A stretch of DNA of 43,719 bases from Aquificaceae bacterium (lineage in GTDB: Bacteria > Aquificota > Aquificia > Aquificales > Aquificaceae): assembly GCA_025057455.1 (NCBI GenBank), contig JANWWY010000009.1:1-43719 (forward strand), read 5' to 3'. The position numbers and the translations under genes were made by a program. Shown here piece by piece: positions 1 to 43,719 of the stretch; the stretch's first letter is position 1, and every line of letters starts with the position of its first letter. The notes beneath the pieces are model-generated. The model saw only the letters and a list, made by a program, of their open reading frames with translations, was not told where the DNA came from and made no database searches.

Positions 1-278
1 CCCTAACAAATATCCCTTTTAACATGTTAAATCAATATGGACGTGTATGTCAAGTAGTTAGCGACAGTTTAGAGCCAACAGAGGGCTTCTGGTAGATATT
101 TCTACTGCTTGGGATGATTGGGTTTTGCTAAGTATTATGGGGAAAAAACAATATAACTCCAATATTGCAAGCTGAACACAAGCACCTAAGGCGTAAACTG
201 CCCAAGAAAATCCTTTAAGTTCATATCTATACGAGAGCTTTATTCTCTCTGGTAGTAGTGCTAATTTAACTTAGAAAC
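1..278. other. Non-coding left edge with an unstarted open stretch
   Basis: No complete gene is visible here. A 12-bp perfect palindrome, TTAACATGTTAA, lies at 19-30. On the minus strand the frame that ends at the TAA complementary to 58-60 stays open to about position 267. It reads as a hydrophobic peptide (for example GFSWAVYALGACVQLAILEL) but has no ATG, GTG or TTG start before the next stop. It may be a gene remnant or chance. Confidence 0.4.
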
Positions 279-307
279 TTGACATTAGTCATAACACAAT
301 CTATAAT
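279..307 (+). promoter_or_regulatory. Consensus sigma70-type promoter for the DsrE-like/TonB receptor pair
   Basis: A perfect -35 TTGACA at 279-284 and a perfect -10 TATAAT at 302-307 are separated by 17 bp. Transcription would start near 314, giving a leader of about 25 nt that contains a GGAGGT ribosome site at 327-332 just before the ATG at 339. The in-frame ATG at 279 overlaps the -35 box, so it cannot be the real start. Confidence 0.8.
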
Positions 308-338
308 GTTAATACCACATGAAATTGGAGGTAAAATA

Positions 339-776
339 ATGAGAATTAGAGGCTTAATATTAACAAGCCTTCTTAGCATTATGCCTATTGTTTCTTTGCC
401 TTCATGGTCCCACGAGATGCATTCGCACCACCAGAAAGCTCAGGACAACTTAACAGTTATGGTAAACCTTACCAAGGACAAGACTCCATCAGCAGTCATG
501 GCAATAAGGTTTGCTATGGTATCTCTTGATAGGGGCAACAAGACAGTTATATGGCTAAACTCCGAGGGTGTAAGACTGGCAGATGCCAAAGGAAAACCGT
601 CTCAGGCAGGTAAGATGCTTCAGGAATTCATAGCCAGGGGTGGAAAAGTGTATGTATGCCCCCATTGTGCCCAGATGTTGGGAGTAAAAGAACTCATAAA
701 GGGTGCGGAATTTGGAAAGCCAGACACGGTCTTTGGAGTTTTATCCGAAGAGAGGGTAAGAGTTATATCTTGGTAA
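339..776 (+). CDS. Periplasmic DsrE-like protein with CPHC motif
   Basis: The protein is 145 residues from ATG 339, chosen because GGAGGT lies 6 bp upstream and the promoter excludes the in-frame ATG at 279. An N-terminal signal peptide (about residues 1-24, ending near LPSWS) is followed by a His-rich stretch (HEMHSHH) and a small alpha/beta domain with DsrE-family features: a beta strand with NLTVMVNL, the GNKTVIWLNSEGV strand, and VYVCPHCAQM with Cys107 and Cys110. DsrE-family proteins relay sulfur or act in redox chemistry; an exported one with a CxxC pair and a His cluster could bind metal or thiols. It sits 12 bp upstream of a TonB receptor with copper-type ligand motifs and is probably co-transcribed. 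Family assignment is fairly sure; the substrate is inferred only. Confidence 0.75.
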   Translation: MRIRGLILTSLLSIMPIVSLPSWSHEMHSHHQKAQDNLTVMVNLTKDKTPSAVMAIRFAMVSLDRGNKTVIWLNSEGVRLADAKGKPSQAGKMLQEFIARGGKVYVCPHCAQMLGVKELIKGAEFGKPDTVFGVLSEERVRVISW

Positions 777-788
777 GGAGGTGTTAGT

Positions 789-2798
789 ATGAAAAAGGTT
801 TTTCTGTTGGGTGCAGTTTTTAGTCTTCCGGTTTTTGCCCAAGAGGTCTTACTAAAGGAAGTAGAGGTAAAGGGAAAGAGAGAAACCTTTAAGGATAGCC
901 TTGAAATAAGGGAGGTTAGAGAGTCCTTTGCCAAGGATGTGGGTGAAGCCCTGCAAAAGCTGGAAGGTATTCACAAAGTAAGAAAGGCGGGCATAGCCAA
1001 CGATGTAGTTATAAGGGTTTTCCAAAGAGACAACATTAACGTCCTCATTGATGATACAGAGGTTCACGGTGCATGCCCTAACAGGATGGACCCACCAGCT
1101 TTCCATGTGGACTTTTCTGAGGTGGAGAAAATAGAGGTCATAAAAGGTCCCTTTGACATAAGGCATCAGGGTTCTATGGGTGGGCTTGTAAACATAATAA
1201 CCAAAAAACCAGACATGGGCTTTAGAATTAGGCTAAATGCCACCGCTGGTTCTTTTAACTTCATAAACTTTTCTCCTACGGTATCTTACAGGGATGAAAA
1301 GTTTTACGGTTTGGCAGGATACTCTTACAAGTACTCTAAGCCATACAAAGATGGAGACGGAAAAAGGATTACTGAATATGCCGCTGGGCATCCCACACCC
1401 CCAAACTCTGCCTATAGACCAGAAAAGGTTAATTCCAAAGCCTTTGATATAAACACCTACTGGGCGAAGTTTGGTCTCTCTCCCATAAAGGACCACCTTT
1501 TTGAGATAACCTACACAAGGCAAGAAGCGGACCACGTGCTATACCCAGCTCTCAGAATGGATGCCATCTACGACGATACAGACAGGCTAAACCTCACCTA
1601 CAGCGTAAAGGATAGACTTAAGCTTCAGTTTTACTTTACGCAGGTCAAGCACGACATGACAGACCAGTACAGGAGGTCTTCTGTCGGCGCACCCAGACCC
1701 TACTCTATGAAAACCTACGCAGAAACAAAAACTTACGGCGGAAGAGTTGAAGGAAAGCTGGGAGACATTACGCTCGGTCTTGAAGCATACAAGAGAAACT
1801 GGGAAGCTATAAACTACAGAGCGACGTACGCCACGTACAGGCCCGTATACATGATACCTGATGTGGACATAACCAATGTAGGCATATACGGAGAGTATGA
1901 CAAAAAACTCGGCAAAAACCTCAGGTTCGTGGCAGGTCTTAGGCTGGATACTACAGAGAGCGAGGTGGGTGCAAAAGACGGAAGCACCTCCCCTGAGTTT
2001 AACACCAACCTCTACAACACGGTGCACAACACCAGAAGCACTTCAAAGAGGGACACATACCCCTCTGGAAATCTCCAGCTCTTTTACAACATAACGCCAG
2101 AGCTTGAACTTTTCGCAGGTCTTGGGCATGCGGTAAGAGTGCCAGACCCTCAGGAAAGATACACTTATTTGCCTGGTGTTTGGGTAGGAAATCCGAAGCT
2201 CAAACCTTCAAAGAACACGGAAATTGACATAGGTCTGAAGCATCAAACCCCCAAGTCTTTAACAAAGGCTACAGTCTTTTTGAGCTACGTACAAGACTAC
2301 ATAACAGTTAACAGAAGAGCGAACGCCATCACCTATGCCAACGTGGATGCTCGCTTTTGGGGTTTTGAACTTAGCTCTACATACAACCTGTTTGGAAGCT
2401 TCTTCCTCTTAGGTGGTGCAAGCTACACGGAAGGAAGAAAGGACAGAAAGCCCGGCATAAACATAAACGACAGGGACGTAGCGGAAGTCCCACCTCTTAA
2501 AGGCAGAATTGGAGTAAGGTACGACAAAGGCACTTGGTTTATAGAAACAGAAACGGTAGCCTCAGCTACGCAGAATAAGGTAGATTCAGACCTTCAGGAG
2601 CTAAAAACCTCTGGCTGGGCAATAGTAAACCTCAAGGCTGGCATAAACTACAAAGGGCTTAGTCTAAACGCAGGAGTGGAAAACCTTTTAGACAAAAAGT
2701 ATTTTGAGCACTTTTCTTACATCCGCCATCCCTTTAGGGGTGCAAGGGTGCCAGAGCCAGGAAGAAGCTTCTACGTAAGTGCCACCTATCAATTCTAA
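789..2798 (+). CDS. TonB-dependent outer-membrane receptor, OprC/NosA-like (putative copper)
   Basis: The protein is 669 residues with a strong ribosome site (AAGGAGG) before ATG 789 and a signal peptide ending near VFAQ (residue 18). A plug domain covers roughly 40-145 (EVEKIEVIKGPFDIRHQGSM, GGLVNIITKK). The rest is a 22-strand-type barrel ending in an aromatic residue (SATYQF), as expected for an outer-membrane protein. Two small motifs stand out. The plug has C96-PNR-M100, a CxxxM pattern within ACPNRMDPP, and the barrel has H288-D-M290, an HxM pattern. In the OprC copper receptor, Cu is bound by a CxxxM/HxM site with similar spacing. This suggests copper uptake rather than siderophore or vitamin uptake. 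It is probably co-transcribed with the CPHC DsrE-like gene upstream. The receptor family is certain; the substrate is inferred. Confidence 0.9.
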   Translation: MKKVFLLGAVFSLPVFAQEVLLKEVEVKGKRETFKDSLEIREVRESFAKDVGEALQKLEGIHKVRKAGIANDVVIRVFQRDNINVLIDDTEVHGACPNRMDPPAFHVDFSEVEKIEVIKGPFDIRHQGSMGGLVNIITKKPDMGFRIRLNATAGSFNFINFSPTVSYRDEKFYGLAGYSYKYSKPYKDGDGKRITEYAAGHPTPPNSAYRPEKVNSKAFDINTYWAKFGLSPIKDHLFEITYTRQEADHVLYPALRMDAIYDDTDRLNLTYSVKDRLKLQFYFTQVKHDMTDQYRRSSVGAPRPYSMKTYAETKTYGGRVEGKLGDITLGLEAYKRNWEAINYRATYATYRPVYMIPDVDITNVGIYGEYDKKLGKNLRFVAGLRLDTTESEVGAKDGSTSPEFNTNLYNTVHNTRSTSKRDTYPSGNLQLFYNITPELELFAGLGHAVRVPDPQERYTYLPGVWVGNPKLKPSKNTEIDIGLKHQTPKSLTKATVFLSYVQDYITVNRRANAITYANVDARFWGFELSSTYNLFGSFFLLGGASYTEGRKDRKPGININDRDVAEVPPLKGRIGVRYDKGTWFIETETVASATQNKVDSDLQELKTSGWAIVNLKAGINYKGLSLNAGVENLLDKKYFEHFSYIRHPFRGARVPEPGRSFYVSATYQF

Positions 2799-2806
2799 CA
2801 GACATT

Positions 2807-2833
2807 GGGCTCTTCCTCAGAGCCCTCCTTTTT
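2807..2833 (+). terminator. Rho-independent terminator after the TonB receptor
   Basis: A 7-bp perfect stem GGGCTCT/AGAGCCC (2807-2813 and 2819-2825) encloses a 5-nt loop, and TCCTTTTTAT follows. It lies 9 bp after the receptor stop codon and would end the two-gene transcript. Confidence 0.85.
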
Positions 2834-2892
2834 ATAACGAAATGTAAAAAACATAGTGTGAAATGAATGGGGTTGGTTGGATATTAATAAAC

Positions 2893-3618
2893 ATGAGAGC
2901 CTTTATAGTTGAAGACGAGCCTCTGGCAGTTCAAAGGCTAAAGAGGATGATAAATCAGGATGGTAGGCTGGAGGTGGTAGGGGAAGCGAGCACTTACGAG
3001 GAAGCCATAAGAGGGATAGAGGAGCTCAGACCAGATGTTGTTTTTCTTGACATAAGATTGCCAGACGGCAATGGTATTGACGTGGCAAAAGAAATTCTCT
3101 CAATGGGCTTAAAACCTTACGTAATTTTTACAACTGCCTACGGCGAATATGCCCTCGAAGCCTTCAGAGTTTCTGCTGTGGACTATCTTCTAAAGCCTTT
3201 TTCTCAAGAGGACCTGAAAAGGGCAATTGACAAGATATTTGAGAAGAGAAATAACCTTGCTCAAGTTATGAACTTTATTAGGTCGGAGCGCCCTATAATT
3301 CCAGTAAAGATAGGTAACAAGGTTATGTTTCTTAGCCCAGAAGACATATACTACGTGCAAGCGGAGATGGGAGAGGTAAGCGTAAGAACGAAGGAGGGGC
3401 TACTACCTCTAAGTAAAAAGCTTTACGAGATTGAGGAGGAACTAAAGCCCTACTACTTCTTCAGAGTCCACAGGTCTTACCTTGTAAACCTCAAGAAGGT
3501 AAAAGAGCTCAAAAGCGTGGAACAGAGCAAGTATGTAATAATATTTAAGGAAATAAACGAAACTCTCAAGACAAGCAGAGAGGGTGCCAAGGCACTCAGA
3601 GAGTATTTGAATCTCTAA
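2893..3618 (+). CDS. LytTR-family response regulator
   Basis: A receiver domain (residues 1-118 from ATG 2893) is followed by a LytTR DNA-binding domain (about 140-241). The receiver shows the acidic pair in VEDEP, phospho-acceptor Asp53 in VVFLDIRLPDG, the conserved Thr in FTTAY and Lys101 in YLLKPF. The LytTR domain has VKIGNKVMFLSPEDIYYVQAE and the signature FFRVHRSYLVNL. Family members bind paired ACAGTT-type sites and partner with LytS-type kinases; one such kinase is on the minus strand at 6373-7356. An in-frame ATG at 2863 would add ten residues (MNGVGWILIN) that do not belong to the receiver fold, so 2893 is preferred although its ribosome site is weak. The stop overlaps the convergent photolyase stop by 4 bp. 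Confidence 0.92.
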   Translation: MRAFIVEDEPLAVQRLKRMINQDGRLEVVGEASTYEEAIRGIEELRPDVVFLDIRLPDGNGIDVAKEILSMGLKPYVIFTTAYGEYALEAFRVSAVDYLLKPFSQEDLKRAIDKIFEKRNNLAQVMNFIRSERPIIPVKIGNKVMFLSPEDIYYVQAEMGEVSVRTKEGLLPLSKKLYEIEEELKPYYFFRVHRSYLVNLKKVKELKSVEQSKYVIIFKEINETLKTSREGAKALREYLNL

Positions 3619-4925
3619 AAGTCATCTCCTATCTGGTTCTGCGTAAGTCCGTAGGCTCTTTTGGAAAGATTTACCCTTTCGTAGTAGTTGACCACTAGCT
3701 TGTGGTAGGGAAGAGCATGGCTTATTGGGTTATGAAGCATATGGCAAGGCACTTGCGCAAGCCCTGGTAGGTATTTTTTTATGTATTTACATTCTGGGTC
3801 GTACCTTTGCGCTTGAAGTATGGGATTAAAAAGCCTAAAGGGCTTCGGGTCTGCACCTACGGATGCGCTCCACTGCCAGTTTCCTACATTTACCACTTGG
3901 TCGTAGTCAAGGAGATGTTCTTTGAAAAATTCCTCTCCAATCCTCCAGTCCACAAGCAAAACCTTGGTCAAAAAGCTTGCCAGAATCATCCTAACTCTGT
4001 TGTGTAGCCACTTTTCTGTCTTGAGCTGGCGTATGCCTGCGTCCACTATGGGGTAGCCAGTTTTTCCTTCAAGGAAAGCTTCTATGTACTCCTCCCTGTT
4101 TTCCCAAGCTATGTTTCTCCGCTTCTCTTGAAATTCCACGTTTTTTGTTTCTGGAAAGTTAAGGGCTATGTGATACCAAAACTCTCTCCAAGCCAGCTCC
4201 TTTATAAATTGTTCGCTCTTACCTTGTGCTTTTTTGAAAATCTTCCTTAAGGAGAGTATGCCAAACCTTATGCAAGGTGAGAGCTTAGAGGTGCCGTCCA
4301 TAGCCGGATAGTTTCTCGTGTCTTCGTAGCTTTCAAAGGAAAAGCTTTCCAGTCTTTTTTCACACTGGTCCGGGTCAAAGTGCCTATAGTCCGATAGCTT
4401 AAGCATGGGTTTTATTTGCTCTATTTGAGGAAGTGACAGCTCTGGCACTTGGAATTCTTTTACCTTTCCCTCTCCGAGGTCTACCCTTTTTATCCATTCC
4501 TTATAAAAGGGCGTGTAAACTTTTCTCTGAGGGACTTCCCTTGGGTCAACGAGGAAGTTTTCAAACACCTCTACGTATTCCACACCAAACTCTTCGCAGA
4601 CCTTTTTTATGCTTTTGTTTCTTTCCACACCGTCCCAGCTGTAAGAGACCGCAGTGTACAGATGGCTTGGTTTGTATACTCTAAATACATCCCTGAGAAC
4701 CTCATGGGTTTTCCCGTAGGCACAGTATAGCTTTATCCTTTTAGAGAGCCTCTCTACCGCTCTGACCACGTAGTAAAGCCTTTCTCCTTCAGCCTTTAGA
4801 CTCTCTATAATTTCTGGGTCAAATACAAAGAGGGGAAGTATTTCTCTGTGCCTTTCCGATGCGTAAGCTAATGCCCTGTTGTCTTCCAATCTTAGGTCTC
4901 TCTTAAAGAGATACAATGCCCTCAC
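3615..4925 (-). CDS. phr: Deoxyribodipyrimidine photolyase (cryptochrome/photolyase family)
   Basis: The 436-residue length is close to that of class I CPD photolyases. An N-terminal Rossmann-like antenna domain begins ALYLFKRDLRLEDNRALAYA. The C-terminal helical FAD domain shows DGTSKLSPCIRFGILSLR, ELAWREFWYHIA, the WLHNRVRMI segment, DWRIGEEFF, and NVGNWQWSASVGADPKPFR. The enzyme would use light and reduced FAD to split UV-induced pyrimidine dimers. The antenna cofactor cannot be told from the sequence. The start overlaps the DUF2269 gene stop by 4 bp (ATGA type), so it is probably the last gene of the minus-strand run that includes a flavin reductase. Cryptochrome function is an alternative, but the gene context suits repair. 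Confidence 0.95.
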   Translation of the reverse strand: MRALYLFKRDLRLEDNRALAYASERHREILPLFVFDPEIIESLKAEGERLYYVVRAVERLSKRIKLYCAYGKTHEVLRDVFRVYKPSHLYTAVSYSWDGVERNKSIKKVCEEFGVEYVEVFENFLVDPREVPQRKVYTPFYKEWIKRVDLGEGKVKEFQVPELSLPQIEQIKPMLKLSDYRHFDPDQCEKRLESFSFESYEDTRNYPAMDGTSKLSPCIRFGILSLRKIFKKAQGKSEQFIKELAWREFWYHIALNFPETKNVEFQEKRRNIAWENREEYIEAFLEGKTGYPIVDAGIRQLKTEKWLHNRVRMILASFLTKVLLVDWRIGEEFFKEHLLDYDQVVNVGNWQWSASVGADPKPFRLFNPILQAQRYDPECKYIKKYLPGLAQVPCHMLHNPISHALPYHKLVVNYYERVNLSKRAYGLTQNQIGDDF

Positions 4926-5362
4926 GGCTTTACCACCGCCAAGTAGATCACCATCAAAGACACAACTATCAGAGGAAGTGCAACTATGTAGTTGAAAAGG
5001 TCGTATCTCTTATAGGACTTTAACCTGTCCTTTGCGCGGGGTATGTAGAAATTTACAAACCAAAAGTTGAGGACTTCAAGAGGCAGAAGGAAAAACAAAA
5101 CCAGTGGGAGCTTGTAGTTAAGCCATTTTATGTCAAACTTATACTGAAGAAGATGGAGCATGTAAAAGCCCATAGAAATTGCTAACACAAAGCCGGCTAT
5201 TTCTATGTTGGTCATCCACCGGTAGAAATTTCTAAGTGTATGCTGGTCGCATCCTGTAGGCCTGTGCATAGAGTAGAGCATAAAAAGACCCAAAGATGAG
5301 GAGGCACTCGCCCAGATAAATATTCCTATCAGGTGGAGAAACTTGGCTGTCGCGTAGTCCAT
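4922..5362 (-). CDS. DUF2269-like integral membrane protein
   Basis: The protein is 146 residues with four predicted membrane helices (about 8-28, 49-70, 84-105 and 123-144). It opens with YATAKFLHLIGIFIWASAS, the helix with a conserved His that is typical of DUF2269 and related CopD/CtaG-like four-helix proteins. DUF2269 has no established biochemical role; a haem- or redox-related role is speculation. Its start lies inside the end of the DUF454 gene (34-bp overlap), and its stop overlaps the photolyase start. It is thus translationally linked to both. Confidence 0.7.
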   Translation of the reverse strand: MDYATAKFLHLIGIFIWASASSSLGLFMLYSMHRPTGCDQHTLRNFYRWMTNIEIAGFVLAISMGFYMLHLLQYKFDIKWLNYKLPLVLFFLLPLEVLNFWFVNFYIPRAKDRLKSYKRYDLFNYIVALPLIVVSLMVIYLAVVKP

Positions 5363-5580
5363 CTTTTAAGGTATTTTACAGACCTTTTTAAGTAGGGATA
5401 TATCCTTTTACCTATCAAAGGTAGCCTTTTAATCTTTACTATGTCCTTTTTGGAGGAGCGAGAAAGAAGTAAAACCGCCAGTAAATAGAACGGGACTGTG
5501 GGAATCACGGGGAGGAAGGCACCCAGCGTCCCAAGAACCAAGAAGGAAAAGCCCGATATCCTATAAAGATTCTTTTTCAT
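5329..5580 (-). CDS. DUF454 (YbaN-like) inner-membrane protein
   Basis: The 83-residue protein has the DUF454/YbaN signature: two closely spaced membrane segments with GFSFLVLGTLGAFLPVIPTV and PFYLLAVLLLSRSSKK, then IKRLPLIGKRIYPYLK. YbaN-family proteins are usually about 115-125 residues, so this copy is short, and its last part (LKRWTTRQPSFST) is encoded in the overlap with the DUF2269 gene. The C-terminus may have been shortened by loss of a stop-proximal segment. Its ATG overlaps the flavin reductase stop by 4 bp. The function of the family is unknown. Confidence 0.75.
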   Translation of the reverse strand: MKKNLYRISGFSFLVLGTLGAFLPVIPTVPFYLLAVLLLSRSSKKDIVKIKRLPLIGKRIYPYLKRSVKYLKRWTTRQPSFST

Positions 5581-6173
5581 ATCTTATAAGTATAAACTTT
5601 TGCATTTTTAGAAAAATAACCCTTTCCCATGTGGAGAGGATACTTTACCTTCTGAGGTTTTAGTTTGCCTTTCTTGTAATGTATAATTTCCACCCTACCT
5701 ATAAAAATGCTATGGTCATAGAAGCTCACCACCCTTTCCTGTTTGCATTCGTAAACGAGGAGTGCTTCCTTTACCATTAGAGCATCCACTTTCAATGCCT
5801 TTGCTTGGCTTATGTGCTTGAAGAGCTTCCACTTGTCAACTTGCCGTCCGCTGTGCTTTCCTGCGGTGAGTATATCCTGAATATGGTCCGCCCTCAGAAA
5901 GTTTACAGTAAAATCTGAACCCTTCTCTAAAAGAAAATGGCTGTAGTTTTCCTTGGCTATGGCTACCGCATAGAGGAATGGGTCTTTGTTTGTGGGCATG
6001 TGCCAAGCCACTGCCAGCGGGTTTTCTCCAACACACACGAGCACCACTGGCCTTGGCACATAACCCAAAAAGTAGGCATTTTCCAGTGTCTTAAAGTGTT
6101 CCTGAGGGGCGGGGCTGGCACCCTCAGGAGGAGGCAAGGCATGGGCAGGGCTGTGGCCTTTTAGGCTGTCCAT
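5577..6173 (-). CDS. Flavin reductase-like FMN-binding split-barrel protein
   Basis: The protein is about 198 residues from ATG 6173. The open frame extends to an ATG at 6224, but that start would sit inside the small membrane ORF, and its first 17 residues look uncoded. After a Pro/Ala-rich leader (HALPPPEGASPAP, residues 11-23) comes the split-barrel core: YFLGYVPRPVVLVCVGE, NPLAVAWHMPTNKDP, FLYAVAIAKENYSHFLL, FTVNFLRADH, AGKHSGRQVDKW and SIFIGRVEIIHY. This matches flavin reductases of the HpaC/flavoredoxin-like group, which bind FMN and reduce flavin or pass electrons. It overlaps the upstream peptide by 13 bp and the DUF454 gene by 4 bp. A partner role in keeping photolyase FAD reduced is conceivable but unproven. 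Confidence 0.85.
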   Translation of the reverse strand: MDSLKGHSPAHALPPPEGASPAPQEHFKTLENAYFLGYVPRPVVLVCVGENPLAVAWHMPTNKDPFLYAVAIAKENYSHFLLEKGSDFTVNFLRADHIQDILTAGKHSGRQVDKWKLFKHISQAKALKVDALMVKEALLVYECKQERVVSFYDHSIFIGRVEIIHYKKGKLKPQKVKYPLHMGKGYFSKNAKVYTYKI

Positions 6174-6262
6174 CTTCCAAGCAGGAAAACAATTGTTATA
6201 CCTATTATGTGAACTATCCACCACCCTATCCTCATGAACCTAAAAGCTTCTGGTAGTTGCAT
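6161..6262 (-). CDS. Small single-span membrane protein (33 aa)
   Basis: This short ORF has the ribosome site AAGGAGGTG 5 bp upstream of ATG 6262, one of the best in the window. It begins MQLPEAFRF, has Arg11, then one hydrophobic helix containing GWWIVHIIGITIVFLLG, and ends RWTA. The pattern suggests an inner-membrane peptide. Its His and two Trp at the membrane face recall small subunits of redox complexes, but I do not recognise a family. Its stop lies 13 bp inside the flavin reductase gene, so the two are probably translationally coupled. A frameshift would fuse this helix to the Pro/Ala-rich leader of the reductase and create a membrane-anchored enzyme. Confidence 0.65.
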   Translation of the reverse strand: MQLPEAFRFMRIGWWIVHIIGITIVFLLGRWTA

Positions 6263-6294
6263 GGCTTACACCTCCTTGAGTTTTGTTTTACTTT

Positions 6295-6342
6295 AACTGT
6301 AGGTTTCAAACTTCTTTTTATGCACCTCAGGTTTTTACAGTT
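6295..6342. promoter_or_regulatory. Inverted ACAGTT-type repeats upstream of the flavin reductase run
   Basis: A 7-bp inverted repeat, AACTGTA at 6295-6301 and TACAGTT at 6336-6342, lies in the 110-bp gap between the kinase stop and the small ORF. The right copy on the plus strand reads ACAGTTCAG, which fits the published LytTR half-site pattern. The left copy on the minus strand reads ACAGTTAAA, one mismatch. LytTR sites are usually direct repeats, so this arrangement is atypical. Confidence 0.3.
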
Positions 6343-6372
6343 CAGAGGTCTATTTTTACCTTACAACCCTAC

Positions 6373-7356
6373 CTATCCGTTAAAGACCATCCTAAACACC
6401 GTAGAGCCATTTTCTGACTTGTGGAACAACCTCCCACCGCAGAGGTCAAGTCTTTTTCTCAGGTTTCTAAGTCCTACGCCTTCTGTCAGCTTTTCAAAAC
6501 CTATGCCGTTGTCTTCTACCTCCACCACCTTTTTGGAACCTTCTTGGTATGCCCTTATTTTTACATAACCGTGTTTTAGCTTCAGACCATGTCTTAAGGC
6601 ATTCTCCACAAGAATCTGAAGAGAAAACTTGGGCACCTTCAGGCTTAGGAGCCTTTCGTCCAACTGTATGTCAAGTTCTATACGACCTGTGAACCTCAGG
6701 CTCATAAGGTCCCAGTAATCTTTTAAAAGCTCCACCTCCTCTTCCAGAGTTATGTAGGGCTCAAGGTGTAAGCTTTTTCGCAAGAGCCTTGCAAGGCTTA
6801 GTATAGCTCTCTCCGCTCTGCTCTGGTCTTGCCACACTAGTTCCGCCAATGCGTTCAAAGTGTTAAACATAAAGTGTGGGCTTATCTGACTTTCAAGGTT
6901 TCTTATGTGCTCCTCCAGTAGGAGCCTTCTGCTCTCTTCCTCCTTTCTTTGCAAGGAAACCAGCTTGTAAAGGAGATAGCCCAAGGATGCGGTCATAACT
7001 CCCAGAAAAAAGGAAAGGCTAAGGACCTTATTTATGGGTAAGTGTATATGGGTTATGTTTAAAAGCTCATTACTGCAGTATCCTGCTATTGCGCCCAGAA
7101 AGCCAGACAAAAAGGCAAGCATCAAACTAAAGGGGGTTTTTATGTAGTCAGGAAGCCGTTTGACTATCCATCGGTTGTTTACTTCCGTGGTTAGGAAGGA
7201 TAGAAGAAATATGTATGTGGAAGTAAGGATTCCAAGAACTACAAAGGTCTGAATCTTCTCACCGTAGAGAGAAGCAACAAAACCAGATATGGAAGAGCCA
7301 AGAAGGAGGGCAAGCAAGAATATGTAAAGCCAATCCCTTAGCCTAATTTTTAGCAT
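6373..7356 (-). CDS. LytS/YehU-type sensor histidine kinase
   Basis: The 327-residue protein has about four membrane helices in residues 8-130, without a recognisable ligand domain, then a short coiled coil. The His_kinase dimerisation motif QISPHFMFNTLNAL has phospho-acceptor His161. A HATPase domain follows, with an N box (ENALRHG, Asn252), a G box (DNGIGF, 282-287) and GLRNLRKRL. These are the hallmarks of kinases that partner LytTR regulators, and one is encoded at 2893-3618 on the other strand; pairing is inferred. Its ATG overlaps the upstream flavoenzyme gene by 7 bp, so the two are probably co-translated. The signal sensed cannot be read from the sequence. Confidence 0.92.
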   Translation of the reverse strand: MLKIRLRDWLYIFLLALLLGSSISGFVASLYGEKIQTFVVLGILTSTYIFLLSFLTTEVNNRWIVKRLPDYIKTPFSLMLAFLSGFLGAIAGYCSNELLNITHIHLPINKVLSLSFFLGVMTASLGYLLYKLVSLQRKEEESRRLLLEEHIRNLESQISPHFMFNTLNALAELVWQDQSRAERAILSLARLLRKSLHLEPYITLEEEVELLKDYWDLMSLRFTGRIELDIQLDERLLSLKVPKFSLQILVENALRHGLKLKHGYVKIRAYQEGSKKVVEVEDNGIGFEKLTEGVGLRNLRKRLDLCGGRLFHKSENGSTVFRMVFNG

Positions 7357-8804
7357 ACTTTAACATCCCTCTCTATGAACTTAAGAAGGTTTATTACGCC
7401 CATGCTTACGCCTGGCCAACCCTGTCCGGGAAATACCGTATCACCCACGAGATAAACACCTTCAACGGGTGTAAGGGGTGAGGGATAACCAAAGGGGAAG
7501 TTGTCCTTCGTTATAGGTATGCCACCCACGGAGCCTCTGTAGCGACCTGTATACCTCTCAAAGGTTCTTGGAGTGCCAGAAAGAACCTGTATTTTCTTTA
7601 GGTTTCCCAAGAAGGGTAGATACTCTTGCAAGATTTTAAGGCAGTACTCTGTTGCCTTTTCCTTCTTTTCCGCATACTCTTCCTTTGAAAGCCCTTCCCA
7701 AAGCTCAAGTCTCGTGTGAGTTGATACGGTTATGCTTCTTGTGTTGTTTTTGCTAAGCATCGGGTCTTGCTCCTCTGATATGGATACAAACAGTGACTTG
7801 CTTCCCGTGTATGGTATAGGTTCTTTCAGAAGTATTAGATGGTGGTGAGCAAAACCCTTTGGAATCTCACCTTCTACTGTCATGTATATGGTAAAAGCAC
7901 CCCAGAGGTTTGAGTATCTTCTTTTTGCCCTCTGGGAAAAGTCCTTTAGCTCTTCTATTAGGTCGCCAGCCTTCCATATGGTGGTGTTGAGGATTACCCT
8001 TTTAGCTTCGTAGTTTCCCCTATTAGTCTCTAATATAAAACCCCAGGACTTCTTTCTTATGGCTTTTACCCTTGTTTTCATGCTTACATGTTTTACCTTT
8101 TCTGCGAAGGATTCAAGGAGCTTTCCCATCCCACCTACCACGTAATAGTTAGTTAGGTTTGGGTATGTAAAACCCAAAGACGCAACAGAGAAGGGTACAT
8201 CTTCCAGAAAAGCCTGTGCGGTTATGAGAGTATGGTGGCTCAAAAAGAGCTCATAATCAGAGTTAAAGCTTCCAAGGTATATCTTTGCTACCCTCTTGGC
8301 ACTAAAAAAATTACAGAAAAAGGTGGAAAGAAAGTCCTTTGGATGGTTGAGGAAGCTTTTAATGGGTGTTATAAAACTTGGATATGGTAAGCTATCACAC
8401 CACATGTTCCACATGGAGCTGCTTACCTGATAGACCCTCTTCCAAAAACTCCCGTGGTCTATGCCTGGAAATGCGGTTTTTATTTCCTCAAGAGCCTTCT
8501 CGGGTTCTTTCCAGCGGTTTATCGGCTTTCCATCTACGTAAAATACGAGAGCTGGGTCTATTGGTTTTATGGGAAGGTCTACACCTAAGTATTTAGCTAT
8601 TTTGCCTACGGGCATGTGTTCCTCTGCACCCACAAAGGTGGCTGCACCTGCGTTGTAGTAAAAGTCTTTTTTCTTGAAGGTGCCAGCACATCCACCAAGA
8701 TAGTCAAGGGCTTCAAAAAGTATAACTTCCTTCCCCACATGTGACAGAAGGGCTGAAGCCAACACGCCCCCTATTCCACCACCTACTACTGCGTAGTCAA
8801 ACAT
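7350..8804 (-). CDS. Phytoene desaturase/carotenoid isomerase-like FAD oxidoreductase
   Basis: The 484-residue protein begins with an FAD-binding Rossmann motif, YAVVGGGIGGVLASALL, followed by the acidic ribose-binding residue in ILFEALDYLGGCAGTF. It ends with the second FAD motif typical of CrtI-type enzymes, GVYLVGDTVFPGQGWPGVSMG. The middle has the insertion usual for the COG1233 family (CrtI, CrtH, CrtO). Such enzymes desaturate or isomerise carotenoid precursors. The exact reaction is not certain, and no phytoene synthase is visible in this window. The gene overlaps the LytS-type kinase gene by 7 bp. Alternative roles in the same family include retinol saturase-like reductions. Confidence 0.82.
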   Translation of the reverse strand: MFDYAVVGGGIGGVLASALLSHVGKEVILFEALDYLGGCAGTFKKKDFYYNAGAATFVGAEEHMPVGKIAKYLGVDLPIKPIDPALVFYVDGKPINRWKEPEKALEEIKTAFPGIDHGSFWKRVYQVSSSMWNMWCDSLPYPSFITPIKSFLNHPKDFLSTFFCNFFSAKRVAKIYLGSFNSDYELFLSHHTLITAQAFLEDVPFSVASLGFTYPNLTNYYVVGGMGKLLESFAEKVKHVSMKTRVKAIRKKSWGFILETNRGNYEAKRVILNTTIWKAGDLIEELKDFSQRAKRRYSNLWGAFTIYMTVEGEIPKGFAHHHLILLKEPIPYTGSKSLFVSISEEQDPMLSKNNTRSITVSTHTRLELWEGLSKEEYAEKKEKATEYCLKILQEYLPFLGNLKKIQVLSGTPRTFERYTGRYRGSVGGIPITKDNFPFGYPSPLTPVEGVYLVGDTVFPGQGWPGVSMGVINLLKFIERDVKVC

Positions 8805-8883
8805 AGATATAAGTATTTCCCCCTGTGGCTTTTTTCCGTGTGAGAATTGCTACAGAAGAGAAGAATGCTTTAACAGGATAGGC

Positions 8884-10158
<1,275 letters not shown>

Positions 10159-10163
10159 TTAGA

Positions 10164-10751
10164 TTATACCAAAACTCTACCCCTGGCTATTTTGAGAAAA
10201 TTCTCTAAAAGGTGCATGCCCTCCTCGGAGAGTATGGACTCTGGATGAAACTGAACACCAAAGAGAGGATATTCTTTGTGCTGTATGCCCATTATCTCAT
10301 CGTCTTCAGACCATGCGGTGACCTTCAAAAAAGGCGGAAGGGTATTTTTGTCTATAACCAGAGAGTGATACCTTACCGCTGTAAAAGGATTCTTTAACCC
10401 TTCAAAGATACCCTCGCCCGTATGAAATATCCGGGAAGTTTTTCCGTGCATTAGATTCTTTGCCCTTACTATACTGGCACCAAAGGCATAGCCAATAGAC
10501 TGATGCCCTAAGCAAACGCCTAATATAGGTATTTCCCTGTAGAAGTTCCTTATAACTTCAACAGATATGCCAGCTTCCTTAGGCGTGCATGGACCGGGCG
10601 AGATAACTATGGCTTCTGGCTTTGTTTTCCTTATATCCTCAAGGCTTATTTCATCGTTTCTTCTTACTGCTACTTCTGCGGACAGCATTTGTAAGTAGTG
10701 AACTAAATTGTAGGTAAAGGAATCGTAGTTGTCTATCACTAAAACTTGCAT
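10164..10751 (-). CDS. trpG: Anthranilate/aminodeoxychorismate synthase glutamine amidotransferase subunit
   Basis: The 195-residue protein is a class I glutamine amidotransferase: [16 protein letters not shown] at the start, oxyanion motif [11 protein letters not shown], nucleophile Cys80 in [16 protein letters not shown], and His169 and Glu171 in VQFHPESI. It releases ammonia from glutamine for anthranilate (TrpG) or aminodeoxychorismate (PabA) synthesis; in many bacteria one protein serves both. The partner TrpE/PabB is not in this window, and trpF lies 4 kb away on the other strand. The start codon has no ribosome site and sits only 25 bp from the divergent flippase-like start. Confidence 0.95.
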
Positions 10752-10776
10752 AGGGTTTAAAATATATAGCGGAAAA
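10752..10776. promoter_or_regulatory. 25-bp divergent promoter region
   Basis: The gap between the divergent starts of trpG (10751) and the flippase-like gene (10777) is only 25 bp and holds the A+T-rich core TTTAAAATATATAG. -10-like hexamers (TATATT on the minus strand, TAAAAT or TATATA on the plus strand) overlap in this core. Any -35 elements would have to lie inside the opposite gene. Confidence 0.45.
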
Positions 10777-11739
10777 ATGTATAAGTCAATTTTCTATGGA
10801 ATATTGGTGACCCTTCTCTTTGTAATAGGTTCCCTTCTTTACATTGTTAAAAAGTCTTTTACTAAGGAGTTCTTTCTGCTTTTATTTCATGTGGATAAAA
10901 GGTACCTTTTCCTGTCTATCTTTTCCATGTTTTTGTATCACACCTTTGATAATCTTAGACTCCTTATACTCTCAAGGGCTATGAACCTAAAATACTCCTT
11001 TCTTTATGGCTATACAGTTTCCTTTATAAATACCTTTGGTGCTACCATTACGCCAGCCCACATGGGTGGCGAGTTTATGTCCATGTATACACTATCAAGG
11101 AAGGGTGGCAAGCTTCATAAGGTAATGAGTGTTGTTACCATGAAAACCTTAACAGGGGCAGTCTTTTTTGCTTTGGCAATGCCCTACGTGGTGCTTCATC
11201 TTTATAAAAATCCCGCACAGGCAGGAAGAATGCTTATACTGCTCCTCTTTTTCTTCTTCGTGGTTCTTGCTATTTATGTGCTTATCAGGTTCATATCAAG
11301 GAAAGATTCAAAAAACGGCGGTTTTATACAAAAGGTCAAGTACACCCTCAAGAGATACCTCGTAGTCTCAAGAATATTCCTCAGAGACAAAAAGGTAAGT
11401 ATACTGCTTGCATCTTTTAGTAGCATACTTCTGTATGTATGTTTTCTTGCCTCTGGTGCCTTTTTGGTAAAGAGCTTTAACCCAGATGCTATGCTGATTG
11501 AGACCATGGAGCATCAGCTTATGCTCTTGTATGCCATATTTCTTAGTCCCACGCCGGGCGGTAGCGGTGTGGGTGAAATAGGAGCTTTGTACACTTTCAA
11601 TAGCTTTCTTGAAGCCTCTCTTTTAGGTGGTTTTTCCCTTCTCTGGAGGTTTATAACCCAGTACATGAGTGCCCTTATAGGCGGCTTTTTGTTGGTTCTA
11701 CTTCTCGTAAAGGACTCAAAAAAACTAAGGAATGCTTGA
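10777..11739 (+). CDS. Flippase-like (LPG_synthase_TM, UPF0104) membrane protein
   Basis: The protein is 320 residues from ATG 10777. An in-frame ATG at 10729 lies within the divergent trpG gene and would add sixteen residues lacking membrane character, so it is rejected. About eight membrane helices are predicted. The family features are [20 protein letters not shown] with the conserved GGE, and [16 protein letters not shown] near residue 265. The family groups with the membrane part of MprF and AglD-type proteins and is thought to move lipids or lipid-linked sugars. It overlaps lpxK by 8 bp, so a lipid/LPS-related role in the inner membrane fits the context but is inferred. Confidence 0.85.
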
Positions 11740-12676
11740 CCTTTTGAATCCCTACTATTACGGAATAAGAGTCAGAAACTGGCTATATGACAAGGGCTTT
11801 ATAAGTGCATGTAAGTTTCATGTTCCAGTTATATCAGTAGGAAACCTCTCTGTAGGCGGAAGCGGAAAGAGCTCTTTAGTTAGGTATATAGCTGAGCTAC
11901 TTTCTGAGGATTTTCACGTCTGTATTCTATCAAGGGGTTACCGTAGAAGGACAAGGGGTACCCTTTTGGTATCCCACAGAGGAAAAATTCTCCATAGCTG
12001 GCAAGAGGCTGGGGACGAGCCCTACATGCTGGCAAAACAGCTAAGGAAGATAAGCCTCGTGGTGGACGAAAACAGGTGCAGAGGTGCAAGGTTTGCCTTA
12101 AAGGAGCTAAGCCCAGACCTCTTTATTCTCGATGACGGCTTTCAACATAGAAAAATTCACAGGGACCTGGATATATTACTTTTGAAAAAAAGGGACCTCT
12201 CTGACAGGCTCTTACCCTTTGGAAGGCTCAGAGAGCCAATAAGTAGCATACAGAGGGCGGACCTGCTTGTAGTAGCCTACGGCGAGTTAGAAACCTTTGA
12301 ATACCAGCATCCTCATAAGATTACCTTGAGAATGGTAAGAGAAAACTGGAAGGTCATTAGAAGCTCCGACGAAGCTCAGGCTGAAGACCTTTCAAAACTA
12401 AGCTTTGTAGCCTTTGCGGGACTGGGAGATAATGAACAGTTTTTCAGAACCCTTCAGAGGCTTGGCATAAAAGTAGAGGAAAAACTAAGCCTGCCAGACC
12501 ACTACCATTACAGGGATTTTAAACTAAAAGAAGACAAGCTCTACATAACAACGTTTAAGGATGTGGTAAAGTTAAAGCCGGCGGATAACCTGTATTATCT
12601 TGACTTTGATGTTAAGGTGGCTGGCTTGAAGGAGGTTCTTGAAAAGCTTATAATTAAAAATTTAAAGGGTCGGTAG
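11732..12676 (+). CDS. lpxK: Tetraacyldisaccharide 4'-kinase
   Basis: The 314-residue protein starts LLNPYYYGIRVRNWLYDKG, with the N-terminal membrane-associated helix of LpxK. It carries the P-loop in SVGNLSVGGSGKSSLV, the SRGYRRRTRG segment, GDEPYMLA and the family signature FILDDGFQHRKIHRDLDIL. LpxK phosphorylates the lipid A disaccharide with ATP on the cytoplasmic face of the inner membrane, so the organism makes lipid A. Translation is coupled to the upstream flippase-like gene by an 8-bp overlap. Oddity: its last codons and TAG stop (12674-12676) are inside the 5' end of the tRNA-Lys gene, which starts at 12667. Confidence 0.97.
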   Translation: MLDLLNPYYYGIRVRNWLYDKGFISACKFHVPVISVGNLSVGGSGKSSLVRYIAELLSEDFHVCILSRGYRRRTRGTLLVSHRGKILHSWQEAGDEPYMLAKQLRKISLVVDENRCRGARFALKELSPDLFILDDGFQHRKIHRDLDILLLKKRDLSDRLLPFGRLREPISSIQRADLLVVAYGELETFEYQHPHKITLRMVRENWKVIRSSDEAQAEDLSKLSFVAFAGLGDNEQFFRTLQRLGIKVEEKLSLPDHYHYRDFKLKEDKLYITTFKDVVKLKPADNLYYLDFDVKVAGLKEVLEKLIIKNLKGR

Positions 12677-12739
12677 CTCAGCTGGCAGAGCAACGGACTC
12701 TTAATCCGTGGGTCGCGGGTTCGACTCCCGCCCGACCCA
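12667..12739 (+). tRNA. tRNA-Lys (anticodon CUU)
   Basis: A complete 73-nt cloverleaf can be drawn: acceptor stem GGGTCGG/CCGACCC, D stem GCTC/GAGC, anticodon stem ACGGA/TCCGT with loop CTCTTAA (anticodon CTT at 12700-12702), a 5-nt variable region, T stem GCGGG/CCCGC with loop TTCGACT, and discriminator A at 12739. No CCA is encoded. It shares its first 10 bases with the end of lpxK and its last 39 bases, antisense, with the end of glgB. Confidence 0.97.
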
Positions 12740-14617
12740 TTTGAGCACAAGCACCGCAAGAGGGGGGAGAGTCAGAGAGAGAGAATAAGGTCTTCCGTGG
12801 AAGGGAATTTTCTCCGCAAAAACTCCGCCCAAGTTCCCTAAGTTGCTACCTCCATAAATCTCCGAATCTGTGTTGAGAAGCTCCTTCCAGAATCCACTCT
12901 CTGGCACTCCCACTCTGTACTCAAATCGTGGCACGGGTGTGAAGTTGCACACCACCAAAATCCTTTTGCCGTCTGAGGACTTTCTAAGGTAGCTTATTAT
13001 GCTCTTTTCCCAGTCGCCAAAGTCTATCCATTCAAAACCTTCATGCTCACAGTCAAGCTCATAAAGAGCCTTCTCTTCCCTGTAGAGCCTGTTGAGGTCT
13101 CTTACCAGCCTCTGTATGCCTCTGTGTGTTTCGTACTGAAGCAGATGCCAGTCAAGGCTTTCTTCGTGGTTCCATTCCCTCCACTGGGCAAACTCACCAC
13201 CCATAAAGAGTAGCTTTTTACCCGGATGTGTCCACATGTAACCAAAAAGTAGCCTTAAGTTGGCAAACTTTTGCCAGTCATCCCCCGGCATCTTGGAAAT
13301 TAGCGAACCCTTGCCATGGACCACCTCATCGTGGGATAGGGGCAAGATAAAGTTTTCAAAGAAGGCATACCATATGCTAAAGGTAAGCTGGTTGTGATGA
13401 TACTTTCTGTAAACTGGGTCCTTGGACATGTAAAAAAGGGTGTCGTTCATCCAGCCCATGTTCCACTTGAAACCAAAGCCAAGACCACCTACATAAACGG
13501 GTCTGCTAACCATTGGATAGGCTGTGGACTCTTCCGCTATGGTCTGTATACCCTCAAAGTCCCTGTATAGGCATTCGTTGAGTTTTTTTAGAAAATCTAT
13601 TGCTTCAAGGTTTTCTTTACCTCCATATATGTTAGGGACCCATTCATGCCTTGAATAGTCAAGGTAGAGCATGCTAGCCACCGCATCAACCCTTATACCA
13701 TCCACATGGTATTTTTCCAGCCAAAAGTGGGCACTGCTCAGAAGAAAAGACCTCACAGGTCCCTTTCCATAGTCAAAGATGTAGCTTTTCCAGTCAGGAT
13801 GCCACCCTTTTCTCCAATCTTCGTATTCGTAAAGATGCGTGCCATCAAAGTATCCAAGTCCATGACCGTCCGTAGGGAAGTGAGAAGGCACCCAGTCAAG
13901 TATTACGCCTATGCCATGTTGGTGCAGGTAGTCTACCAAATACATAAAGTCTTGAGGAGTTCCATACCTTGACGTGGGGGCAAAGTATCCCGTAATTTGG
14001 TAACCCCATGAACCGTAGAAGGGATGCTCCATAATGGGCAGAAATTCCACGTGGGTAAAACCCATACTTTTAACGTAATCAGCCAAAAGAGGTGCCAATT
14101 CTCTATAACTTAGCCACCTGTTTCCCTCCTCTGGCACCCTCCTCCACGAACCTGTATGCACTTCGTAGATGCTTATGGGAGCTTTGTGGTGGTTTATACC
14201 CTTTCTCTTTGCCAGCCAGTCTTCATCGTGCCATTGGTAGTTTAAGTCCCACACGATGGAGGCAGTCCCAGGAGGAATTTCGTGAAAGAATCCGAAGGGG
14301 TCAGCTCTATCTGTCCAGTAGCCCCAGTGGGTATAGAGGTGATATTTATACCTTTGACCCTTTTTAACTCCTTCTACAAAGCCCTCCCATATGCCAGAGT
14401 TATCCTCTCTTCTCTTTAGAGGTATAGAGTGCTTATCCCAATTATTAAAATCACCAAAGACATAAACCTTCTCCGCATGGGGTGCCCATACTGCAAAATA
14501 GGCACCATCTTCATAAAGGTGGCAACCAAGCTTTTCGTATAGTCTGCAATGAGACCCTTCCAAAAAAAGATATACGTCGTAATCTGTCAAAAGGGAAAAG
14601 TCGTAACAAACAGCCAT
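12701..14617 (-). CDS. glgB: 1,4-alpha-glucan branching enzyme
   Basis: The 638-residue protein is a GH13 branching enzyme that makes alpha-1,6 branches in glycogen. A CBM48 domain (about 30-120) has [21 protein letters not shown]. The barrel shows [20 protein letters not shown], the nucleophile region [16 protein letters not shown], the acid/base region [11 protein letters not shown] and [17 protein letters not shown]-terminal beta domain ends [10 protein letters not shown]. The first N1 domain of enterobacterial GlgB is missing, as in shorter GlgBs. Oddity: the last twelve residues ([12 protein letters not shown]) and the TAA stop are read from the antisense strand of the tRNA-Lys gene, so the natural stop seems to have been lost and replaced by one in the anticodon loop. 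No other glycogen genes are nearby. Confidence 0.97.
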
Positions 14618-14631
14618 AGGAATATGATAGC

Positions 14632-15120
14632 CTATCTTCTAATCTCTAAAACCTGTGGTATCATTAGGGCGTAGCCCTTGAGTTGCCAGTGTATTATATC
14701 TGTGATTGCGGAAGGAACGAGCTCTACGAAGGGATAAAAGTCCTTATCCGATAGACCATAAATCTGCTCCGCAGCCATTTTACAAACCTTAAACTTTACG
14801 CCGTACATACTAAGACTTTCAAGCCTTTCCACGATGTCCTGATACTGGCTTCTATTTTTCATGGCAAACACCGGGAGTTCCCTTCCGTGAGAGACCACAA
14901 CTATTTCTATGTCATCTGGGCTAAAGTTATAAGGCGGGTTTGTAAGAACGAACAAAACATTAGATATCCAACCAAGGGCTGGTCTAAGCTTTTCAGGATG
15001 GTCAAAGAAGAGCTCGTAAACCACTTTAAAGGGTCTTTCGTAGGGTGTTTGAAGGAATTTTCCGTGAGGCTGAGCAAATAAGAAGGAAAAAAGTAAAATC
15101 AAGCTCAGTATCACTTTCAT
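14632..15120 (-). CDS. Second exported DsrE-like protein
   Basis: The 162-residue protein has a good ribosome site (AAGGAGG) before its ATG and a signal peptide ending near LFAQ (residue 16). The mature part has [19 protein letters not shown], a DsrE-type strand-helix start, then [35 protein letters not shown] with a single Cys, and [23 protein letters not shown]. This pattern (strand, V-V-S-H-G-x-E, later VCxxA) is typical of the periplasmic DsrE-like proteins common in sulfur-metabolising bacteria. It lacks the CxxC of the protein at 339-776. Only 14 bp separate its stop from the glgB start, so they may share a transcript. The function is unknown. Confidence 0.72.
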
Positions 15121-15137
15121 GACTCCGCCTCCTTGCT

Positions 15138-15143
15138 TATAAT
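15138..15143 (+). promoter_or_regulatory. -10 box for trpF
   Basis: A perfect TATAAT ends 12 bp before the trpF ATG. A transcript would begin near 15150, leaving about 6 nt of leader and no ribosome site. The -35 position (TTTCAT at 15115-15120) is weak. Confidence 0.5.
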
Positions 15144-15155
15144 ATCTACTCTCCC

Positions 15156-15770
15156 ATGGTCAAGGTCAAGCTATGCGGTTTTACCAGAGAAGAGGATATA
15201 AAAAAAGCGGTGGAACTTGATGCGGATTACATAGGCATAGTTCTTTATCCCAAGAGCCCAAGGTATGTAAGTTGGAACCGTGTTGGCAGGCTTATAGAAT
15301 GCTCTGGAAAAGCTAAAACTGTGGCGGTTATGGTAAACCCAAGCCATGAAGATGTAATGAAAGCTCTTGATATGGGTTTTGACCTTATTCAGCTTCATGG
15401 GGAAGAGAGCTTTTCCTTCGCCAAAGGAGTAGGCATACATAGGATTCTAAAGGCCTTTAGAACCTGTAAAGGAGTCCAAATTCAAGAGGATTGGAAGATG
15501 GCTCATGGCATACTTCTTGATGCTTGCACGCCTGCTTACGGTGGGAGTGGTCAGAGTGCTGACTGGGAATTTGCTAAGATTCTCGTAGAGGATGGCTTTA
15601 GAGTCTTTTTGGCTGGCGGGCTAAAACCCGATAATGTGGCACAGGCAATAGCAAAAGTAAATCCTTATGCGGTGGATGTCTCTTCTGGTATTGAGATAAG
15701 TCCTGGCATAAAGGACCACAAAAGGATGGAGGAGTTTATGCATGCGGTTAAGAACGCACCTAAAAATTGA
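15156..15770 (+). CDS. trpF: Phosphoribosylanthranilate isomerase
   Basis: The 204-residue protein has the TrpF barrel motifs: VKLCGFTREEDI with catalytic Cys7, DYIGIVLYPKSPRYVS, IQLHGEES, ILLDACTPAYGGSGQSADW, FLAGGLKPDNVAQAI and NPYAVDVSSGIE with the catalytic Asp, ending in the ISPGIKDHKRMEEF helix. It isomerises phosphoribosylanthranilate in tryptophan synthesis. Other trp genes are absent, except the amidotransferase at 10164-10751, so the pathway genes are dispersed. The 3' end overlaps the thioesterase gene by 29 bp. Confidence 0.98.
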   Translation: MVKVKLCGFTREEDIKKAVELDADYIGIVLYPKSPRYVSWNRVGRLIECSGKAKTVAVMVNPSHEDVMKALDMGFDLIQLHGEESFSFAKGVGIHRILKAFRTCKGVQIQEDWKMAHGILLDACTPAYGGSGQSADWEFAKILVEDGFRVFLAGGLKPDNVAQAIAKVNPYAVDVSSGIEISPGIKDHKRMEEFMHAVKNAPKN

Positions 15771-16128
15771 CAGGAGCCTGAGCGGTGAAGTAGTTGAAAT
15801 TTCTGAAGGCTACGCAAAGCTGAGACTTAAAACGGACCATAGAATGGTGGCAGATGAAACCGGACTAATCCATGGTGGTTTCATCTTTTCTCTGGCGGAC
15901 TTCTGTGCCATGGCTACAGTAAACGAGCCCACTGTGGTGCTTGCACAGGCGAGCATGAAATTTATAAAACCTGTCATACTGGGTGATGAAATGGAAGCGG
16001 AGGGAAGGCTCATAAGGTCAGAAGGTAAAAAGAGGTGGGTGCAAGTAGAAGTGAAAAGAAAAGGGGAAAAAGTAGCAGAGGGGGAATTCCTCTGCGTAGT
16101 GCCAGAGAGGCACGTGCTATCTCAGTAG
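15742..16128 (+). CDS. PaaI-like hotdog-fold thioesterase
   Basis: The 128-residue protein has a single hotdog domain with the PaaI-type signature LIHGGFIFSLADFCAMATVN, followed by ASMKFIKPVILGDEMEAEGRL and a WVQVEVKRKGEKVAEGEFLCVV strand. Such enzymes hydrolyse acyl- or aryl-CoA thioesters in the cytoplasm; the substrate cannot be read. The start lies inside trpF, with GGAGG about 10 bp upstream. The end overlaps the convergent htpX gene by 7 bp. Confidence in the fold is high and in the reaction moderate. Confidence 0.85.
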   Translation: MRLRTHLKIDRSLSGEVVEISEGYAKLRLKTDHRMVADETGLIHGGFIFSLADFCAMATVNEPTVVLAQASMKFIKPVILGDEMEAEGRLIRSEGKKRWVQVEVKRKGEKVAEGEFLCVVPERHVLSQ

Positions 16129-17024
16129 GCATATACCCCCATCTGTCTGGCAAGCTCTTTCAGCCTCTCTATTCTCTTTTCTGTGGATGGGTGTGTGGAA
16201 AAGAGCTCCCATATACCATGACCTGAGAGTGGATTTTCTATGAAAAGGTGTGCGGTGCCTTGGTTTACCTCTGCAGGTATTTGATGCACATAGTTGTGTA
16301 TTCTTTCCAGAGCGCTTGCAAGGGCAAGTGGGTCCCCGCTTATCCTCGCACCCGTCTCGTCAGCCATGTACTCTCTTGACCTGGATATGGCCATTTGTAT
16401 TATTGTGGCTATTATGGGTGTTATGATTATCATGGCTACGCTGGCTACAATGGACAGTGGATTGTTATTTTCTCCATCCCTTGAATGACCCAAAAGAAGT
16501 GCCCATTGAAGCATGTTCACAAGATAGGAAATGGCACCCGCTATAGTGGCAGCCATAGTGGCTACGAGCACGTCCCTGTTTTTTATATGCCCTATTTCGT
16601 GAGCAAGAACAGCTCTTAGTTCCCTCTCGTTTAGGATTTGCAGTATACCTGATGTTACCGCAACCGCACCGTTGGACGGACCTCTCCCTGTTGCAAAGGC
16701 GTTGGGTTGTTCCATGGGAACCAGGTATATTTTTGGTTTGGGTATGTTTGCCCTTTGAGCTAATTCTTCTACCATCCTATGAAGCCACGGAGCCTCTTCG
16801 TATGGTATCTCTCTGGCACCGTACATGGCCAACACAATTTTGTCAGAAAACCAATAGGCTATAAAGTTCATGATGCCCGCAAGCAAGAGAGCTATGGTCA
16901 TTCCCGTCTTACCGCCTATGAGGTTTCCCACAAACAGAAAAATGCCAGTCAAAAGTCCAAGCAGTATCACACTCCTTATTGCGTATCCCATTTCCTTTTT
17001 CCCGTATCCAGGTTCTGTATACAA
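16122..17024 (-). CDS. htpX: HtpX-type membrane zinc metalloprotease
   Basis: The 300-residue protein has two N-terminal membrane helices (about 17-35 and 40-60), the zinc-binding HEIGH (His142, Glu143, His146) in AVLAHEIGHIKNRD, two further helices (about 152-175 and 195-212), and the third ligand Glu218 in SRSREYMADETGA. ATGRGPSNGAVAVTSGIL is also typical. HtpX degrades damaged inner-membrane proteins and is stress-induced in other bacteria. ATG 17024 has a weak AGG site; ATG 16991 (MGYAIRSV) is a plausible alternative start, with AAGGA very close. The region upstream is GC-rich and contains an 8-bp inverted repeat. Confidence 0.95.
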   Translation of the reverse strand: MYTEPGYGKKEMGYAIRSVILLGLLTGIFLFVGNLIGGKTGMTIALLLAGIMNFIAYWFSDKIVLAMYGAREIPYEEAPWLHRMVEELAQRANIPKPKIYLVPMEQPNAFATGRGPSNGAVAVTSGILQILNERELRAVLAHEIGHIKNRDVLVATMAATIAGAISYLVNMLQWALLLGHSRDGENNNPLSIVASVAMIIITPIIATIIQMAISRSREYMADETGARISGDPLALASALERIHNYVHQIPAEVNQGTAHLFIENPLSGHGIWELFSTHPSTEKRIERLKELARQMGVYAY

Positions 17025-17045
17025 CCTGGGCTGGGGTATTTGTAT

Positions 17046-17094
17046 CCCGCCTTTTGGGGTGCAGGCGTCCCCAGCGGGCGGTATTTGCCTGCAC
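17046..17094 (-). promoter_or_regulatory. GC-rich inverted repeat in the htpX leader
   Basis: On the plus strand GTGCAGGC (17059-17066) and GCCTGCAC (17087-17094) form a perfect 8-bp stem with a 20-nt loop. A second possible pairing joins CCCGCC (17046-17051) with GGGCGG (17076-17081), so two mutually exclusive folds exist. The element sits about 22 bp before the htpX ATG. No T-run follows on either strand, so a terminator is unlikely. Confidence 0.5.
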
Positions 17095-17191
17095 CTTCTG
17101 TTTATTGTAGAAAATAGACACCTAATCCCTTTATGTCAACGGTAAAGCGGTGAACTTTTAGAGGGCTTCCCATCTAAAAGGGCTATGGCTG

Positions 17192-17219
17192 TTGATTTTA
17201 GACCTCAAAGGATTATATT
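17192..17219 (+). promoter_or_regulatory. Promoter of phoH-ybeY
   Basis: -35 TTGATT (17192-17197) and -10 TATATT (17214-17219) are 16 bp apart. The start of transcription near 17226 would leave a leader of only about 8 nt before ATG 17234. Confidence 0.55.
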
Positions 17220-17233
17220 TACCCTTGTAGCCT

Positions 17234-18271
17234 ATGGCAATGACTGAAAGAGTAGAGGAAAAGCTGGATTTAGGTAGCTTTGATGAAAAGTTTTATGCTA
17301 TCGTGGGGAGAGGGGATGAAAACCTCAAGCATTTCTCCCAAATATTTGATGTCAAGATTACTGCGAAGGGAACTGAGATAATTATAAGGGGTGAAGAGGA
17401 CAAAGTAAGAGTTGTTTACGAATTTCTTAAAGACATCATAAAAGAACTTAGACAAACCACACTAACACCTCAGGAAGTAAGAGAAAGGGCAAAAAATTAC
17501 CTTCAGGTGAGAGCATCAAAAGAAGGAGTAAAGGAAGAGGTTATCCTCATAACCCACAGAAAAAAAGCCATAGTTCCCAAAACACACACACAGAGTATAT
17601 ACGTGGATGCTATAAAGAACAACGACATAGTTTTCGGTATAGGTCCCGCTGGTACTGGTAAAACCTACTTGGCTATGGCTATGGCGCTATCCCATTTAAA
17701 GGCAAACAAGGTCAATAAGATTATACTTACAAGGCCAGCAGTAGAGGCGGGTGAAAAGTTAGGCTTTCTGCCTGGTGGTATTGCGGAGAAGGTAGACCCA
17801 TATCTAAGACCTCTGTATGATGCCCTCTACGACATGGTAGACTACGACAAGGCGGTTTACATGCTTGAGAGAAATATAATAGAAATAGCACCCCTTGCCT
17901 TTATGAGAGGTAGGACTCTTAACGACGCCTTCATAATATTGGACGAAGCCCAAAACTCCACAAAGGAACAGATGAAAATGTTCCTTACTCGTATAGGATT
18001 TGGCTCAAAGGTAGTTATTACGGGGGATATAACTCAAATTGACTTGCCCAAGCGGGAACAGTCTGGGTTGGTAGAAGCCATAAAAGTGCTTCAGAGCGTT
18101 GAGGGTATAAGCTTTGTATGGTTCAAGGACGAGGATGTAGTAAGACATCCTATAGTTGCGAGGATAATAAAAGCCTATGAAGAGTTTGAAAAAGCAAAGG
18201 AAGAACAGGATTTTGGTAAGGAAAGAGAAAGGAAAGCTGAAGGTAAACTGGCTAAAGAAGATAGCGAATAG
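17234..18271 (+). CDS. phoH: PhoH-family ATPase
   Basis: The 345-residue protein has a small N-terminal domain (GRGDENLKHFSQIFDVKI, about 25-70), then the PhoH ATPase core with Walker A GPAGTGKT (137-144), RPAVEAGEKLGFLPGG, DPYLRPLYDAL, Walker B FIILDEAQN, and FLTRIGFGSKVVITGD. PhoH/YbeZ-type proteins are RNA-linked ATPases that are usually encoded beside ybeY, as here, and the pair is thought to act in rRNA and ribosome maturation. A charged Lys/Glu tail (about 310-345) is encoded in the region that overlaps ybeY. There are two possible starts, ATG 17234 and 17240. Confidence 0.95.
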   Translation: MAMTERVEEKLDLGSFDEKFYAIVGRGDENLKHFSQIFDVKITAKGTEIIIRGEEDKVRVVYEFLKDIIKELRQTTLTPQEVRERAKNYLQVRASKEGVKEEVILITHRKKAIVPKTHTQSIYVDAIKNNDIVFGIGPAGTGKTYLAMAMALSHLKANKVNKIILTRPAVEAGEKLGFLPGGIAEKVDPYLRPLYDALYDMVDYDKAVYMLERNIIEIAPLAFMRGRTLNDAFIILDEAQNSTKEQMKMFLTRIGFGSKVVITGDITQIDLPKREQSGLVEAIKVLQSVEGISFVWFKDEDVVRHPIVARIIKAYEEFEKAKEEQDFGKERERKAEGKLAKEDSE

Positions 18272-18620
18272 TCTTCTCCAATTACAGGAGTTTGAAGGAG
18301 TTGAATTAAGTATTTACATAACGGATGATGATACCATAAGAGAGCTAAATAGAAATTACAGAGGCATGGACAAGGCTACGGATGTATTATCTTTTATACT
18401 AAACGAAAAGGTAGGTGAATACAGACTTCTTGGGGAAATAGTAATATCAGCAGACACTGCTAACAGACAAGCTCAGGAGTCTGGATACAGCCTTGAAGAA
18501 GAGGTAAAGAGGCTTCTTGTGCACGGTTTTGTTCATCTTTTGGGTTACGACCACGAAAAAGATGAAGAGGAAGAAAGAATTTTTAAAAAGCTCGAAGAAG
18601 AACTCCTAAGCAAGCTTTAA
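18177..18620 (+). CDS. ybeY: Endoribonuclease/rRNA maturation factor YbeY
   Basis: The frame gives 147 residues from ATG 18177. A TTG at 18213 (135 residues) is an alternative with AGGA closer upstream, and the conserved part begins near VNWLKK. The UPF0054 zinc motif HGFVHLLGYDH (HxxxHxxxxxH) is intact, with ITDDDTIRELNRNYRGMDKATDVLSF and LGEIVISADTANRQA before it. YbeY is a metal-dependent RNase involved in 16S rRNA 3' processing and ribosome quality control. It overlaps phoH by 95 bp in another frame if the first start is used, or 59 bp with the TTG, unusually long either way. Confidence 0.95.
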   Translation: MKSLKKQRKNRILVRKEKGKLKVNWLKKIANSLLQLQEFEGVELSIYITDDDTIRELNRNYRGMDKATDVLSFILNEKVGEYRLLGEIVISADTANRQAQESGYSLEEEVKRLLVHGFVHLLGYDHEKDEEEERIFKKLEEELLSKL

Positions 18621-19020
18621 AAAAGACCTTTTACCGTAGGATATATTATTGTAGAACCTTTAGAGTGCCTTAATTCTCTATAGTCTCGGAATCTACTATG
18701 AAAACTATTTATACTAATAAACTTCCTTAGCACTTTTGCAGGATTATTTTAACTCCAAGTCCTTTACTCTTGGAAAATCCAGACCAAACATATTATTAAG
18801 CGAAATGCCAGCAAACCTAATTCAAGTCCATCTTCTGTTATGTTCAACAAAAAGTCCCTAAAGCCCAATAACCAGACGCTTTAGACCCTGAATTTGGACC
18901 TGTAAAGTTTTTTAAAAGACTTGTAGTTCAGTAGCGAGATGGTTGCATAATACATAATTATTGGAAAATTGGAAAAATCAATATAGACCATCTATTGAGG
19001 AGTTTTTACATGGGGGTGCT
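18621..19020. other. Long A+T-rich non-coding gap upstream of the Pel locus
   Basis: This is the longest gap in an otherwise tightly packed window. I see no ORF with coding character, no tRNA, no CRISPR unit and no recognisable c-di-GMP riboswitch. A weak terminator could lie just after ybeY, but no convincing stem is present. The composition is more A+T-rich than the neighbouring genes. Confidence 0.5.
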
Positions 19021-19048
19021 TTCAAAACTACAAGATAAGATGTATAAT
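19021..19048 (+). promoter_or_regulatory. Promoter of the pelEFGAB run
   Basis: -35-like TTCAAA (19021-19026) and a perfect -10 TATAAT (19043-19048) are 16 bp apart. The transcript would begin near 19055, about 8 nt before the pelE ATG, with no ribosome site. Confidence 0.55.
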
Positions 19049-19062
19049 ATTGTATAGATAAT

Positions 19063-20076
19063 ATGAGAAAAGAGATTTATTACTCTTTGGGAGCGGAGGT
19101 TGCTGCACTAACAAGTTTCTTCTTTATGCAGAATTTTTATCAGGTTATATTTGTCTTGGCTTCTCACCTTATTGCCTGCATTCTGATTTCACCACTACTT
19201 CTTACACTGCTTCCGGACAGATATAAGAAACACAAGGGCAGGTCCTTGATATTGTTGGTTTCTTTAGGATTTTTCCTATTTGTACCTGGTTATGTTTTGC
19301 TCTTGATAACTACCATTTACCTTCTTAGAACCCAAAAGGTAAGGCCCATAACCAATATGGAAAGCTTTTCAATAGAAGAGCTTTTCACAAGCAATGTTTT
19401 ACCTAAAATTAGCACGCTGGGTGAAGGTCCCCTTTACATTGTTAGTAAAATCAGGGATATGGATGAGAAAAAGTTTAATGTTTTATCCTCTCTATTGCTC
19501 GAGATGAAAAACCCAAGAATATTGGATTATTTGTCCACCGCTTTAGGCAGTAGGCATGATGAGCTAAGGCTCTATATATTTTCTACCTTGCTTAGGCTTG
19601 AGAAGTCTATACAGGAAAGGATAAGTTTACTAAATAAAAATCTTGAAAATAATATTTCAGATACCGAAAAAGCCATTACTCTTTTCGAATTAGCTCAGAG
19701 TTATTATGACTTAGTTTACTTTAAATTGGTGGACAAGGAACTCGAAAGGATTACCCTCCAAAAGGCTGAAGAGTATCTAACAAAAGCTATAAACATAAGG
19801 AAGAATCCGGAGTTTTACATACTTATGGGCAAGATAAAGCTGGTGGAGAGGAATTATGCTTCAGCAGAAGAATTCCTACTTAAGGCTTTGAACTTAAATC
19901 ATATACATCCTATACGTTATATACCCTATATTGCGGAGGTTTATTTTAGCAAGGGTGAGTATCAGAAGGTAAAGAAGATTATTTTAGAAAACTTAGAATA
20001 TTTAAAATTTTCTGCAAACCCATACATATATTACATAGTGGAGTTCTGGAGGGATATGGAATGGAAGTCCTCTTGA
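19063..20076 (+). CDS. pelE: Pel polysaccharide synthase subunit PelE
   Basis: The 337-residue protein is close in length to known PelE. Two N-terminal membrane hairpins (about 8-50 and 58-88) are followed by a cytoplasmic helical region. TPR-like repeats lie at about 195-330, for example NPEFYILMGKIKLVERNYAS, AEEFLLKALNLNHIHPIRYI and AEVYFSKGEYQKVKKIILEN. In Pseudomonas aeruginosa PelE joins PelD, PelF and PelG in the inner-membrane synthase complex. The assignment rests on this architecture together with pelF directly after it (16-bp overlap) and the rest of the locus; sequence alone is weakly conserved in this family. ATG 19063 follows the only good promoter. Confidence 0.85.
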   Translation: MRKEIYYSLGAEVAALTSFFFMQNFYQVIFVLASHLIACILISPLLLTLLPDRYKKHKGRSLILLVSLGFFLFVPGYVLLLITTIYLLRTQKVRPITNMESFSIEELFTSNVLPKISTLGEGPLYIVSKIRDMDEKKFNVLSSLLLEMKNPRILDYLSTALGSRHDELRLYIFSTLLRLEKSIQERISLLNKNLENNISDTEKAITLFELAQSYYDLVYFKLVDKELERITLQKAEEYLTKAINIRKNPEFYILMGKIKLVERNYASAEEFLLKALNLNHIHPIRYIPYIAEVYFSKGEYQKVKKIILENLEYLKFSANPYIYYIVEFWRDMEWKSS

Positions 20077-21584
20077 ACAAAGGTAAGCCTCAGGTTTTGA
20101 TAATAGCAGAGGGTACATATCCCTACATACGCGGTGGTGTATCTACGTGGATTCACGATTTGATAAACGGGCTTAAGGATTTTACCTTTGGCGTAGTCTT
20201 CTTGGGCGGTAGAAGAGAGGATTACGAGGACATAAAATACACTCTTCCAGACAACTTGGTGTATCTTTCAACCGCTTATCTTTTTGAGGAGAAAGAACAG
20301 CCTAAACCAAAGCACATAAGGGGCGAAGATGCCGCTTTTGAACTAATAAGGAGGATGCATAAGAACTTTAAGAACGGTTCTATGAGTGTTCCAGAAGAGA
20401 TTCTAAGCTACAGATTTTTCACGGAAGTGGTAAAACACGAAGACTTTCTCTACAGCAAAAAGGCCTGGGAGCATATAGTGGATATGTATTCAAACTATGC
20501 CATAGTGGAGCCCTTTGTGGATTACTTTTGGAACATAAGAAATTTACACACACCGTTATGGGTGGTAGCGGATGTAGCGAAGAGGATGGAGGGTTTGGAT
20601 TTTGACATTATACACAGTCCCTCTACTGGCTATGCAGGCTTCTTATCCTCCTTTCTAAAAAGGAGTTCAGGCAAACCTTTTATACTGACAGAACATGGCA
20701 TATACACTAGAGAAAGGAAAATAGACCTCTTAAGCGCAGAGTGGCTCGTAGACAAAAGACTTTTTATTCATAAGTATACGGGGGATGTATCCGCAATGAG
20801 GAGAGTTTGGATAGAGTTCTTTATTCGTCTTGGAAGTATAGCATACTCAAGTGCCAACGTTATAGTATCACTTTTTGAAACCGCCAAGAGAATACAGATA
20901 AGCTACGGAGCGGACCCTCAAAAGTGTGTGGTAATACCCAATGGTGTAGACATTGGGCTATACTCAGAGGCTCTCAAAAACCGTCAAGAGCCATTACCTA
21001 AGGTAGTTGCACTTATTGGTAGGGTAGTTCCAATAAAGGATGTAAAGACCTTTATAAAGGCTATTAAACTACTTGTAGAAAAAATTCCTGATGCGGAAGG
21101 ATGGGTGGTGGGACCCACAGATGAAGACCCCGAATATTATGAGGAGTGCCTTAATCTTGTAAAGGTTTTAGGATTGGAAAACAAGGTTAAGTTTCTAGGT
21201 TTCCAAAGAACAGTGGAAATACTGCCAAAGGTTGGTGTATTAACACTTACATCTATAAGTGAAGGTATGCCCTTCATAGTTTTAGAGGGTTTTGCTGGTG
21301 GGGTCCCCTGTGTGGCTACAGATGTCGGTTCCTGCAGACAGCTCATATACGGTGGATTGAACCAAGAGGATGTAGCTCTGGGGAGAGCTGGTGAGGTCGT
21401 TCCAGTTAGAGACGCCAATGCTCTTGCAGAGAGCTACGCAAGGCTCCTTACTGACCAGACTTTTTGGAAAAACTGTCAAGAGGTTGCCCTAAAAAGGGTC
21501 AGAAGGTTTTATTCAAGAGAAACCTTTCTTGAAAATTATAAAAACTTATACGGGGGATACTTAAATGGCAGGCATAGCCTTTGA
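20061..21584 (+). CDS. pelF: Pel glycosyltransferase PelF (GT4)
   Basis: The 507-residue protein matches PelF in length and layout. The N-terminal GT-B half opens PQVLIIAEGTYPYIRGGVST, typical of PelF, followed by WIHDLINGLKDF. The C-terminal half has VIPNGVDIGLYSEA, KVVALIGRVVPIKDVKTFI, VVGPTDEDPEYYEEC and the GT4 E-x7-E motif in SEGMPFIVLEGFAGGVPCVATDVGS. PelF is the soluble cytosolic transferase that polymerises the sugar nucleotide (a UDP-N-acetylhexosamine) for Pel. It is held at the membrane by PelD, PelE and PelG. GGAGGG lies upstream of its ATG. It overlaps pelE and pelG, consistent with one operon. Confidence 0.95.
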   Translation: MEVLLNKGKPQVLIIAEGTYPYIRGGVSTWIHDLINGLKDFTFGVVFLGGRREDYEDIKYTLPDNLVYLSTAYLFEEKEQPKPKHIRGEDAAFELIRRMHKNFKNGSMSVPEEILSYRFFTEVVKHEDFLYSKKAWEHIVDMYSNYAIVEPFVDYFWNIRNLHTPLWVVADVAKRMEGLDFDIIHSPSTGYAGFLSSFLKRSSGKPFILTEHGIYTRERKIDLLSAEWLVDKRLFIHKYTGDVSAMRRVWIEFFIRLGSIAYSSANVIVSLFETAKRIQISYGADPQKCVVIPNGVDIGLYSEALKNRQEPLPKVVALIGRVVPIKDVKTFIKAIKLLVEKIPDAEGWVVGPTDEDPEYYEECLNLVKVLGLENKVKFLGFQRTVEILPKVGVLTLTSISEGMPFIVLEGFAGGVPCVATDVGSCRQLIYGGLNQEDVALGRAGEVVPVRDANALAESYARLLTDQTFWKNCQEVALKRVRRFYSRETFLENYKNLYGGYLNGRHSL

Positions 21585-22935
21585 ACTGAAAAAAATTTTA
21601 AGAAAAAAAAGCCTGTCTTCCATATTTACTGCCTTTGGCTATTCCTTTGCCCTCAGCTCTGGTCCATACTTTATAACCATAATATCCCTCATACTTATTA
21701 GCTTTCTTATGCAGAGTTTTGTTGAGAAAAGGGAGATTCTAACACAATTCCAGGTATCAGTAACTCATATAATAGCCTTTAGTCTAATTTTAAGTGGCTT
21801 AATAAACCTATACCTTATACGTTTTCTTGCGGACATTTTGTTCATGAAAAAGGTTGAGGCTGTAGTCCCTAACATGATGGGTGCTGTCCTTATTAACATG
21901 TCTTTAGGCTTTTTCTTGTCTTTCCCCTTTAGTATGATTTTTATAGCCCCTCATGCCAGTTATTCTTTTGCCTTTTTATTTAGTTTTGCCATAACTACAT
22001 TGATGGGAGTTTGGACCCTCAACATAATACTAACTGGTTTTAAGAGCTACAAGTACATACTATTTTCTTACGCGTTAAGCTACGCACTTTTCATAGTTTT
22101 TTCTTTTATATTTGTTAGATTTGGACTTTCTGGTCTTATCTTTGCCTTTGCTTTATCTAATTTTCTGATATTCTCTCTGTTTTTGTCTTATCTTCTTAAA
22201 AACCACTATTCAAGTAATCTACTTTCTTTTGACTTCTTAAAGGAAAAAAGGTATAGAAGTTTAATGCTTACGGGATTTTTTTACAATTTTGGTTTATGGG
22301 CTGATAAGTTAATCTTTTGGTATCATCCATACACAAGCACCAGCGTTCTTGGTCCTCTAAGCTACTCTGTGGTCTACGATATACCAATATTTCTTGCCTA
22401 TCTATCTATAGCTCCTGGGATTTCAACCATGTTTTTAAAAATAGAGTGGGAATTTGCAGAATACTATGAAAGGTACTACGATGCAGTAAGAGGTGGTAGT
22501 ACCTTAGACAAAATATACCTATACGGTGATGAACTTATAAGGTCGGCACGTTCTGTGCTTTTGGATACCTTTAGAGTTCAACTAATATTCAGTATATTCA
22601 TAGTGATAATTCAAGAACCTGTATTTAACCTTTTTAGGATTCCAAAGATATACACTCCACTCTTTGATATTCTTCTTTTTGGCACGACAATGCAAGTAGT
22701 ACTACTGTGTATTTTATCGCTTATGTTCTATTTTAACAAGCTAAATTATGCTCTTATAACCACCTTCATATTTGCTACGAGTAATTTCCTCTTAAGCCTA
22801 ATGAGCATCTACATAGGTCCCTTTTTCTATGGATACGGCTTTGTAGTTTCAGTTTTTTTGAGCCTCATAATAGGAATAATTCTTTTGAGGAGGTTTCTGC
22901 ATGACATTCATTATTACACTTTTATGCATATTTAG
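21565..22935 (+). CDS. pelG: Pel inner-membrane transporter PelG
   Basis: The 456-residue polytopic protein has about twelve membrane helices. It begins MAGIAFELKKILRKKSLSS followed by FGYSFALSSGPYFITI, the conserved PelG start, and has the GLWADKLIFWYHP segment and a WEFAEYYERYYDAVRGGSTL loop. PelG is a MOP-superfamily-like protein proposed to move the growing polymer through the inner membrane. It overlaps pelF by 20 bp and pelA by 35 bp, so translation is probably coupled. Confidence 0.95.
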   Translation: MAGIAFELKKILRKKSLSSIFTAFGYSFALSSGPYFITIISLILISFLMQSFVEKREILTQFQVSVTHIIAFSLILSGLINLYLIRFLADILFMKKVEAVVPNMMGAVLINMSLGFFLSFPFSMIFIAPHASYSFAFLFSFAITTLMGVWTLNIILTGFKSYKYILFSYALSYALFIVFSFIFVRFGLSGLIFAFALSNFLIFSLFLSYLLKNHYSSNLLSFDFLKEKRYRSLMLTGFFYNFGLWADKLIFWYHPYTSTSVLGPLSYSVVYDIPIFLAYLSIAPGISTMFLKIEWEFAEYYERYYDAVRGGSTLDKIYLYGDELIRSARSVLLDTFRVQLIFSIFIVIIQEPVFNLFRIPKIYTPLFDILLFGTTMQVVLLCILSLMFYFNKLNYALITTFIFATSNFLLSLMSIYIGPFFYGYGFVVSVFLSLIIGIILLRRFLHDIHYYTFMHI

Positions 22936-25657
22936 TTTTAGCATGGCAAAAGATTTATCTGTGGGTTTTATGATATACGGAGACCCGATACCAGAAGAGG
23001 CTCTGTATGCCTTTGATTGGTTAGTGGTAGACCCAGACAGCACGCACACAAAAAGGGTTATGAACGCTTTCTATCTAAGGGATAGAAGGGTAAAGCTCAT
23101 AGCTTATGTCAGCGTAGGTGAGGCGGAACCATACAGAAACTATTTTAAAGAGGTTAAGAAAGATTGGATACTGGGAGAAAACAAGGTATGGAAGTCCTAT
23201 GTAACGGACCTTAGAAGTGAAGAGTATATAAACTTTTTACTTGAAAGAGTTTTCCCGAGGCTTAAGCAGTTTGACGGATTTTTCTTAGACACTTTAGATA
23301 GTCATCAACTTTTCTTGAAAGAAGGTAGAGATTTAGAAACTGCAAGGAATAATTTAGCTAAGCTGGTAAAAATCCTTAAACAAACCTATCCAGACAAGCT
23401 CATTCTTTTGAACAGAGGATTTGAAGTTATGGAAGCAACCAGAGGCTATGCGGATGCCATTGTTGCAGAAAGTCTCTTCCATGGTATAACCTACGATGAA
23501 AAAAAAGAGTATAAACCAATGAAAGCCGAAGATACTCAATGGCTGATGGAAAAATTAAACAAGGCGGTAAGGCTAGGCTATAAGGTAATAGTCATAGACT
23601 ATGTAGACCCAAGAGATAGGGACCTACAGCTGAGGACGGCAAGGAAGATATATGAACTTGGTTTTGTACCCTATGTTTCTGATAAATACCTGCGAACCTT
23701 TGGAGTATCTTCGTATAAGCTAAAACCGAGAAGGATATTGATGCTTTACAGTAGGGAGCTGTACAAGGACCCATCCATCAGCAAACTGAGCAGGATAATT
23801 CAGCCTTGGCTTGAGTATCTGGGATATGTGCCAGTACTTATGGAAATAGAAAGGGCAATACTTGATGACAGGTTAAACTACTTTATGGGAGACATATACG
23901 CTGGAATAGTGGTGGAGGGAAGTGGTTATAAAGATGGGGAAAAACTCCACAAATGGCTGTTGAAAAAGAAAGAAGAAGGCATAAAGGTTTTCTTCCTTGA
24001 TAGCTTTGGTTTTCCCGAAGAAAACCAGTATCTTAAGGACTTTGGCATAAAGGTCATAGGTAGATTAAGTTTAGGACAAAGTTATATTGCTGAGTCAAGT
24101 TCCTTTGAATTTTTTGAAGTACAACCGGTTTTTGATAGATTACCTATGACTATCCCCAATGGCGTGAAGGAACACATAAAGGTGAGGGCTGGTGGCGCAG
24201 TTTTCTATCCTCTTGCCGTAACCGAGTGGGGTGGGTATGCTCTTTTTGGTTCCTTAACGGTTCAACATGAAGATTTAACACTTTTTGTCGTAGACCCACT
24301 AAAGCTGTTTAGCAAAGTTTTTGAACCCTACAAGCTTGTGCCCGATGTAACTACTGAGAACGGTAGAAGGATTCTCCTTGTCCACATAGATGGCGACGCC
24401 TTTTTTGGAAGGGCGGATTTTGAGCCTTCCAAAAACGTAGCGGAAGTAATAAGGGATGAAATAATAAGGAAGTATCCCATTCCACACACAGTGTCCATAA
24501 TAGAGGGTGAAATAGCACCCCACGGACTCTACCCTAAAGAGGCACCAAAGTTAGAAGAGATAGCGCGCTCTATATTCTCCCTTGATAATGTAGAACTAGC
24601 ATCCCATACCTTTTCTCACCCATTTAAGTGGCAGGAATTAGAAATCTTAGAAAAAACGATTGGAGAAGCTGTTTATCACAAGGACGTTGCCTTTAACCTT
24701 CCGATAGAGGGCTACAAGTTTGACCTGAGAAGAGAGATAGAGGGTTCTATTGAGTATATAAACCGTCAGCTTGCACCAAAAGATAAGAAAGTGAAAGTTT
24801 TTTTGTGGTCCGGCGATGCAAACCCATCGGAGGAAGCTATAAGGCAAACTTACGAAGCTGGCGTTTATAACATAAACGGCGGATACACTTGGATTAACAG
24901 GGAAAATCCTTATCGGATGTTTATTGGCCCCATGGGTGTAAATAAGGGGGAATACTTCCAGATTTATGCACCCATTATGAATGAAAACATATACACTAAC
25001 CTATGGACGGACTTTTATGGCTTCGTTCGTGTTATAGACACCTTCTTAATGACAGAAAAGCCCTACCGCATCAAACCCATGAACATATACTATCACATGT
25101 ACTCGGGACAAAAGATAGCCTCTTTGGAGGCCCTGAGGAAGGTCTACAGTTGGGCACTTAGCCAAGAACCTATTCCACTCTTTCTTTCTGAGTATGCCCA
25201 AAAGGTGCTTGACTTTAGAAGCGCAGCCTTTCTTGAACACATAGCTGACCAAAGTTTTATAGTCCGAAGTGGCAGTGCTTTAAGGACTCTAAGGATTGAC
25301 CGCAGAGTTCACGTGGACACATCAAGGAGTAAGGGCGTAGTAGGCTATAAACAGCACGGAGATGTCACTTACGTTAGCTTGGACGCTTCTGGGGATTATG
25401 TAGTAGCAGTTTCAGAGAATCCACCAGCCTTTAACGTGTTAAGCTCCAATGGCAGAGTATTAGATTTTATACAAAAGGATGGATATTACAGGTTTACTCT
25501 GAAAGCTTATGTACCACTCGAGCTGGAGCTTGTAGCCCCAGGATGCAAATTACAGGTAAGCCCAACGCCAGACAAGCAAGAAAAAATCGGAAGCTTAGTA
25601 AAAATAAGCTATGTGAGGAATAAAGATGTTAGAGTGGAAGCCTACTGTAAAAAGTAA
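22901..25657 (+). CDS. pelA: Pel hydrolase/deacetylase PelA
   Basis: The 918-residue protein has a GAGGAGG ribosome site and a signal peptide (1-16, ending SMA). Domain one (about 17-270) is a GH114-type glycosidase with LIAYVSVGEAEPYR, QFDGFFLDTLDSH (Asp130) and DAIVAESLF (Glu190, matching the essential acid of PelA). The middle region (280-480) resembles the reductase-like linker of PelA. Domain three is a polysaccharide deacetylase with HIDGDAF (Asp497, Asp499) and ASHTFSHPF (His569, His573) as metal and catalytic residues, and a C-terminal beta region. PelA partly deacetylates the GalNAc-rich polymer and can cut it in the periplasm. Both active sites look intact. Confidence 0.93.
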   Translation: MTFIITLLCIFSFSMAKDLSVGFMIYGDPIPEEALYAFDWLVVDPDSTHTKRVMNAFYLRDRRVKLIAYVSVGEAEPYRNYFKEVKKDWILGENKVWKSYVTDLRSEEYINFLLERVFPRLKQFDGFFLDTLDSHQLFLKEGRDLETARNNLAKLVKILKQTYPDKLILLNRGFEVMEATRGYADAIVAESLFHGITYDEKKEYKPMKAEDTQWLMEKLNKAVRLGYKVIVIDYVDPRDRDLQLRTARKIYELGFVPYVSDKYLRTFGVSSYKLKPRRILMLYSRELYKDPSISKLSRIIQPWLEYLGYVPVLMEIERAILDDRLNYFMGDIYAGIVVEGSGYKDGEKLHKWLLKKKEEGIKVFFLDSFGFPEENQYLKDFGIKVIGRLSLGQSYIAESSSFEFFEVQPVFDRLPMTIPNGVKEHIKVRAGGAVFYPLAVTEWGGYALFGSLTVQHEDLTLFVVDPLKLFSKVFEPYKLVPDVTTENGRRILLVHIDGDAFFGRADFEPSKNVAEVIRDEIIRKYPIPHTVSIIEGEIAPHGLYPKEAPKLEEIARSIFSLDNVELASHTFSHPFKWQELEILEKTIGEAVYHKDVAFNLPIEGYKFDLRREIEGSIEYINRQLAPKDKKVKVFLWSGDANPSEEAIRQTYEAGVYNINGGYTWINRENPYRMFIGPMGVNKGEYFQIYAPIMNENIYTNLWTDFYGFVRVIDTFLMTEKPYRIKPMNIYYHMYSGQKIASLEALRKVYSWALSQEPIPLFLSEYAQKVLDFRSAAFLEHIADQSFIVRSGSALRTLRIDRRVHVDTSRSKGVVGYKQHGDVTYVSLDASGDYVVAVSENPPAFNVLSSNGRVLDFIQKDGYYRFTLKAYVPLELELVAPGCKLQVSPTPDKQEKIGSLVKISYVRNKDVRVEAYCKK

Positions 25658-26657
25658 GTTTTTTACAAATAGGGAAATTTTAATTTACCTTTTTCTGTTT
25701 GTAGGTGTGTGTGTTTTACTTTTCCCAAAAGAGCGTTTAAAAACGTACGTACTTGTTCCAGAAAGGGTAAACTTGGAACTTTCTATCATTTATGCTAAAA
25801 ACATACTTAAAACACAAGAAGACCCACTATTTAGACTTCATCTTGTGGACAGCCTAATACAGGCCGGTAGACTTGAAGAAGCGGAAAGAGAGGCAAAGAA
25901 ACTAATAGGTACTCAATACACCCAAAGGGCGTATCTAGCACTTTTCAAAATAGAAAAAATAAGATACTTTTCTGGGAAGATGTCAAACAAAAACCTTCTG
26001 CAGGAGTATCTTCTAAGTGCTCTTGAGTCTACCAAAGAAAAGGAACTTCTCATAGAAATACGAAAGGAAGCTCTATCCATGGACCTGCCAGAGGTTGTTA
26101 TGATTTCTACGGAAAGGCTGTACATGTTGGACAGGAATGTAAATTGGTTAAAAGAAGTCTATAATTACGCAATAGCTTTAGGTAAAACAGAAAAGGCACT
26201 CATCTATGCCTTCGAGCTTTATAAATCCGACCCAAGAGGTAGAGAACAGTATATTAACGACATAGTTTACCTGCTCAAGAAAGAGCCATCTGGACAACAA
26301 ATTTTAGAAAAACAGAAAAAATTCATCGGAGAAGCTCTCTACCAAAATATAATCACCAAGTTAACCACAGAAGTAGTTGCTTCAGCTAACACTCCAATAG
26401 CTATAATAGAGTACACGGAGCTTTTTAAGAAAACAAAAGATTACAGTGAAAGAAAAAAGCTTTTTAGAAAAATAGTCCAGTTATACCTATGGAGCGGAGA
26501 TTACCAAGGTCTTAAGGTATTCATTTCAACTTATTACAAAGAATTTATAAGAGATAAAGAATTAGCCAGGTTTATCCTGAAATCCTCAATGGAAACGGGC
26601 GACACTAATTTTGCGCAGGAAATTGCAAAAGATATTAAGGAGGTATACTTGAAATGA
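25626..26657 (+). CDS. pelB: Membrane-anchored TPR protein, N-terminal half of a split PelB
   Basis: The 343-residue protein has one N-terminal membrane helix (REILIYLFLFVGVCVLLF, about 16-33) and then only helical repeats, including LFRLHLVDSLIQAGRLEEA, YAIALGKTEKALIYAFELYK and YLWSGDYQGLKVFISTYY. The start has GAGG 7 bp upstream and lies within pelA (32-bp overlap). Known PelB is one long protein with an inner-membrane helix, periplasmic TPRs and an outer-membrane barrel. This ORF corresponds to the first third. Its stop overlaps the next start (ATGA), and the next protein has its own signal peptide, so this is a designed two-protein split, not a frameshift. In PelB the TPRs contact PelA. 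Confidence 0.78.
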   Translation: MLEWKPTVKSKFFTNREILIYLFLFVGVCVLLFPKERLKTYVLVPERVNLELSIIYAKNILKTQEDPLFRLHLVDSLIQAGRLEEAEREAKKLIGTQYTQRAYLALFKIEKIRYFSGKMSNKNLLQEYLLSALESTKEKELLIEIRKEALSMDLPEVVMISTERLYMLDRNVNWLKEVYNYAIALGKTEKALIYAFELYKSDPRGREQYINDIVYLLKKEPSGQQILEKQKKFIGEALYQNIITKLTTEVVASANTPIAIIEYTELFKKTKDYSERKKLFRKIVQLYLWSGDYQGLKVFISTYYKEFIRDKELARFILKSSMETGDTNFAQEIAKDIKEVYLK

Positions 26658-29401
26658 AGTCTATGGTTATCCTCTCCGCTTCTTTATCCTTAGCTATTGT
26701 GACAACACCCGTATGGCCCCAGAATAAATCCGTGAAAGAAGAATCTGATAGACAGCTTCTGCAACTTTTACTGTCAACTTTTTTAGGTGCAAACGATTTA
26801 AAAAACGCCTTTGATGTTACAAAGAGAGGCATACAAGAATATCCTGAAGACCCTTATTGGTGGGAGTGGCATAGCAAGGTGTCCGATTGGTTAGGATACA
26901 GAGAAGAGGCAATAAAGGCAAAAATGAAACTTTTGGATTTAAAGCCTTCAGAAAAAATCATAAAAGAAACCCTTGATTATGCGGTATCTGCCAATCGTTT
27001 TGATTATGCAGTGGAGATTATATCCAGATACCCACAGCTTATCAGCGGGATTAAACTGGAAGACTTGCTTTACATATACGTAAGCGCTGGAAAAATAGAA
27101 AACTTTGTAAAGCTTTTGGAAGGTTTATATCTGGAAGAAAAAAAGCCTGAATATCTACACTACCTGGCATTGGCTAATTTTAGATACGGAGAATATACTA
27201 AAGCGGAACACTACATGAAAGAGCTTGAATATTTAAGACCTTTAAACTTATCAGAACTTATGCTTTACTCTGATATACTTAATTCCCAGAGGAAGCTGAA
27301 AGAAAACTATAGCCTTCTTAAGAGGTATCTCAACAAGTTAGAGGGACAACCTACAGAATTATTAGTATCTTACTATAAAAGGCTCTCATCCCTAGCATGG
27401 TTAATGAAGGATGTTGAAACATCTGCAATTGCTGCGGAAGTTTTAGACAGGATGGGAAAGGCTGAGGATGAGGAATATGTAAGACTTTATTTTTATTATT
27501 CAACGAGGAAAGATTTTGAAAAAGCTGTAGGTTACGCAAGAAGAGGATACGAAAAAAGTAAGGATGAATACCTTTTTACAATATGGACTGAAGGATTAAG
27601 CGCTCTCAGAAGATGGCAAAGTGTTATAGATGCCTTTGAGGCATACGATAGGAAGAGGTTATTGGATAATCCCTACCTCCTTTCCGTGTATGCAAAAGCT
27701 CTCTATATGTCCAAAAAGCAAAAAGAAGCAAGGAACCTAATCTTGTGGGCGCTAAAGGAGAGAAAATCTAAACAGATACTGTCTAACAGTATATATCTTG
27801 CAGTTAGTTTTAATGACACAAAACTATCAAAATACATTCTTAAAAACTTTAAGGAAGAAGAAAAACAACTACCCAGAGAATTTGCACTTTTGTACCTTGC
27901 CTTTCAAGAAGGACAGAAAGCTAAAAACCTCATGGACATGATTGATGAAAAGGATAGGGATGACCTACTAATATATTCCTTTGCCTTGTATACGCTTGGC
28001 AGAGAAGAGGAATCAAACTTTATAAGGTCAAACTTGGTAAGAGAGCTCTCTCAACAAGAAGAGATTAATCAAGACACTCAAAAAACAAGAATATTACTTA
28101 CGAGTGGCGTGGGTATCTTGCCGGCGATAATCTTTCAAGAGCTATCAAAAGTAGGAGAAGAGAACATAGAAGCGGAAGTATGGCTTGATATATATCTTTC
28201 TTATATTTTCGTGAACTCCTTCTACGAAAGGGCGGAGTACCTCAGGAACATTAGAAAGGAAACACTAAAACCATGGATGGAACTAAGCTTAGCATTGAGA
28301 AACAACGACAGGGAGCAGTTAAGCAAGCTCTTGGAGGAGATGGCTGATGCACTGCCTTACAGGGATGTAGTGGAAGCCTACAGAAGATTAGGAGCGATGC
28401 AAAAAGCCATGGAGCATGCACAGCAGAGCCTTGAGAAGAACCCAGAGGATGCTCTTGTTTACGAACAGCTTAGACAGCTTACTTACGAATACGCAAACAA
28501 ACTTCAGGTAGGTACAGCGTATAGAAAGCTTGAAAAAACGGAGTACATTACCTACGATGTCTCCTTTACCTTCCCTCTCGATGAAAAGTGGTATCTTTTG
28601 TACAGCGGAGAGGGAGGATTTCTCCTTTCCTCCCGCAACCCAGGCTACAAAAACTTACCCTACAGAATTCACTACAATAGGTTGAATTTGAAAAGGCTTA
28701 CCTCCAATGGTTATTACCAGATTGGTATCAATTTTGGGAAGGGTCTTGATAGCTTTGCAGGTTTAGAGTTTAACCTCTCCAGAAGACTTTTCAGAATAAA
28801 CAGCTTAAACCTATCCCTTTATTACAACAAAACTACCACAGAAAATTTGATTGCTTATGTTGGTCTGCTTAAGGATGGTATTTCCTTGAGTGCCTTTAAA
28901 TCAATAACTCCAAGGATTGGGTCCAGCTCCAGCCTTGAATATAGCCTGTTTAAGTCCCAGGATATGAAGTATATCGGCAGTGGGCTAATTGGATATGCGG
29001 ACATATTTTACAAGCTAAAATACGCATACCCAGATTACACCTTCAGATTGTACACCTCCTTCTGGTCCTACGAAGAGAATGACAAGAAGAGCCACAAAGT
29101 ACTCAATCTTTACACCTATGAAAATCCAAGAGTGCTCCCTAAGGACAGCATTACTATAGGTTTGGGTTTTAACTTTGGAGTCAATATAAAGGAAATGATA
29201 AGTAGACCAATTTTGCCCTTCTTAGATACTGAAATATACTACAATACAGACGCTGGCTTTGGATACGGGATTTCCTTGGGGTTATCTGGAAGATTAAGAG
29301 GGAAAGATGTGCTTTCTGCTGGCATGAGAAACTTTTATAACTTTCGTACTACGGGAGGTTCCTACGTGGAACTATTTATTAACTACAGAATAAACTTCTA
29401 A
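26654..29401 (+). CDS. pelB: Outer-membrane Pel export porin, C-terminal PelB (TPR plus beta-barrel)
   Basis: The 915-residue protein has a signal peptide (1-22, ending near VWPQ), a long TPR superhelix (about 30-610; for example EYLHYLALANFRYGEYTKAE, VVEAYRRLGAMQKAMEHAQ) and a C-terminal barrel from about 630 with alternating strands (YLLYSGEGGFLLSS, YRIHYNRLNLKRL, YYQIGINFGKGL), closing in ELFINYRINF with a terminal Phe. In P. aeruginosa PelB the barrel with the lipoprotein PelC exports Pel. Here the porin carries its own Sec signal. The 1258 residues of both halves together approximate full-length PelB. It is the last gene of the plus-strand run and faces pelD. Confidence 0.85.
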   Translation: MKSMVILSASLSLAIVTTPVWPQNKSVKEESDRQLLQLLLSTFLGANDLKNAFDVTKRGIQEYPEDPYWWEWHSKVSDWLGYREEAIKAKMKLLDLKPSEKIIKETLDYAVSANRFDYAVEIISRYPQLISGIKLEDLLYIYVSAGKIENFVKLLEGLYLEEKKPEYLHYLALANFRYGEYTKAEHYMKELEYLRPLNLSELMLYSDILNSQRKLKENYSLLKRYLNKLEGQPTELLVSYYKRLSSLAWLMKDVETSAIAAEVLDRMGKAEDEEYVRLYFYYSTRKDFEKAVGYARRGYEKSKDEYLFTIWTEGLSALRRWQSVIDAFEAYDRKRLLDNPYLLSVYAKALYMSKKQKEARNLILWALKERKSKQILSNSIYLAVSFNDTKLSKYILKNFKEEEKQLPREFALLYLAFQEGQKAKNLMDMIDEKDRDDLLIYSFALYTLGREEESNFIRSNLVRELSQQEEINQDTQKTRILLTSGVGILPAIIFQELSKVGEENIEAEVWLDIYLSYIFVNSFYERAEYLRNIRKETLKPWMELSLALRNNDREQLSKLLEEMADALPYRDVVEAYRRLGAMQKAMEHAQQSLEKNPEDALVYEQLRQLTYEYANKLQVGTAYRKLEKTEYITYDVSFTFPLDEKWYLLYSGEGGFLLSSRNPGYKNLPYRIHYNRLNLKRLTSNGYYQIGINFGKGLDSFAGLEFNLSRRLFRINSLNLSLYYNKTTTENLIAYVGLLKDGISLSAFKSITPRIGSSSSLEYSLFKSQDMKYIGSGLIGYADIFYKLKYAYPDYTFRLYTSFWSYEENDKKSHKVLNLYTYENPRVLPKDSITIGLGFNFGVNIKEMISRPILPFLDTEIYYNTDAGFGYGISLGLSGRLRGKDVLSAGMRNFYNFRTTGGSYVELFINYRINF

Positions 29402-29432
29402 ATTCTAAAGTAAAGAATATACTGGAACCCTT

Positions 29433-30740
29433 TTAAACCTTAACTTCCCTTTGTGTCAGCTTTGATAGAATATCCTCAGCATCCTCTACAGGATAGGTCT
29501 GATGGCTAATCCCAAGTTGAGCGTAGTTGGCGCCTTTAAATTCTCTAACCACATTTTCCATCCTCTTTATAAAGCTGTATGCACCACTTAAGTTGGTTAA
29601 GGGTAAAAGGACAAGCATAGACCTGTCACCGTATTTGGATACATAGTCTAAACCCCTTGCGTTATCAGAGAAAAGATAGTAAATACTCTCATCCCAACTA
29701 TCAAAGTTAAAAACAACCAAACTAGAGTCCACATCATACCGTTTTTTAAGCTGGGCGCACTTAGCTATTTCTTTTATTGTTTCCACATCTACATCTTCAA
29801 ACTTTTTGTGTATATCTCTAATGGCTTCCAACTCATAGTAATCCCATAGAATGTAATAAAGTAGCATGCTTATGGAAAGTATGTTATCTTTGTTTAAGTT
29901 CATAAAAGGCATCCTTTCTATAACCACTGCGTATTTTAAACTTTCCTCAAAGTGTATAGGAATGAAACAAAGGTAAGTGGTTAAGCCATCTACCGCTGAA
30001 GCTGGTATGTATACTGCTTCGCCATGCTCAAGGGCGTATTCCACGAGTTTGTCTTTTGTATTAAGCTCTCCCATACCGCCTACGCTTACAAGATTTACAA
30101 ACTTTCCATCTCTAAATTCATACAGACCAGCCTTTTCTATTGCATACAGATTAGAAACCAATGTGAATGTCCTTTTTAGAGCCTCTTCCAATGTAATACC
30201 GCTTAGTATGTCGCGTTTTACATCTTCAAGAAAACCTCTAATGCTGATAGGTCTGCTTATGTGATAACTTTCCAGCCTATCATGAGAAAGCTTTAAAACA
30301 TACAAAGATTTAGCAATTCCTCTGAGCTTATCACTTATATATTCCACTCTTTCCTGGTTTTGCTGTAGTATTCTGTTCCAGTAAAAGTGAAATTCTGAAA
30401 AAATGAGTAAAAACAAGAAAAGGTATAACAGATAAGAGCCTTCTAACCTATTGTAAATAAAGTATTGTATAGCAGTAAAAAGCGCAGTGTATATTGTCCC
30501 AACGATGAAACCATAGTATAGAGTAAGGACGGCAAGGGGGAGTAGATGAATTGCTATTGAGTGTCTGTTATTCATAAATAGTGGGTCTTCCTTGTTTAAG
30601 AAAAAGCCTATAGCATAAACCAAAACAAGAAATATGGTAACTTCTACTAATACAATCTTTAAGTTTGTTCCCCTCCTAAAATACTCATCCTTCCCAAATC
30701 CTGTAAGTCTCTGTCTTATTATATTACCTAGGGAAAACAT
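29433..30740 (-). CDS. pelD: c-di-GMP receptor PelD
   Basis: The 435-residue protein has four membrane helices (about 28-48, 62-80, 82-98 and 102-122), the SHDRLESYHISRPISIRGFLEDVKRDI linker seen in PelD, a GAF domain (about 180-305) and a degenerate GGDEF domain (about 320-430). The I-site is present as R362-GLD-365, and the GGDEF signature is replaced by YGDRS (370-374), so no cyclase activity is expected. In P. aeruginosa, c-di-GMP binding to the RxxD site of PelD switches on Pel synthesis, and PelD binds PelE, PelF and PelG. Its start overlaps the pelC end by 17 bp on the minus strand, so pelC and pelD form an operon opposite the other pel genes. Confidence 0.93.
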   Translation of the reverse strand: MFSLGNIIRQRLTGFGKDEYFRRGTNLKIVLVEVTIFLVLVYAIGFFLNKEDPLFMNNRHSIAIHLLPLAVLTLYYGFIVGTIYTALFTAIQYFIYNRLEGSYLLYLFLFLLIFSEFHFYWNRILQQNQERVEYISDKLRGIAKSLYVLKLSHDRLESYHISRPISIRGFLEDVKRDILSGITLEEALKRTFTLVSNLYAIEKAGLYEFRDGKFVNLVSVGGMGELNTKDKLVEYALEHGEAVYIPASAVDGLTTYLCFIPIHFEESLKYAVVIERMPFMNLNKDNILSISMLLYYILWDYYELEAIRDIHKKFEDVDVETIKEIAKCAQLKKRYDVDSSLVVFNFDSWDESIYYLFSDNARGLDYVSKYGDRSMLVLLPLTNLSGAYSFIKRMENVVREFKGANYAQLGISHQTYPVEDAEDILSKLTQREVKV

Positions 30741-31224
30741 CGGGCAGTATTTTGTTTATCAGTTTTTGTGTTAGCGTGGATACGGACTGATAATACCATC
30801 CACTCTTGGAGGCTGTAGCGGTATATACTATCCTATTATCCTTTACAGAATAAACCTTAAGGGTTATGCTAACCGCCGGTTCGCCATCTATGCCTGCCTT
30901 ATACCTAAACTCGTTAACAGAACCTGTTATGGCGTAATCTACACCCTTGTCTTGTAGGTCTCTAATGAGTCTGTTTATCTCTTCTGCGCTGTATTCTTTC
31001 TGCTGATAGGTGAATGCGACCCTTTTTAGATTGTATCCCTTTGAGGAAGCAACCCCTTCCGTTATGGATGCTACCCGCAAACCAGCGAGTGGAGTTTCAG
31101 TATTGTTTTCAAAGGGCAAGATGGTAATGGTTGGTCCATCCTTCGGGCTCTTGTGTAGGTTCACAACGGTAGAGGAACAAGAGAAAGCAAAGAACACTAC
31201 GGGAGCTATTAATAACTTTTTCAT
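30724..31224 (-). CDS. pelC: Outer-membrane lipoprotein PelC
   Basis: The protein is 166 residues from ATG 31224, chosen over the ATG at 31239 because GGAGGAAAAT directly precedes it. The signal peptide ends in a lipobox-like FFAFSC with Cys16, slightly atypical. The mature part has TITILPFENNTETPLAGLRV, GVDYAITGSVNEFRYKAG, AVSITLKVYSVKDNRIVYT and SGWYYQSVSTLTQKLI, the alpha/beta fold of PelC and of LpoB/CsgG-like lipoproteins. PelC of P. aeruginosa (about 172 residues) forms a dodecameric ring beneath the PelB pore. Size, lipidation, neighbours and the otherwise complete locus support the call. Confidence 0.87.
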   Translation of the reverse strand: MKKLLIAPVVFFAFSCSSTVVNLHKSPKDGPTITILPFENNTETPLAGLRVASITEGVASSKGYNLKRVAFTYQQKEYSAEEINRLIRDLQDKGVDYAITGSVNEFRYKAGIDGEPAVSITLKVYSVKDNRIVYTATASKSGWYYQSVSTLTQKLINKILPDVFPR

Positions 31225-31253
31225 ATTTTCCTCCTCCATCCTTCTATTTAAAC

Positions 31254-31259
31254 ATTATA
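31254..31259 (-). promoter_or_regulatory. -10 box for pelC-pelD
   Basis: The minus strand reads TATAAT here, 29 bp before the pelC ATG. The -35 position (TTTATC-like) is poor, which leaves room for an activator. The rest of the 31225-31348 gap is A+T-rich and shows no other clear element. Confidence 0.45.
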
Positions 31260-31348
31260 CATTACATTAGATAAAAGATAAAAATCAAGCTGGAAGAAAT
31301 ATCCTAAAGTGTCACGTAGGTTGATTTTTAACTATATACTATTATTCT

Positions 31349-34300
31349 GTGAAAGCTTGGATAGAAAAAATAACCTTAGAGGGGTTCAAATCTTATGGGA
31401 AGGAGAAAGTGGAAGTTCCACTTGGGCAGGGTTTTATAGCTGTTGTGGGCCCCAATGGTGCGGGCAAGTCCAACATAGGGGATGGTATATCCTTTGCTCT
31501 GGGCATAGCCACCGCCAAAACCCTCAGAGCCAAAAACCTTTCATACCTTATCTACAGTAGAGATTCTGAAAGGGCTGACTATGCTTACGTAGAAGTGTGT
31601 TTTAAAAACTATGGACTTTTCCCAATACAAGAAGAAGACATAGTGATATCCAGAAAGGTTTACAGAGATGGAAGGAGTGTCTTTCGTATAAACGGTGCGG
31701 TGGTCAGAGAAAGAGACCTTACGGATTTTCTCTCAAAGGCTGGCATATATGAAAACGCTTACAATGTGGTCCTACAGGGTGACATAGTTAGGTTTCTGAA
31801 GATGACGTCCGTTGAAAGGAGGAAACTTATAGAAGAAATAGCAGGCATAGAAGAGTACGAGGAAAAAAAACAAAAGGCTCTGGCAGACCTTGGTGAGGTT
31901 GAACTCAAGATAAGGGAGCTTAGGCTATTGATGGATGAGATGGAAGTTCAGATGGAAAAACTCCAGGAGGAGCTAAAGCGTCTTGAGCTTTACAAAAGAC
32001 TGGAAGAGGAAAGAAGAAACTGCGAGATAAAGCTAAACTTAAAAGTAACCTACGAAATAAAAAAATCCTTAGATACGTTAGAAGAAAACATTAGGCAAAG
32101 GGAAAGTAAACTTCAAAGCTTAAGGGAAAACCTACAAGCCTATGAAGCTCACTATAAAATTTTAGAAGAAGAATTGAAAAGGGTCAGCGAAAACCTGCTA
32201 CCCTTTAGGGAAAGGGTGGGCAGATTGTCCCAAGCTATAGAAAACATAACCCAGAGTATGCAGAGCTTCGCTTCAAGGATTGAAGAACTAAAAGGAGAAA
32301 CGTACTCTACTCAAGAGCAGATAAAATCCCTTCAAAATCAAAGAGAACTCCTGACAGAAGAGGAGAAAGACCTACTAAGTCTTATACAGCAAGAGGAAGT
32401 GGAACTTCTATCCCTTGAGGAATCTACCCAGATTTTATGGAATAGCATAAAGGAGAGAGAAGAAAAGTTAAAAGTGTCTATGGAGGAGATGGAAAGGGTG
32501 GAAGAAAAGCTCAAAGAGATAACTTCTACGCTTGAAAAAAACAGAAAGAATCTCTCAGATTTGGAAGTCAAGGTAAAAGAATTTGACATAAAGAGGGAAA
32601 GAGTCAACGAAGACATAGAAAGACTCAAGGAAGAAGAGAAAAGAATTAAAGCCAGCATGGGTGAGTCCATTTTGAAGAGAGAGAATTATCAAAATATGCT
32701 AAGGGATGAGGAAAGGTCCATAAAACAGAAAAGGGAAGAGTACCAGAGGATAGAAGAGAGGATAAAAAAGCTAAGACAGGAAAGGGAAGAGGTTCTCAAG
32801 GAAATATCCATGATTAAGGGCAGGCTTCAGAGTTTGCCTTCGGAAGAGCTCCCCTTTGATGGCATACAGGGTGTATATGGTAGAGTGTCCAACCTTATAA
32901 GGGTAAAGGATTTGGAATATCTTAGGGCTGTGGAATCCGCTGGTGGTGGGAGGCTCTCTTACGTGGTGGTCCAGGACGAAGAAGTTGCAAGAAGGTGCCT
33001 AGAAAGGTTGAGAGAAATGCGTTGGGGCAGGCTTAATTTTATTCCTCTAAACAGAATAAAGGATGTGAAGCTCCCTCAGAGCCTGCCACGCATGAAAGGT
33101 GTAATAGACTACGTGGTAAACCTCTTAGATTACGATGGTAGGTTCGAAAAGGCGGTAAAGTTTGTTTTTGGGGATACTTTGCTTGTGGACAGCTTTGAAA
33201 CCGCTAAGAACTTAGGAGTGGGTGCATACAGAATAGTGACTTTAGAAGGTGAAATTTTTGAAAGGAGTGGGGTAATAAGCGGTGGATACAACGAAGAAAA
33301 AGGGGAACTTGGTAGAGCCTTTTACATGGAAGAGTTGCAAAGGCTTACTAAGTTGCATGAAAGGCTAAAGGAGGAGGAAGAAAGGGAGGAAAAACTCCTA
33401 AAAGTTTTGAGAGACGAGCTCGTTGAGAAGGAGGGCGTGCTGGCCATACTACGGAGGAGAATAGAAGAAGTTGAAGAAAAGGACAGGTCTGGTATTGAAA
33501 GACTTAAGGAAATAGAGTTAAAACTACAAAAAGCCATGGATTATTTAAGAGTTTTGGAAGAAGAGAAGGAAAAAACAAAGGAAAGAATACTGGCAATCAG
33601 AGAAGAAATTAAATACCTTGAAGAGAAGAGAGAAAACCTACTCATAAAGAGGCAGTCTGCCTTAGCCCACTACAAGGAATCGGGTGTAGAAGGGCTAAGA
33701 AGCCAACACGAAATTACGCGTCAAAAGCTTGAAAAGCTAAAAGATTCCATACACAAAAAGCAACTGAGTCTAAAGGAGCTACAGCACGAAAGGGAAAACC
33801 TTCAAAGGGAAATAGGAAGGAAGTTGGCTTTCATGGACAGCCTTCAGCAGGAAATAGAATCCTTGGTAACTCAGAAAGAGGAATTGCATAGACAGAGAGA
33901 ATCTTTGGAAAAGGAACTTCAGAGCCTAAACCTACAGGCTTATGAGCTATACAAGAAAAAGGATGAATTGGAAGAAGAACACAGAAAACTGCAGTCTGAA
34001 CTGGGTAGATTAAAGCTTCAGGAAGAAAACCTAAAAGAAGATATCCATCGTCTGAGCATAGAAAGGACAAAAATGGAAGAGAGGTTTAAGGAGGGTGTGG
34101 AGAAATTAAGAAATTTGGGTTACGAGGGTGAACTAATTGAAGTAAAGGAGGGTATGGGAAAGCTAAAAGAGGAGCTCTCAAGGGTATTGAGGGATATATC
34201 ATCCATAGGTAGCGTGAATTTTAAAGCTGAAGAAGAGTACAAGGAATATGAGGATAGATACAAGGACTACCAAGAGAGGTACAAAAAACTCAAAGAAGAA

Positions 34301-34813
34301 AAGCAATCCATAAAGGAACTTATAGAGGAGTTAGAAACAAAAAAACTCAAGGCATTTATGGAAACTTTCCAAGCGGTAAACAGAAACCTCAAAAATATCT
34401 TCGCAGAACTATCTCCTGGTGGTAAGGCTTACATGATGCTGGAAAAAGAGGAAGACCCATTCTCTGGAGGGATTAACCTTGTAGTAAAACCAAGGGGTAA
34501 AGAGGTGCAGTACCTTGAGGCTATATCGGGAGGGGAGAAAACGCTGGCAGCCCTTTCCCTTATATTTGCCATTCAAGATTATAAACCTTCACCCTTTTAC
34601 TACTTCGATGAGGTGGATGCTCACTTAGATGAAGCAAACGCCAGAAGAGTGGGGGAGCTAATAAAGGAAAGGTCAAAAGGTGCACAGTTCATTGTAGTGA
34701 CACTTAGAGAAGTGTTGGCAAGCTTTGCGGACAGGGTAATAGGCGTAAGTGGAAGAGGGGGGCTCTCCAGAGTTTTTGCTCTGGAAAACCCAGCGGAATT
34801 AATCACTGGTTAA
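31349..34813 (+). CDS. smc: Chromosome segregation protein SMC
   Basis: The 1154-residue protein starts with GTG. The head begins [20 protein letters not shown] and has Walker [10 protein letters not shown]. Long coiled coils (about 170-490 and 660-990) flank a hinge (about 500-655, [15 protein letters not shown] to [15 protein letters not shown]). The C-terminal head has the ABC signature in [19 protein letters not shown] and Walker [20 protein letters not shown] homodimers compact and segregate chromosomes with ScpA/ScpB, which are not in the window. A TATACT at 31335-31340 lies 8 bp before the start, so the mRNA may be nearly leaderless. The 3' end overlaps clpC convergently by 11 bp. Confidence 0.97.
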
Positions 34814-37238
34814 AGATTGCTTCTAACTTTTCCCTTTTCTTTATGGGTTTTATGTAGGGCTTGTCTTCCTTTACCCTTATTTCCACCACTTCTGTGTCCG
34901 CCAAAGTTCCCTTTAGGAGCTCTTCCGCCAATAGGTCCTCTACATGATGTTGGAGAGCTCTCTTTAAGCTCCTAGCTCCGTATTCGGGTTTGTATTCCCT
35001 TTCTATTATCCAGTCCACGAAGCTTTTGTGAAGTTTTACCTTTATGTTCCACTCCTCTAAGCTCTTGTTTACCTGCTGGATTTGAAGGTCAAGTATTTTA
35101 ACCACATCCTCTTTTTCGAGAGGTCTGTAAACTATTATCTCGTCAAGCCTGTTGAGGAACTCCGGACTGAAGGTTTTCTTCACCTGGTCCATAACATTTT
35201 TCTTCATCTGCTGATAGTCTATCATGCCAAACTTCTTCTCAAAGCCCATTTGAGACCCATGAGCTATTAGCCTAGCTCCAAGGTTGGAGGTCATGATGAT
35301 TATGGTGTTGGAAAAATCTACAGTCCTGCCCATGGCATCGGTAAGCCTACCGTCGTCGAATATCTGCAAGAATATGTTAAACACGTCAGGGTGAGCCTTT
35401 TCTATTTCGTCAAAGAGCAAAACAGAGTAGGGTCTTCTGCGCACCTTTTCCGTAAGCTGACCACCTTCTTCGTAGCCCACATATCCAGGGGGTGCACCCA
35501 CAAGCCTTGATACCGTGTGCTTTTCCATGTACTCAGACATATCAAACCTAATAAGTGCATCCTCTGAACCGAAGAGGTATTCTGCGAGAGCCTTCGCGGT
35601 TTCCGTTTTACCAACACCCGTTGGTCCAAGGAATAGGAATACACCTATGGGTCTGTGTCTACCTTTTAGTCCAACCCTAGACCTTCTTATGGCTCTTGCT
35701 ATGGATTTTATGGCATCATCCTGCCCTATTACTCTCCTGTGTAGCTCTTCTTCTATGTGAAGAAGCTTCTCCATGTCGCTTTCGTGTATTCTCTTGACAG
35801 GTATGCCAGTCCACCTTGCTACTACCTCCGCTACGTCTTCCTCTGTGACCTTTGGTCTGTTGGCGGTCATTTCCTGCTTCCACTTTGCCTTTAAGTTTTC
35901 AAGCTTTGCCCTTAGTCTTAGCTCCTCGTCTCTATGCCTTGCTGCCTTCTCGTAGTCCTGTTCGTTGGCGGCTTCCTCCTTCAGACGTTCTATCTCCTTT
36001 ATCTTATCTTCAAGCTCCTTTAATTCTGGCGGTAGCTGGTATGCTCTTAGCTTTACCAACGAACCAGCCTCGTCCAAAACGTCTATAGCCTTGTCGGGTA
36101 GATTCCTTTCGGTAATGTACCTTTCTGAAAGAAAGACGGACTTTTCTATAGCCTCCGGCAAATATTCCACATTGTGAAACTCTTCAAACTTGGACTTTAA
36201 ACCATAAAGTATCCTTATAGTGTCTTCTTGAGAAGGCTGTTCTACGATTATAGGTTGAAACCTTCTTTCAAGAGCTCCATCCTTTTCTATGTATTTTCTG
36301 TACTCATCGAGGGTTGTAGCACCTATAACTTGTATTTCACCCCTTGCCAAGGCAGGTTTTAACATGTTGCTGGCGTCTATTGAGCCTTCTGCGGAACCAG
36401 CACCCACGAGAGTGTGTATTTCATCTATAAACAGGATTACGTTGGGAGCCTTTTCAAGCTCCTTGAGAATGTTCTTTAGCCTTTCTTCAAATTGTCCCCT
36501 GTACTTTGTGCCAGCCACCAGAGCGGCGAGGTCTAAGGCAACAACCCTTTTGTTTAGTAGAGGGTCTGGCACCTGCCTGTTGGCTATCCTCTGAGCCAAA
36601 CCTTCCACTATGGCGGTCTTGCCCACACCTGGGTCACCCAGAAGCACTGGGTTGTTTTTCCTACGCCTTACCAATATTTGTATAACCCTTTCTATCTCCT
36701 TTTCCCTTCCGATTACCGGGTCAAGTTTGCCCTCCCTTGCCATCTGAGTAAGGTCTCTGGAGAACCTATCAAGGTTGGGAGTGGGTGCATACTTGGTGGT
36801 TTCTTGTGGTGGAAGCTCACCCAGTATCTGAAGAACCTCCCTTCTTACGGAGTACTCGTCAAGCCCAAAACCTCTGAGTATCCTGCCTCCCAGACCTGTC
36901 TTTTCTCTGACGACACCTATAAGAAGATGCTCGGGTCCTACAAATTGGTGGTGGAGGATTCTTGCCTCTTCTACCGCAAACTCTAACACCCTTTTGGCAT
37001 CCGGAGCAAAGAGTATTTCACCCGAATGACTACCGCGAGTTATCTGTCCCATTACGGCCTTGCGGACCTTTTCTTGAGTAAGACCAAAGCGGGAAAGCAC
37101 CAAAGTGGGTAGGTCATCTTCCTTTATAAGGGACAGCAGTATGTGCTCACTGCCAAGGTAAGTATGACCTAACTCTATAGCTTCCTCCCTTGCTTGGAGG
37201 ATTACTTGTCTTGCCTTTTCCGTAAACTTTTCAAACAT
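34803..37238 (-). CDS. clpC: ATP-dependent Clp protease ATPase subunit ClpC
   Basis: The 811-residue protein has a double Clp-N domain (about 1-140, [19 protein letters not shown]), AAA-1 with Walker [10 protein letters not shown] and [14 protein letters not shown], a UVR motif in a coiled coil near 420-455 ([16 protein letters not shown]), and AAA-2 with [18 protein letters not shown] and [14 protein letters not shown]. The UVR motif and short middle domain mark ClpC rather than ClpB or ClpA. It unfolds proteins for ClpP. The ClpP-binding loop (LGF-type) is hard to place; [10 protein letters not shown] in AAA-2 is a candidate. The ribosome site AGAGGTG precedes the ATG, which is divergent from dnaX. 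Confidence 0.96.
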
Positions 37239-37297
37239 CGCTCACACCTCTCTTATAAGATAAAGATAACAACAGAGTAAAGTTTTGCAATAAGCAT

Positions 37298-37303
37298 TAT
37301 ACT
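37298..37303 (+). promoter_or_regulatory. -10 box for dnaX, overlapping a minus-strand TATAAT
   Basis: TATACT ends 9 bp before the dnaX ATG. The same bases read TATAAT on the minus strand (37296-37301), toward clpC. No good -35 is seen for either, so both promoters are tentative. The predicted dnaX leader is about 3 nt. Confidence 0.4.
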
Positions 37304-37312
37304 ATTTAAGAA

Positions 37313-38764
37313 ATGTACATCCCTTTTGCCAGGAAGTATAGACCAAAAACCTTTTCCGAGGTGTTTGGACAGGACACCCCAGTCCGCGTGCTTAGGAACG
37401 CAGTAAGGTTAGAAAAGCTTTCTCATGCCTACCTCTTTGCAGGTCCCCGTGGGACAGGAAAGACCACCGTCGCAAGAATTCTGACTAAAGCCATAAATTG
37501 CCTTCAGCCCAAGGAGGGAGAACCCTGCGGTGTATGCGAAAACTGCCTTGCCATAGATAGAGGATACTTCCCAGACCTCATAGAGATAGATGCCGCTTCC
37601 AACAGGGGCATAGATGACATAAGGTCAATAAGGGATGCAGTCTCCTACGCACCCTTAAAGGGAAAGTACAAGGTATACATACTTGACGAAGCCCACATGC
37701 TTACTAAAGAAGCCTTCAACGCACTGCTGAAGACCCTTGAAGAACCTCCACCAAGAACCATATTTATCCTCTGCACAACAGAATACGAAAAAATAATGCC
37801 CACAATACTCTCAAGGTGCCAAAGACTCGTATTTTCCAAGATAAAGGAAGACCATATTGTGGAAAATCTCAAAAGGATATGCCAGAATGAAGGACTTAGC
37901 TGTGAGGAAAAAGCCCTCTACCTTTTGGCGAAGCTGAGCGACGGGGGTATGAGGGATGCGGTTTCACTGCTTGACCAGACAAGCACCTACGGAGAAGGAA
38001 AGGTAACCGTTCAGTTGGTGCAAGAGTTTCTTGGTATAGTGTCTCAGGAAAGGGTAAGGGAGTTTCTCCTCATGCTACTCAATTCACAAGTGGACGATGC
38101 CCTCAAGTTTATCACGGAGATTAGTCAAAAAGGCTATAACCTTTCAAGGTTCTTAGACCTTCTTGAAGAAGAGATAAGAGCAACATTGCTCTACAGAAGT
38201 CTAAAAGAGCCAGAGAGTGTTATAAGGGTAGAAGACTTCCACAGGAGTTTGGATAAAGTGCCCCTTAACGCACTCCTGTATCTGGAAAAGGTTGTAAACA
38301 TGGTAAGGTTAGATGCAAGAAGCAGAGACCTGCTTCGCGCCTTTGAGCTTGCCATCATAAAAACGCAGATAATAAAGGAAATAGTGCCATTAACAGAGCT
38401 CTATAAAATGGGTCTTTCTCAGAAGGTGAGTTCCGCTCAAGAGCAAAGGGAGGAAAATAGGGAAGACCCTATAAAGCTCCTTGAGAACAAAATTGAAACT
38501 TTGACGCTGGAAGCTCTAAAAAGGTCAAAATACGAAGTAAGCGAGAACAGGATAATCTTTTACATAAAGGAAGGGGACATATCCCCGGAAGATAGGAACA
38601 GGATTAAGGCAATAGACCCAAGAATAGAGTTTGTCATAGAGGAAAGTAAGGAAGAAGGCGGATTGCCACCCTTTGCGGAAAAGGTAAAGGACATATTCGG
38701 GGCTAAGATAATAAGTCATGAAAAAAGAGGTAAAGGCAAGGGTTCTTCTGGTAAGAGTTCCTAA
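37313..38764 (+). CDS. dnaX: DNA polymerase III subunit gamma/tau
   Basis: The 483-residue protein starts with YIPFARKYRPKTFSEVFGQD and carries Walker A FAGPRGTGKTTVARIL, a four-Cys zinc module (INCLQPKEGEPCGVCENC), Walker B YILDEAHMLTKEAFNALLKT and sensor region FILCTTEYEKIMPTILSRCQ. It is the clamp-loader motor of the replisome. The C-terminal region after about 370 is short, so it is nearer to a gamma-type or compact tau protein than to the long E. coli tau. I see no obvious programmed frameshift signal. The end overlaps the next gene by 47 bp. Confidence 0.97.
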   Translation: MYIPFARKYRPKTFSEVFGQDTPVRVLRNAVRLEKLSHAYLFAGPRGTGKTTVARILTKAINCLQPKEGEPCGVCENCLAIDRGYFPDLIEIDAASNRGIDDIRSIRDAVSYAPLKGKYKVYILDEAHMLTKEAFNALLKTLEEPPPRTIFILCTTEYEKIMPTILSRCQRLVFSKIKEDHIVENLKRICQNEGLSCEEKALYLLAKLSDGGMRDAVSLLDQTSTYGEGKVTVQLVQEFLGIVSQERVREFLLMLLNSQVDDALKFITEISQKGYNLSRFLDLLEEEIRATLLYRSLKEPESVIRVEDFHRSLDKVPLNALLYLEKVVNMVRLDARSRDLLRAFELAIIKTQIIKEIVPLTELYKMGLSQKVSSAQEQREENREDPIKLLENKIETLTLEALKRSKYEVSENRIIFYIKEGDISPEDRNRIKAIDPRIEFVIEESKEEGGLPPFAEKVKDIFGAKIISHEKRGKGKGSSGKSS

Positions 38765-38969
38765 AGAGAAGATAGGTATCTTTACCGCCCTTGTGGACGG
38801 CTCTGGTAGAAAGGCGGTGGTCAGAACCAAGGAAAAAAGCTCTGAGGAGGTCTACCTTATAGCAACGCCAGACACCTTTGGAGAACTCTTTCCTCTCTTA
38901 GAAAACATAAAAAAACACATGCCAGAGATTTGTATATTGGGTGAAGTGGAGAGTGTTGATGTTGGATAA
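38718..38969 (+). CDS. Small conserved protein, possibly DUF4911
   Basis: The 83-residue soluble protein has strand patterns ARVLLVRVPKEKIGIFTALV, KAVVRTKEK and EVYLIATPDTFGELFPLLEN, ending in ICILGEVESVD. The length and the RVPKEKIGIFTALVDG motif fit the small DUF4911 family as I remember it, but I cannot verify that. It starts inside dnaX (47-bp overlap) and ends inside the transporter gene. Its function is unknown; tight coupling to dnaX is the only hint. Confidence 0.7.
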   Translation: MKKEVKARVLLVRVPKEKIGIFTALVDGSGRKAVVRTKEKSSEEVYLIATPDTFGELFPLLENIKKHMPEICILGEVESVDVG

Positions 38970-40095
38970 AAACAGGGCTTACAGGTTCATTTTCCTCATG
39001 GGGCTTGTGAGCCTTCTGGCTGATTTTACTTACGAGGGTGCCAAAGGTATTATAGGTCCTTATCTTGCGCACTTGGGTGCCAGTGCACTGCTAATAAGCA
39101 TCATATCTGGACTTTCCGAGCTTGCAGGATACTGGACAAGGCTTTTTTCTGGGTTTGTGTCTGACAGGTTTAAAAGTTTCTGGGGCATTACTCTCTTGGG
39201 CTATGCCCTTAACCTTTTTTCCGTGCCGTTGCTGGGTTTTGTAAAGGGTTGGCAGTTGGCGGGTTTTTTGGTTTTTCTTGAGAGGTTTGGCAAAGGTTTG
39301 AGAACTCCCACGAGGGATGTTTTGCTCTCAAGGGCTACCGCTTTTGTGGGTCATGGTAAAGGCTTTGGCATTCACGAGTTTTTAGACCAAGTGGGGGCGG
39401 TTCTTGGTCCAATGTTTGTGGGCCTTATGCTTTTTATGGGTCTTGGTTATAAAACTGCCTTCCTTTCCCTTTTTGTCCCAGCCTCCTTGGCTCTTCTTTT
39501 GCTCTTTCTGGCAAGGAAACATTACGGATACATACCGGATAAAGATAAAGAGAGGATGCAAACCACAAATGTTAACAAAAACCTCTATTTTTATCTTTTT
39601 GCTTCTTGCCTTGTATCTTTTAGTTTTTTGCAGTTTCCTCTTGTAGGCTTTCATTTTTCACAGCACCAACACTTGGAAGAGTGGAAGGTGGCTTTGCTCT
39701 TTGCCTTAGCCATGGGTGTGGATGCTCTTTCCGCTCTAATCTTTGGTATCCTCTACGATAGAATCGGCTTTTTGGCTCTTTCTGTAGGTCTTATCTTTGG
39801 TATGCTTTCTCCTCTTTTTCTGTTTATGTTTGACCAGCCTATTTTGGCGATGGTGCTTTGGGGCATTAGCCTTGGCGTTCAAGAGTCTATTATGCGTTCT
39901 GGCGTAGCAAGGCTGTCTTCTGAAAGTTCAAGGGGAAGAGCTTACGGGCTTTTCCATTTCTTCTTTGGTCTTTCTGCCTTTTTGGGTGGTGTGCTTATGG
40001 GCATTCTGTATGAAACCTCCAAAGAAATTCTCGTTTTGTATTCCCTAGCTCTTCACCTTATAGCAATTGGTGTTATAACAAGGCTTAAGCTATGA
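38959..40095 (+). CDS. Major facilitator superfamily transporter
   Basis: The protein is 378 residues from ATG 38959, preferred because GGAG lies 7 bp upstream; GTG 38941 would add six residues. Twelve membrane helices are predicted, with the MFS motif A-like loop LFSGFVSDRFKSFWGI between helices 2 and 3 and FGILYDRIGFLAL in the second half. GKGLRTPTRDVLLSRAT and GKGFGIHEFLDQVGAVLGP are typical of a subfamily annotated only as MFS. The substrate is unknown. It overlaps the small upstream gene by 11 bp and nth by 4 bp (ATGA). Confidence 0.88.
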   Translation: MLDKNRAYRFIFLMGLVSLLADFTYEGAKGIIGPYLAHLGASALLISIISGLSELAGYWTRLFSGFVSDRFKSFWGITLLGYALNLFSVPLLGFVKGWQLAGFLVFLERFGKGLRTPTRDVLLSRATAFVGHGKGFGIHEFLDQVGAVLGPMFVGLMLFMGLGYKTAFLSLFVPASLALLLLFLARKHYGYIPDKDKERMQTTNVNKNLYFYLFASCLVSFSFLQFPLVGFHFSQHQHLEEWKVALLFALAMGVDALSALIFGILYDRIGFLALSVGLIFGMLSPLFLFMFDQPILAMVLWGISLGVQESIMRSGVARLSSESSRGRAYGLFHFFFGLSAFLGGVLMGILYETSKEILVLYSLALHLIAIGVITRLKL

Positions 40096-40754
40096 AAAGA
40101 GAAGACCTAAAACAAGTTCTACAGATAATGAGAGAAGAGTATCCCAAGTGGCATGCACCTATAGTAAAGCTCATAGCCCAAAAGAGAAGAGACCCTCTAA
40201 GTGCCCTACTGTGTGCCCTTCTTTCTACGAGGACTAAGGACGAAACTACAGCCCAAGTGTGCGAGAGGTTTTTGAAAAGGGTAAAATCACCTACGGATAT
40301 TCTACAGATGGAGCTTGAAGAGCTCCAAAAGCTCATATACCCCGTAGGCTTTTACAGGAGCAAGGCAAGACAGCTAAAAGAATTAGCAAGACAAATCGTG
40401 GAAGATTTTGGTGGTAACGTGCCAGATAGGCTGGAAGACCTACTAAAGCTAAAAGGTGTAGGTAGAAAGGTTGCCAACATAGTCCTTGCGGAAGGCTTTG
40501 GAAAGCCAGCCATAGCAGTAGATGTTCATGTCCATCGTATAAGCAACAGATGGGGTCTTGTTAGGACAAAAACACCACAAGAAACAGAGATGGCACTAAT
40601 GGAAGTCTTGCCCCCAGAGGAGTGGAGAGACTACAACCGCCTTCTCGTTGCCTTTGGTCAAACCATATGTAAGCCGGTAAAACCCAGATGTTGGGAATGC
40701 CCCATCAGAGATTGGTGTGATTACTATAATATTAAAACCTCAAAGAAGCTATAA
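40092..40754 (+). CDS. nth: Endonuclease III (DNA glycosylase/AP lyase)
   Basis: The 220-residue protein has the helix-hairpin-helix LLKLKGVGRKVANIVL with catalytic Lys126 and the catalytic Asp144 in AIAVDVHVHRIS. The C-terminal 4Fe-4S loop C-x6-C-x2-C-x5-C is complete (Cys193, 200, 203 and 209; CKPVKPRCWECPIRDWC). It removes oxidised pyrimidines in base excision repair. Its ATG overlaps the transporter stop (ATGA). The restriction gene begins 32 bp after its stop. Confidence 0.97.
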   Translation: MKREDLKQVLQIMREEYPKWHAPIVKLIAQKRRDPLSALLCALLSTRTKDETTAQVCERFLKRVKSPTDILQMELEELQKLIYPVGFYRSKARQLKELARQIVEDFGGNVPDRLEDLLKLKGVGRKVANIVLAEGFGKPAIAVDVHVHRISNRWGLVRTKTPQETEMALMEVLPPEEWRDYNRLLVAFGQTICKPVKPRCWECPIRDWCDYYNIKTSKKL

Positions 40755-40786
40755 TTCTGTACGCTACCAAAGATGAAGGAAGACTG

Positions 40787-41380
40787 TTGAAGTTTCTCAA
40801 CGGGCTTTCAAAACCCACGCTGATAGGCTTGTTAGTGGATTTGTTGACTATATACTTCAACGACAAAAACTCTTCAAAACTGAGAGAACTGGTTGCAGTA
40901 TATCTCGCAGGCTACGAGCCCTTACAGGAAAAATTAGGCTACAACGGATACAGACAGGTGGCTGATACTGGCAAGGTAGAATACTGCGAGGTAAAGCCTA
41001 AAAATACTCAAAAGAAAAAAGATAAACTAGATGGAGGTGGAAGCTTTAATGACTATACACCTGAAAGACTTGAAGAGGACATAAGAAACAACCCTACAGT
41101 CTTAGCTTGCGGTTACGTCAATGGCAAGCTGTTGTATATTATTGCCTTTACTTTTGAATGTATAAAGAGCAAGATGGAAAATCTATTAAAGAGGAGATTT
41201 GGTGAAGAAATGAGAAGGAGAAGGGGTGAATATTTACGCAGTGCATCTTTTAGCTTCAGGGATTACAGAGATTGTCGCACTCTGAAAGTAGTCTATGCAT
41301 ACGAAAACATAGAGGATTATAGAGAATACATAGCAAAAGACCTATACAAGTTCCTTGAAAAACACCTTTCACAATCATGA
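40787..41380 (+). CDS. Putative type II restriction endonuclease
   Basis: The 197-residue protein starts at TTG 40787, with AAGGA 6 bp upstream. The frame is also open upstream to the nth stop, so the true start is uncertain and the N-terminus may be shortened. A PD-(D/E)xK-like core is suggested by YRQVADTGKVEYCEVKPKN, with Glu68-Val-Lys70 and a preceding acid near Asp60, followed by a helical, basic region (LLKRRFGEEMRRRRGEYLR). It is followed, with an ATGA overlap, by a DNA methyltransferase gene, the usual restriction-modification layout. The recognition site is not predictable. Because the methyltransferase is broken, this nuclease is probably inactive or unexpressed, although its frame is intact. 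Confidence 0.65.
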   Translation: MKFLNGLSKPTLIGLLVDLLTIYFNDKNSSKLRELVAVYLAGYEPLQEKLGYNGYRQVADTGKVEYCEVKPKNTQKKKDKLDGGGSFNDYTPERLEEDIRNNPTVLACGYVNGKLLYIIAFTFECIKSKMENLLKRRFGEEMRRRRGEYLRSASFSFRDYRDCRTLKVVYAYENIEDYREYIAKDLYKFLEKHLSQS

Positions 41381-42194
41381 AAAGTTTAGATGAATTTCTC
41401 AACAGGGTAATATGCGGTGATGTCCTTGATGTTCTTTCAAAATTGCCATCTTCGTCCATTGACCTTGGAATAACTTCGCCCCCTACAACAAAAAGGAAAA
41501 GCACGGAGGCTGGCTCGTCCCTAAGGTTATCTACAAAGGTGTAAGCGATAGGATGGAAGAAGAAGACTACCAAAAGTGGCAAGTGGATGTGCTTGACGAG
41601 CTTTACAGAGTTATCAAGGAGGGAGGAAGCTTTTTCTACAACCACAGAGTAAGATACGAAAACGGTAGGATGATACACCCACTGGAGTGGCTCTCTAAGA
41701 GTAAATGGACTATATGGCAGGAGATAATATGGCACAGGAAAATAGCGGGCAACATAAGAGGCTGGAGATTTTGGCAAGTAGAGGAACGCATATACTGGCT
41801 TGTCAAGGGAAAACCCCAAGAGCTAAAACCTGAGCATGCAAAGTTAACTTCTGTGTGGGAAATAAGACCATAAAGTGGTCACAAAGACCACCCTGCGGTA
41901 TTTCCCATAGAGCTCCCAACCAGAATAATACATTCAATTCTTGAAGACAGACCAGGAGTAGTCATAGACCCCTTTTGTGGAACGGGGACTACCTTAGTTT
42001 CCGCTCTTCTTCTTGGAAAGCAGTACATAGGCATAGACATTTCTCAAGAGTATATAGAGTATGCTCAGAAAAGATTGCAAAATGCGGAAAAAGAAAAAGT
42101 AAGAGTCTTGCAAGAGCTTAGCTTGCACACTGTCCAGCTTACTTTTGAAGATAGAAAGAAAAAAGGCATGTGGAGCAAGAAAAGACAGATATAA
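41377..42194 (+). pseudogene. Beta-class DNA methyltransferase, disrupted
   Basis: From ATG 41377 the protein starts MKSLDEFLNRVICGDVLDVL and continues SSSIDLGITSPP, the SPPY-type catalytic motif IV. A base is missing in a run of five C (41479-41483), so the frame shifts exactly there. The next frame continues YNKKEKHGGWLVPKVIYKG and runs well to WEIRP. There a TAA (41871-41873) interrupts, and the same frame then goes on SGHKDHPAVFPIELP, GVVIDPFCGTGTTLVSALLLG (FxGxG motif I) to a stop at 42194. Motif IV before motif I places it in the beta class; SPPY favours N4-cytosine, but N6-adenine is possible. Two lesions argue for a pseudogene rather than one sequencing error. Confidence 0.88.
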
Positions 42195-42195
42195 T
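42190..42195 (+). promoter_or_regulatory. -10 box for gltX
   Basis: A perfect TATAAT, overlapping the methyltransferase stop, ends 7 bp before the gltX ATG. Transcription from it would start at or next to the ATG. No convincing -35 is seen. Confidence 0.4.
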
Positions 42196-42202
42196 ATAGA
42201 CA

Positions 42203-43612
42203 ATGGTTATTTCGCGCTTTGCCCCCAGTCCAACAGGATACTTACACTTAGGAAACGCAAGAACTGCAATATTTAGCTACCTTTTTGCAAGGCACTACGG
42301 AGGAAAGTTTATCCTAAGGATTGAAGATACAGACAGGGAAAGGTCCACAAAAGAGTTTGAAAACATGCTAATAGAAGACCTAAAGTGGTTAGGTTTAGAT
42401 TGGGATGAGTTTTACAGACAGTCCGAGAGGTTTGACATCTATAGAGAATACGCTCAGAGGCTTGTAGAGAGTGGTCACGCTTATCCATGTTTTTGCACTG
42501 TAGAAGAGCTCGAGGAGGAGAGGAAAAAGGCAGAGGAAAAGGGAGTGCCTTATAGATATTCTGGGAAGTGTAGAGTCTTGACGAGAGAGGAAGTGGAAAG
42601 CTTTAAAGAAGATGGGAAGCCTTATACCATACGCTTTAAAGTGCCAGAGGGAAGGGTCGTAGTCTTTGAAGACCTTATAAAAGGTCACATAGCCATAAAC
42701 GTTGACGATTTTGGGGACTTTGTCATAGTCAGGAGCGATGGCACACCTACCTATAACTTTGTTGTTGTCGTGGACGATGCCTTGATGGGTGTTACCCACG
42801 TGATTAGGGGAGAGGACCACATACCAAACACACCAAAGCAGATACTCATATACGAAGCTCTTAACTTCCAAGTGCCAAAGTTTGCACATCTGCCGGTTAT
42901 ACTCGGTGAAGACAGAAGCAAGCTTTCTAAGAGACATGGTGCGGTATCGGTAAGGAACTACAGAGAAGAAGGCTACATACCAGAGGCACTGTTTAATTAT
43001 CTGTGTTTACTTGGCTGGAGTCCACCGGAGGAAGGTAGAGAGATTCTTTCGAAGGAAGAGCTCATTAGCATATTCAGGCTGGAAGACATAAACTCATCAC
43101 CCGCAGTCTTCAACAAGGAAAAGCTAAGATGGATGAACGGAGTTTACATTAGAGAAGTTGTAAGCCTTGAGCGTCTTGTGGATGAGTTTATGCCCTTTCT
43201 TGAAAGTGCAGGCTACAAGGTGGACAGAGATTATGTGAAAAGAGTTTTGGAAAAGACCAGAGATTCCTTTGACACTCTAAAGGATGGAGTAGAAAGGCTA
43301 AAACCTTTCTTTGCGGAGGAAATTTCATATTCAGAAGAGGCTATTTCTGTCTTGGAGAATGAAACCTCAAGGGCTGTAATAGAGTCCTTTTTGCAAAAGG
43401 TTCAGGAGGTTGAGCTAAGCGGTGAGAAGGTAAAGGCAATAGCAAAAGAGATACAAAAGGAGCTTGGTTTAAAGGCAAAAGATGTATGGCACGCACTCAG
43501 AGCTGTGCTGACTGGTGAGTTAGAAGGCGTAGGTGTGGACATACTGTGCGATGTGCTTCCAAAGGAAATAGTTATCAAGCGTATGTTAAAAGCTCTTCAA
43601 TTTATGGGCTAG
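42203..43612 (+). CDS. gltX: Glutamyl-tRNA synthetase
   Basis: The 469-residue class I synthetase has the HIGH-type motif in FAPSPTGYLHLGNARTAIF (about 6-24), the acceptor-binding segment YNFVVVVDDALMGVTHVIRGEDHIPNT and the KMSKS-type KLSKR (240-244). An alpha-helical C-terminal anticodon-binding part ends RMLKALQFMG. It charges tRNA-Glu and, in many bacteria, also tRNA-Gln for later transamidation. Start ATG 42203 lies 8 bp after the methyltransferase remnant, with no ribosome site. Confidence 0.97.
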   Translation: MVISRFAPSPTGYLHLGNARTAIFSYLFARHYGGKFILRIEDTDRERSTKEFENMLIEDLKWLGLDWDEFYRQSERFDIYREYAQRLVESGHAYPCFCTVEELEEERKKAEEKGVPYRYSGKCRVLTREEVESFKEDGKPYTIRFKVPEGRVVVFEDLIKGHIAINVDDFGDFVIVRSDGTPTYNFVVVVDDALMGVTHVIRGEDHIPNTPKQILIYEALNFQVPKFAHLPVILGEDRSKLSKRHGAVSVRNYREEGYIPEALFNYLCLLGWSPPEEGREILSKEELISIFRLEDINSSPAVFNKEKLRWMNGVYIREVVSLERLVDEFMPFLESAGYKVDRDYVKRVLEKTRDSFDTLKDGVERLKPFFAEEISYSEEAISVLENETSRAVIESFLQKVQEVELSGEKVKAIAKEIQKELGLKAKDVWHALRAVLTGELEGVGVDILCDVLPKEIVIKRMLKALQFMG

Positions 43613-43643
43613 TGAATTTGTATATTTTACCAACGTAGCTTAT

Positions 43644-43719
43644 TTAGACTTTGTACAAGAGCTGACGGATTTCTCTTATGTCTTGCTCTATTCTGTCAAG
43701 TCTTTTGTCCACATCTTGT
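43644..43719 (-). CDS. C-terminal end of a coiled-coil protein (partial)
   Basis: Reading the minus strand in from the right edge, the frame gives QDVDKRLDRIEQDIREIRQL followed by LYKV and a TAA stop. The heptad-like spacing of Ile/Leu and the charged residues suggest a short coiled coil. The gene continues beyond the window, so its family cannot be named. It converges on gltX with a 31-bp gap. Confidence 0.6.
   Translation of the reverse strand, partial: QDVDKRLDRIEQDIREIRQLLYKV

Follow-up and report, generated by a model that had tools for sequence, protein, structure and literature searches.

A PelB encoded as two proteins in Aquificota: a membrane-anchored TPR half and a separately secreted TPR and barrel half

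The stretch of DNA analysed here (the window, 43,719 nucleotides in length) lies on contig C66 of an Aquificaceae genome assembly of 1.42 Mb, which comprises 66 contigs and is 99.7% complete. It carries a complete locus for the biofilm polysaccharide Pel, in which pelEFG, pelA and two pelB genes on the + strand are convergent with pelC and pelD on the - strand:

19063..20076, + strand, pelE-like: membrane helices and TPR, with weak TPR matches
20061..21584, + strand, pelF: GT4 glycosyltransferase (Pel synthase); NF038011, 609.5 bits against a cut-off of 100
21565..22935, + strand, pelG: inner-membrane Pel transporter; PF16933, 398 bits
22901..25657, + strand, pelA: periplasmic Pel hydrolase/deacetylase; GH114, 57.9 bits; overlaps the start of pelB1
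25626..26657, + strand, pelB1 (product B1): N-terminal half of PelB, 343 aa; ORF, with a profile built from 35 homologues
26654..29401, + strand, pelB2 (product B2): C-terminal half of PelB, 915 aa; PF24604, 89.9 bits
29433..30740, - strand, pelD: membrane protein with degenerate GGDEF; PF16963 (PelD_GGDEF), 43.2 bits against a cut-off of 27
30724..31239, - strand, pelC-like: lipoprotein with a weak LpoB match

The PelF GT4 synthase and the PelG transporter, which together mark a Pel biosynthesis locus, are both present. The pelE-like protein agrees in family and position with proteins at the pelE position of named pel operons, and the pelC-like lipoprotein has a profile match to the protein at their pelC position. 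Hydrolase and deacetylase domains are both found in PelA, for which the corresponding activities are predicted; the deacetylase motif HIDGDAF (HxDGD) is kept when the protein is aligned with PelA of Pseudoalteromonas and Paraburkholderia. PelD is a predicted c-di-GMP receptor, having a degenerate GGDEF domain and the sequence RGLD, which aligns with the c-di-GMP I-site motif (RxxD) of named PelDs. Gene order varies across the phylum. In the window, pelD and pelC (29433-31239, - strand) are inverted and converge on pelEFGAB1B2; in many other Aquificota loci all genes share a strand in the order C-D-E-F-G-A-B1-B2, and in genome G040 F-E-D-C is convergent with G-A-B1-B2.

The original prediction held that PelB is divided here into an inner-membrane TPR protein and an independently secreted TPR/porin. 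On rechecking, the coordinates of the two ORFs, their lengths of 343 and 915 aa and their ATGA overlap at 26654-26657 were exact, and the description of both products was borne out. B1 has one hydrophobic helix at approximately residues 17-35 followed only by helix pairs, and its AlphaFold2 model (mean pLDDT 88) consists of a membrane helix and TPR-like helix pairs. The membrane helix is of the uncleaved type and is followed by the motif [FY]P-K/R, and all 35 homologues have the [FY]P in this place. B2 has a hydrophobic N-terminus, TPR helices spanning residues 27-613 and 16 strands at 616-914, which form a 16-stranded barrel in an AlphaFold2 model with a pLDDT of 90. It scores 89.9 bits against the Pfam family B-barrel_PelB_C (PF24604), for which the cut-off is 31, and in a Foldseek search the best match of the model among solved structures was P. 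aeruginosa PelB (9h80_M; TM-score 0.85 on the target, rmsd 2.6). A Foldseek search of the PDB with the B1 model gave generic TPR superhelices only.

The second gene has initiation and export signals of its own. A strong Shine-Dalgarno sequence, AAGGAGG, lies approximately 10 nt 5' of the pelB2 ATG (26637-26656, + strand), within the 3' end of pelB1; 0.04 matches of this type are expected in the window. A Sec-like N-terminus was scored by a crude rule in 37 of 42 B2 homologues, and a hydrophobic segment also opens each of the five that the rule missed. The signal peptide of the window B2 is atypical in its c-region and cleavage site (MKSMVILSASLSLAIVTTPVWPQ).

Comparison with P. aeruginosa PelB shows how the two products divide it. 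The profile of 35 B1 homologues matches PelB residues 54-251 collinearly, and that of 39 B2 homologues matches 9h80_M (1193 aa) at 284-743, at 809-1061 and weakly at 1141-1175; B1 and B2 together therefore correspond to one PelB, cut between two repeats. The B2 profile also matches 5wft_A, the PelA-binding PelB fragment 332-436. In P. aeruginosa PelB, residues 1-36 form the inner-membrane helix, TPRs 1-19 span residues 69-726 and PelA requires TPRs 9-14 (PMC12022489). Taken with the profile positions, these limits place the break between repeats slightly upstream of the PelA site, and the site itself on B2. In a joint alignment the break falls at residues 270-317 of five proteobacterial fused PelBs and at residue 361 of an Aquificota fused PelB. 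The summed helical length of B1 and B2 (approximately 311 + 587 residues) is similar to that of fused P. aeruginosa PelB, approximately 840 residues as judged from the domain boundaries given in PMC12022489. The last repeat of B1 and the first repeat of B2 (from the window and from loci L046, L047 and L055) both align to approximately residues 362-388 of the Aquificota fused PelB (L050); this overlap of approximately 25-29 residues hints at a duplicated boundary repeat, with a register that is unstable against the proteobacterial fused PelBs.

The features of a PelB outer-membrane exporter are thus distributed over two proteins. The C-terminal PelB-type 16-stranded barrel is on B2 in the structural model, and profile matching places the TPR scaffold, including the PelA-binding TPRs (5wft, PelB 332-436), on B2 as well. 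The N-terminal inner-membrane helix is on B1 and absent from the barrel protein. Since there are two ORFs here and in 39 Aquificota loci, in place of a single chain, we classify the system as a split PelB and not as a canonical PelB. B1 and B2 are complementary PelB halves, B1 with the membrane helix and the first TPRs and B2 continuing from the next repeat, and B2 holds its own export signal together with the PelA-binding TPRs, the stalk and the barrel.

A survey of PelB architecture across the thermophilic Aquificota, suggested with the original prediction, showed that the arrangement is widespread. PF24604 was found in 45 of 136 Aquificota genomes, and B1 lies directly 5' of B2 in 39 loci from three families, with a 4-nt overlap (-4) in 26 of the 39 (the start in L002 having been corrected). 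B1 overlaps the end of pelA wherever both share a contig. In genus g8 (L033/L086, L034/L087 and L037/L102) the order is B2-C-D-E-F-G-A-B1, so that B1 stays behind pelA, the halves lie six genes apart at opposite ends of the locus and both are kept; at this distance, the halves need not be assembled co-translationally. Phyla beyond Aquificota were sampled through plasmids only, where a megablast search gave no match, and a scan of genome contigs gave one locus only.

Two readings would make the division of PelB in the window only apparent. One is that it is a sequencing or assembly artefact or a recent frameshift, or that ribosomes shift frame at the ATGA in a programmed way and so make a fused product, as the 4-nt overlap of two ORFs in different frames might suggest. 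We regard this as having next to no chance of being correct. The split recurs in 39 genomes and is for that reason not an assembly error; the homologues, spread over three families, keep two ORFs, B2 has its own Shine-Dalgarno sequence and signal, and in genus g8 pelCDEFGA separates the genes. The genus g8 gene order and the conservation across the phylum thus refute frameshift, assembly error and programmed frameshifting, and the original claim that this is not a recent frameshift stands. The other reading is that B1 is an unrelated TPR protein, or a duplicate of PelE, beside a PelB that has been shortened. Matches among TPR proteins arise readily, and the B1 profile also matches designed TPR proteins, but B1 matches PelB 54-251 in order and aligns pairwise with residues 28-386 of the fused PelB of a relative (L050), from the membrane helix on. 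On the N-terminus of L050 the B1 profile reaches 201.6 bits, compared with 58-69 bits on the phylum's other long TPR ORFs. The fused PelBs of L050, L076, L085 and L096 also have, as judged by eye, the helix-[FY]P-K/R motif, and pelE is separately present at 19063-20076. We consider this reading very improbable, and it was rejected on the ordered PelB match and the L050 scores; the suspicion that the first ORF belongs to another system is not upheld. The PelB split in Aquificota is old and conserved, and apparently functional.

The exceptions to the two-protein form are informative. Two pel loci are present in genome G096: L080 is split, and the other has a fused PelB of 1252 aa (L050 583-4341, with L100). 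The fused gene occupies the same place in a C-D-E-F-G-A-B order, reconstructed from contigs C155 (C-D-E-F-G-A) and C292 (the end of A and fused B), which overlap by 143 bp at 98.6%; the bin may be contaminated by another Aquificota. The fused protein is a Rosetta-stone link between B1 and B2. In a PelB tree, which is a quick one with long branches and from which an ORF of L097 taken as PelB had been dropped beforehand as it looked like a spurious frame, it groups with two split loci (support 99) and is nested inside the split clade. Forcing all split loci into a single clade on this quick tree was rejected (AU p 5.7e-5). It follows that either the halves were re-fused once or fission took place more than once.

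Other genomes divide PelB elsewhere. In G064 (L065 4300-8855) pelB is present as three genes, encoding a membrane-anchored B1, a 529-aa secreted protein made up of TPRs only, and a further secreted protein of 673 aa with two SPOR domains and the barrel. On plasmids of Azospirillum thermophilum and A. lipoferum (L075 2087-6809 and L081 1970-6725) PelB is split nearer the barrel. As in Aquificota, a membrane-anchored TPR protein and a separately secreted barrel protein are encoded, here between pelA and pelC; however, the break is much later, leaving an anchored half of 1018 or 992 aa with nearly all of the TPRs and, in A. thermophilum, a barrel half of 526 aa. Fused PelBs are encoded in gamma- and betaproteobacterial plasmid loci. 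In the pelF/pelG loci of Sulfitobacter and Cereibacter (L082, L083), where no PelB was recognised, a 'polysaccharide biosynthesis/export family' protein is encoded.

In 15 of 40 homologues the signal of B2 (or, in G064, that of the barrel protein) is directly followed by a peptidoglycan-binding SPOR domain, and Pfam confirms it in 10 of 39 at E <= 0.01, plus G064. The loci with single or double SPOR domains are L042, L051, L054, L057, L059, L061, L062, L063, L065, L067-L071 and L079. The domain (PF05036) is absent from the window B2, and none was found in any B1 or fused PelB. L042 has SPOR and its close relative L049 lacks it, indicating a recent gain or loss there.

The original prediction is supported in part: its further proposals, that the split uncouples the two membranes and that a bridge has to form by TPR-TPR or PelA contact, go beyond these results. 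We think that B1 and B2 probably do the job of one PelB jointly, by non-covalent end-to-end docking of their TPRs near PelA. B1 would stay in the inner membrane beside PelD, PelE, PelF and PelG and receive Pel, and B2 would sit in the outer membrane inside a PelC ring; genes for a PelC-like protein and PelA are present at the locus. Docking would join the C-terminal repeat of B1 to the N-terminal repeat of B2, PelA would bind immediately downstream of this seam, perhaps as a clamp, and a continuous non-covalent TPR path would then span the periplasm. Pel would pass along the B1 groove and its continuation in B2, be deacetylated by PelA near the seam and be exported by PelC and the barrel, and in some relatives SPOR on the new N-terminus of B2 would tie it to peptidoglycan. 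Within each half, the repeats beside the seam rank near the top for conservation (B2 46-75, 98th percentile; B1 301-330, 88th percentile). This conservation, the fused form, the retained helical length and the location of the PelA-binding region on B2 next to the seam all fit re-assembly, although seam conservation could alternatively reflect folding or capping of a TPR end.

A different arrangement, which seems to us plausible but distinctly less probable, is that there is no continuous bridge. B1 would then assist PelDEFG and PelA at the inner membrane, taking up or threading the polymer as it is made, and B2 with PelA and PelC would form an independent outer-membrane export complex, by analogy with the separate TPR protein and porin of alginate export. 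PelA would be the only link, and the B2 complex would be held by peptidoglycan through SPOR in some lineages. The genus g8 loci, where B1 is tied to pelA more stably than to pelB2, point in this direction, as do SPOR domains in 15 of 40 homologues, which would attach B2 to the wall and not to B1, and the separate breaks in Azospirillum and G064. Those breaks fit a tolerant modular chain, but also halves that work without a continuous bridge. Against it stand the marked conservation of the repeats on both sides of the seam, the nesting of the fused form in the split clade and the retention of total TPR length; we favour docked halves. More speculatively, and in our view rather unlikely, B2 may after fission have become an exporter anchored to peptidoglycan by SPOR domains gained repeatedly at its N-terminus, with the PelA-clamped seam acting as a regulated joint by which the polymer path is opened and closed, and not as a fixed trans-envelope bridge.

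A division of PelB has been seen before. The legend to Fig. 5(iii) of Bundalovic-Torma et al. 2020 (PMC7112194) names 'pelB fission ... in aquatic thermophilic species' among its genomic-proximity patterns, and this is very likely the same phenomenon as the Aquificota split, which reduces the novelty implied for it. The legend phrase is brief, and the accessible text of that paper does not give species, topology, the signal peptide, SPOR domains or fused relatives. A search of the main texts of the open-licence literature turned up no account of the topology, signal peptides, SPOR domains, separated genus g8 order or nested fused form. In a 2025 structural study of PelBC (PMC12141448), PelB is regarded as a single chain with the potential to bridge both membranes, and the Aquificota genomes put this one-chain assumption to the test. 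Natural breaks in PelB occur at several points, after the early TPRs (Aquificota), near the barrel (Azospirillum) and into three pieces (one genome), and the chain may have been rejoined once. The thermostable, separately encoded halves also offer a practical system for addressing the need for a continuous TPR path, the place where PelA docks and the role of peptidoglycan anchoring.

The closest known system is that of P. aeruginosa, which has the same pel gene neighbours and whose PelB (PA3063; 9h80, 5wft) has the inner-membrane helix, TPR scaffold, PelA-binding TPRs, helical stalk and 16-stranded barrel in the same order. That PelB is one chain of 1193 residues, whereas the window encodes two, with the break at approximately PelB residue 280 and a second chain that carries its own signal. 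A TPR scaffold combined with an outer-membrane barrel for a synthase-dependent polysaccharide is also found in AlgK/AlgE (alginate export), BcsC and PgaA. AlgK and AlgE resemble the split PelB in being separate proteins, AlgK being an outer-membrane lipoprotein that is not anchored in the inner membrane; BcsC and PgaA are single chains. The Aquificota split bears on whether a single rod physically joining both membranes is indispensable for PelB and for the similar BcsC and PgaA.
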